Assembly (NCBI RefSeq): GCF_000746025.2
Contig: NZ_CP045798.1
Coordinates: 1,846,501-1,910,500 of the forward strand
Origin: Thermanaerosceptrum fracticalcis
GTDB lineage: Bacteria; Bacillota; Peptococcia; DRI-13
Direction of reading: 5' to 3'
Length of the DNA: 64,000 nucleotides
The translations under genes were made by a program, and so were the position numbers. Below are positions 1-64,000 of this stretch, one piece after another (position 1 is the first letter of the stretch; the number at the start of each line of letters is the position of its first letter). The notes below the pieces were generated by a model. That model did not search any database and was not told the DNA's origin. It saw nothing but the letters and a program-made list of their open reading frames with translations.

Positions 1-939
1 GGCCAGCTCTTCCTTGGGAAAGGGACGATAGAAGCGAACTTTCACCAGGCCCACTTTCAAGCCCTCTTCTCTCAGCTTATCAACCACCAGCCTGGAAGTT
101 CCTACTACGCTGCCCATGGCCATCAGGACATATTCAGCATCCTCACAGCGGTATTCTTCAATCAGGCCTCCGTGGGAACGGCCGAAATGGGCAGCGAATT
201 CCTTATCAATCCCGGGTATAAGCTTTTTGGCTTCTTTCATAGCTTCGTACTGCTGATATCTAAACTCCGTCTGCCATTCGGGAGGGGCTGTGATACATAA
301 GCTTTTAGGCTTAGCCAGGTCCAGTTTATTTTCCGTCACGAAAGGCGGCAGAAAGGCATCTACTGCGGACTGGTCCGGAATATCTACAAGTTCATATGTA
401 TGGGTAAGAACAAATCCGTCCAGGCAGACCATAACAGGTGTTAAGACCTTGGGGTTTTCGGCTAGCTTGTAGGCCTGGATAATTGTATCGAGAGCCTCCT
501 GCCCGTTTTCCACATAAACCTGCATCCAGCCTGAATCCCGCATAGCCAGGGAATCACGATGGTCACCAAAAATGTTCCAGGGAGCAGCCACGGTACGGTT
601 GGCATTCATCATCACAATAGGAAAGCGGCTCCCGCTGACATAATGGAGCATCTCGCACATATAGAGAAGGCCCTGAGAAGAAGTGGCGGTAAAAGTCCTG
701 CATCCCATGAGAGAAGCCCCCATTACAGCACTCATTACACTATGTTCGCTTTCCACATTGAGATATTCACATGCCATTTCTTTGTTCTCAATAAATTCGG
801 ACAGCTTCTCCACTACTGTAGTCTGGGGTGTAATCGGATAAGCAGCAATGACTTCCGGCCGGCAGAGCTTAACACCATAAGCCACGGCATCATTGGCTGA
901 GATAAAGTCACGTCTTTTTAATCCTGTACTCTTAACCAT
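1..939 (-). CDS. porA: 2-oxoacid:ferredoxin oxidoreductase alpha subunit (partial)
   Basis: Alpha subunit of a four-subunit pyruvate (or related 2-oxoacid):ferredoxin oxidoreductase, which makes acyl-CoA, CO2 and reduced ferredoxin with the TPP-binding beta subunit (off the edge). The frame reads from an ATG at 939 to the window edge, 313 codons, so the C-terminus is missing. Visible family signatures are an early AAYPITPQTTVVEKL stretch (about residue 33), ESEHSVMSAVMGAS and the TATSSQGLLYMCEMLH segment. A ribosome site AAGGTG lies 7 nt upstream. It overlaps the end of the delta gene by 8 nt, so translation is probably coupled. The exact substrate (pyruvate, 2-ketoisovalerate or 2-oxoglutarate) cannot be settled from sequence; pyruvate is the most likely. 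Confidence 0.9.
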   Translation of the reverse strand, partial: MVKSTGLKRRDFISANDAVAYGVKLCRPEVIAAYPITPQTTVVEKLSEFIENKEMACEYLNVESEHSVMSAVMGASLMGCRTFTATSSQGLLYMCEMLHYVSGSRFPIVMMNANRTVAAPWNIFGDHRDSLAMRDSGWMQVYVENGQEALDTIIQAYKLAENPKVLTPVMVCLDGFVLTHTYELVDIPDQSAVDAFLPPFVTENKLDLAKPKSLCITAPPEWQTEFRYQQYEAMKEAKKLIPGIDKEFAAHFGRSHGGLIEEYRCEDAEYVLMAMGSVVGTSRLVVDKLREEGLKVGLVKVRFYRPFPKEELA

Positions 940-1240
940 TGCTATCACCTTCTTTGACCATGGTTATGGCTTTTACCGGACATTCGTAAGCACAAAGCCC
1001 GCACCCTTTGCAGAAATTGTAATCAATCTGGAAATAGGGTTCCCCCCGTTCAATGACCCCGTCCGGACAGAGGAGCCAGCAACGCTGACACCTGGTGCAC
1101 TTTTCTCCATTAATCACCGGCCTAAAAGTACGCCAGCCGGCATTGGCTTCTACCAAAACTCCGGCCACGGCACTGGGCCCCAGGGGCATTCCCTCTTTCC
1201 TTGAGGGAAAAGCAAAGCTTGTAATTTGTGGTTTAGGCAT
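932..1240 (-). CDS. porD: 2-oxoacid:ferredoxin oxidoreductase delta subunit (2x[4Fe-4S] ferredoxin)
   Basis: A 102-residue ferredoxin-like delta subunit carrying electrons from the oxidoreductase core to free ferredoxin. Two cluster motifs are visible: CTRCQRCWLLCP near residue 49 and CKGCGLCAYECP near residue 77. The N-terminal 40 residues match the usual delta-subunit extension that precedes the ferredoxin fold. Start ATG at 1240 has GGAGGGG upstream. The gene overlaps gamma upstream and alpha downstream by 8 nt each, giving the order gamma-delta-alpha-(beta), typical of the separate-subunit POR/VOR type. Confidence 0.92.
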   Translation of the reverse strand: MPKPQITSFAFPSRKEGMPLGPSAVAGVLVEANAGWRTFRPVINGEKCTRCQRCWLLCPDGVIERGEPYFQIDYNFCKGCGLCAYECPVKAITMVKEGDSNG

Positions 1241-1790
1241 GAATTTTCCCCTCCCGCAGTTTCTCGTAGGCCATTTTTACAACCTTTTTATTCTTTTCTT
1301 GAAGTTCTTTGGGCATGGAACGCTCAATGGCCTGTAATACAGCTTCTAAAGAAACAAAATCGGCCACAGCCACGAGAGCCCCCAACATAGCAGTATTAGT
1401 TACAGGTACACCCAGAACTTCTAAAGCAAGACTTGTTGCATCTATGGTATGTACGTTATAATCTTCGGAATCTTTAAACTTGTCCGGAGACAAAATGCTG
1501 TTTATTAGTAAAGTTCCTCCTTTTTTCAACCCCTCTTTTACATCTATGGTCTCCAGCAAACTCTCATCCAGCACAACTACATAGTCGCAAGTATAAACTT
1601 TGCTGTGATCATGGATGGGTTTGTTATCAACCCGGGTAAATCCTAATACCGGGGCACCCCGACGTTCGGGTCCGAAGGAAGGAAAGGCTTGAGCATAATA
1701 ATTTCCATAGACTGATGCTGCCATTCCCAGGAGACGTGCAGCTGTGAAACCGCCGTGACCTCCCCGGCCATGCCATCTGATTTCTTTCAA
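1233..1790 (-). CDS. porG: 2-oxoacid:ferredoxin oxidoreductase gamma subunit
   Basis: A 185-residue gamma subunit (CoA-contacting domain) of the same oxidoreductase. The N-terminus has the family hallmark RWHGRGGHGGFTAARLLG, followed by FPSFGPERRGAPVLGFTRV and the conserved NTAMLGALVA region. The start is a TTG at 1788-1790, five bases after a GGGGGAG ribosome site; there is no better in-frame start. It is the first gene of the operon and lies just downstream of a consensus promoter and a 16-bp palindrome. Confidence 0.92.
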   Translation of the reverse strand: MKEIRWHGRGGHGGFTAARLLGMAASVYGNYYAQAFPSFGPERRGAPVLGFTRVDNKPIHDHSKVYTCDYVVVLDESLLETIDVKEGLKKGGTLLINSILSPDKFKDSEDYNVHTIDATSLALEVLGVPVTNTAMLGALVAVADFVSLEAVLQAIERSMPKELQEKNKKVVKMAYEKLREGKIHA

Positions 1791-1819
1791 TTAACTCCCC
1801 CCCATTCTTTTTCATACAG

Positions 1820-1835
1820 TGAAAATATATTTTCA
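1820..1835. promoter_or_regulatory. Palindromic operator candidate in the por leader
   Basis: Perfect 16-bp palindrome TGAAAATATATTTTCA placed between the -10 box and the gamma start codon. IclR-family proteins bind AT-rich palindromes of this size, and an IclR gene lies immediately upstream on the same strand, so this is a candidate site for it. Linking the two is inference. Confidence 0.45.
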
Positions 1836-1852
1836 TTTAATCTTATGCCTTA

Positions 1853-1881
1853 ATTGTATTTTTAATTCTATAATATGTCAA
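1853..1881 (-). promoter_or_regulatory. Sigma-A promoter of the por operon
   Basis: Minus-strand TTGACA (1876-1881), exactly 17 bp, then TACAAT (1853-1858). This is near consensus, and transcription would start around 1846, 56 bases before the TTG start codon of the gamma subunit. Confidence 0.7.
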
Positions 1882-2044
1882 TGACTCAAATGTTCTAAAA
1901 AGACAAGATATTTTAAAAAGAACTCTTTCCATCATGTGATAATAACTTTCTATTATGCACCTTTGCCACATCGTGGCGTTGTTCTCTTGTATTCCGGCTC
2001 CAAATCACCTGCCGTTAAACACCTTAGTCTAATAAGTTTGTCAA

Positions 2045-2077
2045 CAAAAAAACACCGAAACCTAATGTTTCAGTGTT
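2045..2077 (-). terminator. Intrinsic terminator of the IclR gene
   Basis: Minus-strand hairpin with 11-bp arms AACACTGAAAC/GTTTCGGTGTT (one G-T pair) followed by seven T. It starts directly at the iclR stop codon. Confidence 0.8.
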
Positions 2078-2877
2078 CAATCTGGACGATATCCCAATTG
2101 CTGCGAAATCTTTAATGCCGCCTCTTTAACCAACTTACTATAGACTTGCTCTATGCTTTCCATAGAGATATTTGACTCCACCCCGGAAATACTTAAAGCA
2201 GCCACTACATTTTTATTATAGTCAATAATGGGAGCCGCCACACAGCGTACCCCTGGCTCATTTTCTAAGTCGTCAACGGCATAGCCATTTTGACGCACTT
2301 TCCTGATCTCTTCCAAGAATTTTGGCAAGCTTGTAATAGTCTTTTCAGTAAGAGCCGTCATCCCTTTTATAGAAAGCAATTCTTTAATTTTCTCGTCACT
2401 TAACCTGGAAACAAGACACTTTCCATTGGCCGTGGAATGGATATAGTTGCGTGTACCCACACTGGCAGCAAGCTTAATGTTACGAAGGCTTTCCATTTTG
2501 TCCACATAGATAATTTCCCCGTTTTTCTTATCAAGGACAGCTAAATAGATAGTTTCTTTAGTTTCTCTGTTCAATTGTTCCATGTATTTCTGGGCAATAT
2601 TCCGTATTTCCAAATTATCTTGGACCTTATTACCGAGAGCCAGCAGGGTGAAACCCAGCACATAATTGCCATCATCCCGTTCCCTGATATAATCCCAGGC
2701 TACAAGGTTCTGCACTATTCTATACACTGTACTGACGGGCAGGTCTATTTTTTCGGCTATTTCGCTCAAACTTAAACCATGACTTGCTTTACTGAGTTCA
2801 TCGACTATAGTAAGGGCACGGTTAATAGATTGCACATAGAATTTACCTTCTGTATCCTGTTTTTTTATTTTGGCCAT
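2077..2877 (-). CDS. IclR family transcriptional regulator
   Basis: A DNA-binding repressor/activator of the IclR family: N-terminal winged helix (about residues 15-75, with LSLSEIAEKIDLPVSTVYRI as the HTH) and C-terminal effector domain (about 85-255, including the SVGTRNYIHSTANGKCL and EPGVRCVAAPI segments). The best start is the ATG at 2877, which has AGGTGAG six bases upstream; a GTG nine bases earlier overlaps that site and is less likely. It is transcribed the same way as the por operon, separated by about 290 bp with its own terminator. Control of por is plausible from position and the palindrome in the por leader, but the ligand is unknown. Confidence 0.9.
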   Translation of the reverse strand: MAKIKKQDTEGKFYVQSINRALTIVDELSKASHGLSLSEIAEKIDLPVSTVYRIVQNLVAWDYIRERDDGNYVLGFTLLALGNKVQDNLEIRNIAQKYMEQLNRETKETIYLAVLDKKNGEIIYVDKMESLRNIKLAASVGTRNYIHSTANGKCLVSRLSDEKIKELLSIKGMTALTEKTITSLPKFLEEIRKVRQNGYAVDDLENEPGVRCVAAPIIDYNKNVVAALSISGVESNISMESIEQVYSKLVKEAALKISQQLGYRPD

Positions 2878-3006
2878 TCTTCTCACCTATTTCTCTCTTA
2901 CTTATTTAGTTATGCTGATAAAAATTCTACTACTTGTCCACATCTTTGGCTAGATACCCTGCAATGTTAGATTATACCTTTCACATATGGAGTCAAAACA
3001 AGGAAC

Positions 3007-3037
3007 AAGGGGCGTATAAACTGATTATACGCCCCTT
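3007..3037 (-). terminator. Strong hairpin after the tct remnant
   Basis: Perfect 13-bp arms AAGGGGCGTATAA/TTATACGCCCCTT with a 5-base loop. The following T-tract is weak on the minus strand. It probably ended the former tct transcript. Confidence 0.55.
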
Positions 3038-3041
3038 CCTT

Positions 3042-3537
3042 ACTCATGATAATAAACCCTACATGGGGCAGCAAAATACCGTAGAGGATTGTGGCCAGGA
3101 GAGCAATTAAAATCAGGCTCATTAGTCCCAGCCCAATTGCTAAAAAGGTGGGAAAAAACGTCTTTGGATAAACTATCGAGAAATTCCTTAAACTTGTCGG
3201 CAGGAGCATAAGCTAAACCGAGGCCGGCCTTCTTAGCAAAGTCCTGGAATTCCTGAGAATCATAACCTTTCTTAAAGGCGCCGGCTAACACCTTCTTCAC
3301 ATTGTCCGGAGTGCCTTTAGGAACGGCCAAACCTCTCCAGGTACCGAAATTGATATCATAATCTAATTCCTTAAAGGTAGGGACATCGGGGAAATTGGGA
3401 TTACGCTCGGGACTCATGACAGCAAGCATTTTTAACTGACCGGCTTTAACCTGACTCTGAACTTCGGCAGGACTCACCGTCGCGGCCTGAATATGGCCGC
3501 CTACCAGGTCAGTAACGGCAGGTGCAGCACCGTTAAA
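3042..3537 (-). pseudogene. tctC-tctB remnant (tripartite tricarboxylate transporter)
   Basis: Decayed piece of a tripartite tricarboxylate transporter locus. About 3537 to 3154 encodes the last part of a TctC/Bug solute-binding protein, from FNGAAPAVTDLVGGHI through KGTPDNVKK to KEFLDSLSKDVF; the first two thirds, including the signal peptide, are gone. A different frame (about 3149-3042) then encodes a TctB-like membrane segment, LAIGLGLMSLILIALLATIL. Normally tctC and tctB are separate genes, so an internal deletion joined them out of frame. No TctA is present. The 5' break coincides with a hairpin-rich element at 3541-3640. Confidence 0.75.
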
Positions 3538-3540
3538 TAT

Positions 3541-3640
3541 CAAAAAGAGGCCGGTAAAACCGGCCCTGCAAAGAAAATTCGGCTTGCGCCTAGCCTTGGA
3601 CGACGGCGGAAGCCCTAGTTGCACCTGTGCTTATTTCCTT
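3541..3640 (-). other. Hairpin-rich element of unknown type (possible structured RNA)
   Basis: Read on the minus strand this 100-base, locally GC-rich stretch contains GCAC-AG-GUGC, a long-range GGCUU/AAGCC pairing, a GGC-GCAA-GCC tetraloop hairpin, and ends in a perfect GGCCGGT-TTT-ACCGGCC-type hairpin followed by TCTTTTT, which looks like a terminator. It abuts the broken 5' end of the tctC remnant. It matches no riboswitch I can name with confidence; a leader RNA or a small inserted repeat are both possible. Confidence 0.35.
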
Positions 3641-3717
3641 TTGAAACTAATATTTTCCGATAAGCATAAAGAATCTTAATATTTTTCCAGCGCATTACTT
3701 TCTTATGATAAAGAAAG

Positions 3718-4551
3718 CTAATAAGTAAATTTCAGGCTAATATCCATGGCTTTAACCGAATGGGTTATTGCTCCCACTGATATAATATCAACACCTGTTT
3801 TTGCTATCTCCCTTATATTCGTACGGGTAATATTTCCGGATGCTTCCAGGATTACTCTCCCTTTATTTCTGGAAACTGCCTCTTTCAGCATAGCAATATC
3901 CATATTATCAAGTAAGACAATGTCAGCCCCTGCAGCTATTGCTTCTTCCATTTGTCCCAGGGTCTCTACTTCAATCTCTATTTTCATAGTATGGGGTATG
4001 TTCTCTTTTGCCTTCTCAATGGCATTTTTAATACTGCCAGTGGCTGCTATGTGATTATCTTTAATCAAAACAGCTTCTGATAAATTAAAACGATGGTTAT
4101 ATCCTCCTCCGATTTTTACAGCATATTTTTCAATAATTCTCAAACCTGGAGTAGTTTTTCTGGTATCTACCAGCCGCACATTTAAATCACGAATCAGGTC
4201 GACATATTGAGCCGTTTCAGTAGCTATGCCTGACAATCTTTGCAACAGGTTTAAGGCAAGCCTTTCGCCTTTTAAGATGCTTTTTGTTTTCCCCTTAATA
4301 CTGGCGATAACCTCTCCTCTTTTTACTCTCTCTCCATCTTTTACGTGAAGATTGATCGATATATGATCATCTAACAGTTCAAAAACCCTTTTCATAACCT
4401 CTAATCCGGCTATTATTCCCTCTTCTTTGGCTATAAAATTTCCTGCACAGAGGGACTCCTCATCGACAAGCGAATCCGTTGTAACATCTCCATTATTCAT
4501 ATCCTCTTGAAGCCATTCTTTTATTTTTTCATCTATTAGAAACCAATTCAT
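3718..4551 (-). CDS. nadC: Nicotinate-nucleotide pyrophosphorylase (carboxylating)
   Basis: Quinolinate phosphoribosyltransferase, 277 residues: quinolinate plus PRPP gives nicotinate mononucleotide, CO2 and PPi, the third step of de novo NAD synthesis. Conserved segments include NLLQRLSGIATETA, VDTRKTTPGLRIIEKYAVKIGGG (PRPP/quinolinate-binding Arg and Lys), KDNHI, EVETLGQ, and the C-terminal LLDNM and ISVGAITHS strands. It is the last gene of the nadA-nadB-nadC operon, 13 bp after nadB. Length is normal for the family. Confidence 0.97.
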   Translation of the reverse strand: MNWFLIDEKIKEWLQEDMNNGDVTTDSLVDEESLCAGNFIAKEEGIIAGLEVMKRVFELLDDHISINLHVKDGERVKRGEVIASIKGKTKSILKGERLALNLLQRLSGIATETAQYVDLIRDLNVRLVDTRKTTPGLRIIEKYAVKIGGGYNHRFNLSEAVLIKDNHIAATGSIKNAIEKAKENIPHTMKIEIEVETLGQMEEAIAAGADIVLLDNMDIAMLKEAVSRNKGRVILEASGNITRTNIREIAKTGVDIISVGAITHSVKAMDISLKFTY

Positions 4552-4564
4552 CGTCGCTTCTCCT

Positions 4565-6061
4565 CTATATTAGATAATGGGCTCCTATACTTTCTTTCCT
4601 TTTCACTGCATGTTCTGTAATGATCTTTGCTGTAGTCAGCATATTAAAGCATTCCATATACTCTTTGTTTGTACTTTTCTTTTTCTCTAAAGATTCCCCT
4701 ATTTCATTTAAGATTTTATAACATTTTGCCAAACCCATCTCGTTTCTAATAACACCTGCATATTCTCTCATCGTTTTCTGAATTTTTTCTCTTTCGTTTA
4801 AAACGTCACAGCTGTTTGGGTATGATATCTCCAATGTATTCTCATTATCTATATCCAGAGAAACAGGCTCCATCTTTTTTATAGAAACCTGAATCAGATA
4901 GGCTGCTCTGCGTGCAAAAACTACAGCTTCCAATAATGAATTGGAGGCAAGCCGGTTTGCTCCATGAACACCAGTGCATGCCGCTTCACCACAGGCATAT
5001 AGTCCGGCAATATTGGTTCTGGCATATAAATCAGTTTTTATCCCACCCATACAATAATGCTGGGCAGGCGAGACCGGGATCATCTGTGCGGTTATATCAA
5101 TACCTTCCTCCTTGCATTTCCTGGTTATATTAGGAAAACGCCTGGGAATATATTCTCTATTTAAATGGGTTAAATCAAGAAATACAAAGTTTGCTTGTGT
5201 TTTTTCCATTTCTTTTACAATGGCCCTTGCCACAATATCCCTTGGCGCTAATTCCAGCCTGTCATCATATTGATACATAAATCTTTCCCCAAATCGATTT
5301 CTTAGAACAGCCCCTTCTCCTCTTACAGCTTCCGATATTAAAAACCTCTTATTGTGGTCCTCATTATAGAAAACTGTAGGATGAAATTGAATGAATTCCA
5401 TATCTTTAATTTCCGCCCCTGCACGATAAGCCATGGCAAGGGCATCACCGGTAGCCGTAAGAGCATTGGTAGTAACACCATAAACCATACCAATACCACC
5501 TGCGGCCAAGATCACAGCTTTGGCGCAGTAATAATTTATTTCCTTCCCCTCTAAGGCAACAGCACCAAAACAACGATTGTTCTTTACCAGTAAATCTAGA
5601 CAAAAGCTGTTTTCGCTGATTTCTATATTGTTCTTCATTTTTACGTTTCGCATTAATCCTTCTATAATACCTCTGCCTGTTGCATCTCCTGCAATATGAA
5701 GTATTCTTGCTCTGCTGTGGCCCCCTTCCCTGGTTAGAGAAAGTCTGCCGTTTTCCTGGTCAAAAAGCACACCCATTCTATGTAAAATTTTTATATTTTC
5801 CTGCGCTTCCTTAACCAGTATTTGCAAAGCTTCTACGTTACATAGACCAGCTCCGGCAACTAATGTATCATGCAAGTGATAAGCTGGTTTATCTTCCGGA
5901 TCAATGGCGGCAGCAATTCCGCCCTGAGCCAGATAGGAATTGGACTCAGCAATCTTATCTTTACTTAAGAGCATAACATCTAAGGATGAATCTAATGATA
6001 AAGCCGCATAAAGGCCGGCAATTCCTGTCCCGATTATGAGTACATCACATTTTTTAATCAA
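4565..6061 (-). CDS. nadB: L-aspartate oxidase
   Basis: FAD enzyme oxidising L-aspartate to iminoaspartate, the substrate of NadA. 498 residues. The FAD-binding GTGIAGLYAALSL lies at residues 11-23, SNSYLAQGGIAAA near 41-53, the capping-domain motif EFIQFHPTVFY near 240, the active-site RGEGAVLRN near 266, and the C-terminal GLYACGEAACTGVHGANRLASNSLLE flavin segment near 360. In anaerobes fumarate is the likely electron acceptor. It lies 31 bp after nadA and 13 bp before nadC. Confidence 0.97.
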   Translation of the reverse strand: MIKKCDVLIIGTGIAGLYAALSLDSSLDVMLLSKDKIAESNSYLAQGGIAAAIDPEDKPAYHLHDTLVAGAGLCNVEALQILVKEAQENIKILHRMGVLFDQENGRLSLTREGGHSRARILHIAGDATGRGIIEGLMRNVKMKNNIEISENSFCLDLLVKNNRCFGAVALEGKEINYYCAKAVILAAGGIGMVYGVTTNALTATGDALAMAYRAGAEIKDMEFIQFHPTVFYNEDHNKRFLISEAVRGEGAVLRNRFGERFMYQYDDRLELAPRDIVARAIVKEMEKTQANFVFLDLTHLNREYIPRRFPNITRKCKEEGIDITAQMIPVSPAQHYCMGGIKTDLYARTNIAGLYACGEAACTGVHGANRLASNSLLEAVVFARRAAYLIQVSIKKMEPVSLDIDNENTLEISYPNSCDVLNEREKIQKTMREYAGVIRNEMGLAKCYKILNEIGESLEKKKSTNKEYMECFNMLTTAKIITEHAVKRKESIGAHYLI

Positions 6062-6092
6062 GATATCACCTTCAATAATCGTCAGTAAATTA

Positions 6093-7004
6093 TCAGCAAA
6101 AATCCAGCATCCTATTTAAAGCTAACAGGGCCTTTCTGCGGACTTCAGCATCCACTTCAATTTGATTTTCCAGCGTATCCAGAACATTATAAATGTCTTC
6201 TAATCTTGTCTTTTTCATATTGGAACAAACTAGTTTTGGTGATAACAGGTAGATATTTTTATCAGGATTTTCTTTTTTCAGCCTGTATAATATCCCCATC
6301 TCCGTACCAACAACCAGGTTTTGTGAAAGGCTTTCTCTTGCATATTTGAGAATTTGGGAGGTACTTCCTACAAAATCGGCTTTTGCCAGAACCTCCGGTT
6401 TGCACTCCGGATGAACTAATATTGGAACATCAAGGTTTAGCTCTTTTATTTTTTCAATATCTTGTTCCATAATTCTGTGATGTGTATTACAAAATCCGTC
6501 CCATAAGATCATTTTCTTTTCAGGAACATGTTTGGCTACATAGCTGCCTAAATTTCTATCAGGAATAAAGATAATTTCCTCTTCGGGTATATTTTTCACA
6601 AGCCTAATGGCATTTGCGGAGGTACAACAGTAATCACTTACTGCTTTCACCTCTGCAGAGGAATTGACATAACATACCACTGCTGCATGGGGATTATTTT
6701 CTTTCAGCTTAATAACATCTTCTCTTTCCACCATCTCAGCCATTGGACAGCCGGCATCTAAAGCAGGTAATAAGACAGTTTTAGCGGGAGACAGGATTTT
6801 GGCTGTTTCAGCCATAAATTTAACACCGCAAAAAACAATGATTTGAGCCTCTGTCTCCGCGGCCTTTTTACTTAACTCCAGAGAATCCCCTGAATAATCT
6901 GCAATCTCCTGCACCTCATCGACTTGATATAAATGGGCTAAGATGATAGCTTTTCTTTTATCCTTTAATTTGTTAATCTCTTCTATTAAGTGCTTCTTTT
7001 CCAT
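6093..7004 (-). CDS. nadA: Quinolinate synthase
   Basis: Oxygen-sensitive [4Fe-4S] enzyme condensing iminoaspartate with dihydroxyacetone phosphate to quinolinate. 303 residues, the usual length of the short NadA form. Pseudo-threefold segments are visible: LAHLYQVDEVQEIADYSGDS, VFCGVKFMAETAKIL, CYVNSSAEVKA, WDGFCNTHHR, VHPECKPEV and GTEMGIL, with candidate cluster cysteines in VFCGVKFM, a central cysteine, and the C-terminal SNMKK region. First gene of the nad operon. Confidence 0.97.
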   Translation of the reverse strand: MEKKHLIEEINKLKDKRKAIILAHLYQVDEVQEIADYSGDSLELSKKAAETEAQIIVFCGVKFMAETAKILSPAKTVLLPALDAGCPMAEMVEREDVIKLKENNPHAAVVCYVNSSAEVKAVSDYCCTSANAIRLVKNIPEEEIIFIPDRNLGSYVAKHVPEKKMILWDGFCNTHHRIMEQDIEKIKELNLDVPILVHPECKPEVLAKADFVGSTSQILKYARESLSQNLVVGTEMGILYRLKKENPDKNIYLLSPKLVCSNMKKTRLEDIYNVLDTLENQIEVDAEVRRKALLALNRMLDFC

Positions 7005-7027
7005 ATATTCTTTCCTCTTTCTTTGTT

Positions 7028-7046
7028 ATGACAGCTGTCTTGTCAT
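7028..7046. promoter_or_regulatory. NiaR-like operator at nadA
   Basis: ATGACAGCTGTCTTGTCAT contains TGACA/TGTCA half-sites and sits just downstream of the -10 box. Firmicute NiaR (YrxA) sites on nad operons are built from TGACA-type half-sites and regulate by niacin. No niaR gene is in the window, so assignment rests on motif and position. Confidence 0.5.
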
Positions 7047-7055
7047 TTGTTAACT

Positions 7056-7084
7056 ATTATACGGCATGATTTGTCTTTTTTCAA
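7056..7084 (-). promoter_or_regulatory. Promoter of nadABC
   Basis: Minus-strand TTGAAA (7079-7084), 17 bp, TATAAT (7056-7061). The -10 box is perfect. Confidence 0.75.
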
Positions 7085-7085
7085 A

Positions 7086-7122
7086 TTTAAAAAGTGATGG
7101 CCTAAGGCCATCACTTTTTTTC
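7086..7122 (-). terminator. Terminator of hpt-guaA
   Basis: Perfect stem AAAAAGTGATGGCC/GGCCATCACTTTTT with a TAA loop, flanked by T-tracts on both strands. It follows guaA by about 15 bp. Confidence 0.85.
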
Positions 7123-7135
7123 TATTCCCATTCAT

Positions 7136-8671
7136 CTATTCCCACTCAATAGTAGCCGGAGGCTTGGAGGTAATATCATATACCACCCGGTTGACCTGGG
7201 GCACCTCATTGACTATTCGGTTCGATATTTTCTCCAGGAGCTCGTAGGGCAGCCGGGCCCAGTCCGCCGTCATGGCATCATCGCTGGTCACGGCCCGTAA
7301 AACAATGGGATAAGCATATGTCCGTTCGTCTCCCATTACTCCGACACTCTTAATGCTGGGCAAAACAGCAAAAGACTGCCAGATAAACTCATAAAGTCCG
7401 GCTTTTCTAATCTCATCCAGCACAATGGCATCAGCTTCCCGCAGGATATTGAGTTTCTCCTCAGTTATTTCGCCAATAATGCGGATAGCCAGGCCCGGGC
7501 CGGGGAAAGGCTGCCGGGTCACTATTTCTTCCGGGAGTCCCAGTTCACGGCCTACTTTCCGAACCTCATCTTTAAAGAGAAGGCGTAAAGGTTCTATTAA
7601 TTGGAATTCCATATCCTCAGGGAGGCCCCCCACATTGTGGTGGGATTTGATAGTGGCGGCGGTCCCTGTCCCGCTTTCAATAACATCGGAATAAAGGGTA
7701 CCCTGGACAAGGAAATCCATTTTTCCCAGTTTCTTAGCTTCATCCTCAAAAGTTCGAATAAACTCATTACCAATGATTTTGCGTTTTGTTTCCGGATCAC
7801 TGATGCCTGCGATTTTAGACAGGAACCTATCCCGGGCATTCACGAAAACCAAGTTCATATGAAACTTTCCGGAAAACGTAGCCTTAACCTGTTCTGATTC
7901 ACCCTTGCGCATAAAACCGTGGTCTACATACACACAGGTAAGCCGGTCACCAATGGCTTTGTGAACCAGCACGGCAGCTACCGACGAATCGACACCACCG
8001 CTTAAGGCGCACAGTACTTTCTTATCCCCCACTTGACGGCGAATGCGCTCGACCTGTTCATCAATGAACGAACCCATGGACCATTGTCCGTGACACTGGC
8101 AAATATTAAAAACAAAATTTTTAAGTATTTCCATGCCATAATGGGTATGCTTTACTTCCGGATGAAACTGTACGCCGTACAATTTCTTTTCCTGGTGGGC
8201 AAAGGCGGCATAGGGTGTGTCTTCTGTATAGGCACAGGCCACAAATCCCTCCGGTACCCCGGAAATAAAATCTCCATGGCTCATCCAGCACTGCTGCGTC
8301 TGGGCTAAACCTTTAAAGAGAAGATTCTCTTGTCTGACTTCCACCATGGCTTTACCATACTCTCTCTTCTCTGCCCGCTTGACCTCACCGCCCAAGAGAT
8401 GAGCAATTAACTGCATACCGTAACATATTCCCAGAATAGGTATACCTAACTCGAAAATTTCCTTATCCACTTTAGGGGCATTGGCGGCATAAACACTGGC
8501 CGGTCCACCGGAAAAAATGATACCTTTAGGCTTTTTGGCCTTGATTTCCTCCAGCGGAGTGTTGTAAGGTACCATTTCCGAATACACATTCAATTCCCTT
8601 ACCCGGCGGGCAATGAGCTGGTTGTATTGACCGCCAAAATCCAGCACTAATATCAATTCATCTTGTATCAT
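7136..8671 (-). CDS. guaA: GMP synthase (glutamine-hydrolysing)
   Basis: Converts XMP to GMP using glutamine and ATP. 511 residues with three parts: class I glutaminase (residues 6-190; nucleophile in [11 protein letters not shown], His-Glu in [10 protein letters not shown]), ATP-pyrophosphatase (from about 205; P-loop-like [14 protein letters not shown]) and C-terminal dimerisation domain ending [13 protein letters not shown], the family's standard tail. It lies 24 bp after the hypoxanthine phosphoribosyltransferase gene, forming a purine salvage/GMP operon. Confidence 0.98.
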
Positions 8672-8695
8672 CGTACATTTCCTTCTTTCTCCACA

Positions 8696-9244
8696 CTACT
8701 TATAAGTAGGCTTCGGGTTTATAACCCCAATGTAGGGAAGGTGACGGTATTGTTCATTATAATCAAGCCCGTAGCCTACAACAAACTCATCCGGTATTTC
8801 ATACCCGTTGTAATCCGGAGTAATAGCGATCTTCCTGCGACTGGGCTTGTCCAGGAAAGTACAAATTTTTAGACTGCGGGGTCCCCTGGCCAAAAGGTTT
8901 TCTTTGAGATAGGTCAAGGTTAAACCGGTATCTACAATATCCTCAACTACCAGTACATCTTTGCCTGCGATATCCAGTTCAAGGTCCTTAAGAAAACGCA
9001 CTACCCCTGAAGTATGGGTAGAGGTACCGTAGCTGGAAACAGCCATGAAGTCCATTTGCAGGGGAACCTTAATTTCCCGGATAAGGTCCGACAAAAAAAC
9101 CACAGCACCTTTTAAAATACCAATCACAAAGAGGTCTTTATCCTTATAATCACCGGTAATCTGCTGTCCTAATTCCTTAACCCTTTTTTGGATTTCCTCT
9201 TCCTTAAAGAGAATTTTCAAGATATTTTCCTCCATTGACCACAT
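8696..9244 (-). CDS. hpt: Hypoxanthine phosphoribosyltransferase
   Basis: Purine salvage enzyme making IMP/GMP from hypoxanthine/guanine and PRPP. The PRPP-binding motif VLVVEDIVDTGLTL is near residue 100, with SYGTSTHTSG upstream and the C-terminal purine-pocket segment VVGYGLDYNEQYRHLP. Two starts are possible: ATG at 9244, with GAAGGG directly in front, and a second ATG at 9235 (MEENIL), better spaced from that site. Co-transcribed with guaA. Confidence 0.95.
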   Translation of the reverse strand: MWSMEENILKILFKEEEIQKRVKELGQQITGDYKDKDLFVIGILKGAVVFLSDLIREIKVPLQMDFMAVSSYGTSTHTSGVVRFLKDLELDIAGKDVLVVEDIVDTGLTLTYLKENLLARGPRSLKICTFLDKPSRRKIAITPDYNGYEIPDEFVVGYGLDYNEQYRHLPYIGVINPKPTYK

Positions 9245-9282
9245 TCCCTTCCGTAAAATATCTCAATATAATACTTACAATT

Positions 9283-9397
9283 GGGGACATTCCTATCACA
9301 CAAGGATAACCCGGACTTCAGCAGGTGTGTCCAATACCCATGGGGACATTCCCGTCCCCAAAGAATGACCCACGCTTCAGCGGGTGTGTCCCCTTTC
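9283..9397. repeat. Two imperfect ~55-bp REP-like direct repeats
   Basis: Two copies starting GGGGACATTCC (9283 and 9342) and ending GCRGGTGTGTCC, each bounded by GGGGACA/TGTGTCC-type inverted ends. This resembles small palindromic elements mobilised by REP-associated transposases in Clostridia. They lie between the candidate promoter at 9456-9484 and hpt. Confidence 0.5.
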
Positions 9398-9402
9398 ATT
9401 AA

Positions 9403-9435
9403 TCAAAAAAAAAATAAGCCTCTGCCAGGCCATAT
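9403..9435 (-). terminator. Short hairpin followed by ten T on the minus strand
   Basis: Minus strand GGCCT-GGCAG-AGGCT followed by TATTTTTTTTTT. It lies only about 20 bases past the predicted transcription start, so it could end a very short RNA or attenuate hpt transcription. Confidence 0.45.
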
Positions 9436-9455
9436 GGTGTCATAATTTCGCTTAA

Positions 9456-9484
9456 ATTATACCAACGGGGGTAATTAGTGTCAA
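9456..9484 (-). promoter_or_regulatory. Consensus sigma-A promoter upstream of hpt
   Basis: Minus-strand TTGACA (9479-9484), 17 bp, TATAAT (9456-9461): a perfect consensus. It reads toward hpt, 220 bp away, through a T-tract hairpin and the repeats. Confidence 0.75.
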
Positions 9485-9871
9485 TAATCGGCACTTAGGG
9501 AAGGGACACGCATTTTATTGTACTTAAGAGCGTATAATATATTACCTGAAATTTTGAACGGAATAAAAAAAACGTTTTTCCTGTCTCTCGTTTTTTGATT
9601 AATATTTTTTTGATATATCATTAAGAGAATTTATAAAAATATATGGAGGTATTTACCAAGAAAACGAGAAATATTTTTTAACAATACCATAAATTTTTCT
9701 TGTCGTATTGTATTTTAAATTGATTGAATAGTCCCTAAGCTCGAATATTCTGTTTTTCCCTTGCTTCGTATCAAACATTTATCGTATTAACTCAAGAAAG
9801 GGGGGAATTTTGGTTATCTTGTGCTTGTGGGTACAATCTCATAAATCTTCTTATGCTAAGGAGGGATCACT
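9485..9871. other. AT-rich leader upstream of the YeiH locus
   Basis: About 390 bp without a gene. It holds an inverted repeat TCTCGTTTT (about 9586) / AAAACGAGA (about 9662) and several A/T runs. I found no convincing promoter or riboswitch; the transcription start of the downstream transporter must lie here. Confidence 0.4.
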
Positions 9872-9964
9872 GTGAAGATTCACGAGGATTGGTTGGCTGT
9901 GATTATTGGTTTAGGTCTCTGCTTCTTAGTTGCAGCTAAAGTGATCGCCAAAGTCCCCTGGTAG
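9872..9964 (+). CDS. 30-residue single-helix membrane protein
   Basis: A 30-residue ORF starting with GTG, preceded by AAGGAGG at ideal distance (8 bases). The product is a short charged head (VKIHEDW) followed by one hydrophobic helix, LAVIIGLGLCFLVAA, and a basic tail. It ends 37 bp before the YeiH-type transporter gene. Many longer UPF0324/YeiH proteins begin with an EDWWAV-like amphipathic segment plus helix; here that piece appears as a separate gene. Function is unknown; a subunit or assembly partner of the transporter is likely. Confidence 0.6.
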   Translation: MKIHEDWLAVIIGLGLCFLVAAKVIAKVPW

Positions 9965-10001
9965 GTCATCCCTAATCTTAAGAAGAAAGGAGTAAAAAAC
10001 C

Positions 10002-11078
10002 ATGAACATGCAGGCGGAAAAAGCACCTCAACAAAAAGCCTCTCCCAATTATGCGGGTATTATTATCGGTCTTATTGTCATCGCGCTACTTGCTTATACC
10101 ACCAACTGGCTCAGTCATAACTCAGCCAAGATTGTAGGGAAGGATTTCTCTAAAGCCCTGGAATACCCCCTCTGGGCTGCTCTCCTGGGTCTTATCGCCA
10201 ACGCCGTTGTAACATCTACCGGCACCAAAGAAATGATTAAACCCGCCATTCGAACAGAACTCTTTTTAAAGACAGGCCTTGTACTGATGGGTGCAAGCGT
10301 TAACCTGGGTGTTATTGTCAGCATTGGCAGCAAAGGTATCATTCAGGGTCTCATCATGATTACCTGTGTTTTCTTCTTCACTTGGTGGCTCTGTGACAGG
10401 TTTGGAATCTCCGAAAGTATGAAAGCCGTTATGGCTACGGCTATCTCTATCTGCGGTGTTTCCGCAGCTATTGCAGCCGCAGGTTCGGTACTGGCTAAGA
10501 AAGAAGAACTCGCTTATGTAACAGCTCTGGTTATTTTTACCGCCCTGCCCTTAATGGTCTTAATGCCATGGTTGGCTAACGTACTGGGTCTTGCGCCAGA
10601 GGTTGCCGGAGCCTGGTTCGGGGGTAACATCGACACCTCGGCCGCGGTAGTGGGTGCCGGCACCATCCATGGCGAAGCCACAGCTAAGATTGCAGCCGTT
10701 ATTAAGATGACCCAGAACGCGCTCATTGGTTTTGTTGCCTTTGCCCTGGCCTTCTATTTCACCACAGTGGTAGAAAAGGGCGGGCAAAAACCCAGTGCTT
10801 CCGTGATCTGGGAGCGTTTCCCCAAATTCGTTCTGGGCTTCATCTTCACCTCCATTGTCGCCAGTATGGGATTTTTTGATAAAGGCGACCTAACCGCTAT
10901 CAAGAACTTGCAGCAGTGGGCCTTTAACCTGGCCTTCGTCTGCATCGGTCTGGAACTGACCTTTGTCGACTTTAAACATCTCGGCGGCAAGCCTACTTAT
11001 GTATTCTTGATTGCTACCGTATTTAATACGCTTCTGGCCCTTTTGGTAAGTTACATCCTCTTCGGTGTGTTGGCATAA
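10002..11078 (+). CDS. YeiH/UPF0324 family putative sulfate/anion exporter
   Basis: Integral membrane protein, 358 residues, about ten hydrophobic helices. Family signatures: TGLVLMGASVNLGVI, the AISICGVSAAIAAAGS re-entrant-like segment, AWFGGNIDTSAAVVGAG and KIAAVIKMTQNALIG. YeiH relatives are called putative sulfate exporters; some are linked to sulfite, taurine or organic-acid metabolism, so the substrate is open. GAAAGGAG precedes the ATG. A 30-residue membrane ORF lies directly upstream and a strong terminator follows. A diverged paralogue sits at 48755-49780. Confidence 0.88.
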   Translation: MNMQAEKAPQQKASPNYAGIIIGLIVIALLAYTTNWLSHNSAKIVGKDFSKALEYPLWAALLGLIANAVVTSTGTKEMIKPAIRTELFLKTGLVLMGASVNLGVIVSIGSKGIIQGLIMITCVFFFTWWLCDRFGISESMKAVMATAISICGVSAAIAAAGSVLAKKEELAYVTALVIFTALPLMVLMPWLANVLGLAPEVAGAWFGGNIDTSAAVVGAGTIHGEATAKIAAVIKMTQNALIGFVAFALAFYFTTVVEKGGQKPSASVIWERFPKFVLGFIFTSIVASMGFFDKGDLTAIKNLQQWAFNLAFVCIGLELTFVDFKHLGGKPTYVFLIATVFNTLLALLVSYILFGVLA

Positions 11079-11089
11079 ATGCAATACTC

Positions 11090-11122
11090 AAAGGAACCAC
11101 CTGTCTAAAGGGTGGTTCCTTT
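11090..11122 (+). terminator. Terminator of the YeiH gene
   Basis: Perfect 12-bp stem AAAGGAACCACC/GGTGGTTCCTTT, 9-base loop, then TTAAGTTT. Confidence 0.8.
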
Positions 11123-11136
11123 AAGTTTAGAATAAA

Positions 11137-11163
11137 GCTGCCCTTAAGTTTAAGGAGGGCAGC
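11137..11163 (-). terminator. Terminator of the ABC exporter/TetR operon
   Basis: Arms GCTGCCCT/AGGGCAGC followed on the minus strand by TTTATT. It faces the preceding terminator between convergent genes. Confidence 0.65.
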
Positions 11164-11180
11164 CTTTTGCTTTAAGCTTT

Positions 11181-11786
11181 TTAACTCCCGGGATATTGTC
11201 TAATAAATCCACAGGTGAACAAATCAACCACCTGGTTTAACGCATCCTGTAAAGTTAAACCGTTTTTGAGGGTAAATTCCGGATTGACAACGGCCTGTAT
11301 TGCTGCCAGGAATGCGGTACTCATGATCCGCGGGTCAATCTCCCTCGTTAAATCTTTATCGCTTTTACTAAGAATAGCCTTAATCAAGTTCTGTGCTTTT
11401 TCCATCCTGTAACTATCGATTTTTTTCCAGAAATGGGGGTAGCGGGAGCGCAAGTCCTCCATAATAAGAGGATTGAAAACAAGGTCATGACCATGAAGAT
11501 AAAGGTTTTGTAAGGCCTGGGCAATGAGTTCAGCCGGAGTATGAGCTTCCGCCATCACCCGGTCCATTTCCCGGGCTACTCTTTGGATAATACTGTCTAT
11601 GACGGCTTCAATAACCTCCTCTTTACTGGTGAAGTACCTGTAAATCGTTCTTTTACTGACCCCCGCCTGGGCTGACAATTCATCCATGGTAACCCTGTAA
11701 AAGCCTTTGGATTTGGACAGTTCTATAAAGGCAGCAATGATGCGTTCACGAATAGGAGACCCTTTCTTTTGTTCCGTATCAGGCAT
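11181..11786 (-). CDS. TetR/AcrR family transcriptional regulator
   Basis: About 201 residues. The N-terminal HTH (residues about 12-60: ERIIAAFIELSKSKGFYRVT...AGVSKRTIYRYFTSKEEV) is classic TetR; the C-terminal helical ligand domain is unremarkable. The ATG at 11786 has AGGAGG six bases before it, so the longer GTG start (MRRYD) is rejected. It is the last gene of the exporter operon, 34 bp after the permease, so it probably represses its own operon, as CecR does for the ybhGFSR exporter of E. coli. Confidence 0.9.
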   Translation of the reverse strand: MPDTEQKKGSPIRERIIAAFIELSKSKGFYRVTMDELSAQAGVSKRTIYRYFTSKEEVIEAVIDSIIQRVAREMDRVMAEAHTPAELIAQALQNLYLHGHDLVFNPLIMEDLRSRYPHFWKKIDSYRMEKAQNLIKAILSKSDKDLTREIDPRIMSTAFLAAIQAVVNPEFTLKNGLTLQDALNQVVDLFTCGFIRQYPGS

Positions 11787-11820
11787 ATCATACCTCCTCA
11801 CCCGCCATACAGGGATTACT

Positions 11821-12939
11821 CTAGGCGATTTTCTTCTTAAACTTGAGAGTACTTAGCGTTAAAAAGACCAGAGAGAATACCAGGAGGAATAATACCTGAC
11901 CTGCAAGATAAGAAAAACCGATACCCTTTAAAACAATTCCCCGGATAATATCCAGATAATAAGTAAGGGGTATGACGTTGCTAATGTAATAAATGAGCCG
12001 GGGCATAGCATCCCGGGGGAACATAAAACCTGACAAAAGGATGCTGGGCAAGAAAACGAAGTACGCCATCTGCATAGCCTGCATTTGCGTTTTAGCAATA
12101 TTGGAGATAAGTATACCCAATCCCAAAGAAGCCGTAATGAAAAAAAGGGTTAAAAGATACAGTTCCAGGAGGCTCCCCTTAATGGGAACATGAAAAACAA
12201 TAACACCTACCAGGAGAGCTATCGTTATCTGGATATACCCCAGGACGATATAAGGTAAAATTTTTCCAATCATCAGCTCATGGGATTTTATGGGTGTAAC
12301 CATAAGCTGTTCCAGGGTTCCCCGTTCCCGTTCCCTGACGATACCCATGGAAGTCATAATCACCATAGTCATGGTAACTACAATCCCTAAAATCGCCGGT
12401 ACCATATAGTAAGCTGTAATCCCATCAGGGTTATACCAGGGACGGACCCTTACATCATAGGGAGGAGCGGAGAGATGGAACTTCTGGGCCACGACCTCCT
12501 GGGATTTAATGAGGCCAATGGCATTGGCGATGGCAATGGCCTGGTTAGCCACCATATTATCGCTGGCATCCACCAGGACCTGGACAGGAGCCGGTACACC
12601 CCTGTTCACACTGGTAGCAAAATCAGGAGGAAAGATGATGCCCACTTTGGCTTTGCCGCTGTCAATCATCCTGTTCACATCGGCATAGCTGTTTACCACA
12701 TACGTCATGTCAAAATAACCGGAGGCGCTGAAGGAGTCCAGAAGTTCCCGGCTTTCGTAAGAAAGGGACTGGTCAAAGACTACGGTAGGAATATGCTTGA
12801 CCTCAGTCTGAATGGCAAACCCGAACAGCAAAAGCTGCACCATGGGCAGCATAAAAACCAAGGCTAAGGTCATCCTGTCCCGGCGCATCTGCAGAAATTC
12901 TTTATATAATACGGAAAAAATTCTATGCATTCTTCTCAC
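11821..12939 (-). CDS. ABC-2 type exporter permease
   Basis: Membrane subunit of a YbhS/YbhR-like exporter, 372 residues. One N-terminal helix (about 22-42), a large extracytoplasmic domain (45-170), then five C-terminal helices (about 180-370) including VPAILGIVVTMTMVIMTSMG and the RERERGTLEQLMVTPIKSHE loop typical of ABC-2 permeases. E. coli has two permeases (ybhS, ybhR); here there is one, so the protein probably homodimerises. It overlaps the upstream ATPase gene by 17 nt. Confidence 0.93.
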   Translation of the reverse strand: MRRMHRIFSVLYKEFLQMRRDRMTLALVFMLPMVQLLLFGFAIQTEVKHIPTVVFDQSLSYESRELLDSFSASGYFDMTYVVNSYADVNRMIDSGKAKVGIIFPPDFATSVNRGVPAPVQVLVDASDNMVANQAIAIANAIGLIKSQEVVAQKFHLSAPPYDVRVRPWYNPDGITAYYMVPAILGIVVTMTMVIMTSMGIVRERERGTLEQLMVTPIKSHELMIGKILPYIVLGYIQITIALLVGVIVFHVPIKGSLLELYLLTLFFITASLGLGILISNIAKTQMQAMQMAYFVFLPSILLSGFMFPRDAMPRLIYYISNVIPLTYYLDIIRGIVLKGIGFSYLAGQVLFLLVFSLVFLTLSTLKFKKKIA

Positions 12940-13846
12940 CTGCTCTCTGTCTTTTGGCTAAAGCAAGGAAAACATCTTCCAGAGATGGCTTAATTGGTTT
13001 AGGTTCCACCCCGGTAAAGTTTTGCAGATCGGCCATACCGCCTTCACTTTCTAAGAGGACATGAAGAAGTGACCCATGGATAGTACATTCTTTAACAAAG
13101 GGGAGCTGTTCAATACTGCTCATCTTTTCCATGGCGTCAGGTACAGACAGTTCCACCAGTAAACCATCGATTGTGCTTTCTTTCAAATTATCGGGCGTAT
13201 CCATAGCCATCAGCTGTCCCGCGGAAATAAAAGCGATCTTGTTACAACGTTCGGCTTCATCCATAAAATGGGTAGTAACCATGATGGTTACACCCTCCCG
13301 GGCTAAACTCTGGATGATGTTAAAAAAATGCCTCCGACTGGTGGGACTGACCCCACTGGTGGGTTCGTCCAGAAAAATAATAGACGGCCGGGCAATAATG
13401 GCACAGCCTAGAGCCAGTCTTTGTTTCCAGCCTCCGCTCAAGTTAGCCGCCAGTTCTTTTTCTCTGCCCGCTAAATGGGCCATCTCTATCATCTCAGCGA
13501 TACGGGTTTTTCTTTCCCCCAAAGGGACATTGTATATACCGGCGTAGAACTGCAAGTTCTCCAAAACAGTGAGGTCATCATAAAGACTAAACTTTTGGGA
13601 CATATACCCGATCTTGCTTTTGATTTTCTCCGTATCTTTGACCAGATCATATCCCAGGACCGTACCGTAACCGGAAGTAGGCTCCAGGATGCCGCACAGC
13701 ATGCGAATGGTGGTAGATTTGCCTGCCCCGTTGGGTCCCAAGAAACCGTAGATTTCTCCCCGCTTGATCCGGATGTTGAGCTTATCGACGGCAATAAAAC
13801 TGCCAAAAGCTTTGGTAAGGTTATGAGTTTCTACCACATACTCCAA
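12923..13846 (-). CDS. ABC exporter ATP-binding protein (second)
   Basis: Nucleotide-binding subunit, 307 residues. Walker A GFLGPNGAGKSTTIRML near 34-50, Q-loop region YMSQKFSLYDDLTV, signature NLSGGWKQRLALGC, Walker B IIFLDEPTSGVSP, H-loop VTTHFMDEAERC. Corresponds to the C-terminal half of E. coli YbhF, which is a single double-ATPase protein. Directly adjoins the partner ATPase gene with no gap. Confidence 0.94.
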   Translation of the reverse strand: MEYVVETHNLTKAFGSFIAVDKLNIRIKRGEIYGFLGPNGAGKSTTIRMLCGILEPTSGYGTVLGYDLVKDTEKIKSKIGYMSQKFSLYDDLTVLENLQFYAGIYNVPLGERKTRIAEMIEMAHLAGREKELAANLSGGWKQRLALGCAIIARPSIIFLDEPTSGVSPTSRRHFFNIIQSLAREGVTIMVTTHFMDEAERCNKIAFISAGQLMAMDTPDNLKESTIDGLLVELSVPDAMEKMSSIEQLPFVKECTIHGSLLHVLLESEGGMADLQNFTGVEPKPIKPSLEDVFLALAKRQRAGEKNA

Positions 13847-14758
13847 CTAGACCACCTCCTCTTTCTGAGCCAGGGAGACGAAGACATCCTCCATGGAAGG
13901 TGGGATTTCTTTAATACTTTCTATACTCACTCCAGTTTCCCCCAGGCCCTCAACGACTCTCTCCTGGCAGCCATGGAAATTGTCTATTACCAGGTGAAAC
14001 TTATCACCGTAAAAATAGGTATCCAATACGCCGGGAACATCTTTAATGATGGACGGATCAGACAGGGCACCACGCAGTTCCAAAATACGATAAGGGAATT
14101 TTTCTTTCATCTTGGCCGGTGAATCTGTGTCTACAATACGCCCCCGGTCGATGAAAGCGATCTTCGTACAGAGTTCCGCTTCATCCATATAAGGGGTGGA
14201 AACTAAAATTGTCTTCCCTTCCCTGTTCAAACGGTATAGGATTTTCCAGAATTCTTTGCGGGACTCGGGATCCACACCATAGGTGGGTTCATCAAGGATC
14301 AAAAGGTCGGGCCTTGTCACCAGGGCACAGGTCAGGGCCAGTTTTTGTTTCATCCCCCCCGATAACTTATCGGCCAAACGGTCCTTAAACTGTATTAAAC
14401 TGGTGAGCTCCAGTATTTCGTCAGCTCTTTGGGTGATTATTTTACGGTCAAGATTGTACATGGCGCCAAAAAAATAGATGTTTTCCATGACAGTCAGGTC
14501 GCCGTAGAGACTGAAACGCTGGGGCATGTAGCCCAGGTTTTCTTTAAGTTTCTCAATATGGGCCAGTGATTTACCAAACAGGGTAATCTCGCCCCGGTCT
14601 GGGGTAATGAGCCCGCAGATCATGCGCATGAGGGTAGTTTTTCCAGCGCCGTCAGGCCCTACCAGGCCAAAGATTTCCCGTTTTTCCACATGAAGATCAA
14701 CATTGCGGACAGCAGTAATACTGCCGAAAGACTTGCTCAATCCTGCTACTTTGATCAT
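13847..14758 (-). CDS. ABC exporter ATP-binding protein (first)
   Basis: Partner ATPase, about 303 residues. Walker [18 protein letters not shown], signature [14 protein letters not shown], Walker [14 protein letters not shown], switch position [12 protein letters not shown], where the usual His of the H-loop is replaced by Pro/Tyr, as in the N-terminal half of YbhF-like dual ATPases. This asymmetric site may be non-catalytic (inference). The ATG at 14758 is nine bases after AGGAG; an upstream ATG at 14767 overlaps that site. Confidence 0.93.
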
Positions 14759-14763
14759 CCCGC

Positions 14764-15750
14764 TCATCTCCTGTCAAAGACCACATCCGCCGGAATACCG
14801 GGCTTGAGGATACCTCCCTGGCTCTTTATCCTGATCTTGACGCCAAAGACCACGTTAGTACGCTCTTTCTTGGTCTGAATGGTTTTGGGTGTATACTCGC
14901 CGCGGGTGGCAATTTCTTCCACTACCCCCTCAAAGACCTGGAAAACCCCGCTAATGGTGAACCTGACTCTTTGCCCCAGGTAGATATGGGGTAAATCGTC
15001 GGTAGGAATGTACACTTTGATCCAGAGGTCCTCCATGTTCACCACCGTGGCCAGAGAGGCTCCCGCCTGGACAAATTCCCCTTCCTGGTAATTTTTCGTG
15101 AGAACCACGCCATCAATAGGAGATACAATCATTAAATCTTCCAACATGGCTTCTGTCGCTTTTAATACTGCCTTACTCCGTTCCACCTCAGCCCGGGCAG
15201 CGTTGATCAAATCTGGCCGGCTCCCGGAACGCAGCATGCTGAGCCTGGCCTCAGCAGCCTGCAACTGGTTTTTACTTATTTCGACAGCGGCCTGGGCCTT
15301 TTCATAGTCAACCTGGGGAATAGCGGAAGCCTGGAAGAGGGCCTCAGCCCGCTTAAAGTCATCGGTAGCACGGTTAAAATTAACTCTGGCCGTATTGGCA
15401 GCAGCTTCCGCTTCCTTGATTTCCTGCTCCCTGGCTCCCGAAAGAAGATCGGCCAGAGCTGCTTCTGCTTTTAAGACCGTCAGTTCATCCCTCTCGCGCT
15501 GGGCTAAGAGGTCATTCCTGGATATTTCACCCACCAGCTGCCCTTTTTTCACCTGATCCCCCGCTTTTATGGATAAAGTTTTAATGGTACCGGGCGATTT
15601 GGCGCTTAATTGCACACTGGTAGCTTCAATGGTGCCTGTAGCCTCAATCACACTGCTTTTGGAGGGGAAATACTCCCTGTAAAGCCAGTAGGCAGCCCCT
15701 GCCAACAGTAAAACCACGATAACGGCCGCAATCTTTTTCCTCTTCTCCAT
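14764..15750 (-). CDS. HlyD-type periplasmic adaptor (membrane fusion protein)
   Basis: About 328 residues. An N-terminal membrane anchor ([18 protein letters not shown]), a biotinyl-lipoyl-like domain split around a long coiled-coil hairpin (roughly residues 85-205, rich in Ala/Glu/Lys), and a beta-barrel domain (about 220-320). It resembles E. coli YbhG. First gene of the exporter operon. In a Gram-positive cell such a protein would bridge membrane and wall. Start ATG at 15750 is eight bases after AAAGGAG; the upstream GTG overlaps it. Confidence 0.92.
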
Positions 15751-15893
15751 CTGCTCCACTCCTTTTGCTGTGCTATGTACGTAATTCCTTATAATTAATA
15801 GACAAGTATACTAATGTCATTTTTCTAGTTTACCCGGTTTTTATGTTACCACTATACGATTATTCAGACAAGAGCTAATTTTAAATAAAGTAG
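15751..15893. other. Promoter region of the exporter operon
   Basis: AT-rich stretch with an imperfect dyad around AGTATACT (about 15804-15811) flanked by GACA and TGTC. This is a plausible operator for the TetR regulator; no clean -35/-10 pair was identified. Confidence 0.35.
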
Positions 15894-16030
15894 GGGAGCG
15901 TTAAGCTCCCTCCGGGTAGAATGGTCACCCAATTGGTGGCCTAAACCCCTACAGAACCAAGCGTGCAGATTTCTCCCATCGGGCTCTTCAGAAATTGGTT
16001 CACAGGATAGCGTACATTTTCAAGTCCTGA
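15894..16030 (-). mobile_element. 3' end of a group II intron (domains V and VI), orphan
   Basis: On the minus strand, 15986-15954 forms a 33-nt domain V: GAGCC at its start with the AGC triad, a GAAA tetraloop, and UUGGUUC closing. Domain VI-like sequence follows to about 15913 (GTAGGGGTTTAGGCC ... TCTACCCGG). A GGGAGC/GCTCCC hairpin (15894-15910) comes next. No reverse transcriptase/maturase frame survives upstream, so this is a decayed intron end rather than an active element. Confidence 0.65.
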
Positions 16031-16194
16031 TAAGAGATTGAAAGTTCCGGACGCAATAGAGGAAATAATGATTTATAATAATATATGTTGGGAATGCCCG
16101 ATATCTGCACGGGATTGGCGCGCCCATGGGCGGACCCAATATCGGCTACCGTGGTTAACGGGGGGATCATCTCCGCCGGGTAGATATGGTCCAA

Positions 16195-16209
16195 ATCATA
16201 ATGATAAAT
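16195..16209. promoter_or_regulatory. Upstream activator site candidate 1
   Basis: ATCATAATGATAAAT, with the perfect palindrome ATCAT-A-ATGAT, identical to a second copy 80 bp downstream and about 190 bp upstream of a sigma-54 promoter. Confidence 0.5.
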
Positions 16210-16274
16210 TATTTCAAATTGATAAAGGTCGCGGAATATCTGGCTTGCACGAGAATAAACAAGCCATGGATATT

Positions 16275-16289
16275 ATCATAATGATAAAT
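16275..16289. promoter_or_regulatory. Upstream activator site candidate 2
   Basis: Second identical 15-bp copy, about 110 bp upstream of the sigma-54 promoter. Eighty bases between copies puts them on similar helical phase (about 7.6 turns). Confidence 0.5.
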
Positions 16290-16385
16290 ATTGAGGGTAT
16301 TTGGAGCAATTGATTCAAGCAAGTGATAATAGACGAATGCTCTAGTTTGAAAGCCAGGGCATTTTCTTATTATATCCGATTAAAT

Positions 16386-16404
16386 TTTGGCATGATTATT
16401 GCAA
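16386..16404 (+). promoter_or_regulatory. Sigma-54 promoter of the alr operon
   Basis: TTGGCATGATTATTGCAA: TGGCAT, 5 bp, TTGCA, with the invariant GG and GC 12 bases apart. Only one mismatch from the -24/-12 consensus. Start of transcription is expected near 16414. Confidence 0.75.
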
Positions 16405-16518
16405 AGTACAGGGAGCGCGGCTGTTATCTAACAGGTCATAGCATGAAAATATAAACAGACAGTCACTGTTAAACAAGAGTATTCCCCGGACTCCAAAAGA
16501 AAAGAGGTGATAAACTGA

Positions 16519-17739
16519 GTGGATATAATGGAAAAAAACCGCCCCGTATGGGCAGAAATCAACTTGAAAAACATCATTCACAATTATCGAGAAGTAAGAC
16601 GTATAATTGACCCCCATGTGCAAGTGATGGCCATTGTAAAGGCTAACGCTTACGGACACGGGGCGATAGAGGTAGCGAGGTCTTTGAGTAGCGCTGGCGT
16701 AGACAAATTTGGTGTAGCCCTCATGAATGAAGCTGTTCAGTTGAGAAAGGCCGGAATTGATAAGCCAATCCTTATCTTGGGTTGGACGCCAGTGGATGAT
16801 TATGCCAGAGCACTTAAACACCAGATTACCTTGACCCTATTTTCTCTGAAAGAAGCCCAGGCCTTATCACAGTTAGCGTTAGAAAAAAATCAGAAGGCAA
16901 CCGTACATATCAAGCTTGATACTGGAATGGGTCGTATTGGATTCCAGGCGGATCAACCGGGTTTACAACAGGTGGGAGAAATTTTAAAATTACCGGGCCT
17001 TGATGTGGAAGGTATTTTTACCCATTTTGCCAAGGCTGATGAAAATGATAAATCCTATACTCGTAAACAGTTGGAAATCTACCTGGACTTTGTAACCAAC
17101 CTGGAAAAAAGTACTGGCTTTAGATTCAAAATAAAACATGCCGCAAACAGCGCAGCAATTATTGATTATCCCCAGGCACATTTGGATTTGGTGCGGCCTG
17201 GTATCATACTTTACGGGCTAAAACCTTCAGACGAAGTGGATATGTCGAAAGTAGAATTACGCCAGGCTATGGCCTTACGGGCTAGGGTGTCCCATGTTAA
17301 ACAGGTGCCACCAGGTTGTTCTATCAGTTATGGTGGCAAGTTTGTTACCCGGGAGCCTTCAGTAATTGCTACTTTGCCCCTGGGATATGCAGATGGTTAC
17401 AGTCGGCTGCTATCAGGAAAGGCACAGGTCCTGTGTAAAGGGGAGAAGGCGCCAGTCGTAGGCCGTATTTGTATGGATCAACTGATGTTGGACGCTACAC
17501 ATCTCAAGGGCGGTGTGAAGCAAGGGGATACTGTTACTTTGATTGGATGGGACCAGGATAGTTCTATCTCTGTCGATGAGATAGCAGAATTATTGGGAAC
17601 CATCAATTATGAAGTGGTTTGTATGGTAACAGCGCGCGTTCCAAGACTCCATTTTTCCATACCTAGTAATTCCCTATGCAGCGGAAATTGCCAACAAGGG
17701 CTGGAAACAGGCTGTTCTGAAAAATGCCAGCCTGGCTAA
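16519..17739 (+). CDS. alr: Alanine racemase
   Basis: PLP enzyme interconverting L- and D-alanine. The PLP lysine is in IVKANAYGHGA (about residue 37), the second catalytic base tyrosine in SISYGGKF, and PLP-binding segments LDTGMGRIGF and LPLGYADGYSR are intact. GTG start nine bases after GAGGTG; an in-frame ATG nine bases later is the alternative. The true domain ends near VTARVPRLHF; the last 26 residues, with four cysteines, come from reading out of frame through an alanine dehydrogenase remnant, showing that a deletion removed the native stop codon. Likely still functional. Transcribed from a sigma-54 promoter. Confidence 0.93.
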   Translation: MDIMEKNRPVWAEINLKNIIHNYREVRRIIDPHVQVMAIVKANAYGHGAIEVARSLSSAGVDKFGVALMNEAVQLRKAGIDKPILILGWTPVDDYARALKHQITLTLFSLKEAQALSQLALEKNQKATVHIKLDTGMGRIGFQADQPGLQQVGEILKLPGLDVEGIFTHFAKADENDKSYTRKQLEIYLDFVTNLEKSTGFRFKIKHAANSAAIIDYPQAHLDLVRPGIILYGLKPSDEVDMSKVELRQAMALRARVSHVKQVPPGCSISYGGKFVTREPSVIATLPLGYADGYSRLLSGKAQVLCKGEKAPVVGRICMDQLMLDATHLKGGVKQGDTVTLIGWDQDSSISVDEIAELLGTINYEVVCMVTARVPRLHFSIPSNSLCSGNCQQGLETGCSEKCQPG

Positions 17740-17830
17740 GGGTCTTAACGTGGTTAACGGCCAGATTACCTACAAGGCTGTGGCTGAGACCCATAACCTG
17801 TCCTATACACCGCTGGAGCAAGCCATATAA
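17657..17830 (+). pseudogene. ald remnant: C-terminal end of alanine dehydrogenase
   Basis: In the frame ending at the TAA of 17828-17830 the sequence reads ...YAAEIANKGWKQAV, LKNASLAKGLNVVNG and AVAETHNLSYTPLEQAI, the conserved tail of alanine dehydrogenase. The rest of the gene is absent and the piece is fused out of frame to the end of alr. An intact ald would have oxidised L-alanine to pyruvate with NAD. Confidence 0.8.
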
Positions 17831-17898
17831 CTATCCGTAACAGATAATTACGTAGTAGTAGATTAAGATGGTTGGCGAATAAAAAAAGGAGGTTCAAT

Positions 17899-18762
17899 AT
17901 GAGGGCTGTTGGTTTGTTTGATGGAAAAATTATTGAGGTTGATGAACCGGTAATACGTATTGAAGACCGCGGCTACCAATTTGGTGACGGCGTGTATGAT
18001 GCCTGGGTAGCAATTAACGGTAAACATTTTTTACGGAAAGAGCACCTGGACAGATTAGAAAGAAGCTGTAATCTCATCGGAATCAAACCTTGTTATACAC
18101 GTAGGGAAGTAGAGGAATTTACAGACAAAATGCTCCAAGAGTCCGGTATAGATTTTGGCATTATCTATCTGCAGTGGACTCGGGGCTGGCAGTCTCCACG
18201 AAGCCACATAATCGGCAAGGATGTTAAACCTCTCATATCCGGTATGGCATTCCCTCTCAACCCCTATCCCGAAGAATTTTTTACCAAAGGAGTCAAGACT
18301 ATTTTTTATCCTGACGAGCGTCATCTTATGTGCCATATCAAAACTCTTAACCTGTTAGGAAGTGTGAGGGGTAAAAATGCTGCTGCTGAAGCAGATGCCT
18401 ATGAGGTTCTCTTTGTACGTGAAATGAATAACGGTTCGTTTGTAACCGAGTGTAGTCTTAGCAACTGCTTTGCAGTTAAAAACGGGGTTATTTACACTGC
18501 TCCCAACGGCAAGTATATTCTGCCCGGTATTACCCGCGGTGTTATCATCGATCTGGCTAAAAATCTCGGATATAAATTAGTGGAGGAATTCCAGACACCG
18601 GATTTCTTTAGAAATGCCGATGAGATTTTTATTACCAACGCCACTGCGGTTATGCCCAATACCGTATTGGATGGGAAACCCGTAGGAGACGGTAAAGTTG
18701 GACCTGTTACCAAAGCCCTGATAGCAGAATACCAAAAGCTTATTGATAAAGTTTGCTATTGA
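17899..18762 (+). CDS. dat: D-amino acid aminotransferase (class IV)
   Basis: Fold-type IV PLP aminotransferase, 287 residues, converting D-alanine and 2-oxoglutarate to pyruvate and D-glutamate. Family motifs: IEDRGYQFGDGVYD near 26-39, the PLP lysine in CHIKTLNLLGSV, FVTECSLSNCFAV, and the phosphate-cup ILPGITRGVI and TNATAVMPN. The ATG at 17899 follows AGGAGG by six bases; nine codons upstream of it are not expected to be translated. Downstream of alr it would complete L-Ala to D-Ala to pyruvate, replacing the lost dehydrogenase. A branched-chain aminotransferase role is less likely. Confidence 0.88.
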   Translation: MRAVGLFDGKIIEVDEPVIRIEDRGYQFGDGVYDAWVAINGKHFLRKEHLDRLERSCNLIGIKPCYTRREVEEFTDKMLQESGIDFGIIYLQWTRGWQSPRSHIIGKDVKPLISGMAFPLNPYPEEFFTKGVKTIFYPDERHLMCHIKTLNLLGSVRGKNAAAEADAYEVLFVREMNNGSFVTECSLSNCFAVKNGVIYTAPNGKYILPGITRGVIIDLAKNLGYKLVEEFQTPDFFRNADEIFITNATAVMPNTVLDGKPVGDGKVGPVTKALIAEYQKLIDKVCY

Positions 18763-18770
18763 AAAGGTTC

Positions 18771-18810
18771 GGATAGTTGTTGAAAGACTATAATCTTTCG
18801 ACAACTATCC
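18771..18810 (+). terminator. 17-bp hairpin after dat
   Basis: GGATAGTTGT-T-GAAAGA / TCTTTC-G-ACAACTATCC with a 6-base loop. It lacks a T-tract, so it may be an mRNA-stabilising or partial terminator structure between dat and ykvI. Confidence 0.5.
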
Positions 18811-18971
18811 CCCAGTATAGGTTTAATAAAAGGATTTATATTTAGGATTAATATATGCAGTTGCTTTTATTGAAAGGGGGGAAAGGGAGGCTGCAAAGTA
18901 AGAAAAAAGTAAAGAAAGGCTAATGTATCACGGGGTAAACTATACACTATTAATTAAAAGGGGGAAATAGA

Positions 18972-20075
18972 ATGACAGAGGGCAAGTCCAGTAGCTTACT
19001 AAACATTATCCGTTACGCAGGCGCTTACATCGCACTTATTATCGGCGCCGGTTTTGCATCTGGCCAGGAAGTAATGCAGTTCTTCACTACTTTTGGTTAT
19101 TTAAGTTTAGGTAGTTTTGCAATTGTAATCGTGTTGTTTGCCTTTTTCGGTGTAGTTTTCGTGAATATGGGCCATCGTTTAAATTGTAATACCCACGGCC
19201 CGGTGCTTCGCTATTTTTGTGGGAATCACCTTGGCACTTTTTTCGAGTGGGTTACGACATTCTTTATTTTCGGTATTTTTGCTATTATGATTTCCGGCGG
19301 CGGTGCAGCCTTAACGCAGTACTATGGAATTAACCCATACGTTGGTCGCGCTATTATTACTATAGCATCTATAATTACTGTTTTATTAGGCTTGAATGCA
19401 CTGGTTAATGCTATTAGTGCTATTGCCCCCGTTACTATCATTATTTCTTTAATTATTGGTTTAGCAACATTTATTAACAATCCTGGCGGTTTTGCCAATG
19501 TTACAGCTGCATTACAAACAGTTTCTGTTGCTAAGGCAGCTCCAAACTGGTGGCTATCGCCTTTCATTTACGTTTCATATAACATTATGTGTGCTATTCC
19601 GCTCATGGTTGCCATTGGCCAAAGTGCGCCTGTTATTGGTGAAGCTCGAAAAGGCGCCATTCTTGGTGGTGTTGCTTTAGGTGGAGCCGCTATGATTCTC
19701 AACCTCGGTATGCTCTCAATCATTACCGAAGTATACAATAAAGATATACCCGTTCTTTATATGGCTGATAAGGTTATCCCCGTAATAGGTGCTATCTTCT
19801 CTCTCGTTTTGATTGGTGAAATCTACTCGACAGCTGTACCTTTACTCTATACGTTTGCCGCACGTTTTACCAAGGAAGGGACAAGCCAGTTTAAAAGAAT
19901 GACAATTGGAACTGCTATCGCTGGTTTTGTTGTGGGTTTGTTCCCCTTCGCCAAACTGGTTGGTACTTTATATCCCTTCTTTGGTTACATCGGCCTTTTC
20001 GTTATGGCAGCTGTGTTCTTTAAAACATTCATTAAAAGAGGAACGATTCCCGAGTCATCCAACACTGCTTCATAA
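18972..20075 (+). CDS. YkvI-like amino acid transporter (LeuT fold)
   Basis: Integral membrane protein of 367 residues, about ten helices. Signature near the N-terminus: IIGAGFASGQEVMQFF, the unwound first helix of LeuT-fold carriers, characteristic of YkvI/branched-chain amino acid carrier-like proteins; IMISGGGAAL and VSYNIMCAIPLM follow. The substrate is unproven; the neighbourhood (alanine racemase, D-amino acid aminotransferase) favours alanine or another small amino acid. GGGGG ribosome site before the ATG, strong terminator after. Confidence 0.82.
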   Translation: MTEGKSSSLLNIIRYAGAYIALIIGAGFASGQEVMQFFTTFGYLSLGSFAIVIVLFAFFGVVFVNMGHRLNCNTHGPVLRYFCGNHLGTFFEWVTTFFIFGIFAIMISGGGAALTQYYGINPYVGRAIITIASIITVLLGLNALVNAISAIAPVTIIISLIIGLATFINNPGGFANVTAALQTVSVAKAAPNWWLSPFIYVSYNIMCAIPLMVAIGQSAPVIGEARKGAILGGVALGGAAMILNLGMLSIITEVYNKDIPVLYMADKVIPVIGAIFSLVLIGEIYSTAVPLLYTFAARFTKEGTSQFKRMTIGTAIAGFVVGLFPFAKLVGTLYPFFGYIGLFVMAAVFFKTFIKRGTIPESSNTAS

Positions 20076-20209
20076 AAGATAACACGCAAGAGAAGTCTTG
20101 GTTATATAAAATTAAGAATATCGCATACACTTGCTTTACTCTTTTGCTGGCCGTTTTAACCATAGGATTTATTCTGTTTCTTAATGGTACTTTTACCTGC
20201 AAGATAGAT

Positions 20210-20241
20210 AAGGGATTGACCAAAAAAATGGTCAGTCCCTT
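20210..20241 (+). terminator. Terminator of ykvI-like gene
   Basis: 12-bp stem AAGGGATTGACC/GGTCAGTCCCTT (one G-T pair), followed by TATAGTTA. Confidence 0.75.
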
Positions 20242-20361
20242 TATAGTTACTATTGACATAAAAGGCGGATCCGCAGCACGAGGTGTTCATTAATTCCCGC
20301 TTGGCATTTTGGCAGTTACAAGCATCGTCCCAGAGTATTACAGGATAAGAGGAGTGGCGAG

Positions 20362-20544
20362 GTGAAATCAGGGGTAGTACCGACTCTTCCCGCGGGTGAG
20401 ATTATTATGAATCCCGCTCACAGGTGCATTATTTGGTATATGAATGGGATATTGTCAGTCACGGGGATCAAGAGGAGCAATCCCGAACTGATAGTTTCTG
20501 CCATTCAGGAAGAAGGAGATCGTAGTTTAACGTATAATAAATAA
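20362..20544 (+). CDS. Small ORF of unknown function
   Basis: 60 codons starting with GTG after GAGGAGTGGCGAG. No family recognised; no signal peptide or clear helix pattern. It lies in the 560-bp gap between the transporter terminator and the sigma-54 activator. It may be a remnant or chance ORF. Confidence 0.25.
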   Translation: MKSGVVPTLPAGEIIMNPAHRCIIWYMNGILSVTGIKRSNPELIVSAIQEEGDRSLTYNK

Positions 20545-20639
20545 CAATAAGGCCTTGAGGGGGATATCACCCCCTCTAAACAGCGTAACCTGTTTTCTAA
20601 AAGCATAGACTACACGCATAATGAAAAGAGGGTAAGATT

Positions 20640-22448
20640 ATGACGAAGCTGGGAATGATCAAGGAATTTGTACAGCAGGCTGCAAAAGTTATTGCTGCCA
20701 CCCTGGAGGTAGAAGTGGTCATTATCGATGACCAGCTCTCCATTGTAGCGGGTACAGGAGTTTATGAAGAGAGGGTTGGTAGCGTATTTGAAAAAAATTC
20801 CATTAGTCATCAGGTCCTGGTTACAGGAAAGACCTTTATCATTCCGAATTCCAAGGAACACGAGGCCTGTGAGCTTTGTCCCCATCGCACCCTCTGTCCG
20901 GATGCAGCCGAAATTGCCCTTCCCATTATTGTTCAGGGCGATGTGATCGGGATTTTTGGCATTGTAGCCTGTAATAATGAACAAAAAAATATTATCTTAA
21001 AGCAAGAGAAAAAACTGGTGGATTTCAGCGCCAAAATTTCGGACCTTATCGGTTCAGCTATAGATGCCAGGCAGTTAAATGATCAATTATCCTTATTGGC
21101 TTCGGAATTTCAAACTGTTATTAACTCCGTCACAGATGGTATTATCGCCATCAACGAGTCCGGTATAATCACCCAGGTTAATAATACTGCCCAATCCCTG
21201 TTGAGAGTGCCACGGGAACAATTGCTCAACAAAAAGGCGATAGAAATATTTAAAGATCCCGTAGTCAGTTACGCTCTTATGGCACAAAGCGTGTTGAATA
21301 ACCAGGAAATCTACGCGGAAATTGCAGGAAACAAGCTCTATTTTTTGGCTTCTATGACCCCGATTCTGGGTAAAAACAACGTGGCTGGTAAAGGAAACGT
21401 TTTAGTGATCAGAAATATGTCCGAAGTAAAGAAACTGGTTGGTAACTATCTTAAAAAGCAAAGAAAGATTACCTTCGACGATATTAAGGGAAGCGGTACT
21501 TCTATTACACAAATCAAGGACAAGGCCAGATTGGTTGCTGCAAGTGATTCTACCATTCTTATTCTGGGCGAAAGCGGAACCGGTAAGGAATTGTTTGCCC
21601 GGGCCATTCATTCCGCCAGCTTCAGGGCTGATGGGCCCTTTGTGGCTCTAAATTGCGGAGCCATACCCGAGTCATTGTTGGAAAGCGAGTTGTTTGGTTA
21701 TGATGATGGCGCATTCACCGGGGCAAGGCGGGGGGGTAAGGCAGGACGCTTTGAACTTGCCAATGGCGGAACTCTTTTTTTGGACGAAGTCGGGGATATG
21801 CCACTCCACCTTCAGGTTAAGTTGCTGAGAGTATTGGAGGAAAAAGCAATTATGAGGCTGGGGGGTACTGTTTCTATTCCTGTAGATGTAAGGATCATCA
21901 CTGCCACAAACAAGGATTTGGAAAAGATGGTGCAGAGGGGAGAATTCAGGCAGGATCTGTATTACAGGTTTAATGTTATACCCTTGTTTATTCCTCCACT
22001 ACGGAACAGAAGGGAAGATATATCCATTCTTATGGATTACTTCAGAAGAAAATTTAATACTTTACTGGGTAAAAACGTAACAGGTTTTTCTGCCGAGGCT
22101 GAACAAAAACTTATGAATTATTACTGGCCAGGGAATGTGCGTGAACTGGAAAATGCCATCGAGTATGCCATCAATATGGAACAGAGCAGTATCATTCAGA
22201 TTTCCAGCATACCATCCCATATTCTTGTAGATTTCCGGGGAAATACGGCTGGGGACTCCAATTATTTAGATATACCGACTATGGAGGAAATGGAGAAGGA
22301 GTTAATTGTCAGGGCTTTAAAAAGATACGGCAACACGGCTATCGGTAAAAAGAACGCTGCCAAAGCTCTTTCAGTTGGATCTGCCACATTGTACCGGAAA
22401 ATTAAGAAATACAAGATTACCGATGAGTTAATTAAGAGGTATATATAA
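20640..22448 (+). CDS. Sigma-54-dependent transcriptional activator (sensor-PAS-AAA-Fis)
   Basis: Enhancer-binding protein of 602 residues. N-terminal GAF-like sensor (1-145) with the cysteine-rich [12 protein letters not shown] near residue 79; PAS domain (about 155-270); AAA+ domain (about 280-520) with Walker A GESGTGKE, the sigma-54-contacting GAFTGA loop, Walker [12 protein letters not shown] and the arginine-finger segment [11 protein letters not shown]; Fis-type HTH at the C-terminus ([24 protein letters not shown]). The nearest sigma-54 promoter is that of the alr-dat-ykvI operon 4 kb upstream, so it is the likely activator. The ligand may be an amino acid or redox signal through the cysteines (inference). 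Confidence 0.92.
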
Positions 22449-22467
22449 TTTCGAAGGCTGATATAAT

Positions 22468-22569
22468 TTGGATATAATATTAAGTATTTTATCCATTACG
22501 ATTATTGATCTGGCTCTTTCTGGCGATAATGCAGCAGTCATTGGGTTGGCAATTAAAGACCTGCCGTAA
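22468..22569 (+). pseudogene. 5' remnant of a TerC/YjbE family membrane protein gene
   Basis: 33 codons from TTG reading DIILSILSITIIDLALSGDN and AAVIGLAIKDLP before a stop. This is the conserved first helix of TerC-type proteins (LSGDNAxVI is diagnostic); everything downstream is lost. Known TerC genes are linked to manganese export. Confidence 0.7.
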
Positions 22570-22794
22570 TCCCGTTTTTATTCCCGGCAGCATGGGTAAA
22601 CCCTTCTCCTAATTCACGAAAAGGTTCAGGGGGCATAAAGCTTTTGTACTGAACGTACGGGGGGTTTTTTTTGGGCGGTCTGTTTAAGCTGCCTGTCATT
22701 ACACATGCTACAAATCTTACAGTTGCAGCGCATTTTCATTATACTTTGTGAAATATTTTCATGGGTGTTTCCTATACGTTGAAAAAAGCAGGCC
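22570..22794. other. Gene-free decay region
   Basis: Follows the terC remnant. It holds a G6T8 tract near 22660-22672 but no gene or convincing hairpin. Confidence 0.4.
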
Positions 22795-23526
22795 TCACTG
22801 GCCCACTTTCGGTTCTTTTATCTCTATGTTCTCATTAAAATCCGATAGTAAAATACTGATATTGAGAAGATGCTGGGAGTTGCTGCGATGCTCGGCGGAA
22901 ACCTCGGCCTTACGGATAATGCCCTCGTTCCTGTCAATCCACAATTTATAATTAAAATCCTGCCAGTACAGTTCCAGGAACTTATTTTCTCCCCGGGCCA
23001 TGACCTCATAGACACGGCAGGTTTTGCCGCCTATTTTTTCTTTACCGGCATATTTGACCTCGATAATCTGGCTGAAATTAAAACTGCCCAGAGGATTAAT
23101 TTCGGCAATCAGCTGTTCAAAAGCCACCCTTCCCTTGGCCGGAACTTTTAACCAGCCTTTGGAAGTAGTATCTCTCCTGTACATGGTGTCACCTATCTGG
23201 TAGATTTCCACTTCCGCTTTGATGACGGGCAATTCCCCTTTGATATGAACGCTCTGGTGATTCTTTTCCCCCACTACCTGGGATAACACGGATTCTTTCC
23301 CTTCCAGGGTACGTTTGGCAATGGCTTCATAACGATAACTTTTGGCCCCCAGGGTCTTTACCAGCCCCTGTTTTACAGCTTCCTGGGGATCGGGCTGGGT
23401 AACCTCCTCATAGAGATAAAATCCCCCTAATCCCAAGGCCAGGATTAATAATGAAACCAAAAGCCATTTCCAGGGAACCTTTTTGATATTGAAAACAGCT
23501 ATTGGAAATTTCGGTACTAACCTCAT
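22795..23526 (-). CDS. Membrane-anchored extracytoplasmic protein of unknown function
   Basis: About 243 residues: a cytoplasmic N-tail, one transmembrane helix (WLLVSLLILALGLGGFYLY, about residues 22-40), then a roughly 200-residue outside domain of alternating beta strands with YRYEAIAKR, GDTMYRRD, KGWLKVP and CRVYEVMA segments. The pattern resembles lipoprotein-carrier (LolA/LppX-like) half-barrels, but no family is certain. The start is ambiguous: ATG at 23526 with GGGGAG close by, or a TTG six codons upstream. Confidence 0.6.
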   Translation of the reverse strand: MRLVPKFPIAVFNIKKVPWKWLLVSLLILALGLGGFYLYEEVTQPDPQEAVKQGLVKTLGAKSYRYEAIAKRTLEGKESVLSQVVGEKNHQSVHIKGELPVIKAEVEIYQIGDTMYRRDTTSKGWLKVPAKGRVAFEQLIAEINPLGSFNFSQIIEVKYAGKEKIGGKTCRVYEVMARGENKFLELYWQDFNYKLWIDRNEGIIRKAEVSAEHRSNSQHLLNISILLSDFNENIEIKEPKVGQ

Positions 23527-23601
23527 TTCTCCCCACTCCCGCAAGATTCTATCTTATGTAATCTTTACGAGGGGGGAGCGGGAAATATGTCAATTATTTA
23601 G

Positions 23602-23836
23602 CACTGTTCACTCTTTTGTGAGAAGGTCCACGGCCACAACACTACATCATGCATAGCCTCTGCCGCCTCAATAAAAGGACACCCTTGACCATCATGGCCT
23701 TGGCCCCTCGCACCCCTTTTTCAGCGGGCTGGAAGATCAATTTAACTTTTCCCTTAAGTTCATCCTTCATACTTACCAGGATCTCGGCCACGGCCAGTCC
23801 GATGGCCGTATGTCCATCAGGGCCACAAGCATGCAT
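23602..23836 (-). pseudogene. M20 amidohydrolase remnant
   Basis: Encodes the metal-binding region of an AbgB/HipO-like aminoacylase: MHACGPDGHTAIGLAVAEIL followed by KVKLIFQPAEKGVRGAKAM, then a frameshift into AEAMHDVV. The invariant His of CGHDGH is Pro and the general-base Glu of QPAEE is Lys, so even the surviving part could not be catalytic. Both ends of the gene are missing. Confidence 0.75.
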
Positions 23837-23874
23837 GCTCCTTTATTGAATGAAGTTAAGCATGCCCCTTCACC

Positions 23875-25119
23875 TCACTGGTTAGTTTCATTGGCTAAAT
23901 TGATCACTGTCTCCAAAAGTAATTCAGCCCCCCGGGCTATTTCCTCCCATGAACTGTATTCAGCGGGGTTATGACTGATCCCCTCTTTACTGGGAATAAA
24001 AATCATGCCCACCTGAGTTAACTCGGCCATATACATGGCATCATGTCCCGCACCGCTTGGCATAAGTTTGTAGGAATATCCCAGACTACGCGCTGCTTTC
24101 TCCAGAGAACCGACCATTTTGGGAGATAACGCCACTGGGGGTTCGTTTGCCAAAATCTCATACTCAATACCCACATGACGTTTTTGAGAAACTCTTTTCA
24201 GGAGTGCCAGAACCTTCGTTACTGCCAGGTCCTTGCTGTCTTTCTCTATATCCCGTAAATCTATACCCATTTCCACCAAACCTGGAATCACGTTCATAGC
24301 TCCCGGCGAAACACGCACATAACCAACAGTGCCCACAGTATGGGGTCCGGCTTCACTGGCAGCAATCTTCTCCACACCCAAAATAATCTCACTGGCTGCC
24401 GTTAAAGCATCTTCCCGCAGGCTCATGGGAGTTGCTCCTGAATGGTCCGCTCTCCCTTTCACCAGCACCTTAAGACGGGTGGGTGCAGCAATAGCAGTGA
24501 CAATACCGATAGGAATATTTTCAGCTTCCAGGACGCGTCCCTGCTCAATGTGCGTCTCAATAAAGGCGTAGATTTCTCCCGGATTGATACGAACAGTATC
24601 CAGAGCTTCAGGATTTAAGCCAAAATTTTTTAAAGCCTCATAAAGGGAAACTCCTCTATTATCCCTGTAACTTTTTAATTTTTCCACAGAGAGATGACCG
24701 CACATAGCTTTACTGCCCAATGTACCCACACCAAAACGCCCTGATTCCTCAACTGCGAAATTGATTAGTTCTACAGGTCTTCTGGTCTCTACCTTTAGCT
24801 CATTCAAAACACGTATTACCTCTAATGCCGCGACAACTCCTACGGTCCCGTCAAAACGACCGCCCTGGGGAACACTATCCAGGTGGGAACCTATCATGAC
24901 GGGCGCTAAATTTTCTTTTCCCTGTCTTCTGGCCCGCATGTTACCAAAGGCGTCCACTTTGACAGTTAATCCCTCTGATTCCAGAGCCTTTTCTAGGTAG
25001 ACTCTGGCTTCCTGGTCCTCCCGGGTAAAAGCGAGGCGGCTCACGCCGCCCCCTTCCAATTTACCGAAACAGGCCAGGTTCTCCAGGTTTTGTTGGATCC
25101 TTTCTATCTTAACACGCAT
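23875..25119 (-). CDS. M20 family Zn hydrolase (N-carbamoyl-amino acid hydrolase/allantoate amidohydrolase type)
   Basis: 414 residues. Two-metal site segments: GSHLDSVPQGGRFDGTVGV (first His and bridging Asp), FAVEESGRFG (catalytic Glu-Glu), THIEQGRVLE, and SGAGHDAMYMAEL, with the C-terminal EGISHNPAEYSSWEEIARG. The central lid domain contains KGRADHSGATPMSLREDAL. These are hallmarks of the hydantoinase/carbamoylase subfamily, which cleaves N-carbamoyl amino acids, ureidoglycine or allantoate. Start ATG at 25119 follows GGAGG by eight bases. No hydantoinase or purine catabolism genes accompany it, so substrate is open. Confidence 0.88.
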   Translation of the reverse strand: MRVKIERIQQNLENLACFGKLEGGGVSRLAFTREDQEARVYLEKALESEGLTVKVDAFGNMRARRQGKENLAPVMIGSHLDSVPQGGRFDGTVGVVAALEVIRVLNELKVETRRPVELINFAVEESGRFGVGTLGSKAMCGHLSVEKLKSYRDNRGVSLYEALKNFGLNPEALDTVRINPGEIYAFIETHIEQGRVLEAENIPIGIVTAIAAPTRLKVLVKGRADHSGATPMSLREDALTAASEIILGVEKIAASEAGPHTVGTVGYVRVSPGAMNVIPGLVEMGIDLRDIEKDSKDLAVTKVLALLKRVSQKRHVGIEYEILANEPPVALSPKMVGSLEKAARSLGYSYKLMPSGAGHDAMYMAELTQVGMIFIPSKEGISHNPAEYSSWEEIARGAELLLETVINLANETNQ

Positions 25120-25379
25120 AAGCACATCCTCCTTATTACAAGAGCAATAACGACATCATAGTGATATCCTATAATGTCACCTCCATAATTTCATAAGAAC
25201 TCTACCCTGTATACCCCTTGGCCTACAGCATCGTCCTGTTTATTCTCTGTATGCATAAAACTCCCTTACACTAAATTACATAATTTTTAGGGAATGTACA
25301 ATAGGACTCACACAAAGTGTATAGAGACCCAAAAGAAATAGAAGACTCTTGGCCTTCTATTCGTACTCCCTATCGTTTT

Positions 25380-26990
25380 TTATTCCACAGCATCTACTTC
25401 CGAGATAATATTTCCCTCTTTCTTATCCTCCTTCTTCAGACACCTGTAAATCTCCTCAAGACGTTTCTGCACCTTGTAGAATACTGTACCCTCGGGATAG
25501 TTACCCTCTGCATCGGGTGTACCCGCCGGGACACCGGTCAAAATTTCAATACCTTCTTCGATGGCCTTAACGGCGTAGATATGAAACTTACCGTCTTTTA
25601 CCGCTTCAATCACTTCGTCATCAAGCATGAGGTTAGCCACGTTCTGATAAGGAATCATCACCCCCTGTTTGCCGTTTAAACCCTTGGCCTTACAGACCTG
25701 GAAGAAACCTTCAATTTTCTGATTAACCCCGCCGATGGGCTGGACCTGTCCTTTCTGGTTTACAGAACCTGTAACCGCGATGTACTGTTTGATGGGTATC
25801 CCGGAAAGACTGGAGAGGAGCCCGTATAATTCGGTACTGGAAGCGCTGTCACCGTCCACCCCGTCATAGAGCTGTTCAAAACAGATGCTGGCAGAAAAGG
25901 AGAGGGGACATTTCCGTCCGAACTTTTCTCCCAGGTACCCGCTCAAGATGAGCACACCTTTGTCATGAATGCGCCCGCTCATTTTGGCTTCCCGTTCGAT
26001 ATTGATAATGCCCCGCTGACCCATATAGGTATTGACGGTGATCCGCGAGGGCTTGCCAAAGGAATACTCCCCCAGATCCAGAACGGCCAGCCCGTTTACC
26101 TGCCCCACTACCTTTTCTTGGGTGTCAATGAGGATGACACCTTTTTCGATCATCTCCTGGAGCTTTCTCTCGTACTTGTTGGCCCGGAAAATCTTTTCCT
26201 TGATAGCCTTCACAACATATTCCTCGGTGACCAGGTCCGCACCTGCCAGCTCAGCCCAGGTGTCGGCTTCATAAATTATTTCCACCAGTTCGTTAAAACG
26301 CGTGGAGAGCTTTTCCTGGCTGTCAGCCAGGCGGGAACTATATTCTACAATCCTGGCTACTGCCATTTTCGTAAAGTGACGGAGTTTCTCTTTCTGGCAA
26401 TGGTCACTGATAAACTGGGCCAATTTAAACATGTGGCTCTGGGTACGTTCCATTTCCACATCAAAATCGGCACGGATTTTAAAGAGTTTACGGTAGTCCT
26501 CATCATAATTGTAGAGAATCTGGTGTTCCAGGTAGCTGCCAATTAAGATGATTTTTACATCCAGGGGGATAGGTTCAGGCTTAAGGGAAGAAGTAGCAAT
26601 GGTGCCGATATGTTCAGCAATATTTTCAATGGTGATTTTCTCCGTTTTAAGTGCTCTCTTTAAAGCATTCCAGGTAAGGATGTTGGTTAACACATCACTG
26701 CACTGGAGAATCAGGTATCCCCCGTTGGCGCGGTGTAATGCCCCGGCCTTGATTTTCGTAAAATCTGTGGTTAAAACTCCCAGCTGGGTTTCATACTCCA
26801 CCCTGCCGATAAGGTTATAGAAAGTAGGGTTGCTCTCTACAATGACAGGAGCTCCCCGGGTTTTGCTGTTATCCACCAGGACATTGACCATATACTTAAA
26901 TGTAAAATCCTTAGCCCGTTCATCCTTAATAACAAACATCTCCAGGGGTGACTTTTCTTCCTTACCTTTGAATTCCTTTAGATTTTTTAA
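25380..26990 (-). pseudogene. Lon-related ATP-dependent protease, C-terminal part (IS-interrupted)
   Basis: About 536 codons carrying the end of the AAA+ module and the S16 protease domain of a LonB-like 'Lon-related putative ATP-dependent protease'. The catalytic serine lies in DGDSASSTELYG and the lysine in GGVNQKIEGFF; strand motifs KPSRITVNTYMGQ and GVLILSGYLGEKFG are present. The frame is open but joined upstream to an insertion sequence with a stop codon inside the element's terminus. Removing the IS and one TSD copy restores an in-frame junction (DILKNLKEF). An internal ATG at 26939 could start a truncated product, lacking the ATPase. Confidence 0.9.
26984..26990. repeat. Target-site duplication, left copy
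   Basis: TTTTTAA, repeated at 28619-28625 on the other side of the IS. Confidence 0.85.
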
Positions 26991-28618
26991 CAGGAGTTAT
27001 GCAGTTGGTGGAAATAAATAGAAAATGATAACTCAAAAAATATTTTAAAAAAGATCCTAATTTTCGACAAAAAAGGCTTGACTTTTTCGGAAAGCCCCCA
27101 TAATCGCTTTGGATGGTATTTTCTACCATCACTCTAGCGATATGGGTGATGCTGATGAAGAAACTGTGTAAACCAACTTTCGAAAAAAAGGATCACGGTC
27201 AAGGTGCCGGAATCCCGGTACTCAAGACAATTTGGGATTTATTTGACCTGTCTCTGCTGTTTTCCCAGTCCGGAATACGCAAACACTCCGGAATTCCAGC
27301 GTGGCTCCTGGCTTTTGCCTACATCTGCGGCCTTGTTAATCATTCAAGTTCTGCAAATCAAAATGCTAAGTTTTCAACGGAAGCTCCATTTTTACAACAA
27401 CTGCTTTCCGGGCAAATCATCTCTCAAAGTGCCTTCAGCCGGTTTCTCTCCAAGCCCTTTCAGTGGCTCCGGTTCTCTTTGGGCAGATTTGCCAGGTTAC
27501 AAGAAAATACGGATAGCAGGCTGACCGACGGCGATATCATTGCCTTAGACGATACCAAAATTGAGCATCCTCACGGTAAAAAAATCCCCTTTCTCTGTTG
27601 GCTCTTTGACAGTTCGGATAAGCGCCATGTATGGTGTATTAATCTTGTGTCGACCCTGGCTATCTTAAAGAATGGTCTTGAATATCCCATGTTATGGCGC
27701 TTTTGGGTTAAAACCGGTCAGGAGAATGAAAAACAAAGCAAGCTTGATCTTGCTAAACAGATGCTCGCAGAGGCTCGTCAGCTGAACAAGGCCAGACTAT
27801 GGGTAGCCATGGATCGCTGGTTTTTGTGTAAAAAGTTCCTGAACTGGCTGATGGGTCAAAATTTTGACTGGGTTACCAAAGCCAAACGTAACACAGCGCT
27901 ATTCAGGAAAATCTACGACCCGGTACTAGGAAAGGAACGCTACATTAAACTTAATCCGAAGCAACTGCTGCGAGAAGTTTATTCCCAGCTTCGGGTCCTT
28001 GGCAAAGAATCGGTTCTCAGTATTCCGGACATTTACATCAAAATGCCCTATGAGACCTTAACACGCAAGGGAAAACCCATTACTAGACAACGTTTTTTAC
28101 CCATAGCTGCCATTGCAGCCACTTATGAGAAGCAGGCTGTCGAGGGCAGCATAGTTCTTCCGGAGGAAGAATGCCCAGCAACCTTCAAGGATGCGTATCT
28201 CCTGATAAGCAATCGCGTAGATACGCCGGAAGAAGCTGCAACTGCCTATGTTAAACGATGGAGAATAGAAGTTTTTTACCGCACCGCTAAACAGAATCTT
28301 GGTTTAACATCTTGCTATGCTCAGTCTGAAACAGCTCATTTCGCACATGTGGAGCTCTTGTTTACAGCGAAGACCCTTCTTTGTTATGCCTCTTGGGAGT
28401 GCAATAAAGAAGGCGCCGAACAAGCCCCCTCCCTCTGCGAAGTGATAAGGTACTTCTTCAACGCCGGTTGTCGGATCCGCTGTTGCGAGCAGTTGATCCA
28501 AGTCTATTTTGACACGGCAACCCAGCGTTTTTCAAGGCTTATTGATAAATTCTGGCCACATTCTTTGGAACTTAGGTTATGGGATTGGGAAAATTATCCT
28601 GAAACTGCATAACTACTG
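26991..28618 (+). mobile_element. IS4-family-like insertion sequence, complete
   Basis: 1628 bp, bounded by imperfect inverted repeats CAGGAGTTATGCAGTT (26991-27006) and the complement of CAGTAGTTATGCAGTT (28603-28618), one mismatch in 16. It carries one transposase gene and is flanked by a 7-bp direct repeat TTTTTAA. It lies inside the Lon-related protease gene in the opposite orientation. Exact ends and clean duplication indicate a recent insertion. Confidence 0.9.
27113..28612 (+). CDS. IS4-family DDE transposase
   Basis: 499 residues. Catalytic acidic residues are visible: IIALDDTKIEHPHGKK (first Asp), WVAMDRWFLCKKFL (second Asp) and the Y-R-E-K signature KRWRIEVFYRTAKQNLGL (Glu). The frame is intact and full length, so the element may be active. 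The TAA stop lies inside the right inverted repeat. No strong ribosome site precedes the first ATG; translation could begin at internal ATG codons near residue 13-15. Confidence 0.9.
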   Translation: MVFSTITLAIWVMLMKKLCKPTFEKKDHGQGAGIPVLKTIWDLFDLSLLFSQSGIRKHSGIPAWLLAFAYICGLVNHSSSANQNAKFSTEAPFLQQLLSGQIISQSAFSRFLSKPFQWLRFSLGRFARLQENTDSRLTDGDIIALDDTKIEHPHGKKIPFLCWLFDSSDKRHVWCINLVSTLAILKNGLEYPMLWRFWVKTGQENEKQSKLDLAKQMLAEARQLNKARLWVAMDRWFLCKKFLNWLMGQNFDWVTKAKRNTALFRKIYDPVLGKERYIKLNPKQLLREVYSQLRVLGKESVLSIPDIYIKMPYETLTRKGKPITRQRFLPIAAIAATYEKQAVEGSIVLPEEECPATFKDAYLLISNRVDTPEEAATAYVKRWRIEVFYRTAKQNLGLTSCYAQSETAHFAHVELLFTAKTLLCYASWECNKEGAEQAPSLCEVIRYFFNAGCRIRCCEQLIQVYFDTATQRFSRLIDKFWPHSLELRLWDWENYPETA

Positions 28619-28625
28619 TTTTTAA
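28619..28625. repeat. Target-site duplication, right copy
   Basis: TTTTTAA, identical to 26984-26990. Confidence 0.85.
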
Positions 28626-29447
28626 AATATCCTTCTTTACTTCTTCGAGAAAATCTCCCACAGGAGGAAAGTCGCTGTATTCTTCCTTCAGGTTTTCGAA
28701 CAGGTGCCCGATAGCGGCAATCACCAGCTGGCTTTCCAGCCTTTCCACCTGCTCATGGATTTCCTTTTCCAGATCCCTGATTTTTTTGAAGGCATCTAAA
28801 ACCAGAAAATTAATGGCTTTGGATTTTTCCTCAATTTCCTTGATGGCTTCTCTGGAAAGCTGTTTATACTCTTCTTCATCCATTTGTTTCCCCTCGGCAT
28901 TGAGGGGAATGGTTAATATTCCTTTTTCCGTATTCTTTAAAGCAAAACCCAATTTTTTCGCGGCCTCATCCAGGGAGTTCCAAATCTCTGCCTGCCGGTC
29001 CTGCAGGCTCTGGTATAGCATGGTTTTTCTTTTCCCATATTCCTCCGAAGCCAGGGCTTTGGGGATGTTCAATTTTACCTGGTTAACCAGTTGAGTCATG
29101 TCATTTTGGAATTTAACCCCCAGCCCGGGCGGCAGGGTTAGCGCCTTAGGCTGGTCAGGCTTTTCAAAATTATATACATAGCACCAGTCCCAGGGAATCT
29201 CTTCCTGCATGGCCACTTCCTTTACCAGGGATTGGGTATAGCTGTTGCGACCGGTTCCCGTAAAACCAGAAATAAAGATATTGTAGCCATGCTTTCTAAT
29301 TTTTAGGCCAAACTCCATGGCTTTGACGGCCCGTTCCTGGCCAACTATTCCCTCCAGAGGCGGTACCTCTGCGGTAGTCTCGAAGGGAAAAGCAGCACAA
29401 TTACAGGCGCTTTTTAGTTGTTCGGGAGTTAATTCCCATTGTTTCAT
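28619..29447 (-). pseudogene. Lon-related ATP-dependent protease, N-terminal part (IS-interrupted)
   Basis: About 276 codons: the N-terminal AAA module with a variant Walker A (FISGFTGTGRNSYTQS, Arg in place of Lys, as usual in this subgroup) near residue 55-70, and a long coiled-coil insertion (about 130-260: KIRDLEKEIHEQVERLESQ). ATG at 29447 follows AAGGAGG. Translation now runs into the IS and stops 15 codons later. The intact protein would have been about 810 residues. Confidence 0.9.
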
Positions 29448-29540
29448 GCTATGCCTCCTTGCTCTTCTTCATTTTGTCTTTATTTTTCATCTCCTTCTGT
29501 TGTCTTTTCTACATATTTAAGTAATTTCCTGTAGTTGTCT

Positions 29541-29750
29541 TTATTCTTCAAATAATTTATTCAACCTCTCCTCATTTATTCTCCTGCGTTTTTCCGTCTC
29601 TTCCCTGTCCAACTTCCAGGGAGGACCTGCCAGGCAGTCCCCTTCCCGGATGTCAGGAGGCAAATCATTTAATGAATAACTTTCTTTTCTTTCATCATCC
29701 CAGATTAAGACTGCTATATTCTTTTCAATCTTATCGATCACAGCATACAT
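29541..29750 (-). CDS. DUF3006 domain protein
   Basis: 69 residues, a small soluble protein beginning MYAVIDKIEKNIAVLIWDD with a charged helical C-terminus (DREETEKRRRINEERLNKLF). This family, of unknown function, often lies next to ComEC/Rec2-like metallo-hydrolase genes, as here. ATG at 29750 has AGGTGAGG just upstream, which overlaps the stop of the preceding gene, so translation is coupled. Confidence 0.82.
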   Translation of the reverse strand: MYAVIDKIEKNIAVLIWDDERKESYSLNDLPPDIREGDCLAGPPWKLDREETEKRRRINEERLNKLFEE

Positions 29751-29759
29751 TTCCCTCAC

Positions 29760-30884
29760 CTACCGCTGAGCTTTCCTGAATCCGGCCTGCTGGGCTTCCC
29801 TCTCCGTCTTGAACCAGGCTTCGGCTTTAACCTGGCTGTAGTATTCCCCGCCGGGCAAGTGGTAAACCTTACCATTGTTGCCAACATTACCCTTGATGAG
29901 GCCCTGTCCCCGGCTGTCCACCCACAACTTATCCAGTTCATCACCCGGCTTTGATGGAGGTAGGTATTTATTCAAATTCATGGCTTCTTTATTCACGGCC
30001 AGGTTCTGCCCATCCGTCTCCATGACAATAGTACCGGCCAAAGCCGTCCAAAAGGTTTGAATCTTTTCCCTGGCCAGAAGGGCCAGGGTTTCTTTGTGGG
30101 GATGCCCGTAATCATTTTCTTTGGCCGCCGAGATTATGGCATAGTTAGGCTTCACCTTGCGGAGAAACTCCGGACTGGTGGAGGAACTGCTGCCGTGGTG
30201 CCCTAACTTGAGAACAGCAGCCTCCAACCTTGCACCATTAGCCAGCATATGGGCTTCGGATTCTTTCTCCGCATCACCCGTTAAAAGAAAGGATACCTGC
30301 CCATAGGTTACACGTAAAACAGCACTGTAATTATTGAGATCTGCATAATTATCTTTGACAGGCGCCAGGAACTGGGCCTGGACCCCCTGCTTCAGGTCCA
30401 TACTTACTCCCGCTTTGGCTTCTCTCACCTTTACTTTATTTTTCTCCAAAGCAGAGAGAAACCGGGTGTAGGTTACAGAAGTATGGGCTACCCTGGGTAG
30501 ATAGGCAGTTTCTACAGGAAATGCCTCCAGCACATCCTTAAGTCCCCCGATATGGTCTTCATGGGGATGGGTGGCCACAAGGTAAGTGAGTTTGGTTACT
30601 CCGGCCTTTTTCAGGTAAGCCACAACTGCCTCACCACTATCACCCGGCCCACCGTCCACCAGGAGGGTTTCTCCCCCGGGAAAACGGAGAAAAATAGCGT
30701 CACCCTGCCCTACATCCAGGAAATGAACAGTTAGTTTACCCTCTTTAGCTACAGGAGGTGAAGGTAAGGGTGAGACGCCTTCCCGGGAAGCTGTACAGCC
30801 CAATAAGAGAGCAGATATAAGATAAATGATTAATAGAAGGACACTGAGCCTGCACTTGCTTTTAGTAAACATATTTTTATTCAC
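29760..30884 (-). CDS. Secreted ComEC/Rec2-like metallo-beta-lactamase-fold hydrolase (lipoprotein)
   Basis: 374 residues. N-terminal signal with lipobox LISALLLGC, so probably lipid-anchored outside the cell. MBL fold from about residue 50: VHFLDVGQGDAIFL, metal ligands in ATHPHEDHIGG, LLTGDAEKESE and KLGHHGSSSS, matching the hydrolase domain of the DNA-uptake protein ComEC but without its channel. The C-terminus (about 315-370, GLIKGNVGNNGKVYHLPGG to EAQQAGFRKAQ) is a small 'sunset'-type domain common on secreted nucleases. Likely role: extracellular phosphoesterase/nuclease. Confidence 0.88.
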   Translation of the reverse strand: MNKNMFTKSKCRLSVLLLIIYLISALLLGCTASREGVSPLPSPPVAKEGKLTVHFLDVGQGDAIFLRFPGGETLLVDGGPGDSGEAVVAYLKKAGVTKLTYLVATHPHEDHIGGLKDVLEAFPVETAYLPRVAHTSVTYTRFLSALEKNKVKVREAKAGVSMDLKQGVQAQFLAPVKDNYADLNNYSAVLRVTYGQVSFLLTGDAEKESEAHMLANGARLEAAVLKLGHHGSSSSTSPEFLRKVKPNYAIISAAKENDYGHPHKETLALLAREKIQTFWTALAGTIVMETDGQNLAVNKEAMNLNKYLPPSKPGDELDKLWVDSRGQGLIKGNVGNNGKVYHLPGGEYYSQVKAEAWFKTEREAQQAGFRKAQR

Positions 30885-30927
30885 CTATTTTTGACCTTTC
30901 CTCTGTTGTTGATAGATATTTCCCCTT

Positions 30928-31788
30928 TCACCTAATCATCAATTCAGACACTTGTTCCGCATGATATGAACTTCTAACCAGGGGAGAAGAGGCCACATAT
31001 TTAAAACCCATTTCCATACCCAATTCTTTATATCTCTCAAAAATTTCGGGATGTATATATTCAACCACAGGATGATGTTTACTCGATGGTGCCAGATATT
31101 GACCTATAGTTACCAGGTCACAGTCAACTTCCCTTAAATCATGCAAGACATGAATAACTTCTTGCTCTTCCTCTCCCAGTCCTAACATGATCCCTGATTT
31201 TGTCAATATACTATCATCCATTTCTTTTACGTTTTTTAACAGCTCCAGAGACCGTTGATAGAGAGCCTTTGGACGTACCGCTGGATATAATCGGGGCACC
31301 GTTTCTACGTTATGGTTAATTATTTCAGGTTTGGCCCTTACCACTTTAGCTAAGGCCTCATACTCCCCTTGAAAATCGGGGATAAGGACTTCGATCACAA
31401 TCTTTTTATTTAATTCCTTTATTTGCTCAATAACCCTGGCAAAATGACCAGCACCACCATCAGGCAGATCATCTCTGGTTACAGAAGTTATCACTACATG
31501 TTTAAGATTCAGTTCTTTAACGGCTTGGGCTACATGGGAGGGTTCTTCCGGATCTACTGCTTGCACGTGGCCCTTGGTTACGTTGCAGAAGGTGCAATTG
31601 CGTGTACATATTCTGCCTAAGATCATAAAAGTGGCCGTCTTTCTGCCAAAACACTCTATAATGTTTGGGCAGTTGGCTTCCTCACACACAGTGTGCAGGG
31701 AAAGCCTCTTTAACATTTCTTTAACCTCGGTCAACTTTTCTGCTCCTCGAAGTCTTACCTTTAGCCAGTCAGGTTTTCGTGTATGCAT
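30928..31788 (-). CDS. lipA: Lipoyl synthase
   Basis: Radical SAM enzyme inserting two sulfurs into octanoyl groups on lipoyl domains. 286 residues. The auxiliary cluster cysteines are in [12 protein letters not shown] (CX4CX5C, residues 35-46), the SAM-binding cluster in CTRNCTFC (CX3CX2C), and the C-terminal serine ligand motif is VRSSYHAEQ. Downstream of lipB by one base, so the two form the endogenous lipoylation operon. No lipoyl-domain substrate (GcvH, E2) is encoded in the window. Confidence 0.97.
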
Positions 31789-31789
31789 A

Positions 31790-32476
31790 TCATTCTCTCC
31801 CTGTTATCTGGTATAGTTTTTGTTTATCTATTATTTCTGGTTGTACATTAAATATTTTACAAAAATACCTTACTACCTGTTCATTAACCTTCTGCAACTC
31901 TTCAGGATATCCCAATATCTTCTGTAAGGAAGTTACCCCTCTGTCCGTTATACCACAAGGATTTATCCACCTGAAATGTTCCAATTGGGTATTAACATTA
32001 AAAGCAAAACCGTGCATAGTAACCCAACGTTTGACGGCACAACCAATTGCTGTTATTTTTTCTTCTCCTACCCAAACCCCTGGGTATTTAGAATTCCTAC
32101 CGGCAGTTATGCCATATTCCTCTTTTAGTAATTGTATAAAAGTCTCTTCAATTTTCCTGAAAAAATCGGGTATATCCCTGCCATGTTTGTTGAGGTCTAA
32201 TATGGGATATCCCACTATCTGGCCGGGACCATGGTAAGTCACATCCCCGCCCCGGTTAACTTGATATATGTTAACTCCCTGAGCTTTTAATACTTCTTCC
32301 GGGATAATGATATTGGAGCGGCTCCCCCTTACCCCCATGGTCAATACCGGGGGATGTTCCAATAAGAGCAGCGTATCTTCTATTAAATCCTGCTGTCGTA
32401 ATTTTAATAAATGTTCCTGTATACTTAAAGCCTCTTTATAATCCATCTTACCTAATAGAGCCACCAGCAGCTTCAT
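31790..32476 (-). CDS. lipB: Octanoyltransferase
   Basis: Transfers octanoate from acyl carrier protein to lipoyl domains. About 228 residues. Signature segments [49 protein letters not shown] (catalytic Lys) and [11 protein letters not shown] (catalytic Cys) are present. ATG at 32476 is preceded by AGGGGTGG; the GTG three codons earlier overlaps that site. Confidence 0.97.
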
Positions 32477-32758
32477 TTTTACCACCCCTAAAATTGCCCG
32501 TAGCTTTTAGCCGGACTGATAAATTATTGGCCGTCATCAAAATTGACAACGGCCATTGCAGTTTTCTCATTATAAAGATTTCTCTGTTTTTATTCCAATA
32601 CCTCTCGGTAAAACATAAAATCATAAGGTTTTTTATACCTCTTTTATAGCCCGGATTAAAAAACATTCACTGTTAACATAACCATATTTCAGGTATCCCA
32701 GGAAGTTTTCCCACTTAGGAATATTTATCTTTATAACCTCAACTTGAAATCCCAAACC
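32477..32758. other. Intergenic region upstream of lipB
   Basis: No gene. A TGGCCGT/ACGGCCA hairpin (about 32532-32560) lies in the likely lipB leader. No recognisable riboswitch. Confidence 0.35.
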
Positions 32759-32790
32759 ATCGCCCCTTTCCAAATAAAGAAAGGGGCGAT
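32759..32790 (-). terminator. Terminator of the dsrC-hdr-flox operon
   Basis: Perfect 12-bp stem ATCGCCCCTTTC/GAAAGGGGCGAT, 8-base loop, five bases after the stop codon of the last operon gene. The T-tract is weak. Confidence 0.7.
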
Positions 32791-32794
32791 TTGT

Positions 32795-33652
32795 TTAATA
32801 TTCGGCAGGCAGTTTTTCCAACTCCGCCATACTGAATACGGGACCATCTTTACAGACAAACTTGTTCCCGATATTACAACGGCCACACATCCCGATGCCG
32901 CATTTCATCTTCATCTCTAAGGAAGTAAAGATATTCTCCGAAGTAAACCCAATTTTCTTGAGGACAGGCAAGGTAAACTTAATCATCACCGGTGGCCCGC
33001 AGACCACAGCTACGGCATTTTCTGAAGATGTTACTACTTGTTCGGTAACAGCAGGAACAAAACCTACTTTTCCCCACCAGCCCTCCACAGGCCTGTCAAT
33101 GGTAAGATGAATATCAATATCTGCCCGTGCCGACCAGTCTTGCAGTTCTTCCTTGTAGAGAAGCTGGCCGGGATTGCGGGCGCCATAGACTACAGTGAGA
33201 TTTCCGTAGTTCTTCCGGTTTTCCTCATCCAGGATGTAACGGACTAAAGAACGTAAAGTGGTAAAGGCAAAGCCTCCTCCAATAATCACCAGGTTTTTAC
33301 CTGCGAACTTTTCTAAAGGCCAACTGTTACCCAGAGGCCCCCTTAACCCTACTATGTCTCCTTTCTCCAGCATATGGAGAGCCGTGGTCACCCGGCCCAC
33401 CTTTTTCACCGAAAAGCGTACGATACCTTTTTCCGTAGGAGAACTGGCAATACCAAAAGGAGCCTCTCCGGTGCCAAAAACACTGATTTCGGCGAATTGA
33501 CCGGGGGTATAAAAGAAGGTCTCATTATCATCTTCGTTTAAAAAACCTAAAGTAAAAGTTTTCAGATCTTGTTCCGGGTTCTCCTCGATGACTTCTAAAA
33601 TCTCCATTTGATAAGGGAGATAGGGGTTTTTTATCTCACATTGACATGTCAT
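32795..33652 (-). CDS. Flox complex FAD/NAD(P)-binding subunit (FlxA-like, PyrK/AsrB family)
   Basis: 285 residues, ferredoxin-NADP reductase type. FAD-binding barrel (about 20-105, PGQFAEISV and PFGIASSP), NAD-binding domain (about 110-240, LVIIGGGFAFTTLRSL, VCGPPVMI) and a C-terminal [2Fe-2S] loop with CGIGMCGRCNIGNKFVC. It would oxidise or reduce NAD(H) for the Hdr/Flox complex. Last gene of the operon, overlapping the preceding gene by 4 nt. Confidence 0.88.
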   Translation of the reverse strand: MTCQCEIKNPYLPYQMEILEVIEENPEQDLKTFTLGFLNEDDNETFFYTPGQFAEISVFGTGEAPFGIASSPTEKGIVRFSVKKVGRVTTALHMLEKGDIVGLRGPLGNSWPLEKFAGKNLVIIGGGFAFTTLRSLVRYILDEENRKNYGNLTVVYGARNPGQLLYKEELQDWSARADIDIHLTIDRPVEGWWGKVGFVPAVTEQVVTSSENAVAVVCGPPVMIKFTLPVLKKIGFTSENIFTSLEMKMKCGIGMCGRCNIGNKFVCKDGPVFSMAELEKLPAEY

Positions 33653-34671
33653 CCTGGCATCCCCCCCAATCTTTTAAGAACCTCTCGAATATCAAAATTC
33701 ACCGGACATTTGGCTACACAACGGCCGCAACCAACACAGGCCACTGCCAGGTAATTTTCCGGGAAATACTTAAACTTGTGCAAGACCCGCTGCCTCATCC
33801 TTTCCTTACCCGTAGGACGAGGGTTATGGCCTGAACCGTGCTGTGTAAAATTACCAAACATACAGCTGTCCCAGCTCCGCACCCTCCGGCCTTCCGTATC
33901 AGTAGCCTCGTCACTGATATCAAAACAATGACAAGTAGGACACAAATAGGTACACACGCCGCAGTTCAAGCATTTCTGGTGTATCTCATCCCAAAGGGGG
34001 AGGACAAATACCTGGGAAAGTTCACCTGATAGAATTTCAGGAACAAGGCTGGCGGCTGCCGCTTGCCGGGAGACCCCTTGTAAAGCCTGGAATTTATCCA
34101 TGCTTCCGGGAGTAGCCGGACTAAAAGGTCTTTCCTGCAGGATTCCTTCTCCTTCCAGGGTATCGGCCAGGGCTAAAAACTTATCTCCCAGGTCAACCAG
34201 GAGAATATCAGAACCCTCCTTAGCCAGAGGACTAATTCCCAAATCCTGACAGAAACAGGTGCTGGCCGGTTCTGAGCAGGCTAAGGAGATGACAAAAGTA
34301 TTCTCCCTGCGCTCACGGTAATGCTGGTCCTTATACTTAGGCCCATTAAAGACCCGGTCTAAAAGGAGGATACTCCGGGCATCACAGGGCCGGACTCCAA
34401 AAAGGATAAGGGGCTTTGTGGCCGGGTTTTCCCCCATAACCTGGACGGACTTGCCTTTATCCATTCTATAGCGGATGAGGGCCTCCCATTGAGGGAAAAA
34501 GGCGTCCTTAACAGGCTTTAGGGTGTTGGTATAGCCTGTTAACTCTAACTCCTCACCATCCCAGGGTAAAAAGAGATAGCCTTCTTCTTTTAAACGGGGC
34601 GCCAAAATCTCCTTTTGCCCCAACTGCCCTTTGAGCCAGAGAAAAAAGTCATCTTTTAAGATCTCATACAT
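33649..34671 (-). CDS. Flox/AsrA-like 4Fe-4S dicluster subunit
   Basis: 340 residues. The N-terminal domain (1-220) resembles AsrA/hydrogenase-beta type proteins, with LFGVRPCDARSILLLDRVF and the cysteine pair CFCQD; the C-terminal part has two cluster motifs, CLNCGVCTYLCPTCHC (about 243) and CVGCGRCVAKCP (about 315). Such proteins relay electrons from the NAD-binding flavoprotein to the Hdr core in Flox complexes. ATG at 34671 overlaps the preceding stop (GTGATG). Confidence 0.85.
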   Translation of the reverse strand: MYEILKDDFFLWLKGQLGQKEILAPRLKEEGYLFLPWDGEELELTGYTNTLKPVKDAFFPQWEALIRYRMDKGKSVQVMGENPATKPLILFGVRPCDARSILLLDRVFNGPKYKDQHYRERRENTFVISLACSEPASTCFCQDLGISPLAKEGSDILLVDLGDKFLALADTLEGEGILQERPFSPATPGSMDKFQALQGVSRQAAAASLVPEILSGELSQVFVLPLWDEIHQKCLNCGVCTYLCPTCHCFDISDEATDTEGRRVRSWDSCMFGNFTQHGSGHNPRPTGKERMRQRVLHKFKYFPENYLAVACVGCGRCVAKCPVNFDIREVLKRLGGMPG

Positions 34672-35504
34672 CACGCTTCCCCACCTCCTGCCAGGAATGG
34701 CTCCGGGTCCCCAGGGTCATAGGTATTCAAGGGCAATTCCTGCTCTTCTTTCAATCCTGCTTCAAATTGATAGAGTTCTTTCACTTCCAGCAACATTTTG
34801 CGGTTCAAAATCCTTAAGTCCACGCCCATGGGACAGGCCCGCTGGCAGGCGCCGCAGTCCACACAGCGTCCCGCCACATGAAGGGCACGGGTCAGGTGGA
34901 AAATCAGATTATCAGCAAGCTGGGTAGATTTTCCTACCCACTGGGGCAGGTTGTTTTCCACAAAACATTCCCTGCAATAGCAGGCAGGGCAGGCATTGCG
35001 GCAGGCATAACAGCGGATGCACTTGGATACTTCTTTGTAAAAATATTCCTTACGTTCCTGGGGGGAAAGCCGGGCAAATGTTTTTACATCATGAAAATCA
35101 TCTTCCCCTGTTTTCCCTGCTTTGCCGCTCACCAGATAATCATAGATAACAGGAGACTTGATTTGGCACCCCTCGCAGCCTTCCGTGAGAGGGCAAGGGG
35201 CTCCCAGAATCACGACCCTATCCCGTGACAACTGGTTTTCCGTAAGAAGATTAACGAGGGAGCGGCTGTCACACCCTTTTACGATGATGGCCGCCTTGCG
35301 TTTTTCCTTAACCAGATAATTGGCCAGGTTGTTTTTACAGCCCTCATCCCAGACCAGTAACTCACAATCTTCCCCTCTGGTGATAAAACAGGGGGTACTT
35401 TTACCGGGCAGGGTACCTGCAGTAAAACCTATGACTACTTCTACCTGTCCTGTTTCCAGCAATTCTTGGGCTTTATCCCTTATCTCCAGGATAATTTTAT
35501 CCAT
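34671..35504 (-). CDS. Flox 4Fe-4S subunit (FdhB/FrhB-like N-terminus)
   Basis: 277 residues. N-terminal half reads like a coenzyme F420 hydrogenase/FdhB-type beta domain (VKGCDSRSLVNLL, VVILGAPCPLTEGCEGC); two [4Fe-4S] motifs follow, CIRCYACRNACPACYC (about 167) and CVDCGACQRACPMG (about 218). A cysteine-rich electron relay between the flavin subunit and the MvhD/HdrA unit. Overlaps mvhD-like gene by 8 nt and the next gene at GTGATG. Confidence 0.85.
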   Translation of the reverse strand: MDKIILEIRDKAQELLETGQVEVVIGFTAGTLPGKSTPCFITRGEDCELLVWDEGCKNNLANYLVKEKRKAAIIVKGCDSRSLVNLLTENQLSRDRVVILGAPCPLTEGCEGCQIKSPVIYDYLVSGKAGKTGEDDFHDVKTFARLSPQERKEYFYKEVSKCIRCYACRNACPACYCRECFVENNLPQWVGKSTQLADNLIFHLTRALHVAGRCVDCGACQRACPMGVDLRILNRKMLLEVKELYQFEAGLKEEQELPLNTYDPGDPEPFLAGGGEA

Positions 35505-35913
35505 TTTGTCTTCCCCCCCATCTTTCCCAAGGTTCCAGGCCTTTTACGTCTTCTGTCACGTCCTTTATCCTGGCGGCAAAACGGTTTCCTTCGGCCGCCG
35601 AGATCCAGTCAAACTGGACCCTTTCCTTTTCCACTCCTACAAAATCCAACAGGCTTTTTAACAAAGCGAACTTGCGTCTGGCTACCAAATTGCCGCTGGT
35701 GTAATGACAGTCACCGGGATGACAGCCTGCGGTCAAGACACCGTCAGCATGTTTCAAGGCCGTCAGGATAAACAGGGGGTCAACCCTGCCGGAGCAGGGC
35801 ACCCTCACGATCCTTACATTGGGTGGATACTGGAGGCGGCTGACACCTGCCAGGTCAGCTCCGGCATAACTGCACCAGTTACATAAAAAGGCTACGATCT
35901 TCGGTTCCTTCAT
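35497..35913 (-). CDS. MvhD/FlxD-like [2Fe-2S] electron transfer subunit
   Basis: 138 residues. Conserved cysteine pattern FLCNWCSYAGADLAG, RVPCSGRVDP, TAGCHPGDCHY; the family links a hydrogenase or Flox module to HdrA by a [2Fe-2S] cluster. The ATG at 35913 follows AAAGGGG by eight bases; the GTG at 35922 is less likely. Immediately downstream of hdrA (13 bp). Confidence 0.92.
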   Translation of the reverse strand: MKEPKIVAFLCNWCSYAGADLAGVSRLQYPPNVRIVRVPCSGRVDPLFILTALKHADGVLTAGCHPGDCHYTSGNLVARRKFALLKSLLDFVGVEKERVQFDWISAAEGNRFAARIKDVTEDVKGLEPWERWGGRQNG

Positions 35914-35926
35914 TCTCTTCACCCCT

Positions 35927-38900
35927 TTACCCGATTTGTCTCAGCATGGCCATGATCTGCTCGCTCCGGAACCCCCGCACATCAATGGCCCCGGCGCGGC
36001 AAGAGGCGGCGCAAGCACCGCAGCCTTTACAAAGGGCCGGGTTGACTTTGGCTATCCCTTCAGTTCGGTCCACTTCCACGGCTTTGGCAGGACAGATGCT
36101 CTCACAGGTGCCGCAGCCGCTGCATTTTAGAGGATTGACCTGGGCCGTAAGTCCTCCCGCAGCCAAAGACTCTTTATTGAGGATGGTACAGGCCCTGGCC
36201 GCAGCTGCTTTGGCCTGGGTGATTGTCTCCACCAGGGGTTTGGGTCCATGGGCCAAACCGCACAGGAAAACGCCGTCGGTGCTGAAGTCCACAGGCCTTA
36301 GTTTCATATGGGCTTCCAGGAAGAAACCGTCTTCGTTGAGGGGGACTTTTAGGGCCTGAGACAAAGCCTCATTATCCCGTGCTGCTGTAGCAGCGGCCAG
36401 GCTTAATAATGAAGCTTCTATCTCTAGCTCCCGGCCTAAGACATGGTCCCGGCAGGTGACGATAAGTTTTCCATTTGCCATCCGTACTTGAGGTTGCTTT
36501 TCCAGATCATAACGGATAAAAATAACCCCCTGCCGGCGGGCCTGCCGGTAAAACTCTTCCTGGAAACCATAAGTACGCATATCCCGGTAAAGCACATAAA
36601 TATTTAAATCGGGATTAAGAGCCTTAGCCTTAAGGGCCAGCTGGATGGACTGGTTACAGCACACCTTACTGCAGTAGGGGTGTTCCTGGTTCCGTGAACC
36701 CACACAGTTAATCATGACTAAAGATTCCATCTCTTTTACAACTTCAGACTGTTCTATCAAAAGCTTTTCTAACTCCAGGTGGGTTTTGACCAGGGGATTC
36801 TGGCCGTAGAGATATTCCTGGGGTTTGTATTCAGTGGCACCGGTGGCTATAACCACCACGCCATGGGCAATCTCTTCCTGTTTTTCCCCTTTCTCTATAG
36901 TCGTGTGGAAATTGCCCACAAATCCCTTGATCTCTTTAATTTCGCTTTCCAGGCAGGTTTTAATCAAGGGATGGCTGGTGACCTGAATTCGCAGATCTTC
37001 TAAATATGGGCGGACCGGTTCCCCCAGATGGTTGAAATAAAGCCTGTTGGCCATCCCTCCTAAGACCTTTTCTCTCTCCACCAGAAATACCGGATAATGC
37101 TGGGAGGCTATGGCTAAAGCCGCCGTCATCCCGGCTACGCCGCCGCCAATGACCAGGGCCTTTTGTTCCACGGGTACGGACACGGTCTCTACCGGTTCTA
37201 AAAGACGGGCCTTGGCCACAGCCATTTTCACCAGGTCTATGGCCTTTTCCGTAGCCTTTTCCGGCTCATGCATGTGGACCCAGGAACACTGGTCTCTGAT
37301 GTTGGCCATTTCAAAGAGGTAAGGATTGAGGCCCGCCTCTTTTAAAGTTTCCCGGAACAGGGGTTCATGGGTCCGGGGACTGCAGGACGCTACCACCACA
37401 CGGTTCAACCTGTGTTCAGCGATGATTTCCCTTATCCTGATTTGCGTATCCTGGGAACAGGTATACATATTATCTTCAACGCAGACTACATGGGGCAGAC
37501 TTCTCGCTATTTCCGCCACTTTTTTCACATCCACCACACTGGCAATGTTAATGCCGCAGTGGCAGATAAACACGCCGATCCTGGGCTTAAGTCCCACTAC
37601 ATCCTTTGCAGGAGGATAGGCTTTGGCTTTGACCAGGGAATTTTTAGCGCCAGCCAGAAGGCATGCAGCTTCACTGGCCGCGGCACAGGCCTGGGTGACG
37701 GTATCGGGAATATCCTTGGGCCCGCTGAAAGCTCCTGCCACCAGGATACCTTCCCGGGTGCTGGAAACAGGAGCATAGCCAGAGGTGGCCGCAAAATCGT
37801 ATTCGTTTAAGGCAAAACCCGCTGCCTGGGCTAATTTTAAGCTGTCTTCACTGGCACAGAGGCCTACGGAAAGTACCGCCAGGTCAAACTCCTCATAAGC
37901 AATGGTCCCGTCTTCCCGGGCATAACGGATGCGGATGTTCCCCGTCTCCGGAGCTTCTTCCACTGTATAAATACGGGAACGGACAAAACGGACTCCCTGG
38001 TTTTCTGCCCTCCGGTAGTATTTCTCAAAATCCTTACCATGGCTCCGCATGTCCATATAGAAGATGGCGGTATCCAAAGGATAAGGACTGTGCTCTTTGG
38101 CGATAACGGCTTCCTTGATGGCATACATACAGCACACACTGGAACAGTATGGTTTATCATCCTTCAGGGTACGGGAGCCGGCACACTGGATCCAGGCAAT
38201 TTTCTTTGGCTCCTTGTGGTCAGAAGGCCGTACCAGATGCCCGCCAAAGGGACCGGAAGCACTTAAAACCCTTTCAAACTGGATACTGGTCAGGACGTTG
38301 GGATAACGGCCATAGCCTAAGTGACTTAATTTCTCTGCAGGAAACTCGTTAAAGCCAGGAGCAAAAAGGATAGCCCCCACGTGGATCTTGAGCCTTTCTT
38401 CTTCCTGGAGATGATCGATACATCCGGCTTTACAAACCTTGACACACTGCATACATTCGGAACAAGGACCGCAATCCAGGCAGCGTGCGGCTTCTCTTCG
38501 CGCTTCCTCCGCTGATAAACCTAAGACAAATTCGCGAAAATCCTTAATCCTCTCTTGTGGTTCTATCTCTCTCAGTTTAACCCGTTCCACTTTCTCCATT
38601 TTCTGAGGAAGGGGCTTAGGGCCTACGGGGGTTCTCCGGTTGGGGCGCCCCAGACGCAAATCTTCTCCCTTTAAATAACGGCTGATGGATTGAGCTGCTT
38701 CCTTGCCTTCAGCCACGGCCTCAATGGCAATACCCGGACCGGTACGGACCTCGCCGCCGGCAAAGACACCAGGCAGGGAAGTGGCTAAAGTCACTTCATC
38801 GGCAGCCACAGTTCCCCATGTCGTCCGTTTTATGGTTTCAGGCAAGAAGGAAAGGTCCGGCATCTGTCCTACAGCTACAATAACCGTGTCCACGGGGATA

Positions 38901-40330
38901 AAACATTCCGAATCTGCTTTGGGCACAGGACGGCGCCTGCCGGAGGCATCAGGTTCCCCTAGTTCCATTTCCACACAGGTCATGCCTGTCAACCTTCCTG
39001 CTTCCCTGGCAAAAGACAAAGGCGTAGTAAGGAATCTGAACTGGATCCCTTCAGCCCAGGCTGCTTCTACTTCTTCTTCCCGGGCCGGCATTTCTGCCCG
39101 GGACCGGCGATAATAGACCGTGACCTCTTGGGCTCCCAGACGTAAAGCACTGCGGGCGGCATCCATGGCCACATCGCCGCCGCCGATGACGGCGACCCTT
39201 TTCCCTACGTTTACATCTTCACCTAAATTTACCTTGCGCAGAAACTCCACTCCAGACAGGACCCCTTCTCCATCTTCCCCCGGAACGTCCAGCTTCCGGT
39301 TACCGTGGGCGCCTGTGGCTAAAAAGATAGCCTTATATCCCTGGTCCTTTAAATCCTCGATCGTCAAATCAGGACCTAGAGGAGAATTCGTTTTAATTTC
39401 TACTCCTAAAGACGTCAGATAAGCTATCTCCTTATTAAGGACTTCCCTGGGCAAGCGATAATCAGGAATCCCCACGGCCAGCATGCCGCCGGCTACGGGT
39501 AAGGCTTCAAAAATGGTGACAGGGTAACCTTCCTTGGCCAGTTCAAAGGCTGCGCTCAAGCCGGCCGGACCCGAACCGACAACGGCCACCTTATCGGTTT
39601 TCCTTTCCGGTAAGACAAAGGGAGGACGGGGCTCATGATCACCCAAAAAACGTTTCAAGGCAGCAAGGGAGACAGCCCCCTCGGCCTGGGCCCTGCTGCA
39701 CTTTTCTTCACAGGGATGGGGACAGATCCGGCCCAACGTTGCTGGCAGCAAGAGATCATCATAGACAATCTCCGCAGCTTCCTTAAACTTACCCTGGGAC
39801 ATTAAAGCCACATACCCCTGGGCCCGAACACCCGCAGGGCAATTGCCTTTACAGGGGGCAGGCCCCTCTTTTTCGATGGCATAGGCATGGGGGAAGGCCT
39901 GGGCATATTTCTTGTATATAGCTTTTCTTTTGGACAGGCCTTTTTCAAATTCATTGTCTATTTCCACAGGACACACGGCCGCGCATTCGCCGCAACCGGT
40001 ACACTTTTCCACCTCAATGAAGCGGGGTTTCTTTTTTACTTCAACGTGAAAGTCCCCTGCTTCTCCTTTTACACTGACTATTTCTGCGCCGGTGATAACT
40101 TCAATGTTTAAGTGCCGGCCGCATTCCACCAGTTTAGGCGAGAGGATGCACATGGAACAGTCATTGGTAGGAAAAGTTTTATCTAAAGAAGGCATTGTCC
40201 CGCCAATGGCCGGGGATTTTTCCACCAAGTAGACCTTGTAGCCCATCTCCGCCAAATCCAGGGAAGACTGGATGCCGGCGATACCGCCCCCTGCTACCAG
40301 CACAGCTCCCACTTTTTCTAGATTGTTCAC
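35927..40330 (-). CDS. hdrA: Giant HdrA-type flavoprotein with inserted GltD/NfnB-like module
   Basis: 1467 residues, far above the roughly 650 of ordinary HdrA. Order: HdrA FAD domain with VLVAGGGIAGIQSSLDLAE (about 10-28) and CSMCILSPKLVEC; [4Fe-4S] CTGCGECAAVCP (about 110); an inserted glutamate synthase small-subunit/NfnB-like unit (about 158-590) with its own cluster cysteines (CKGNCPAG, CPHPCEEKC), FAD motif VVGSGPAGLSAAFELA and NADP motif AVIGGGDVAMDAAR; return to HdrA (CGPCSECMQC; IQCAGSR; YCSSVCCMYAIKEA); a second HdrA half starting RIGVFICHCGINI with its own FAD motif VIGGGVAGMTAALAIA; and two C-terminal clusters (CSGCGTCESICP, CKGCGACAASC). GTG start. Predicted bifurcating core with three flavin sites, able to use NAD(P)H directly through the insert (inference). 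Confidence 0.92.
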   Translation of the reverse strand: MNNLEKVGAVLVAGGGIAGIQSSLDLAEMGYKVYLVEKSPAIGGTMPSLDKTFPTNDCSMCILSPKLVECGRHLNIEVITGAEIVSVKGEAGDFHVEVKKKPRFIEVEKCTGCGECAAVCPVEIDNEFEKGLSKRKAIYKKYAQAFPHAYAIEKEGPAPCKGNCPAGVRAQGYVALMSQGKFKEAAEIVYDDLLLPATLGRICPHPCEEKCSRAQAEGAVSLAALKRFLGDHEPRPPFVLPERKTDKVAVVGSGPAGLSAAFELAKEGYPVTIFEALPVAGGMLAVGIPDYRLPREVLNKEIAYLTSLGVEIKTNSPLGPDLTIEDLKDQGYKAIFLATGAHGNRKLDVPGEDGEGVLSGVEFLRKVNLGEDVNVGKRVAVIGGGDVAMDAARSALRLGAQEVTVYYRRSRAEMPAREEEVEAAWAEGIQFRFLTTPLSFAREAGRLTGMTCVEMELGEPDASGRRRPVPKADSECFIPVDTVIVAVGQMPDLSFLPETIKRTTWGTVAADEVTLATSLPGVFAGGEVRTGPGIAIEAVAEGKEAAQSISRYLKGEDLRLGRPNRRTPVGPKPLPQKMEKVERVKLREIEPQERIKDFREFVLGLSAEEARREAARCLDCGPCSECMQCVKVCKAGCIDHLQEEERLKIHVGAILFAPGFNEFPAEKLSHLGYGRYPNVLTSIQFERVLSASGPFGGHLVRPSDHKEPKKIAWIQCAGSRTLKDDKPYCSSVCCMYAIKEAVIAKEHSPYPLDTAIFYMDMRSHGKDFEKYYRRAENQGVRFVRSRIYTVEEAPETGNIRIRYAREDGTIAYEEFDLAVLSVGLCASEDSLKLAQAAGFALNEYDFAATSGYAPVSSTREGILVAGAFSGPKDIPDTVTQACAAASEAACLLAGAKNSLVKAKAYPPAKDVVGLKPRIGVFICHCGINIASVVDVKKVAEIARSLPHVVCVEDNMYTCSQDTQIRIREIIAEHRLNRVVVASCSPRTHEPLFRETLKEAGLNPYLFEMANIRDQCSWVHMHEPEKATEKAIDLVKMAVAKARLLEPVETVSVPVEQKALVIGGGVAGMTAALAIASQHYPVFLVEREKVLGGMANRLYFNHLGEPVRPYLEDLRIQVTSHPLIKTCLESEIKEIKGFVGNFHTTIEKGEKQEEIAHGVVVIATGATEYKPQEYLYGQNPLVKTHLELEKLLIEQSEVVKEMESLVMINCVGSRNQEHPYCSKVCCNQSIQLALKAKALNPDLNIYVLYRDMRTYGFQEEFYRQARRQGVIFIRYDLEKQPQVRMANGKLIVTCRDHVLGRELEIEASLLSLAAATAARDNEALSQALKVPLNEDGFFLEAHMKLRPVDFSTDGVFLCGLAHGPKPLVETITQAKAAAARACTILNKESLAAGGLTAQVNPLKCSGCGTCESICPAKAVEVDRTEGIAKVNPALCKGCGACAASCRAGAIDVRGFRSEQIMAMLRQIG

Positions 40331-40353
40331 CTTAAATCACTTCCTTCCCCCTA

Positions 40354-41580
40354 TTAATCTAAGATCAGGGCATTACTGACCAGATGGTGAACATGTTTCA
40401 GCTTCACTTTAAGCTGATATTCTTTAATAATGTCGCTCAGCTGGTCATAACAGTTATGGCAGGGAGTAACAACAATTTTTGCACCAGTTCTTGCTATTTG
40501 CTCTGCTTTCAGCTTTCCTTTTTTCATGCGGTTAGGCTTAATATCCTTACCAAAGGCCAAAAGACCGCCACCGCCGCCGCAGCAGTAGTTATACTCCCTG
40601 TTGGGCCACATTTCTCTAAATTCCATGACAGCCTTTGTTACACAGTATCTCGGTTCTTCAACTATTCCTTCTTTCCGCACCATATTACAGGGGTCATGGA
40701 AGGTCACAGGCTCGGGATTGCGGGAAGGATCAAGCTTAAGTATCCCCTCTTTAATCCACTTAGCCTGGAGCTCTACAAAGTTATATACCGGATAGTCCCC
40801 TTCTTCAGGACTCAGCCAAACCTTCCTGCCCCAGCGCTGGGCCCGGGTAGCATGGCCGCATTCCGTTACCACCAGGTACTGTACTTTCAGCTTTTTCACC
40901 TGTTGGGCGATTCGCTTTAAAAGAATAGTTGAGGCTTCATCATCACCACTGAACAAACCATAGTGGGTTGCGTCCCAGTATTCACTGCTGCAGGTCCAAT
41001 TAGCGCCGGCAGCATGCATGATTTTGGCAATACTCTGTACATCCTGGGGATAGTATTTAATCTCACGGGGATCCCAGAGGAATAAGAAGTCAGCTCCAAC
41101 TTTATCAACAGGTATCCTTGCCTTGGGGTCAGCAATTTCTGCCTGCAGTTCTTCCTCCATCCACTCTAAAGTTTCCAGGTAGTCCTCCTGGGAGACCGCC
41201 ATCTGATTGCCGGTGTTTAATTGGTTATCAACTACCTCCTGGAGAAAACCGGGAGACTTAACCCCAAAATTACCTCTAATGGTCCTCACTATGCCGGCAA
41301 TGTCTACACCCATGGGACAGAGCATGGTACACCGGCCGCACATGGAACAATTCCAGATAAATTGGCCATTTAATACTTCCTCTTTCATGCCTAATAAAAC
41401 CTTCCGGATAAACTTGCGGGGGTCCATTTCCTCGTGGACATCGCTAAAAGCACAAGCCGCGGAACACATACCACAGGCCAGACAGTGACTAAAATCCAGT
41501 TTATCCTGGAGGGTTGCAAAAACTTGGGCAATTTCCTGCCTGAATTTAGGTTCCAGAGCCTTTGTTCGAATGACCGCCAT
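40354..41580 (-). CDS. HdrD/DsrK-like heterodisulfide reductase subunit (HdrC-HdrB fusion)
   Basis: 408 residues. N-terminal HdrC-like part with two [4Fe-4S] sites, CLACGMCSAACAF (about 33) and CSMCGRCTMLCP (about 81). The C-terminal HdrB-like part has one complete CCG domain: DPCNMVRKEG, YCCGGGGGLL and TPCHNCYDQL, binding the noncubane cluster that cleaves disulfides; the first CCG repeat is degenerate (ECGHA). Fits the catalytic disulfide-reducing subunit with DsrC-type protein substrates encoded just upstream. AGGAGG before the ATG. Confidence 0.92.
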   Translation of the reverse strand: MAVIRTKALEPKFRQEIAQVFATLQDKLDFSHCLACGMCSAACAFSDVHEEMDPRKFIRKVLLGMKEEVLNGQFIWNCSMCGRCTMLCPMGVDIAGIVRTIRGNFGVKSPGFLQEVVDNQLNTGNQMAVSQEDYLETLEWMEEELQAEIADPKARIPVDKVGADFLFLWDPREIKYYPQDVQSIAKIMHAAGANWTCSSEYWDATHYGLFSGDDEASTILLKRIAQQVKKLKVQYLVVTECGHATRAQRWGRKVWLSPEEGDYPVYNFVELQAKWIKEGILKLDPSRNPEPVTFHDPCNMVRKEGIVEEPRYCVTKAVMEFREMWPNREYNYCCGGGGGLLAFGKDIKPNRMKKGKLKAEQIARTGAKIVVTPCHNCYDQLSDIIKEYQLKVKLKHVHHLVSNALILD

Positions 41581-41592
41581 AAGTAACCTCCT

Positions 41593-41937
41593 CTAACATT
41601 CTACTTGCCAAACCGGGATCCCCAGCACCTGGCTGACAATGCTGTCCAAAAAAAACAGGGTGTGAGGCCAGTCGGAAAAGAGAGCAAAAAACTCGCCCAG
41701 GGACAGACCGGTCAGGGAACACAGTTCTCGCACAGAAGGGGCCCGTTCCTTTTCCAGGTAATACTTGCGTACATAGTCCATCACCTGGCGATGCCGGGGA
41801 CTAATGGTTTCAATACCCTCTTTTTTGAGAATTTCTTGGACCATCTCTTCCCAGAGGGAATCTTCTTTAATGCAGTCAGGTCCTATGGCTAAATAACGAC
41901 GCCGGAGTTGTGAACCCAAAAGATTTAGACCTCTCAT
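41593..41937 (-). CDS. DsrC/TusE-like protein with one terminal cysteine
   Basis: About 114 residues. The C-terminal two thirds follow the DsrC fold pattern: ETISPRHRQVMDYVRKYYLE, then RELCSLTGLSLGEFFALF (the segment that reads NTLEIYRLF in its neighbour). The C-terminus is PVWQVEC: a single last-residue cysteine, and the partner cysteine of canonical DsrC is absent. It could carry persulfide but not form the usual intramolecular disulfide. ATG at 41937 preceded by AAAGGTG. Confidence 0.75.
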   Translation of the reverse strand: MRGLNLLGSQLRRRYLAIGPDCIKEDSLWEEMVQEILKKEGIETISPRHRQVMDYVRKYYLEKERAPSVRELCSLTGLSLGEFFALFSDWPHTLFFLDSIVSQVLGIPVWQVEC

Positions 41938-41958
41938 AAAATGCACCACCTTTCCTTC

Positions 41959-42246
41959 TTAACAACCTGATAAAGAAGACAATCCCGCAATACGGCAAGG
42001 ACCCCGCACAGGACCTGAGGGAAAGAGTCGATAAATTTCCAAGGTATTTAACCCCGTATGGGTGCAAATTTTGCGAAGAGAGGGTATCTGTTGAAAATCT
42101 TCATAATAATTGCGGATAAAGGAGATCACCAGCCAGTGTTTTTCCGTCAAATGCTCAATACCCTCATCACGGGCCAACACCTGGGCTACTTCCTCATCCC
42201 ATTCCGACCAGTCCACCAGGTAACCCTCCCTATCCATCCTTGCCAT
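41959..42246 (-). CDS. DsrC-like protein with the two-cysteine C-terminal arm
   Basis: About 95 residues with full DsrC architecture: LTEKHWLVISFIRNYYEDF, PSLRKICTHTG, LEIYRLFPSGPVRGPC and a C-terminal arm GPCRIAGLSSLSGC. The two cysteines are separated by ten residues, exactly as in redox-active DsrC, though the family's last residue after the final Cys is missing. Canonical DsrC carries a sulfur as a trisulfide between these cysteines. Three ATG codons lie close together (42252, 42246, 42237); 42246 is best spaced from GGGGGA. First gene of the sigma-54-controlled operon. No dsrAB in the window. Confidence 0.82.
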   Translation of the reverse strand: MARMDREGYLVDWSEWDEEVAQVLARDEGIEHLTEKHWLVISFIRNYYEDFQQIPSLRKICTHTGLNTLEIYRLFPSGPVRGPCRIAGLSSLSGC

Positions 42247-42281
42247 AGCCATTCCCCCATCCTGTTTTTACTTTTATATAA

Positions 42282-42298
42282 AGCAAATACCATGCCAA
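42282..42298 (-). promoter_or_regulatory. Sigma-54 promoter of the dsrC-hdr-flox operon
   Basis: Minus strand TTGGCATGGTATTTGCT: TGGCAT, 5 bp, TTGCT, with GG and GC correctly spaced. Transcription should start about 25 bases before the first dsrC-like ATG. Confidence 0.8.
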
Positions 42299-42303
42299 CA
42301 AAA

Positions 42304-42346
42304 AAAGTGCCTGAAACCCTTGTTAAATCAAGGTTTCAGGCACTTT
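42304..42346 (-). terminator. Terminator of the sigma-54 activator gene
   Basis: 15-bp stem AAAGTGCCTGAAACC/GGTTTCAGGCACTTT with an inner TTG/CAA, then seven T on the minus strand. It lies between the activator gene and the sigma-54 promoter, insulating the two transcripts. Confidence 0.88.
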
Positions 42347-42362
42347 CCTCCTTAAAAATACA

Positions 42363-42398
42363 GGGTAAATATTATACATAGATGTATAATATTTACCC
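42363..42398. promoter_or_regulatory. 36-bp perfect palindrome, enhancer site candidate
   Basis: Arms GGGTAAATATTATACAT and ATGTATAATATTTACCC around AG. It lies 65-116 bp upstream of the sigma-54 promoter, the usual distance for an enhancer-binding protein, and next to the gene of such a protein. Confidence 0.65.
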
Positions 42399-42485
42399 AG
42401 ATAAAAATGCAAAACATTTAAGGGAAAAAGGCTATCTTTAGTAAGAGGAGGTACTCTTCTGTATAAAGAATTTCCACACTACAAA

Positions 42486-43802
42486 TTACAAGCCGTATTT
42501 TTGCATTTTATTATAAAGGGTTTTACGGGTTATACCAAGGAGCTGGGCCGCCTTTTGTTTATTTCCTTCACACTGTCTTAATACTTGTTTAATATGATGT
42601 TTTTCCAGGTCATCCAGCCTGATAAAAGCGCTGTCCCCAGTGTTGGCTGTCATAATCATATAAAGGGGCAGGTCTTGCAGCATGATAAAATCCCCCTTAC
42701 CCTTTATAAAGGCATATTCTAAGGCATTTTCCAGTTCCCGGACATTTCCGGGAAATTCATATTGGAGTAAAAAGTTTAAAGCCTCCCGGGAAACTCCTTT
42801 TTTAGCCTTTTGAAAAAAGACATTAAACCTACGAATGAAGTATTCGTTTAAAAGAGGAATATCGTTTTTCCTCTCCCTTAAAGGGGGCAGCTTTATCGGA
42901 AAAACATTTAAACGATAAAAAAGGTCCTGGCGGAAATTACCCTTCCTTATTTCCTCAGTTAAATTGCGATTGGTGGCTGCAATAACCCGCACATCGGTTT
43001 TTAGTGTTTTCTTCCCCCCTACCCTCTCAAATTCCCCCTCTTGCAACACCCGGAGCAGCTTGGCTTGTAAAGATACCGGAATTTCCCCAATCTCGTCCAG
43101 GAAAATGGTGCCTTTGTCAGCCAGTTCAAAACGGCCCTGGTGGGTGGAATGGGCACCGGTAAAAGCCCCCTTCTCGTGTCCAAAAAGTTCGGACTCCAAC
43201 AGGGTGGGCGTCAAGGCCGCACAATTGACTTTTATAAAAGGTTTATAACGCCTGTCGCTTAAAAAATGTATGGCTTTAGCTACCAGCTCCTTTCCCGTGC
43301 CGCTTTCACCTACAATGAGGACACTGGAACGGTAGGGAGCCACAGCTTCGACCATTTCATATATTTCCTGCATTTTATGGTCTTTGCCGATAATATTTTG
43401 AAAACTATAACGCCCTTCGAATTCCTGGCGCAGGCGCTGGATTTTACGCTGGTCGGAAAGAATTTCTAAACCCCCGATTATATTCCCAGAGTTGTCAAAT
43501 AAGGGCATCACCGATATTTCTACAGGAACAAATTCGCCATTCTTGGCTACAATAACCACATCAGTGGAATAACCCTTTTCTCCGCTGTTTACTACTTTTT
43601 GCATGAGACAATTTTCTCCGCAGCAATGGGAGCTTTTCAAAAGTTCGTAACACTTTCGACCCAGGGCAGTATCCCGTTTGTAGCCCGTAATATGCTCTGC
43701 CGCATTATTAAAGGTAGTTATATTAAATTCTGTATCCACAGTGAAAACCCCTTCAGAAATACTGTTGACTACAAACTCAAAATCTATCTGTGTTGGGCTC
43801 AT
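42486..43802 (-). CDS. Sigma-54-dependent transcriptional activator (PAS-AAA-Fis)
   Basis: 438 residues. N-terminal PAS domain (about 5-120) containing the unusual cysteine group SSHCCGENCLMQ; AAA+ domain (about 130-370) with Walker [15 protein letters not shown] loop, GTIFLDEIGE and FRQDLFYRLNV; C-terminal Fis HTH (GNKQKAAQLLGITRKTLYNKMQKYG). Start ATG at 43802 after a run of G; the longer frame start is unsupported. It precedes the dsrC-hdr-flox operon, whose sigma-54 promoter it should activate, and borders the ORP/MinD cluster. The PAS cysteines suggest redox or metal sensing (inference). Confidence 0.92.
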   Translation of the reverse strand: MSPTQIDFEFVVNSISEGVFTVDTEFNITTFNNAAEHITGYKRDTALGRKCYELLKSSHCCGENCLMQKVVNSGEKGYSTDVVIVAKNGEFVPVEISVMPLFDNSGNIIGGLEILSDQRKIQRLRQEFEGRYSFQNIIGKDHKMQEIYEMVEAVAPYRSSVLIVGESGTGKELVAKAIHFLSDRRYKPFIKVNCAALTPTLLESELFGHEKGAFTGAHSTHQGRFELADKGTIFLDEIGEIPVSLQAKLLRVLQEGEFERVGGKKTLKTDVRVIAATNRNLTEEIRKGNFRQDLFYRLNVFPIKLPPLRERKNDIPLLNEYFIRRFNVFFQKAKKGVSREALNFLLQYEFPGNVRELENALEYAFIKGKGDFIMLQDLPLYMIMTANTGDSAFIRLDDLEKHHIKQVLRQCEGNKQKAAQLLGITRKTLYNKMQKYGL

Positions 43803-44015
43803 CCCATTCCCCCCCCTTCTTCCTTGACGCTCACACAGGGGCAAGCCCCGTGTAAGCGTTAATTACTTGTGGATTACAATACTATACAAATGATAATTGA
43901 CAAGAATATTTGCTATGTCGTACCCCTCCATTGCAGCGGTTTTCTTGCAATGTGCAAGCTAAAAGAGACATATAGGGAAAAATTCATAGAGGGAAAAGTG
44001 GGCATGAAAATAAAT
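43803..44015. other. Gene-free promoter region of the activator gene
   Basis: About 210 bp; contains an imperfect inverted repeat around 43824-43860 (GCTCACACAGGGGC / GCCCCGTGTAAGCG) in the activator's leader. No further gene seen. Confidence 0.35.
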
Positions 44016-44420
44016 TTAGATCCGATGAACTGAATGCTCACATTTAGGGCACTTTATTTCACGTCCGCATCCTTGTCCAAAAGGAACCTCAAATTCATAT
44101 TGACAGGCCTCGCACTGAAAAATTCGCGTAGCCAGACGGTAATTGCCGCCCTCTACCTTAATGGCCTTTCCTTCGGTAATGGCCTCAGCTATTTTACTTC
44201 TTGCACTCATGAGGATTCTTTGGAAAGTTGGCCTGGAGACGTGCATTCTTTCTGCACATTCTTCCTGTTCCAGCCCTTCCCGGTCCTTTAAACGAATGGC
44301 TTCTATTTCTTCTACACTTAACACCAGTTCTTCCAACTGGCATTTAGGTATTCCTGCCGGTTTAAAATAGGTAACCTGGGGCTCAAATTCAACCCTGCGA
44401 CATTTTGGCGGTCTTGGCAT
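44016..44420 (-). CDS. DUF134/UPF0251 family HTH protein
   Basis: 134 residues. N-terminal PRPPKCRRVEFEP and a sigma-70 region-4-like HTH (LSVEEIEAIRLKD...CAERMHVSRPTFQRIL), then a C-terminal zinc-ribbon-like part (CEACQYEFEV...GCGREIKCPKC). The family typically neighbours NifX/NifB-type cofactor proteins and MinD/Mrp ATPases, as here, and is presumed to regulate them. ATG at 44420 chosen over the upstream GTG/ATG codons because homologues begin MPRPxK. Confidence 0.88.
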   Translation of the reverse strand: MPRPPKCRRVEFEPQVTYFKPAGIPKCQLEELVLSVEEIEAIRLKDREGLEQEECAERMHVSRPTFQRILMSARSKIAEAITEGKAIKVEGGNYRLATRIFQCEACQYEFEVPFGQGCGREIKCPKCEHSVHRI

Positions 44421-44525
44421 CCCACACACTCCATTCATATTCCTAATTATTTAATATAATACAACACAAGTACGACTCCTTCTATATTATCAGTATAACC
44501 GACAGCCCCTTTCGTATGATATACA

Positions 44526-44553
44526 AAAGGTACCCTCATGAGAGAGTACCTTT
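44526..44553 (-). terminator. Terminator of mrp-like gene
   Basis: Arms AAAGGTAC/GTACCTTT with a 12-base loop, then TTTTGTAT on the minus strand. Confidence 0.65.
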
Positions 44554-44589
44554 ACTTGTCCATCAATAACAACCACTACTTTACTTTTG

Positions 44590-45450
44590 TTATTTTTCCA
44601 AAATCTCCAGTAACAGATCCGTCCTTAATAAATCGCTGCTGGCGGATTCTCCGATTTTACCCTGATCACCGAAGGCGCTTACGCTGGGTTCCAGAGGCAA
44701 AATCCCCAATAAGGGGACTTTAAATTCCTGACACATGAGCTCCACCTTACCTTGGCCAAAGGGAAATATTTTTTTACCACAATCGGGGCATTGCACATAG
44801 CTCATATTTTCCACAATTCCTAAAATAGGTATGTCCATTTTTTCCGCCATCTTAATGGCTTTTCTGACCACCATGTTGGCTAGGTCTTGGGGTGATGTCA
44901 CAATTACTACACCGTCTAAAGGTAAAGATTGTAAAACAGTGAGAGGCGCATCCCCCGTTCCTGGGGGAAGGTCTACAAAAAGATAGTCTAAATCTCCCCA
45001 GATAACCTCTTCCCAGAACTGTTTAATAACCCCGGAAATGATGGGGCCACGCCAAATTACTGGTTCGTCTTCACTGGGCAGAAATAAATTTAGGGACATA
45101 ATCTCTATACTTTCGGTACTTTTTACAGGTAAAAGACCACACCCTGTACTTTTTGGACTGTCTTTAAGGCCAAAAAGCTTGGGTATACTGGGACCCGTGA
45201 TGTCAGCATCAAGAATTCCCACCTTAAACCCTTTTTTCCGGAAAGCAGAGGCTAAAAGAGCAGTTACCGTAGATTTGCCAACTCCACCTTTACCACTCAT
45301 CACCGCCACTACATGCTTAACATGATTCAATTCATTGTTATTTTTTTTATCACTGGACTCTTTACCACAGGTGCAATTTTCATCATTGCAGGACCCTTGA
45401 CCACATTTTTCCTCGCCACAGCCACACGTAGTGTTACCGCATTCAGTCAT
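44590..45450 (-). CDS. Mrp/NBP35 family P-loop ATPase (Fe-S cluster carrier)
   Basis: 286 residues. A cysteine-rich N-terminal tail (eight Cys in the first 30 residues: CGNTTCGCGEEKCGQGSC..CTC) precedes the deviant Walker A MSGKGGVGKSTVTALLA; VDLPPGTGDAPLT and the CPDCGKKIFPFG cluster-binding motif follow. The family assembles or transfers [4Fe-4S] clusters. ATG at 45450 after GGGAGGAGC. Divergent from the NifX-like gene, sharing a 160-bp promoter region. Confidence 0.93.
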   Translation of the reverse strand: MTECGNTTCGCGEEKCGQGSCNDENCTCGKESSDKKNNNELNHVKHVVAVMSGKGGVGKSTVTALLASAFRKKGFKVGILDADITGPSIPKLFGLKDSPKSTGCGLLPVKSTESIEIMSLNLFLPSEDEPVIWRGPIISGVIKQFWEEVIWGDLDYLFVDLPPGTGDAPLTVLQSLPLDGVVIVTSPQDLANMVVRKAIKMAEKMDIPILGIVENMSYVQCPDCGKKIFPFGQGKVELMCQEFKVPLLGILPLEPSVSAFGDQGKIGESASSDLLRTDLLLEILEK

Positions 45451-45498
45451 GATAAATGCTCCTCCCATTTTTTTAAAAAATTTTTTGCATATATTATA

Positions 45499-45542
45499 GA
45501 CATATGCCCAATACTATGATATGTTAGTTTTGAGCATATGTC
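45499..45542. promoter_or_regulatory. Inverted repeat in the divergent mrp/nifX-like promoter
   Basis: GACATATGC (45499-45507) and GCATATGTC (45534-45542), 9-bp arms 26 bp apart, with a further partial GCATATATTATAGA to the left. Suitable for a dimeric regulator acting on both genes. Confidence 0.5.
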
Positions 45543-45611
45543 AATATTATTCTCTACTTACCTGCTACCTGCTATTAGTTGACAATTATCTTACGGGAAG
45601 GAGGGATATTA

Positions 45612-45974
45612 GTGAAAATTGCCCTGAGTTGTAAAGGAAATACCCTGGACAGCCCCTTGGACGAACGCTTCGGTCGTGCCCCTAACTTTATCATTTACGA
45701 TTTAGAAAAAAACACCCACATGAGCATTGATAATGCCCAAATTTTAAATTCCCCTCAGGGAGCAGGGATCCAGGCCGCTCAAAACGTAGTCAATTCAGGG
45801 GCTGAAGTGGTCATTACCGGTCACGTGGGCCCTAAGGCTTACCGCACTTTAAGTGCGGCAGGCGTAGACATTTATTTTGCTAAAGGATCCACGGTAAAAG
45901 AGACTATTGAGAACTTCAAACTCGGAAAGTTGTCTAAGGCCGAAGGCAATGATGTGGAAGGACATTGGGTATAG
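45612..45974 (+). CDS. NifX/ORP-like dinitrogenase Fe-Mo cofactor domain protein
   Basis: 120 residues, RNase H-like fold of the NifX/NafY/orange-protein group: VKIALSCKGNTLDSPLDERFGRAPNF, then QGAGIQAAQNVVNSGAEVVITGHVGPKA. Members bind metal-sulfur cofactors; without nif genes here a Mo-Cu cluster role as in ORP is more likely. GTG start, seven bases after GGAGG. First of a four-gene plus-strand operon. Confidence 0.9.
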   Translation: MKIALSCKGNTLDSPLDERFGRAPNFIIYDLEKNTHMSIDNAQILNSPQGAGIQAAQNVVNSGAEVVITGHVGPKAYRTLSAAGVDIYFAKGSTVKETIENFKLGKLSKAEGNDVEGHWV

Positions 45975-45992
45975 AAGGGGTGATCTGAGCAA

Positions 45993-46841
45993 ATGCAAAT
46001 CGCCATAGCCAGCGGTAAGGGAGGCACAGGTAAGACTACTGTAGCCAGCAACCTGGCTTATTTCCTTAATAAAATAGGGAAAAAGGTAGCGCTGCTGGAT
46101 TGTGATGTGGAGGAACCAAATAACCATATCTTTTTCAATCCCAGCTGGTACGCAAAGGAAACAGTAACACTCCCCATACCTGTTGTTGATACCGCCAGGT
46201 GCATAGGTTGCGGCAAATGCGGTGAGATTTGTCAATTCGGAGCCATCGTGTGTTTAAAAGGCAAAGTCCTTACTTTTCCGGAGCTTTGCCACAGCTGTGC
46301 CGGCTGTATTAAAGTGTGCCCCGTATCAGCCCTTAGCGAAACTAGCAGAGAAGTCGGCCAGGTGGAAATAGGAGTGCAGGAAGGCCTGCAGTTAATTCAG
46401 GGTCGCTTACGGATAGGCGAAGCCATGTCTCCTCCCTTAATCAAGAAAGTCAAACTTCATGGAAAAGAAAGAGAAACTGTGATTATCGACTGTCCTCCCG
46501 GAACATCTTGTCCGGTCATTCAGTCTGTTAAAGATAGTGATTTCGTGCTTTTAGTAACTGAACCCACCCCTTTCGGCCTTAATGACTTAAAATTAGCTGT
46601 AGAGATGGTCAGGGAACTGGGCCATCCTTTTGCCGTAGGAATTAACCGTTCTACCATTGGCGACAGGAAAGTTTGGGATTACTGTCAAGCAAATAAAATC
46701 CCTATTATCCTGGAAATTCCTGATGACCGCCAAATCGCCGTAGCCTACTCTCAAGGCCAATTATTACTAGAAGCCTTGCCCCACTATGAAGAAAAATTTA
46801 CGGACCTTGTCAAAACCCTGGAGGAGGTCAGCTCATGTTGA
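45993..46841 (+). CDS. MinD-family ATPase with inserted ferredoxin domain (1)
   Basis: 282 residues. Deviant Walker A IASGKGGTGKTTVASNLAYFL at the N-terminus; two [4Fe-4S] sites inserted at about 68-115 (CIGCGKCGEICQFG, CHSCAGCIKVCP); VIIDCPPGTSCPVIQSV in the Walker B region. Family also found in the Desulfovibrio ORP complex, always as a tandem pair. Overlaps the next gene by 7 nt. Confidence 0.92.
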   Translation: MQIAIASGKGGTGKTTVASNLAYFLNKIGKKVALLDCDVEEPNNHIFFNPSWYAKETVTLPIPVVDTARCIGCGKCGEICQFGAIVCLKGKVLTFPELCHSCAGCIKVCPVSALSETSREVGQVEIGVQEGLQLIQGRLRIGEAMSPPLIKKVKLHGKERETVIIDCPPGTSCPVIQSVKDSDFVLLVTEPTPFGLNDLKLAVEMVRELGHPFAVGINRSTIGDRKVWDYCQANKIPIILEIPDDRQIAVAYSQGQLLLEALPHYEEKFTDLVKTLEEVSSC

Positions 46842-47719
46842 AAGAACTGGTAGTCATCAGCGGCAAAGGGGGTACGGGCAAAACCAGCATTGTTGCCTCC
46901 TTGGCAAGTCTCTTGTACAATAAGATGATAGCCGACTGTGATGTTGATGCAGCCGATTTACACCTGGTGCTGCAACCCCAAATACTAGAGAAGCACGAGT
47001 TTTGGAGTGGCAAGACCGCTTTTATCAATAAGGATAAATGCCTTGAGTGCGGGCAATGCCTTGAATTATGCCGCTTTGCCGCCATTAATGAAAATTTTGT
47101 GGTAGACAAAGTCTCCTGTGAAGGGTGCGGGGTCTGCGTCTATTTCTGCCCGGCAAAAGCTATCAATTTTAAAGAGAACCTGGCGGGCCACTGGTATATC
47201 TCCCAGACACCCTACGGCACCATGGTCCACGCTAAATTGGGTATTGCCGAAGAGAATTCAGGTAAACTCGTAGCCCTGGTTAAAAACCAAGTCAAGAAAT
47301 TGGCCTTAGAAGAAAAAAAGGAGTTTATTCTCGTAGATGGCCCCCCTGGCATTGGCTGCCCTGTCATCGCCTCTATTTCCGGGGCCAACCTGGTTTTGGC
47401 AGTCACCGAACCAACTATTTCGGGAATTCATGACCTGGAAAGGGTAGTGGCTTTGACTAAGCATTTTAAGATTAACACCGCTGTCTGTATTAACAAAGCA
47501 GATATTAACCCCGAAGTAACAAAGAAAATTTTGCTTGAGTGCAGAGAAGAGGGCCTAGAAGTGCTAGGAATAATCCCCTATGACAATGCCGTTACAAAAG
47601 CCCAGGTTGAAGGGGTAAATGTCGTGGAGTTTTCCCCCACAAGTCCTGCGGTAAAAGAAATTAAGACCATGGCGGAAAAAATAAAAACCTTCCTAAAGAC
47701 GGAAGAAAAAACATTATGA
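46835..47719 (+). CDS. MinD-family ATPase with inserted ferredoxin domain (2)
   Basis: 294 residues, paralogue of the preceding protein. Walker A VISGKGGTGKTSIVASLASLL, cluster motifs CLECGQCLELCRF and CEGCGVCVYFCP, and LVDGPPGIGCPVIASI. The two ATPases probably act as a heterodimer in cofactor or cluster handling. Ribosome site GGAGG lies inside the end of the upstream gene. Confidence 0.92.
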   Translation: MLKELVVISGKGGTGKTSIVASLASLLYNKMIADCDVDAADLHLVLQPQILEKHEFWSGKTAFINKDKCLECGQCLELCRFAAINENFVVDKVSCEGCGVCVYFCPAKAINFKENLAGHWYISQTPYGTMVHAKLGIAEENSGKLVALVKNQVKKLALEEKKEFILVDGPPGIGCPVIASISGANLVLAVTEPTISGIHDLERVVALTKHFKINTAVCINKADINPEVTKKILLECREEGLEVLGIIPYDNAVTKAQVEGVNVVEFSPTSPAVKEIKTMAEKIKTFLKTEEKTL

Positions 47720-47745
47720 AAATGCTATGAAGGAGAGGATTAAAA

Positions 47746-48084
47746 ATGATAATTGCCTTACCTGTTGCAGGTAATCAACTTTGTATGCACTTTGGTCACT
47801 GTGAATCTTTCGCCTTTTTCGATGTCGATGAAGTGCAAAAAAAAATTAAGGGCAAAAAAATGCTCACCCCCCCGCCCCATGAACCCGGTATTCTCCCCCC
47901 TTGGATAAAACAACAGGGCGCAGATGTAGTCATAACAGGGGGGATGGGGGCCCGGGCCCAGAGCCTGTTTCAAGCAGCAGGAGTACAGATTATTACCGGT
48001 GCTCAGCCAGGAAACCCTGAAGACATTGTTATGAGTTATCTTAACAATTCACTACAAACAGGTCCTAATGCTTGTGACCATTAA
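47746..48084 (+). CDS. NifX/ORP-like protein (2)
   Basis: 112 residues, second NifX-type cofactor-binding protein: IIALPVAGNQLCMHFGHCESFAFF, PPHEPGILPPWIKQQGADVVITGGMGARAQ. The CxxHFGHC segment is typical of this subgroup, and differs from the first copy, which has no cysteine there. AAGGAGAGG precedes the ATG. Last gene before a terminator. Confidence 0.92.
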   Translation: MIIALPVAGNQLCMHFGHCESFAFFDVDEVQKKIKGKKMLTPPPHEPGILPPWIKQQGADVVITGGMGARAQSLFQAAGVQIITGAQPGNPEDIVMSYLNNSLQTGPNACDH

Positions 48085-48091
48085 AAAATAA

Positions 48092-48122
48092 AAGAGGGGC
48101 GCGCGACTTTACCGCCCCTCTT
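48092..48122 (+). terminator. Terminator of the NifX/MinD operon
   Basis: Arms AAGAGGGGCG/CGCCCCTCTT, 11-base loop, then CTAATT; also A-rich before it. Confidence 0.75.
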
Positions 48123-48172
48123 CTAATTGACCTCTTTTAGAAAAAAATATTTTCCATCCTTAAATACCCGAT

Positions 48173-48496
48173 TCAGCGAGGCCTGGCATCCAAATACATA
48201 CTCCACAATAAATTCATGACAAATTCATTTCCCTTATCAATAGCCAGAATAGCCTGCAAGAGAGCGATTGTCTCAGAATTTTTTTCTTTAGAAAAGTCTT
48301 CTTTAATCACCTTTAGCAAATAATCATTTTGTTCCAGATAAGAGGCCTCGAAAAATTTTTTTAGTCTTTCTTTATTTTCCCTGCTAAGATTTCTTGCATG
48401 CTTTTCAATATCCGTTTCCGGCAGGTATAAGAGGACCAGCAGAAAAACGAACAAACCCAAAACCATGCCAACTTTTATCTCGTAAGAAATAGGCAA
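48173..48496 (-). CDS. Small membrane-anchored protein of unknown function
   Basis: 107 residues if the TTG start is used (two bases after AGGAGGGA, which is tight); an ATG ten codons later is possible. One hydrophobic helix (VGMVLGLFVFLLVLLYLP, about 9-26) followed by a charged helical cytoplasmic or outside domain (IEKHARNLSRENKERLKKFFEAS...). No family recognised. Confidence 0.6.
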   Translation of the reverse strand: MPISYEIKVGMVLGLFVFLLVLLYLPETDIEKHARNLSRENKERLKKFFEASYLEQNDYLLKVIKEDFSKEKNSETIALLQAILAIDKGNEFVMNLLWSMYLDARPR

Positions 48497-48628
48497 TCCC
48501 TCCTATCTCTGGGGATCTTGTGCTTCTGCCGTATATTTTACAGCAGATTGCTCTATAGTAATAATCTTATCTGATTGTTAATGTTATCACAATAACTTTT
48601 GCTAAAAATACCCTATACTATAGTACAA

Positions 48629-48673
48629 AAAATGAGGCAACCAGTACCAGCATGGCACTGGTTGCCTCATTTT
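48629..48673 (-). terminator. Terminator of the second YeiH gene
   Basis: Perfect 17-bp stem AAAATGAGGCAACCAGT/ACTGGTTGCCTCATTTT with an 11-base loop; T-tract on the minus strand. Confidence 0.8.
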
Positions 48674-48754
48674 AATTATATGAACATCAATATTAATATT
48701 TGGAGATCGGGAAGCGGGTATCAGCAGTCGGACTAGTATAGCGGTATGGACTCT

Positions 48755-49780
48755 TTAGATGCCGAGGGCATATATCATACTCAAACTAAATACAGCCATA
48801 ATCAGCGAAGCGATTAAACCTGTAATAAATGGTTTTAAGCCAACTTTCTTCATCTGTTCAAAGTTAGTCAACAGCCCCACACCTGACATGGCCATTACGA
48901 TCAGGAATTTTGATAATTCTTTACTTTGTTCTAACAATACTGGCCAAAAACTCTGAGCAGCAAACAAGGTATCGCCAATTGTACGTAATACAGCCATAGC
49001 AATAAATCCTACTACAAACCAGGGAAATATTTTAATATAGTTCACTTTGTCCTTGGTTCCGATGTCTTGCTTCTTGGTATAGATAATCCCTAAAATGAGC
49101 ACAAGAGGCGCTAAAAGTACTGTCCGGGTTAGTTTTACTACTGTGGCAATTTTCCCCGCGGCCTCACTGTAAGCGAAGCCGGCAGCTACAACTTGAGAAG
49201 TGTCATTGACTGCAACACCGGCCCAGGTACCGAACTGCATATCACTCAACAAAAGAAGTTTACCCAGTATGGGGTAAAGAAAAACGGCAATAACCCCAAA
49301 GACGGTGATAGTACCAACTGAAAATGAGACTTCCTCATCTTTCGCAGCGATGGCTGGAGATGATGCCACAATGGCAGTAGAACCGCAAATCGCTGTACCA
49401 ACACCGATTAAGACTGCTAATTTCTCAGGTAACCCTAATTTCTTCCCTAAGAAGTAGGTTATGGTAAGAGCGAAGCTGATGCAGATCAAAATAATGATGA
49501 GGGCTTTACTGCCTGTAGTAATAACCGTAATAAAACTCAAACTCAATCCTAATAAAATGATAGCAATCTTAAGAATCTTCTTCTGACTGAAGTGGACACC
49601 TGCCTTAAAAATAGAAGCTAAGCCCACAGAGTTTTCGATAGCCATCCCAATTAAAATTGCTATGGTAACGCCACTTACAGGCTTTTGTCCGCCAAAGGTA
49701 ATTACACTATGCAGGTACTCAGAAACATAGGCAATTATTGCCGTAAGAAGTAAACCTGGTAAAATACTACTTCGGCTCAC
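48755..49780 (-). CDS. YeiH/UPF0324 family putative sulfate/anion exporter (2)
   Basis: 341 residues, about ten membrane helices. LGLSLSFITVITTGSKA, VGVGTAICGSTAIVASSPAIA, WAGVAVNDTSQVVAAGFAYS and KIATVVKLTRTVLL are family hallmarks. It is closer to the standard YeiH consensus (AICGSTAI, NDTSQV) than the first copy (SICGVSAAI, NIDTSAAV), suggesting different substrates. Palindromes ACATTAATGT and ACATCATGATGT lie 25-50 bp upstream of the start. Confidence 0.9.
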   Translation of the reverse strand: MSRSSILPGLLLTAIIAYVSEYLHSVITFGGQKPVSGVTIAILIGMAIENSVGLASIFKAGVHFSQKKILKIAIILLGLSLSFITVITTGSKALIIILICISFALTITYFLGKKLGLPEKLAVLIGVGTAICGSTAIVASSPAIAAKDEEVSFSVGTITVFGVIAVFLYPILGKLLLLSDMQFGTWAGVAVNDTSQVVAAGFAYSEAAGKIATVVKLTRTVLLAPLVLILGIIYTKKQDIGTKDKVNYIKIFPWFVVGFIAMAVLRTIGDTLFAAQSFWPVLLEQSKELSKFLIVMAMSGVGLLTNFEQMKKVGLKPFITGLIASLIMAVFSLSMIYALGI

Positions 49781-50091
49781 TTAACAATCCCCCTTATCAT
49801 TTTACATTAATGTTATGACATCATGATGTATGTATTTTATAATAAGTGTACGCTATGCTGCCTTATAAAGAAAATTAGAATATTTTAGTGCTGCTTATAA
49901 GCTAATATAATAAAACCTTTTTTATTAGTAAAATAATGTTTGTTTTTATAAAAGGAAACGGCATTACTTTATTGAGCAAGGTCCTTATGTAAGAAGATCG
50001 ATTCTACAGTATTGAGTACGTTTGAAGTTTATAAATATTTCCGAGAAATTGAACGTATTTGGCCCTCCCTGCTCCTATGAAGAAAATATTA
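49781..50091. other. Intergenic region upstream of the second YeiH gene
   Basis: AT-rich, no gene. Two perfect palindromes, ACATTAATGT (49803-49812) and ACATCATGATGT (49818-49829), lie in the leader and may be operator sites. Confidence 0.4.
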
Positions 50092-50125
50092 AAAGCCATC
50101 TCCTTGTCATAGAGGAGATGGCTTT
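50092..50125 (-). terminator. Terminator of the CBS-domain gene
   Basis: 12-bp stem AAAGCCATCTCC/GGAGATGGCTTT. Confidence 0.75.
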
Positions 50126-50131
50126 ATCTGT

Positions 50132-50566
50132 TTACATCCTTGGTTGACTGGGGGTGGAAATTTCAGTGAGAGCTTCTTCGGTAGCCCTGTTAAAACGATT
50201 GTTGACAGCCATATCGCCTATGGCCACAAAGCCAACCAGCTTGCCATTTTCCACCACAGGCAGGCGGCGGACCTGGACATCACCCATAAGATTCAGGGCC
50301 GATTCCACTTCCATGTCAGTTTTGCCCACTACAACATTCTGGGTCATCACTTCCCGGCACTTCACTTGTTTGGGGTCTTTACCGGCACAAACCACCCGTA
50401 ATACAATATCACGGTCTGTAATGATGCCCTGCACATCCATATTCTCGGTGCAAATAGGCAGTGACCCGATATTTTTGTCTTTCATAATCTGGGCAGCATC
50501 AAAAATTGTGGTATCGGGAGAAACGGCGATGACATCTTTGGTCATAATATCTCTGAGCTTCATCAT
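50132..50566 (-). CDS. CBS domain pair protein
   Basis: 144 residues made of two CBS motifs (about 8-65 and 75-130): KDVIAVSPDTTIFDAAQIM, GSLPICTENMDVQGIITDRDIVLR, RRLPVVENGKLVGFVAIGDMAV. Such stand-alone pairs bind adenine nucleotides and act as energy or signal sensors; target unknown. Two adjacent ATG codons follow AGGAGG; the second (50563) is slightly better spaced. Confidence 0.92.
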   Translation of the reverse strand: MMKLRDIMTKDVIAVSPDTTIFDAAQIMKDKNIGSLPICTENMDVQGIITDRDIVLRVVCAGKDPKQVKCREVMTQNVVVGKTDMEVESALNLMGDVQVRRLPVVENGKLVGFVAIGDMAVNNRFNRATEEALTEISTPSQPRM

Positions 50567-50664
50567 ATAACCTCCTTTCCATTTCTCCCATTAGGATTTC
50601 CCTAAATACCTTTTTTTTTGCATTTAATTAAGAAAAAATGTTTAAAAAGATTTCAGGAGGAATT

Positions 50665-51513
50665 TTACCCCGTTTGTAAATTATCTTTGGTCAGACTCTC
50701 AGCCGCCTCAATCAATTCCTGGAGCAGTTTGTTCAACTCCTCCATGACGGGGTTAATCTGAACCAGCTTTTCCGCCTGCTCATGGGAAACGTGGCTTACT
50801 GTCCGTGTCGCTGTATCAATTGAACGAATAGCCTCCCTGATGGTGCCAATAATGGAACTGATCTCATTGGTAGCATTGCTGGTAACGTGGGACAAATTAC
50901 GCACTTCATTGGCCACTACATTGAAACCCCGCCCGTATTCACCCACCCGTGCTGCTTCAATAGATGCATTTAAACCGATGAGGTTTGTCTGCTTGGCGAT
51001 TTGCCTGACCGTCGTAAGTATACTTTCTGTTGCTTCCACTTTGCCGGTGGCTGTTTCCGTCACATGTTTTAATTCCTGGCTGGTAGCAGAAAGCTCCTCC
51101 GCTTCGGCAGCAATCTGCTGTATTGTACTCTGGAAATTTTGCAGGGCTACTCCCAGTCTTTTGGATAGATCCAGGAGCAGTTCCTTGCGGTGGGTATTTT
51201 CCGATACACCAATAGCCCCGATTACTTCGCCGGTCTCATTAAATAAGGGTAAACCTACGGCAATATAGGGCACACCATAGAGACTGGCATCCACTTCCAC
51301 CACAACCCTTTTTCTGTTTTTCATGGCTTTATAGACTGCCGTTCCCTCGTAAACCGGGTCTCCCGCTTTTATTTTCAGATCCAGGGTTTGGGCAGGAATA
51401 TAGGCCAGCCATTTGTCCCTGTCACAAATAGCCACGCCCAAATCGGCCTGGGTAAACTGGTTGATCAGGGGAGCCACTTTAAGAAGGTGGTCTAAAATGG
51501 TTAATTCATGCAT
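50665..51513 (-). CDS. Soluble methyl-accepting chemotaxis-type receptor
   Basis: 282 residues and no membrane helix. N-terminal sensory domain (about 1-115) with DLGVAICDRDKWLAYIPA and GVPYIAVGLPLFNETGEVIGAIGVS, resembling cytosolic PAS/cache-like sensors; the C-terminal MCP signalling hairpin has the conserved tip KQTNLIGLNASIEAARVGEYGRGFNVVANEVRNL. The signalling domain is short, as in many Clostridial cytosolic receptors. No che genes are nearby. Confidence 0.88.
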   Translation of the reverse strand: MHELTILDHLLKVAPLINQFTQADLGVAICDRDKWLAYIPAQTLDLKIKAGDPVYEGTAVYKAMKNRKRVVVEVDASLYGVPYIAVGLPLFNETGEVIGAIGVSENTHRKELLLDLSKRLGVALQNFQSTIQQIAAEAEELSATSQELKHVTETATGKVEATESILTTVRQIAKQTNLIGLNASIEAARVGEYGRGFNVVANEVRNLSHVTSNATNEISSIIGTIREAIRSIDTATRTVSHVSHEQAEKLVQINPVMEELNKLLQELIEAAESLTKDNLQTG

Positions 51514-51850
51514 GGCAAATCCTCCCTCTCACTCTCGCTTTTTCCCACAATCCAGCAATTTTCTGACAATGCCGGTCTTGTCCACACAAATTTTAAGAAA
51601 CTAACTTCCCCACTATATCACTATATACTATATACTAAAACTTCGCAGCAAATTACATTAATCTTATATATTCGCGTTAAAGTGACCCATCTCCTTCTTT
51701 AATATCAGCTTAACGAAAAGAAAAGAACTACAGAATGTAAGAAAAACTTCCCTAGATAACATTTGTCAATACTTTTTACTTATCTTAATACCTTGACTTA
51801 AGCTATAATTAGAAATAAAGATTATTTTAACAGTCAGGAGGGATGTGAGG
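51514..51850. other. Intergenic region before the zinc-ribbon gene
   Basis: About 340 bp, AT-rich, with short ACTATAT repeats near 51611-51640. TTGTCA-17 bp-TAATAC (about 51766) could serve the zinc-ribbon gene. No gene seen. Confidence 0.35.
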
Positions 51851-52024
51851 ATGTTTAATTGGCTTAGAAAAATATTTCGCGGGCCTGAATTCACCTGTAA
51901 AGACTGCGGTTACATATTTTCGGAAAAAGAGGCTTCCACGATTATCCTCAATGCCGGTACTGACAGTGTCTCCTATGTTATTTGCTGCCCCAAATGTAAG
52001 AGTGACAGGAAGACAAGGAAGTAG
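51851..52024 (+). CDS. 57-residue zinc-ribbon protein
   Basis: Starts MFNWLRKIFRGPEFTCKDCG and has two CxxC pairs, CKDCG and CCPKCK, with a basic C-terminus (KSDRKTRK). AGGAGG is nine bases upstream of the ATG. A small rubredoxin-like or zinc-ribbon domain of unknown role. Confidence 0.7.
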   Translation: MFNWLRKIFRGPEFTCKDCGYIFSEKEASTIILNAGTDSVSYVICCPKCKSDRKTRK

Positions 52025-52156
52025 CGCATTAGTTCGCAGTATATTAGTTGGTAGTTGGTAGTGATGCTGTTCGCAATTTAGAGTTCATAAAAATCGGTAG
52101 TCAGATGTTGTAACCAGAAACGTCATCTAAAATACAAGGAAAGGCGGAGGATATAC

Positions 52157-52504
52157 GTGATCGTTTCCCATGTTAAGGATGTGCAAAAAATACCCATGAA
52201 CGCTCCGGGTGTGCTGAATGCCATGAAGCAGGTGCTCATTGGTCCCAGGGAAGGCTGGGATGGTTATGTGATGCGTGTGATGACCCTGGAAAAACAAGGC
52301 TACTCCCCCCGGCATACACATAGCTGGCCACATATCAATTATGTTCTCAAGGGCCAGGGTACCCTTTTCATAGAAGATAAGGAATATGTACTGGAAGCCG
52401 GTTCCTTTGCCTATGTACCCGGCAATGTCCTGCACCAGTACCGCAGTACCAGTGACGAAGATTTTGTTTTCATCTGCATTGTGCCGGAGGAAGGGGATAA
52501 ATGA
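52157..52504 (+). CDS. Cupin domain protein
   Basis: 115 residues, single-domain cupin. Motif 1 PRHTHSWPHINYVLKGQGTL (metal His pair and Tyr/Glu-equivalent) and motif 2 AGSFAYVPGNVLHQYRS (third His) are clear. Metal-binding enzyme or sugar/amino acid sensor; no context-based substrate. GTG/ATG start near AAGGCGGAGG. Confidence 0.88.
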   Translation: MIVSHVKDVQKIPMNAPGVLNAMKQVLIGPREGWDGYVMRVMTLEKQGYSPRHTHSWPHINYVLKGQGTLFIEDKEYVLEAGSFAYVPGNVLHQYRSTSDEDFVFICIVPEEGDK

Positions 52505-52611
52505 GTTGGTAGTTGGTAGTTCGCAGTTGGCAGATTACAGTAAGTTACCAGTTATTAGTTACTAGTGTCACGAAATGCATTGTATGATTTCTATTACGGG
52601 TTAACAGAAAA
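52505..52611. repeat. Degenerate TAGTTGGTAGTT repeats after the cupin gene
   Basis: Short tandem-like GAGTTGGTAGTTGGTAGTTC and later TTACCAGTTATTAGTTACTAG. Similar sequence occurs at about 52040-52065 and 60036-60150. Confidence 0.4.
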
Positions 52612-52634
52612 AGCCTGGCTCGTGTAGCCGGGCT
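52612..52634 (+). terminator. Terminator of the cupin gene
   Basis: AGCCTGGC/GCCGGGCT stem (one G-T pair) followed by ATGTTTTTGG. Confidence 0.6.
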
Positions 52635-52711
52635 ATGTTTTTGGGTATAAGAAATGCAAAAACAACACAAAGTAAAAACGAAGCCTCCTGGCAGGAGGTG
52701 AGGTATACTCA

Positions 52712-52798
52712 ATGACAGGAGAAAAGTTTTCCGAAGATGTTTATAAAGAAATTGCCCATTCCATCGATATTCTTTTCTGCAATTTAAAATACAAAACT
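52712..52798 (+). other. Possible gene start or remnant of about 29 codons
   Basis: ATG after GGCAGGAGGTGAG opens MTGEKFSEDVYKEIAHSIDI, a plausible protein N-terminus, but the frame then runs into the sod terminator and antisense to sod. Probably a truncated gene; no family recognised. Confidence 0.25.
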
Positions 52799-52799
52799 A

Positions 52800-52827
52800 G
52801 GGAACGCTTCCTCTTGGAAGCGTTCTC
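52800..52827 (-). terminator. Terminator of sod
   Basis: 10-bp stem GAACGCTTCC/GGAAGCGTTC with TCTT loop. Confidence 0.75.
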
Positions 52828-52834
52828 CTTGTTG

Positions 52835-53446
52835 TTATATGCACTTGCACTCGGCGAGTTTGCTGAAGCGGTTGTTCACATCGTCCCAGTTGATCAGGTT
52901 AAACCAGGCTTCTACAAAATCAGCCCTTCTGTTTTGATATTTAAGATAGTAGGCATGTTCCCACACATCAACGGTAAGCAAGGGAACCACACCCCATTGG
53001 GTCAGATTCTGGTGTTTCTCTGCTGTGAGAATTTCCAGTTTGTTGAATTTAGGATTCCAGCCGAGAATAGCCCAGCCGGAGCCCTCTACAGCCACTGCGG
53101 CAGCCTTAAACTGGGCTCTAAAGACAGCGAAACTTCCAAAGTCCCTGGCAATTTGCTCTGCTATAGGGCCAGCAGCTTCTCCTCCGCCATTGGGCTTCAT
53201 ATTTTCCCAGTACAGGGTATGAAGCAGGTGACCGGACCCATGGAAAGCCAGTTCCCTTTCCCAGTGTTTAATCAGGGCATAATCACCTTTTTCCCGGGCT
53301 TCCTGGATTTTTTCCTCCGCCTTGTTCAGGCCGTCGACATAAGCCTGGTGATGTTTGTCATGGTGTAATCTTACTGTAGCCTCATCCATGTATGGTTCTA
53401 AAGCATTATATGGATAGGGCAATTCGGGTAAAACATGTTTTGTCAT
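52835..53446 (-). CDS. sodA: Superoxide dismutase (Fe/Mn)
   Basis: 203 residues. N-terminal helical part with LPYPYNALEPYMDEATVRLHHDKHHQAYVDG (first metal His), GSGHLLHTLYWENM, and the C-terminal metal motif DVWEHAYYLKYQNRR (Asp and His ligands). Detoxifies superoxide in an otherwise anaerobic genome. Metal preference is not decided here. ATG at 53446 follows AAAGGAG by eight bases. An extra CKC near the C-terminus is unusual. Confidence 0.96.
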   Translation of the reverse strand: MTKHVLPELPYPYNALEPYMDEATVRLHHDKHHQAYVDGLNKAEEKIQEAREKGDYALIKHWERELAFHGSGHLLHTLYWENMKPNGGGEAAGPIAEQIARDFGSFAVFRAQFKAAAVAVEGSGWAILGWNPKFNKLEILTAEKHQNLTQWGVVPLLTVDVWEHAYYLKYQNRRADFVEAWFNLINWDDVNNRFSKLAECKCI

Positions 53447-53642
53447 AAATATTACTCCTTTCAATCATGTAATATCGTCTTTAGTAAATATTACCTGCCT
53501 ATTAGTATTCGATACTAATAGCAATGTTCCTCTTATGTCAAAACAAAAAATTTTATGTTGGTGATAAACCCAGTATCTTATACTCTACCAGACTAAAGTT
53601 ATATAATTTTTATTTTAGCATATTTTGGGGAGAACCTGAATT

Positions 53643-53670
53643 AAAAACCGCACCTGAAAGTGCGGTTTAA
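53643..53670 (-). terminator. Terminator of the disulfide oxidoreductase gene
   Basis: AAACCGCAC/GTGCGGTTT stem with T-rich flank on the minus strand. Confidence 0.7.
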
Positions 53671-53688
53671 ATTAAATAAGGAGGGATT

Positions 53689-55041
53689 TTATGCTTTCTT
53701 CTCCAGTTCACCGACAGCCACATTGGCTACAGTGAGTACAGGGTCCCAAACGGGACTAAAGGGAGGAGCATAACTCAAATCCAGTTCGGACAGAGCAAAA
53801 GGCGTTAATCCCAGTTGAACAGCAACAGCCAGCACGTCTATACGCTTACCTGCCCCGGCACCACCCACGATTTGCGCTCCCACTATTTTTTGACTGGCTT
53901 TCTCAATTAACAATTTTATCGTCGCCGCCTGGGAGCCTGGATAGAAATGGGCTTTGGTATAAGCCTCCACCTTGATTTCCTGAACTTCTCTCCCTAACTG
54001 CTGGGCTTCTCGCTTGCTTAACCCGGTACGACCGATTTCCAGGTCCAGGACTTTGATAATGGCCGTCCCTACAATGCCGGCAAATTCGGCCTTTCCTCCG
54101 GCAGCGTTTTCTCCGGCTACCTTACCCTGTTTATTGGCTGTGGTGCCCAAGGGTATATAGGCATCATCCTGATAAAGCAGATGATAAGCCGTGGCACAGT
54201 CCCCTGCCGCATAGATATTGGGGATATTTGTTTCCATGTACTTGTTGACTTTAATTGCTTTCTTTACACCCAGTTGAATACCGGCTTCGGCCGCTAACTC
54301 ACTATTGGGCTGGATGCCAATAGCCAGGATGACTAAATCCGCGGGAATTTCACCTTTATCCGTAACCACTTTCCTAACCTGGTCCTGGCCTTCCAGGGCC
54401 AAAACTTTTTCACCTTTTCGTATCTGAACCCCTTCCTTAACCAGGTACTCTTCGACCAGGGCTGCCATATCCTCGTCAATATTGCCGAGAAGTTGGGGAG
54501 CCAGTTCAACAATGGTTATCTGTTTTTTCCAGGCGGCAAAGGCTTCAGCCATTTCCAGGCCGATATACCCTCCCCCTACAATGACAATATTCTTAACCTG
54601 CTCACTCTGCATCTGTTCTTTAATGCGTCTTGCCGAAGGAATACTCTTAACAGTAAAGACATTGTCCAGTTCCTTTCCCGGTAAAGGAGGAACAAAGGCC
54701 CTGGCCCCTGTGGCAATAACCAGTTTATCATAGTTCACTTTCTTTTCTGCGCCTTCACTGTCCACAACAATAATCTGCATTTCCGTGGGTAAAATAGACA
54801 GTACCTTATGGTTGGTAAACACTTTAATTCCCTGCCTGACAAACTGTTCCTTAGTTCTGGCTATGAGCTTCCGCTCTTCCTGCACCATACCCGCAACAAA
54901 ATAGGGGAGGCCACAGCCGGCATAGGAAATGTACTCTTCATCAGTATAAACCTCGATTTCCATGCCTTGATTGGTTCTTCTTGCTTTACTGGCTGCACTC
55001 ATTCCCGCCGCTACTCCGCCAATGACCACTAATTTAGTCAT
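53689..55041 (-). CDS. FAD-dependent CoA-disulfide reductase/NADH oxidase family protein
   Basis: 450 residues. FAD motif VVIGGVAAGMSAASKARR, single redox cysteine in EEYISYAGCGLPYFVAG, NAD motif IVIVGGGYIGLEMAEAF, second FAD contact NIYAAGDCAT, and a C-terminal dimer domain. The one-cysteine arrangement is that of CoA-disulfide reductases, Nox and Npx. Probably reduces low-molecular-weight disulfides, persulfides, peroxide or oxygen; its location next to sod supports oxidative-stress defence. Confidence 0.92.
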   Translation of the reverse strand: MTKLVVIGGVAAGMSAASKARRTNQGMEIEVYTDEEYISYAGCGLPYFVAGMVQEERKLIARTKEQFVRQGIKVFTNHKVLSILPTEMQIIVVDSEGAEKKVNYDKLVIATGARAFVPPLPGKELDNVFTVKSIPSARRIKEQMQSEQVKNIVIVGGGYIGLEMAEAFAAWKKQITIVELAPQLLGNIDEDMAALVEEYLVKEGVQIRKGEKVLALEGQDQVRKVVTDKGEIPADLVILAIGIQPNSELAAEAGIQLGVKKAIKVNKYMETNIPNIYAAGDCATAYHLLYQDDAYIPLGTTANKQGKVAGENAAGGKAEFAGIVGTAIIKVLDLEIGRTGLSKREAQQLGREVQEIKVEAYTKAHFYPGSQAATIKLLIEKASQKIVGAQIVGGAGAGKRIDVLAVAVQLGLTPFALSELDLSYAPPFSPVWDPVLTVANVAVGELEKKA

Positions 55042-55318
55042 CCTTACACCTCCATACCCCCATTAGGTATATTTTGTTTTTATCATATTCTTTTTGCTTT
55101 CCTAAAGTCAAGGCTTAATTTAGAAAAAACTATGTTAAAAGAGCCTCGTTGTGTCATAAGAACCGTCCCCTTGGCTCGTTGCGACACGGGGACGGTTCTT
55201 ACTGTCGCACATTGTTGAAAATAAAAAAGAAGCCTCTCAAAAGTTCGGCGAACTAATGAGAGGCATATAATATCTGCTTTATGTGGGCAAAATGTGGTCA
55301 TACGGGATATAGGAAGAA
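55042..55318. other. Intergenic region with two hairpin elements
   Basis: No gene. Besides the REP-like palindrome described separately, it has GCCTCTCA-AA-AGTTC-GGC-GAACT-AA-TGAGAGGC (55232-55264), a two-stage hairpin of unknown role. Confidence 0.5.
55158..55200. repeat. REP-like palindrome
   Basis: 13-bp arms AAGAACCGTCCCC/GGGGACGGTTCTT with a 17-base centre, flanked by TGTCATAAG and CTTACTGTCGCAC. Same GGGGAC-based style as the repeats at 9283-9397. Confidence 0.6.
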
Positions 55319-55345
55319 AGAAACCCTTGATATACAAGGGTTTCT
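55319..55345 (-). terminator. Terminator of groESL
   Basis: 10-bp stem GAAACCCTTG/CAAGGGTTTC, 5-base loop, then TTTCTT on the minus strand. Confidence 0.8.
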
Positions 55346-55354
55346 TGTTAGTTT

Positions 55355-56998
<1,644 letters not shown>

Positions 56999-57041
56999 TT
57001 AAAAAATTAATAATATGTGCTCTGCGAAATGTTTAAGTAAA

Positions 57042-57326
57042 TTAGATGATGGCTAAGATATCTCTTTCGTTAAGGATCATGACTTCCTGCCCGTCAATCT
57101 TGATTTCAGTACCGGCATATTTGGAGAAGATAACTTTGTCGCCTACTTTAACTTCGAGAGGTACCTTTTGGCCATTTTCTAAGGTCTTACCGGTACCAAC
57201 AGCTAAAACCTCACCTTGCTGCGGCTTCTCCTTGGCAGTGTCAGGCAGGACGATGCCACTCTTAGTTTTTTCTTCTTGAGCTAAGGTTTTAATGACTACT
57301 CTGTCGCCGAGAGGCTTAATGTTCAT
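57042..57326 (-). CDS. groES: 10-kDa co-chaperonin
   Basis: 94 residues starting [20 protein letters not shown], with the mobile-loop segment [19 protein letters not shown] and [13 protein letters not shown]. Lid of the GroEL chamber. ATG at 57326 with AAAGGAGG eight bases upstream; the longer frame includes untranslated leader. Confidence 0.99.
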
Positions 57327-57360
57327 ATAAAAACCTCCTTTAATATTAGTTGATATATTG

Positions 57361-57387
57361 TTAGCACTCAACGTTATCGAGTGCTAA
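57361..57387. promoter_or_regulatory. CIRCE operator (HrcA-binding)
   Basis: TTAGCACTC, nine bases, GAGTGCTAA: an exact CIRCE, the site of the heat-shock repressor HrcA. It lies just downstream of the promoter. hrcA is not in the window. Confidence 0.98.
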
Positions 57388-57399
57388 TACCCATAAATA

Positions 57400-57428
57400 A
57401 TAATAGTAAAGGCCTGATGAGATAGCAA
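57400..57428 (-). promoter_or_regulatory. Promoter of groESL
   Basis: Minus-strand TTGCTA, 17 bp, TATTAT, ending 13 bases before CIRCE. Confidence 0.6.
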
Positions 57429-57680
57429 CATCGATATAGGGCAAATAATCGCTATTATCAGCCTTTTTCTTTTTGTTAAGCAGTTTTGCTCCTTATTTCT
57501 ACTTCACACATTTGCTACATTTTGGTTTGTTTGGCCTGGTCTTTGCTGGAACATTAAACCAACAGTAAATATGTTTCCAGTAATTACTGGTTTTTATACA
57601 TTGCAATAGGTAAAATTTTCTCGTAATGTATTAATATGAATCGATTTAGTGAGAACAAAAACAGTAAGGAGAGAAATGAT

Positions 57681-58262
57681 TTGGATAAAAAAACTTTACG
57701 CAAAACCTTACTAAAAAGAAGAGAGTCTCTATCCTGGCTGGAAGTCCAGGGTAAGAGTCACGAAATCACCCAGCGTGTGCTCTTTTTGCCTGAATATAAA
57801 AAAGCTGAAACCATCCTTATTTATCTTGCCTATAACAAGGAACTGGACACCTCAGCCATTATGCAAACAGCCTGGCAGCAAAAAAAGAAAATAGTGGTAC
57901 CTGTCTGCCAGCCCCGGGACAGGAGCCTGCTTCTCTCCGAACTGCTGGATTTTAACGAGTTAGCCCCGGGTACCTGGGGGATTCTTGAACCAAAGGCTGA
58001 ATTCCTACGCCCTGTCCCCGTCCAGAATATTGATTTACTGATCATACCGTGTGTGGCTTTTGATCGCGAAGGTTACCGGCTGGGCTATGGCGGCGGTTAC
58101 TTTGACCGCTTCCTGCCCGCCATAAGATCAGACTGCACGAAAGTAGGTCTGGCCTATGATTTTCAATTGCTGGATGAACTCCCCCGTGAACCACACGATA
58201 CAGCAGTGGATATTATTATAACAGAAAGCAGAACATATTACGTAAAAAAGGAGAGTCCATGA
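57681..58262 (+). CDS. 5-formyltetrahydrofolate cyclo-ligase
   Basis: ATP-dependent conversion of 5-formyl-THF to 5,10-methenyl-THF; about 193 residues from a TTG start nine bases after AAGGAG (an ATG 15 codons earlier lacks a ribosome site). Motifs: LRKTLLKRRESLS, the substrate segment VPVCQPRD, ATP site GYRLGYGGGYFDRFLP and a C-terminal EPHDTAVDIIITE. Divergent from groES. Confidence 0.93.
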   Translation: MDKKTLRKTLLKRRESLSWLEVQGKSHEITQRVLFLPEYKKAETILIYLAYNKELDTSAIMQTAWQQKKKIVVPVCQPRDRSLLLSELLDFNELAPGTWGILEPKAEFLRPVPVQNIDLLIIPCVAFDREGYRLGYGGGYFDRFLPAIRSDCTKVGLAYDFQLLDELPREPHDTAVDIIITESRTYYVKKESP

Positions 58263-58274
58263 CTCTCCTTTTTT
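58244..58274 (+). terminator. Terminator of the cyclo-ligase gene
   Basis: AAAAAAGGAGAGT/ACTCTCCTTTTTT, 5-base loop, overlapping the stop codon; a second AATAAGAAAGT/ACTTTCTTATT hairpin follows at 58281-58305. Confidence 0.88.
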
Positions 58275-58307
58275 AATAAAAATAAGAAAGTATAACTTTC
58301 TTATTTT

Positions 58308-58392
58308 AGGGGTGTTAGGGAACGCAGTCCCCTAAATTAGATAAGGAGGGTAACAGCGGAGCGTCAAAGGGAACGCATGAGTTCCCTTTGAA
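58308..58392. other. Intergenic hairpin cluster
   Basis: Contains TTAGGG/CCCTAA and CAAAGGGAAC/GTTCCCTTTG stems around TAAGGAGGGTAACAGCGG. No gene. May be a small RNA or inserted repeat. Confidence 0.35.
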
Positions 58393-58443
58393 AGAACAAA
58401 AGCACAACATTTTAATTTGAGTGTACGTGCGTGCTTTTGTTCT
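58393..58443 (-). terminator. Inverted repeat after the DHDPS-like gene
   Basis: 13-bp arms AGAACAAAAGCAC/GTGCTTTTGTTCT, 25-base loop. Probable terminator, though the loop is long and no T-tract follows. Confidence 0.45.
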
Positions 58444-58447
58444 GTAC

Positions 58448-59341
58448 CTATAATAGTTGAGCAGTTCGCAGGATTTTTACCAATTCTTCCTTTTCCTGTG
58501 GGTTCAGCGATAGTAACGGCAACCTCACCGCCCCGCCTTTAAACCCTAACATGTCCATGGCCAGTTTCAAACCGGCAATGCCGTAAGTGCCCGTAACAGC
58601 GTTATTAACCGGAATGAGACGGCACTGTAAATCCCTCAATTCATCAAACTTACCCTCCTGGTATAACTGGTACATCCGGACACACTCCCGGGGACAACAG
58701 TTAGCCAGGGCCATAATCCCGCCTTTAGCCCCCATGGCTAAGCCTGGGTAGAGCACATTGGCCGTGCCCACCAGCACATTGAAATCGGGACCGGTCATGT
58801 TTACGTGGAGGGCAAGCTGGGTTACGTCACCTGCGCTATCTTTAATACCGATGATATTGGGATGTTGCGAAAGTATGCCCACTAAATCCGGCGTGATAGT
58901 GACTCCCGTAAACTTGGGAACACTGTATAACATAATAGGAATATCAGAATTGTCAGCCACCGTTAGGAAATGTTTCTTTAAAACTTCTTTCGTCATCCTA
59001 TCCTTATAGTAGTTGGGGGTGAGAATAAGGGCAGCATCTGCACCCAGCCGGGCACATTCATTGGTGAGCTCAATGGTCTCCCTGGTGCTTTCACAGCCGG
59101 AACCTACGATAACCAGCTTATCCTGGGCAGCCGCCTCTACCCCCGCCTTTACCAGGTCCAGTTTTTCTTGTTTGTCCAGGTAAGCGTATTCACCATTAGA
59201 ACCAAAAATAACATAGCCCGCCAAACCGGTTTCATTGTATTTGGCGATATTTTCCTGAAATGCTGCAAAATCCACATCTCCGTCAGCTGTAAAAGGGGTG
59301 ACCACAGGGGGAAAGGCCCCGGTTATTGGCTTTTTAGTCAT
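58448..59341 (-). CDS. Dihydrodipicolinate synthase-family aldolase
   Basis: 297 residues, TIM-barrel class I aldolase. GSNGEYAYLDKQEK (in place of TTGE), LTPNYYKDR (Tyr general acid), Schiff-base lysine in NIIGIKDSAGD, and GVTITPDLV. The altered GSNGE loop argues against true DapA; 4-hydroxy-2-oxoglutarate aldolase or another 2-keto acid aldolase is likelier. Neighbours are RidA and an FAD oxidoreductase on the same strand, suggesting an amino/imino acid degradation route. Confidence 0.85.
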   Translation of the reverse strand: MTKKPITGAFPPVVTPFTADGDVDFAAFQENIAKYNETGLAGYVIFGSNGEYAYLDKQEKLDLVKAGVEAAAQDKLVIVGSGCESTRETIELTNECARLGADAALILTPNYYKDRMTKEVLKKHFLTVADNSDIPIMLYSVPKFTGVTITPDLVGILSQHPNIIGIKDSAGDVTQLALHVNMTGPDFNVLVGTANVLYPGLAMGAKGGIMALANCCPRECVRMYQLYQEGKFDELRDLQCRLIPVNNAVTGTYGIAGLKLAMDMLGFKGGAVRLPLLSLNPQEKEELVKILRTAQLL

Positions 59342-59510
59342 ATCAATCCTCCTCTTGTCTTTTCATATTTTTATCGTCTTTTCCACAACTTCTAAGTGCT
59401 CCTTCATAAGCTGCCTCGCTTATTCGCTATTACCTTCTATGATAGCCGCACTGCTTTATTCCCAATTTATCACAAAAAACACTATTGGAGAATATTTCTG
59501 TTCAAAAAAA

Positions 59511-59543
59511 GAGTAAGCTAACCGGAAATCCGGCGGCTTACTC
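59511..59543 (-). terminator. Terminator of ridA-like gene
   Basis: GAGTAAGC/GCTTACTC with inner CCGG/CCGG; T-tract on the minus strand. Confidence 0.75.
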
Positions 59544-59554
59544 TTTATGATTAA

Positions 59555-60019
59555 TTATTCCTTTACCTTTACAATCATTTCTACTTCTACAGTGGCATCC
59601 AGGGGAAGCTCATTGACCCCGACGGCGCTGCGGGCGTGGAATCCTTTTTCGCCCATCACGGCACCTAATAATTCAGACGCTCCGTTAACAACCTTGGGCT
59701 GCATGTTAAATCCGGGGGCACTGTTAACAAAGCCAACAACTTTTACGACCTGCTCGATTTTATCCAGATCACCGATTAAGCCTTTAATGACACTGAGGCA
59801 ATTTAAGGCGCATACTTTAGCTGCTTCATAACCCTGTTCCAGAGTCATTTCTGCCCCTACTTTACCCTTAAACTTTAATTCACCGTTGACTAAAGGAATT
59901 TGCCCGGAAGTGTAGATATATTCTCCCGTTTTTACTGCAGGGACATAAGCAGCTACCGGTTTTGGCGCCTCAGGAATACTGAGACCCATTTCTGCTAATT
60001 TTTTTTCTACCATAGACAT
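59555..60019 (-). CDS. RidA/YjgF family protein
   Basis: 154 residues, slightly longer than typical RidA (about 128) by its N-terminal extension. TGEYIYTSGQIPLVNGEL, ALNCLSVIKGLIGDLDKIEQVVKVVGFVNS and RSAVGVNELPLDATVEVEMI are family motifs; the deaminase Arg of canonical RidA is in ARSAVGV. Family hydrolyses reactive imines/enamines. The upstream FAD oxidoreductase could produce such imines. Confidence 0.92.
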   Translation of the reverse strand: MSMVEKKLAEMGLSIPEAPKPVAAYVPAVKTGEYIYTSGQIPLVNGELKFKGKVGAEMTLEQGYEAAKVCALNCLSVIKGLIGDLDKIEQVVKVVGFVNSAPGFNMQPKVVNGASELLGAVMGEKGFHARSAVGVNELPLDATVEVEMIVKVKE

Positions 60020-60166
60020 AAACTTTCACCTCATTTTTAGTTGTTAGTTGCTAGTTGGTAGTGACCGGTGACCAGTGATCGATGACCAGAAAAATATTAT
60101 TAAAAAACCGGACTCTGGACACTGGACTCTGGTCACTAATTCGGATGTCGGATATCAGAAGCGAAA
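60020..60166. repeat. Degenerate short repeats between genes
   Basis: GTTAGTTGCTAGTTGGTAGTGACC followed by GACCAGTGATC-type and ACTCTGGACACTGGACTCTGG motifs. Same kind of low-complexity sequence as around the cupin gene. Confidence 0.4.
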
Positions 60167-61474
60167 CTATTTGGCGGCATTTTCTTGGGCGCTTTGCACT
60201 AATTTTTTGGCATAAACGCCGGTCAAGCCTAATTTCTCAACCCTGGCTTTGATGGCATTTACATCTGTTGTGTAAAGCCCTAATTGTTTCATCCGTTCGA
60301 AATAAACGGAACCGGAGAAGGTATATTTAAACTTGAGACCTTCTTCTGTTTTCATTTGCTTGCCCACATAATCGATGGCATCACCGATAGCCAGTTCAGT
60401 GGGAAGAGTTAACAATTCCATACCCAGGGCAAAACGTACAGCGTTATGGCCTGCTAATGTACCGGTAACGATAGCTTCCGTATGTCCTACCAGGAGGCCG
60501 GCTTTTTCCCCGCCGCAGAAAAGATTCTCTACACCTGCTACTTGCAAAGCATTAGTACGCGGAGACATGGCCAGGTAACGCATGGAGTTCCCCATACCTC
60601 CGGCATATGGATCTTCAAAACGGGCGTTTTCAAAGCCCGGAATCTGCCGCAGCATTTCTAGGGGATAATAGGGAGTCATTAACTTGGCATGGCCGGTATC
60701 CAGGAGAATAACGTTCTCGGCAAATTCCTTCAGGGCGTACTGCTGGCAGGCCTTGCTTTCCAGAGCTCCTTTCTTCTGTAATTCCGCAGGAATGGGTACG
60801 ATTTTTACCCCTGTGCGGTTTAATTCCTCTACAATTTCATGGGATAAGGATTCCTTATGCAGCTTGCAGGAACCGCTCATAGCCCCAAATGAACCGTCGG
60901 CTTTTTTACCGATAATCTCCTGTACCCCCGCCTTACCGGCCACACTGACCCGGGGACCGAAGGAAGGACAGCGCAGGATACACATTGCGCAGCCGTTGCC
61001 GTACTTGGTGCAGTTTCCTTGAGGTCCGGCAGTACCGGTAGCATCTATGAAAACATCACCTTCCACCAGACCTACTCCTTCGGCCGTAACACCGACAATA
61101 CGGTCTCCCTCTTTTTTCACATCGGTAAAGCGGGCCTGGAAATGAATTTCTACGCCTGCCTGTAAGAGCTTGGCTTTAACGGCAGGTTCTATTTTTGCTA
61201 CGTCATAAAGGGTAGCGTGTTTATGACCGGGAAACTCCATATTCTTATGACGGGCTGTTTCATCGACGGCATCAAAAAGTTCAGGAGCTCCCAAAGCGAT
61301 GTTTTCTTCAGTTGCTGTGAAGCGGCCGTTGTTGCGCATAATGCCGCCCACAAGTCCTGTGCCCAGGAGCATGTCTGTTCTTTCCAGGAGGGTTACCTGG
61401 GCCCCTGCTTTTCTTGCTGCTAAAGCTGCGGCACTGCCAGCCCAACCTCCACCGATAACTACTACTTTAACCAT
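60167..61474 (-). CDS. FAD-dependent oxidoreductase
   Basis: 435 residues. FAD motif VVVIGGGWAGSAAALAARKAG at the N-terminus, GGIMRNNGRFTA, EGDVFIDATGTAG, and C-terminal ENLFCGGEKAGLLVGHTEA typical of the MnmG/TrmFO/FAD-dependent superfamily. A cysteine cluster GNGCAMCILRCPSFGPR (about 160-176) could bind a metal or Fe-S centre. It forms a small operon with the DUF6917 gene upstream (4 bp) and probably ridA downstream. Substrate unknown; an amine or imino acid oxidase is a reasonable guess. Confidence 0.85.
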   Translation of the reverse strand: MVKVVVIGGGWAGSAAALAARKAGAQVTLLERTDMLLGTGLVGGIMRNNGRFTATEENIALGAPELFDAVDETARHKNMEFPGHKHATLYDVAKIEPAVKAKLLQAGVEIHFQARFTDVKKEGDRIVGVTAEGVGLVEGDVFIDATGTAGPQGNCTKYGNGCAMCILRCPSFGPRVSVAGKAGVQEIIGKKADGSFGAMSGSCKLHKESLSHEIVEELNRTGVKIVPIPAELQKKGALESKACQQYALKEFAENVILLDTGHAKLMTPYYPLEMLRQIPGFENARFEDPYAGGMGNSMRYLAMSPRTNALQVAGVENLFCGGEKAGLLVGHTEAIVTGTLAGHNAVRFALGMELLTLPTELAIGDAIDYVGKQMKTEEGLKFKYTFSGSVYFERMKQLGLYTTDVNAIKARVEKLGLTGVYAKKLVQSAQENAAK

Positions 61475-61478
61475 AATT

Positions 61479-61919
61479 CTATTCCTCCTCTTTCTTAGTA
61501 ATGATAATCTTTTCTTCCAAAGCCAGTCCTAATTCTACCCCAGTCTTTCTCTCAGCTGCCTTAATCACAATATTTAGATGATTAGGCATATGGGTTTCAT
61601 CAAATCCCGCAATTGTTCCTAAAACACTGTTCCCTATTCTGACTTCATCCCCTGCTACCACTACCGTCCCCGAGGTAACCTCAAAGAACCCCCAGTAAGC
61701 GATACGGTTCACTTCCTGACCGGGTCCTGCCTGTTCCTCATCGGTGACGATTAGTTCATGAATTTCTCCAGTGCAGAGGGCCCGGGAAATGGGTGTTATG
61801 AGTTGAAGCTTGCGGTTTTCCATTTTACCGTCTAGAACAACCACCAGTTCCCCATGGCAAGGTCTTTTCTTGGCATAAGGATTGCGGGAAAATAAGCCTG
61901 CTTTATACGGGTCAATCAT
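61479..61919 (-). CDS. DUF6917-like protein
   Basis: 146 residues, soluble. Reads MIDPYKAGLFSRNPYAKKRP, LQLITPISRALCTGEIHELIVTD, AYWGFFEVTSGTVVVAGDEV and GTIAGFDETHMPNHLNIVI. It is probably a beta-rich partner of the FAD oxidoreductase encoded 4 bp downstream; function is not known. Confidence 0.7.
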   Translation of the reverse strand: MIDPYKAGLFSRNPYAKKRPCHGELVVVLDGKMENRKLQLITPISRALCTGEIHELIVTDEEQAGPGQEVNRIAYWGFFEVTSGTVVVAGDEVRIGNSVLGTIAGFDETHMPNHLNIVIKAAERKTGVELGLALEEKIIITKKEEE

Positions 61920-61970
61920 CTTTACACCCCCCTCCTCATCAATGATGAGCAGTTTTTGATGGTAGTATTA

Positions 61971-62032
61971 TTCGCCAAAAAAAAGCAAATTCCTTCTCGT
62001 ATCTGAGAATATTTCTCAATTTTTTTGGCGAA
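61971..62032 (-). terminator. Terminator after the radical SAM gene
   Basis: 13-bp arms TTCGCCAAAAAAA/TTTTTTTGGCGAA around a 36-base loop holding a second small stem (GAGAAT..ATTTCTC). Confidence 0.6.
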
Positions 62033-62042
62033 ATCCACTTTA

Positions 62043-63383
62043 TTAAACTAGAACTGCCCGACAACCAGTTCTTTCCACGAGATCTTGATAGTTTCTCCCG
62101 CGCAAATCCCTTCCCCGATCATCAAAGGCCAAACCCGGCAGTACCAGAAGATCAGGCTTCTCTTGATCCTGTACATAATCTTCTATAACCTTCAGGAAAT
62201 CTTCTACTAATAAGAGCCCGGCGGATTTGATGGTCCCCCCAAAAGTCCTGTTGGGAACAGGAACAATAGTAATATCTATTCCCGGCCTCATGGTTTTATG
62301 TAAAGCTTCCCGGAGCAGGGGCTCACCCCATTCTGAAGCCAGAACCAGTACTTTCTCCGCCTTTTTTGTAAGATTCAAAATCTCAGTAGCCAAACTTAAA
62401 GGTAAATCATAGTCCATCACCAGACCACTTTTCTCTCCCGGACATACTTCCAGTATAATTATATGCTCTGTCCCGCCGTCAGTAACCTTAATCTCATATT
62501 TCCCCGGTTCACTTAAGAGCCGAAAAGCTTCCACCCGGGAAAAAGGAGTAAGGCCATTGATACTGATAATCATTTGTCCCCGCCTTAAACCCGCCGCTTC
62601 CGCCTTACTCCCTTTAATTACTCCTGTAATTATTGGCTTTAAATCCAAAAGCCCCGGGGGTTCGATGGTTAGAGGAACACTACACTTTTCCCGGAGGTCT
62701 TTCAAGAAAGCCAAAAGTTCCTTTTCCCAACCAGGGGGAGGCTGTAACTTCTCTTCAGTATAGCGGGTAAAACCGGGCAGAAAAACTCTAATGGTCCGAG
62801 CACCCTTTTCTTCTAGAAAAAATACAGTCTGGGCCAGGTCTTGCCAACCCGTTATCCAGGGCATGGGTACGATACTGCCGTGATACGAAATTCCCGCAAC
62901 TTGCAACCTGGCAGGGGCCTTAAGGGCCTCCTCTGCCAGGTTATCATGCATAATGATTTGACGCATACCAGGTGAACAGGAATTGAGGGAGAGATTGATT
63001 TCCAGGGGTTCCAGGCTTTTTAACAAACTAACCTTTTTTTCGTCCAGTAACGTACCATTGGTTGTTAGCTGAATACCGGTAAGGGGGAATTTATCCCGTA
63101 ATAGCCTCAAGATATCCATCATACGGGGATGGGTAAAAGGCTCGCCTTCCATGATTCTGGTAGCGGATTCGCCGATGACAATCTTTTTCTGAGGCGATAA
63201 AAACATCACCAGGTCTTCTACGGTTTCCCAGTCCAAAGGCGGTAGAAAATAGGCTTCTATTCCTGCGGGGTTTTGCCTGTGGCTGCAGAAAAGGCAGCTC
63301 ACATTGCAGCAAGAGGTGAGGGGTAGGATATTGTAATTTTGCACCGACCTGAAAAGAACCTGTTTTACAAGTCTATCTGCCAT
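62043..63383 (-). CDS. Radical SAM protein with PDZ domain (DUF512-related)
   Basis: About 446 residues. Radical SAM domain first (CCNVSCLFCSHRQN near residue 26: CX3CX2C; ESATRIMEGEPFTHP; TTNGTLL), then a PDZ domain (about 250-320: KGSKAEAAGLRRGQMIISINGLTPFSRVEA) and a C-terminal Rossmann-like DUF512-type region (VLVLASEWGEPLLRE, VVPVPNRTFGGTI, RGRNYQDLVER). In ordinary DUF512 proteins the PDZ is N-terminal, so the order is unusual. Start ATG at 63383 after AAGAGG; an ATG at 63419 overlapping fixX is the alternative. Confidence 0.85.
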   Translation of the reverse strand: MADRLVKQVLFRSVQNYNILPLTSCCNVSCLFCSHRQNPAGIEAYFLPPLDWETVEDLVMFLSPQKKIVIGESATRIMEGEPFTHPRMMDILRLLRDKFPLTGIQLTTNGTLLDEKKVSLLKSLEPLEINLSLNSCSPGMRQIIMHDNLAEEALKAPARLQVAGISYHGSIVPMPWITGWQDLAQTVFFLEEKGARTIRVFLPGFTRYTEEKLQPPPGWEKELLAFLKDLREKCSVPLTIEPPGLLDLKPIITGVIKGSKAEAAGLRRGQMIISINGLTPFSRVEAFRLLSEPGKYEIKVTDGGTEHIIILEVCPGEKSGLVMDYDLPLSLATEILNLTKKAEKVLVLASEWGEPLLREALHKTMRPGIDITIVPVPNRTFGGTIKSAGLLLVEDFLKVIEDYVQDQEKPDLLVLPGLAFDDRGRDLRGRNYQDLVERTGCRAVLV

Positions 63384-63393
63384 TGGCCTCTTC

Positions 63394-63672
63394 CTAACCG
63401 AATTTATACTGGATACCATAACCTCCCCGGGGATTGCGCCAGTCTATAATCCCTGGGGGACAGCAGTAACGGCACGTACCGCATTCCAAGCAGCCTTCGT
63501 AAGCCGTCAAAATACGGTTTTCTGTCTCATTCCAGGCATAGACTTTAGCCGGGCACATGTAGGTACAGGGTTTAAAATCACACTTGAGACACTCTCCACG
63601 GTCTACAATCCGGATATGGCTGTGTTTATCGGCCTGATAGCGGTTAATAAAGAGTTTATCTTCTATTCTCAT
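63394..63672 (-). CDS. fixX: FixX ferredoxin-like protein
   Basis: 92 residues. CLKCDFKPCTYMCP and CLECGTCRYCCP bind cluster(s); the spacing matches FixX, the ferredoxin partner of the FixABC electron-bifurcating ETF complex. Overlaps fixC by 4 nt. Confidence 0.93.
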   Translation of the reverse strand: MRIEDKLFINRYQADKHSHIRIVDRGECLKCDFKPCTYMCPAKVYAWNETENRILTAYEGCLECGTCRYCCPPGIIDWRNPRGGYGIQYKFG

Positions 63673-64000
63673 CCTAATGTCCTCCAGAATCCCAGCATAT
63701 CTTTCCCTATCTGTATAGGGCTGCGCATTTCTTTAACAAGACGGTAAATTTTCCGCTGTTTTTCCTTCTTGGGAATACTGTCCACGGTCAGAAACTCTTT
63801 AGCAGCACGGCTCAGCATTTCTGGATACGTTTGGAAAAATTGAGGGTTGTGGTCGAAGAATTGATTGGCATTGCGGTATTTATGTAAATCCTTTAAGACA
63901 AAGGTATCATTCAACCGCTCATGATATTTTTTCAGAAAACCGGCGGAATAATCCCCTGCTTTATGAGCTTCGACAATCACCTCGGCGGCAACCTTCCCGG
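63669..64000 (-). CDS. fixC: FixC electron transfer flavoprotein-quinone oxidoreductase (partial)
   Basis: C-terminal ~110 residues of FixC: GKVAAEVIVEAHKAGDYSAG, FLKKYHERLNDTFVLKDLHKY and the tail GKDMLGFWRTLG. The FAD-binding part lies beyond the right edge. FixAB would be further upstream. With FixX it takes electrons from ETF for ferredoxin/quinone reduction. Confidence 0.92.
   Translation of the reverse strand, partial: GKVAAEVIVEAHKAGDYSAGFLKKYHERLNDTFVLKDLHKYRNANQFFDHNPQFFQTYPEMLSRAAKEFLTVDSIPKKEKQRKIYRLVKEMRSPIQIGKDMLGFWRTLG

Follow-up and report, generated by a model that had tools for sequence, protein, structure and literature searches.

A predicted sigma-54 control region and a recurrent helix-to-site association at an alanine/D-amino-acid operon of Thermanaerosceptrum fracticalcis

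Within the 64,000 nucleotides of Thermanaerosceptrum fracticalcis DNA analyzed here (the window), positions 16193-16403 most likely constitute a sigma-54 control region, where the activator encoded at 20640-22448 would bind three sites and drive the operon alr-(ald remnant)-dat-ykvI for the use of alanine or a related amino acid. Judged from its letters, the region acts like a sigma-54/enhancer-binding-protein regulon in each of the defining features that can be tested on them, and the switch would very probably activate alanine and D-amino-acid enzymes together with a transporter. More general than the operon is a second result, namely the association between the recognition helix of the activator and its sites, along with a shared three-site layout. 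The features on which the model is built are the following.

16193..16207, plus strand: predicted activator site A, AAATCATAATGATAA, two mismatches to TTATCA-N3-TGATAA, containing the first 15-mer
16211..16225, plus strand: predicted activator site B, ATTTCAAATTGATAA, two mismatches, 18 bp from A
16273..16287, plus strand: predicted activator site C, TTATCATAATGATAA, perfect, containing most of the second 15-mer
16387..16403, plus strand: sigma-54 -24/-12 promoter TTGGCATGATTATTGCA, a consensus match, with a near-identical promoter, TGGCATAATTATTGCA, at the ortholog
16519..17739, plus strand: alr, alanine racemase; the racemase part ends near 17655 and is followed by a tail of about 27 residues
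17657..17830, plus strand: ald remnant (alanine dehydrogenase, C-terminal 55 codons or so), joined to the 3' end of alr by deletion
17899..18762, plus strand: dat-like D-amino-acid transaminase gene, with its ATG after AAAGGAGG; the mechanical ORF starts at 17872
18771..18810, plus strand: hairpin between dat and ykvI, 17-bp stem, -26.2 kcal/mol, z -7.3
18972..20075, plus strand: YkvI-like integral membrane permease, named by resemblance
20210..20241, plus strand: hairpin after ykvI, 13-bp stem, -21.6 kcal/mol, z -5.8, terminator-like with a poor T run
20640..22448, plus strand: sigma-54 activator with a GAF/SpoVT_C-like N-terminal domain, PAS, AAA+ with GAFTGA, and a Fis-type HTH
22374..22400, plus strand: recognition helix VGSATLYRK, within the activator gene

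The element that defines a promoter of this class, TTGGCAY-N5-TTGCW at -24/-12 upstream of a gene, is found at alr as TGGCATGATTATTGCA (16388-16403), preceded by a T at 16387. The pattern TTGGCATN5TTGCW has 21 matches in the genome and 0 for its reversed control; this promoter class is thus real in the genome and the match at 16387-16403 points strongly to a sigma-54 promoter, in agreement with the original prediction. A search for sigma-70-like sites from 15760 to alr found none on the plus strand. The presence of rpoN is implied by the many activators with GAFTGA that the genome encodes, and transcription would be expected to start near 16415. The window carries a second consensus sigma-54 promoter on the minus strand (42282-42297); it immediately follows another activator gene, which lies on the same strand at about 42489-43862.

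Two identical 15-bp copies upstream of this promoter had been proposed as the binding sites. Indeed, ATCATAATGATAAAT occurs exactly at 16195-16209 and 16275-16289, at about the claimed distances of 190 and 110 bp, and the genome scan that had been suggested returned these two as the only exact copies in 3,805,411 bp. At up to two mismatches, the window holds four matches vs. 0.19 expected. When the window and ortholog loci are compared, the better unit proves to be the palindrome TTATCA-N3-TGATAA, with three copies upstream of the alr promoter (starting at 16193, 16211 and 16273); the description as 'twin' sites had overlooked the third, weaker copy at 16211-16225. Site C is the sole perfect TTATCA-N3-TGATAA in the whole genome. 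When the 300 bp preceding the promoter are shuffled, 0.05 sites are expected at up to two mismatches; three are observed, a number reached in 0 of 20,000 shuffles. The sites begin 195, 177 and 115 bp upstream of the -24/-12 element, where an enhancer-binding protein is expected (several sites 100-250 bp upstream being the usual layout in a clostridial sigma-54 survey, PMC6615313), and they are conserved together with the activator that is predicted to bind them. Just before the sites stops an open tail (16088-16183, LGMPDICTGLARPWADPISATVVNGGIISAG) that resembles the C-terminus of a lost gene; its peptide gave no match in a Pfam search and was therefore rejected as a member of a Pfam family.

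The product of alr is a full racemase (403.8 bits against TIGR00492, above the equivalog cut-off of 168 bits). The genome holds a second alr (68% identical) at a different position, with a mazEF-like neighborhood, and the copy in the window is therefore free for a special role. Its tail of about 27 residues is the ald remnant read out of frame: translation from 17657 yields IPYAAEIANKGWKQAVLKNASLAKGLNVVNGQITYKAVAETHNLSYTPLEQAI, which matches the C-terminal end of the genome's intact Ald (G000:C1:1318166) at 78% identity. Since this remnant follows the racemase domain, the ancestral operon was probably alr-ald-dat-ykvI. The remnant ties the operon to alanine, and ald, its clearest catabolic gene, is now lost from it. 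The regulon that had been called complete is hence reduced by a deletion that left only the last 55 or so codons of ald between alr and dat. The intact ald was rejected as a regulon member, as its 16-kb region contains no consensus sigma-54 promoter and the genome no further perfect palindrome; it adjoins an ACT/TyrR-like activator gene of about 415 aa (L104:8110-10667).

The transaminase scores 245.5 bits against TIGR01121, below the equivalog cut-off of 277.45 bits, and is here named D-AAT-like because its closest solved structures are D-amino-acid aminotransferases and its residues align at the Arg-x-His and Lys positions, which in 1DAA serve D-specificity and catalysis. The sole match to the transaminase at E 1e-70 across 398 phylum genomes was a paralog in its own genome (51%). 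No family model matched the permease, so the name YkvI follows resemblance. Because strong hairpins follow both dat and ykvI, co-transcription of ykvI is an assumption of the model; the hairpin at 18771..18810 is possibly a processing or attenuation element. A search with the activator, Alr and the permease in 40 relatives plus the class (46 genomes) found no second copy of the operon.

In the proposed mechanism, the activator would bind palindromes A-C as a close pair plus a single site, loop the DNA to the sigma-54 polymerase at 16387-16403, and open the promoter of alr-(ald remnant)-dat-ykvI by ATP hydrolysis. The products would then import alanine or a related amino acid, Alr would interconvert L- and D-alanine, and the transaminase would convert D-alanine to pyruvate, its amino group going to a 2-oxo acid. 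As the signal, the N-terminal domain of the activator, which carries a Cys-x2-Cys cluster, probably senses an amino acid or a related small molecule. Similar to alanine catabolic operons of the dadAX type, whose second racemase is catabolic, the operon contains a second racemase; those operons have a D-amino-acid dehydrogenase, whereas here a transaminase and a permease occur under predicted control of a sigma-54 activator.

The direction of the pathway is the part of the model that meets the most serious competitor. With activator and sites as proposed, the operon may instead supply D-alanine or D-glutamate for wall or spore peptidoglycan, or handle another D-amino acid. With an alanine racemase and a D-amino-acid transaminase a cell can form D-Glu from D-Ala, and the operon encodes such a pair; moreover, ald has been deleted from it and the ortholog of the activator controls other genes. 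Against this stand the housekeeping alr elsewhere in the genome, the ald remnant, which indicates breakdown, and the combination of a permease with an activator from an amino-acid-catabolic subfamily, which points to uptake and use. We regard these alternatives as unlikely, though with a real share of the probability, and retain alanine or related amino-acid use as the preferred reading.

The activator has the domains of an enhancer-binding protein (PF00158 at 237 bits, a PF02954 match, GAFTGA). Its best NCBIfam match is PrdR, the activator of proline reductase genes, with which it has the PAS-AAA+-HTH core in common; yet it reaches 424 bits against an equivalog cut-off of 795 (NF041552). In PMC6615313 the PrdR site type is TGT-N10-12-ACA. 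As in CdsR-cdsB and OrdR-ord, amino-acid catabolic genes adjoin a GAF/PAS-type sigma-54 activator, and the neighbors of related activators are amino-acid genes as well (cysteine-desulfidase-like, ornithine-type, DpaL-type). The CdsR/OrdR-related activators beside such catabolic genes (L106, L107, L109, L110) differ in having another helix and no TTATCA-N3-TGATAA sites. The same domain plan and recognition-helix type as in the window activator are found in the DioR group and the E. coli YgeV-like gene. Loci with DioR/YgeV-like gene content (L108, L184, and the related L186 and L204) carry TTATCA-N3-TGATAA sites, mostly as a pair plus a single site. Nevertheless, the window activator falls outside this clade, grouping with its ortholog at 100/100 and apart from L108, L184, L186 and L204 in a tree with some long branches. 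The DioR targets given in PMC6615313 are dpaL/ygfK/ssnA/ygeY/pbuX; targets of the dpaL/ygfK/ssnA/xdh/pbuX type are absent beside the window activator, whose neighbors are alr, dat and the permease. Among the 39 groups of that survey, no alr, ald or dat target appears in the part available, and to this extent the operon may still be called undescribed. It would add an alanine/D-amino-acid operon to the sigma-54-run amino-acid pathways of anaerobic Bacillota.

A search of 398 genomes of the phylum with the sensor domain of the activator yielded one clear ortholog (genome G123; 58% over this domain, against about 37% for the runner-up), in a distant MAG, 'Bacillota bacterium isolate Soudan_17' (locus L153), with 60% identity over the whole protein. 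Right at the end of its activator gene lie the sites cTATCAATATGATAA, TTATCATATTGATAg and TTATCAAAATGATAA, followed by the promoter TGGCATAATTATTGCA, 163 bp after the gene; three sites at up to one mismatch were reached in 0 of 20,000 shuffles. This promoter precedes genes for a distant permease and a class III aminotransferase, without alr. The proposed alanine/D-amino-acid link is supported by the gene set of the window (alr, D-amino-acid transaminase, permease), and the targets at the ortholog differ. Just after the window activator gene, 22465-22569 is a short remnant that covers just the N-terminal end of a TerC-family membrane protein.

The composite pattern TTATCAN3TGATAA-N(76-106)-TGGCAYN5TTGCW has three matches in the 398 genomes (window, ortholog and G089) and 0 for its reversed control. 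Sites and activators also go together by helix. Among activators of the fetched loci with a sigma-54 promoter within 6 kb, a perfect site lies upstream for 6/7 with the helix [IV]G[ILMS]ATLYRK vs. 0/39 others (Fisher 7e-7), a rule framed after five cases and tested afterwards on L184 only, with rows inside one clade not independent of each other. In this sixth case, L184, the activator beside the sites does carry the helix. At L112 helix and promoter are present and no site was found. The helix type is scattered over separate places of the activator tree, several branches of which are long. A close pair (17-20 bp) with a single site 56-69 bp away recurs at five of six loci, the A-B spacing of 18 bp agreeing with the pair at four others; L184 differs, with two perfect sites 103 bp apart. 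Because four other activator loci share the motif, we rejected the idea that it is private to the alr regulon. The assignment of the sites to the 20640-22448 activator stands insofar as the association recurs at the ortholog and at activators with the same helix, whereas the motif is common to DioR/YgeV-like activators.

A different sigma-54 activator of the genome might of course occupy the sites, there being more than 30 activator-like matches to choose from. Among those inspected, a part of this number, only the 20640-22448 product has the [IV]G[ILMS]ATLYRK helix, and a distant genome combines its ortholog with the same kind of site and promoter, which renders this alternative quite improbable. 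That the palindromes are metal or peroxide repressor boxes (Fur/PerR type), located there by accident, is suggested by site C, two bases away from the PerR box TTATAATNATTATAA. We rejected this reading, now highly improbable, for two reasons: TTATCA/TGATAA retains its C and G from locus to locus around a variable center (AAA, TTT, ATT, AAG, TAA), and its half-sites run in the order opposite to the Fur box. In addition, the sites accompany activator genes and sigma-54 promoters. Chance repeats in an AT-rich gap that contains the short open tail described above are scarcely credible in view of the shuffle tests, the whole-genome uniqueness and the ortholog, the composite search by itself making them very unlikely.

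Binding of the sites by the window activator therefore remains our preferred reading, and a broader proposal can be attached to it tentatively, at slightly under even chances: activators with the helix [IV]G[ILMS]ATLYRK may follow a fixed helix-to-site code across Bacillota, TTATCA-N3-TGATAA in a pair-plus-single layout, the window activator running an undescribed sigma-54 alanine/D-amino-acid regulon. If so, the protein alone would suffice to predict where an orphan activator binds and which genes it controls. The comparison yields a testable helix-to-DNA rule and a shared three-site layout by which sites and targets may be assigned to such orphans.

Further loci show weaker versions of the motif. 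At the E. coli YgeV-like activator (L238), which has the same helix, the sites all carry two mismatches (6 vs. 0.67 in shuffles); degenerate sites of this kind lie between the divergent genes at the activator (L238:6776-6819) and upstream of xdh-like genes (L238:12644-12658). At locus L113, degenerate copies lie at three places 69-196 bp upstream of a sigma-54 promoter at 8930 (minus strand), with spacings of 61 and 66 bp; the activator beside it has a different helix (ISVSTLYRR), and a motif variant is possible. Elsewhere in the window, 25380-26939 and 28572-29447 (minus strand) appear to be two halves of one Lon-like ATP-dependent protease gene (25380-29447), split by a transposase ORF at 27113-28612 on the plus strand.

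Follow-up and report, generated by a model that had tools for sequence, protein, structure and literature searches.

Two DsrC-fold proteins at the head of a sigma54-controlled Flx–Hdr operon in Thermanaerosceptrum fracticalcis may be accessory regulators rather than thiol carriers

In dissimilatory sulfur metabolism, DsrC is considered the thiol hub. Two described systems are closest to the locus analyzed here. The FlxABCD-HdrABC complex of Desulfovibrio vulgaris has DsrC as a partner (Ramos 2015; Ferreira 2023, via PMC4759654 and PMC10504309), and the two reportedly interact (Ferreira 2023, as described in PMC10504309). For Desulfotomaculum reducens, a Gram-positive sulfate reducer, the Hdr loci Dred_0137-0148 and Dred_1325-1330 have been proposed to reduce DsrC (PMC4759654). 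We have analyzed a window, the whole stretch of 64,000 nucleotides, from the complete 3.8 Mb chromosome of Thermanaerosceptrum fracticalcis, in which a related operon begins with two genes that we term dsrC1 and dsrC2. Like the D. vulgaris system, this locus unites an NADH module, FlxB/C-like proteins, MvhD, HdrA and a CCG reductase in a single operon, with DsrC as the proposed thiol partner. Unlike that system, it encodes a single HdrD/DsrK-type CCG subunit instead of HdrB plus HdrC, its HdrA is fused to a GltD-like module, and two DsrC-like genes and a sigma54-type control region stand at its head. The HdrA/MvhD/HdrD/FlxA-type content is shared with the D. reducens loci; however, no DsrC-like pair is reported there (PMC4759654), and a DsrC2 pattern scan of genomes returned no Desulfotomaculum locus. 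DsrC1 resembles canonical DsrC, the DsrAB partner, in fold, arm motif and, in this genome, in both cysteines, but its operon is a different one and its cysteines are not conserved in orthologues. Another point of comparison is RspA, a group of the DsrC superfamily discussed by Venceslau in 2014 and reportedly proposed to be regulatory and cysteine-independent. The likeness is one of description: a DsrC fold (AF2/Foldseek) with dispensable arm cysteines. In contrast to RspA, the proteins described here come as a pair of genes linked to a sigma54 activator.

All genes of the locus lie on the minus strand in the order PAS–σ54 activator, dsrC1, dsrC2, hdrD, hdrA, mvhD, flxC, flxB, flxA (Table 1), and within the operon they overlap or are 4–23 nt apart (9 nt between dsrC1 and dsrC2, 12 nt between dsrC2 and hdrD). 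FlxA, FlxB, FlxC, MvhD, HdrA and a CCG catalytic subunit, the gene set of an FlxABCD-HdrABC-type complex, are encoded in a single operon. The initial annotation had described two DsrC-family ORFs heading an Hdr/Flx operon and preceding an HdrD/DsrK-type reductase. We can confirm this, since both exceed the Pfam PF04358 cut-off and both lie closely upstream of a CCG reductase of HmcF/TmcB/DsrK type and of HdrA-MvhD-FlxCBA. The best NCBIfam models for the CCG subunit are HmcF (283 bits), TmcB (275 bits) and DsrK (186 bits), all below their equivalog cut-offs, and the HdrA fusion protein scores 985 bits with HdrA2 (cut-off 1100) and 548 bits with PRK12771. Elsewhere in the window (25380-29447), a transposase-like ORF (27113-28612, plus strand) lies between the minus-strand ORFs 28572-29447 and 25380-26939, which read as two halves of a single protein and suggest an IS insertion splitting a Lon-type AAA protease gene.

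Table 1. Features of the dsrC1-led operon and its control region (window positions)
Feature	Position	Strand	Basis
PAS-AAA(sigma54)-Fis-HTH enhancer-binding regulator	42486..43844	-	Pfam PAS, Sigma54_activat 250 bits, HTH_8
Double dyad GGGTAAATATTATAC..GTATAATATTTACCC, putative upstream activating sequence	42363..42398	-	top site pair in window
Hairpin + T run, presumed to terminate the activator gene	42304..42346	-	15-bp perfect arms
Sigma54 -24/-12 promoter-like element TGGCATGGTATTTGCT	42282..42297	-	29 nt before dsrC1; 11/12 consensus positions
DsrC1, DsrC-fold, 97 aa, Cys86/Cys97 in C-terminal arm	41959..42252	-	PF04358 101 bits; AF2 model
DsrC2, arm-less DsrC-fold, 118 aa from GTG	41593..41949	-	PF04358 36.9 bits; AF2 model
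HdrD/DsrK-type CCG reductase, 408 aa	40354..41580	-	CCG 43.6 bits
HdrA + fused NADPH-glutamate-synthase-like (GltD/NfnB-type) FAD module, 1467 aa	35927..40330	-	
MvhD/FlpD	35497..35922	-	PF02662 174 bits
FlxC-like Fe-S protein	34671..35504	-	4Fe-4S domains; assignment by position and conserved order
FlxB-like (AsrA/ShyB-like) Fe-S protein	33649..34674	-	Fer4_22 118, ShyB 164, AsrA 122 bits
FlxA-like NAD(P)H-binding FAD protein	32795..33652	-	NAD_binding_1, DHODB_Fe-S; AsrB 189 bits

The initial annotation had assumed a genome without dissimilatory sulfite reductase, and this assumption has to be given up. The same chromosome encodes dsrA (560 bits, NCBIfam cut-off 393), dsrB (489 bits, cut-off 341.5), dsrMK and, adjoining dsrMK and dsrAB at 1275480, a third, canonical two-cysteine DsrC (…GPAKGACKLAGLPKPTGCV). 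An asrABC-like set, assigned by domain match and reading of the ORFs, is located near the dsr locus at ~1.294 Mb (L009 11606-14434; genome about 1.2936-1.2964 Mb) and gives this genome a second sulfite reductase system. Since no aprA scores above the cut-off in the genome (best 28 bits), sulfite is a likelier acceptor than sulfate. A cognate dsrABC set elsewhere, together with a failure of the pair to interact with the Hdr subunit, had been named beforehand as the finding that would count against thiol carriers, and the genomic half of this, including an own canonical DsrC, is present. In a separate observation, short DsrC-like proteins ending in PMPKEC (L071 8695-8988 and similar loci) adjoin canonical DsrC and divergent dsrAB with about 35% identity to the dsrAB of this genome.

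We searched for DsrC2 in class and phylum samples and in 84,980 species genomes, with short patterns that can miss divergent copies. The arrangement was found in nine genomes, several of them incomplete and some of them MAGs: T. fracticalcis, M1_7_4_bin.22 of the same genus, Candidatus Formimonas warabiya, Acididesulfobacillus acetoxydans, UBA3933, K_7_2_bin.50, BRH_c7a, CROMO_A_192 and a congener of the latter. A dsrA above the cut-off and a canonical DsrC occur in eight of these nine (the DsrC of CROMO_A_192 being a contig-end fragment), and UBA3933 (89% complete) has the pair with no dsrA match and no canonical DsrC. In A. acetoxydans the operon lacks DsrC1 and carries DsrC2 twice; the second DsrC2 gene has its own sigma54-like element, upstream of the sigma54 activator (L079 7243-10348). 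Hdr and DsrC are not mentioned in the Formimonas metaproteome paper; the A. acetoxydans papers name the canonical DsrC (DEACI_0677), and their passages matched by term search do not describe the DsrC-pair locus. HdrD and HdrA are 54-55% and 71-75% identical to their window counterparts in L078 and L079 (the latter from A. acetoxydans), while the order is reversed in K_7_2 and BRH_c7a (HdrD 73-76%, HdrA 63-68%), suggesting a mosaic history of the operon.

A CCG reductase of HdrD or DsrM/DsrK type adjoins the pair in 9/9 loci (the CROMO_A_192 contig stops after a DsrM-like gene). The rest of the operon differs, with HdrA-Flx, HdrA-Mvh hydrogenase or DsrM-DsrK genes; in G129 the activator and the pair precede DsrM-/DsrK-like genes and not Hdr/Flx. 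Eight of the 398 phylum genomes, all with dsrA, have an HdrD orthologue (63–70% identity) without DsrC2. In G030, a genome with dsrA and a canonical DsrC, the order HdrD–HdrA–MvhD–FlxC–FlxB–FlxA occurs but the pair and the activator are both missing, and HdrD is solitary in several other genomes without the pair. The activator behaves differently from the enzyme: an orthologue (at least 70% identity) stands beside the pair in eight of the nine loci, K_7_2 being the exception, and in the 398 phylum genomes matches of ≥73% identity are confined to pair-bearing genomes, with one further match at 53%. By these sequence comparisons, the pair tracks the PAS-σ54 activator rather than the enzyme operon. 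We also noted HdrA-HdrD-MvhD followed by NiFe-hydrogenase-like genes (L035 3633-10899, L171 5980-13306), after the pair in UBA3933 and pairless in G030.

In 128 kb (both strands of the window), only two sites score as well as the σ54 element of the control region. A σ54-like element is present in all loci, 29–40 nt before dsrC1 or, in A. acetoxydans, 57–61 nt before dsrC2; it is weak in K_7_2 (9/12), and in G129 an insertion parts it from dsrC1. A hairpin precedes the element in all loci and in most of them has a T run. The double dyad consists of two GRGTAAWWWTTAYNC sites 21–22 bp apart and scores 28, against 22 for the next in the whole window. It is found in six loci, the window and five others, and is not clearly above shuffles in UBA3933, K_7_2 and A. 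acetoxydans; as the motif was derived from some of the sequences compared, all shuffle counts are descriptive. A rpoN gene is present in 9/9 genomes tested. The activator probably binds the candidate double dyad and drives the σ54 promoter directly before dsrC1.

DsrC1 exceeds both family cut-offs (Pfam PF04358, 101 bits against 24.9; TIGR03342, 88.8 against 53.5), and its single-chain AF2 model resembles 2v4j_C, the DsrC chain in the DsrAB complex of D. vulgaris, with a TM of 0.88. Its C-terminal end is LFPSGPVRGPCRIAGLSSLSGC. The observation that its cysteines are spaced as in DsrC is correct, with ten residues between Cys86 and Cys97 as in canonical DsrC, although CysB is the last residue in DsrC1 and the penultimate one in canonical DsrC. 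Because both cysteines and the IAGL arm motif are retained, DsrC1 of T. fracticalcis may be redox competent. At the CysA/CysB positions its orthologues have W/C (M1_7_4_bin.22 and Formimonas), C/none (UBA3933, CROMO_A_192 and its congener), Y/none (K_7_2) or A/shifted C (BRH_c7a). Thus, CysB is retained in three of eight, CysA is absent even within the genus, and the IAG(L/V) motif persists in orthologues without the cysteines. Both arm cysteines occur in 43/43 canonical DsrCs and 1/8 DsrC1 sequences, the window copy only (Fisher p 7e-8, on rows that are phylogenetically non-independent). The canonical set was picked from the same sampling by its TGCV tail, and hence the informative positions are its CysA and both positions in DsrC1. 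Conservation of CysA and CysB in orthologues, by which a redox-active DsrC is recognized, is seen neither in DsrC1 nor in DsrC2. A strictly conserved penultimate cysteine has been described for DsrC (PMC3397948), a rule from which most DsrC1 orthologues depart in sequence. In the tree DsrC1 and DsrC2 each form one group (94/92 and 100/100). The window DsrC1 branches first, on a fairly short branch that is the shortest of DsrC1 apart from a near-identical pair, and independent loss of the cysteines among the orthologues is therefore the simplest reading. A much faster evolution of DsrC1 than of the enzyme subunits (same-genus protein identity 51% versus 93–98%) was considered and rejected, as dS between the two congeneric genomes is uneven along 32795-43844, from 0.06 (FlxC) to 3.1 (activator), which hints at recombination or a strong constraint on codons. 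Given this variation only dN/dS is used, with caution: 0.31 and 0.22 for the DsrC pair and 0.06–0.21 for the enzyme subunits.

The likelier start of DsrC2 is the ATG at 41937, which matches the orthologues and gives 114 aa. Its score lies above the Pfam cut-off (36.9 bits, 24.9) and below that of NCBIfam TIGR03342 (32.2, 53.5); its profile matches DsrC structures (2.7e-9), and DsrC is the sole confident Foldseek match of its AF2 model (prob 1.00, E 0.01, TM 0.49). Where DsrC has the arm, the model has a helix (94–109), and this helical tail is conserved. It had been claimed that the protein has only the terminal cysteine of the DsrC arm. DsrC2 does end in cysteine (…GIPVWQVEC), but alignment and model, with the arm replaced by the predicted helical tail, rule out that this residue is CysB. 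It is unconserved, being found in the genus of the window and, shifted, in A. acetoxydans only. Invariant in nine sequences are Cys26, Cys77 and several residues of the W-containing tail; Cys77 aligns, by eye, with a position that is often cysteine in canonical DsrCs. A LexA-like HTH similarity was discarded as a sign of DNA binding, since canonical DsrC scores in the range of most DsrC2 sequences. With this unspecific similarity and the mostly neutral to acidic charge of the orthologues, DNA binding by DsrC2 is not favoured.

Resting on the operon order, the sigma54-like element and dyad, the loss of cysteines in orthologues, dsrABC in the genome and the co-occurrence of the activator, we favour, at a probability of roughly 0.45, a σ54-controlled Flx–Hdr operon with canonical DsrC as its likely substrate, led by two DsrC-fold proteins that are accessory and probably regulatory. 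Canonical DsrC is the best candidate substrate because it is present in the genome, and if it is the substrate, DsrC1 and DsrC2 would be accessory. We favour a regulatory role on two grounds: the pair is linked to the activator, and the enzyme can do without the pair. Against this reading stand the K_7_2 locus, with no activator and a weak element, the possible redox competence of DsrC1 in this genome, and the small basis of nine genomes with some incomplete MAGs. Moreover, the CCG reductase beside the pair in all nine loci would equally suit a physical partner of that subunit. This leads to the main rival: non-catalytic proteins docking at the DsrC site of HdrD/DsrK, as pseudo-substrates or as adaptors gating canonical DsrC. 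The constant CCG operon despite its changing remainder and an arm motif kept without cysteines would fit such docking; yet orthologous HdrD manages without the pair in eight genomes and the activator is the pair's other constant partner, so that we regard docking as rather unlikely.

The pair had originally been read as redox-active thiol carriers of the Hdr complex, with a protein disulfide or trisulfide as the substrate and the unequal proteins as sulfur donor and acceptor. The first part is plausible, given the HmcF/TmcB/DsrK-like CCG subunit and the D. vulgaris DsrC report, but the candidate is canonical DsrC. The donor and acceptor pair is not supported, as the arm cysteines occur together in one of eight orthologues, CysA is lost within the genus, DsrC2 is armless, A. 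acetoxydans lacks DsrC1, a pairless enzyme operon exists and canonical DsrC is at hand in eight of nine genomes. Even with the correctly spaced cysteines, DsrC fold and short branch of the window DsrC1, and with UBA3933 carrying the pair alone, we consider thiol carriers improbable. Least probable by far is a relay of persulfide sulfur through a single terminal cysteine, as TusE performs in tRNA thiolation: the CysB of three orthologues and the cysteine end of DsrC2 here would agree with it, but CysB is lost in most, no Tus/DsrEFH partners are seen in the operon, the NCBIfam TusE equivalog gives 61.9 and 27.8 bits against a cut-off of 191, and neither protein has a strictly conserved penultimate cysteine.

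For the favoured regulatory reading we propose that the PAS-type activator acts on the double dyad and thereby on the σ54 promoter of the dsrC1-led operon. The product would be a soluble complex of FlxABC-MvhD-HdrA with a DsrK/HmcF-type CCG subunit, which most likely uses NAD(P)H as electron donor, passes electrons by bifurcation to ferredoxin and reduces the canonical DsrC from the dsrAB-dsrMK-dsrC locus at its disulfide or trisulfide. DsrC1 and DsrC2 would be paralogues with a DsrC fold that have not been kept as thiol carriers, most likely RspA-like accessory regulators that tune or monitor DsrC/reductase status in the sigma54 circuit. More tentatively still, duplication of DsrC could have given rise to a module of a cysteine-independent DsrC1 and an arm-less DsrC2, which together with the PAS-sigma54 activator senses DsrC/reductase status and controls Hdr/Dsr-type operons. 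The analysis names an arm-less DsrC subfamily and defines a σ54 control region, and the DsrC2 part of the system is open to testing in cultured Acididesulfobacillus acetoxydans. A DsrC gene next to an Hdr complex is readily taken to encode its substrate, and the present case cautions against assigning a substrate role from neighbourhood. If the module exists as proposed, the fold of a redox substrate would have been turned into a dedicated regulatory pair.
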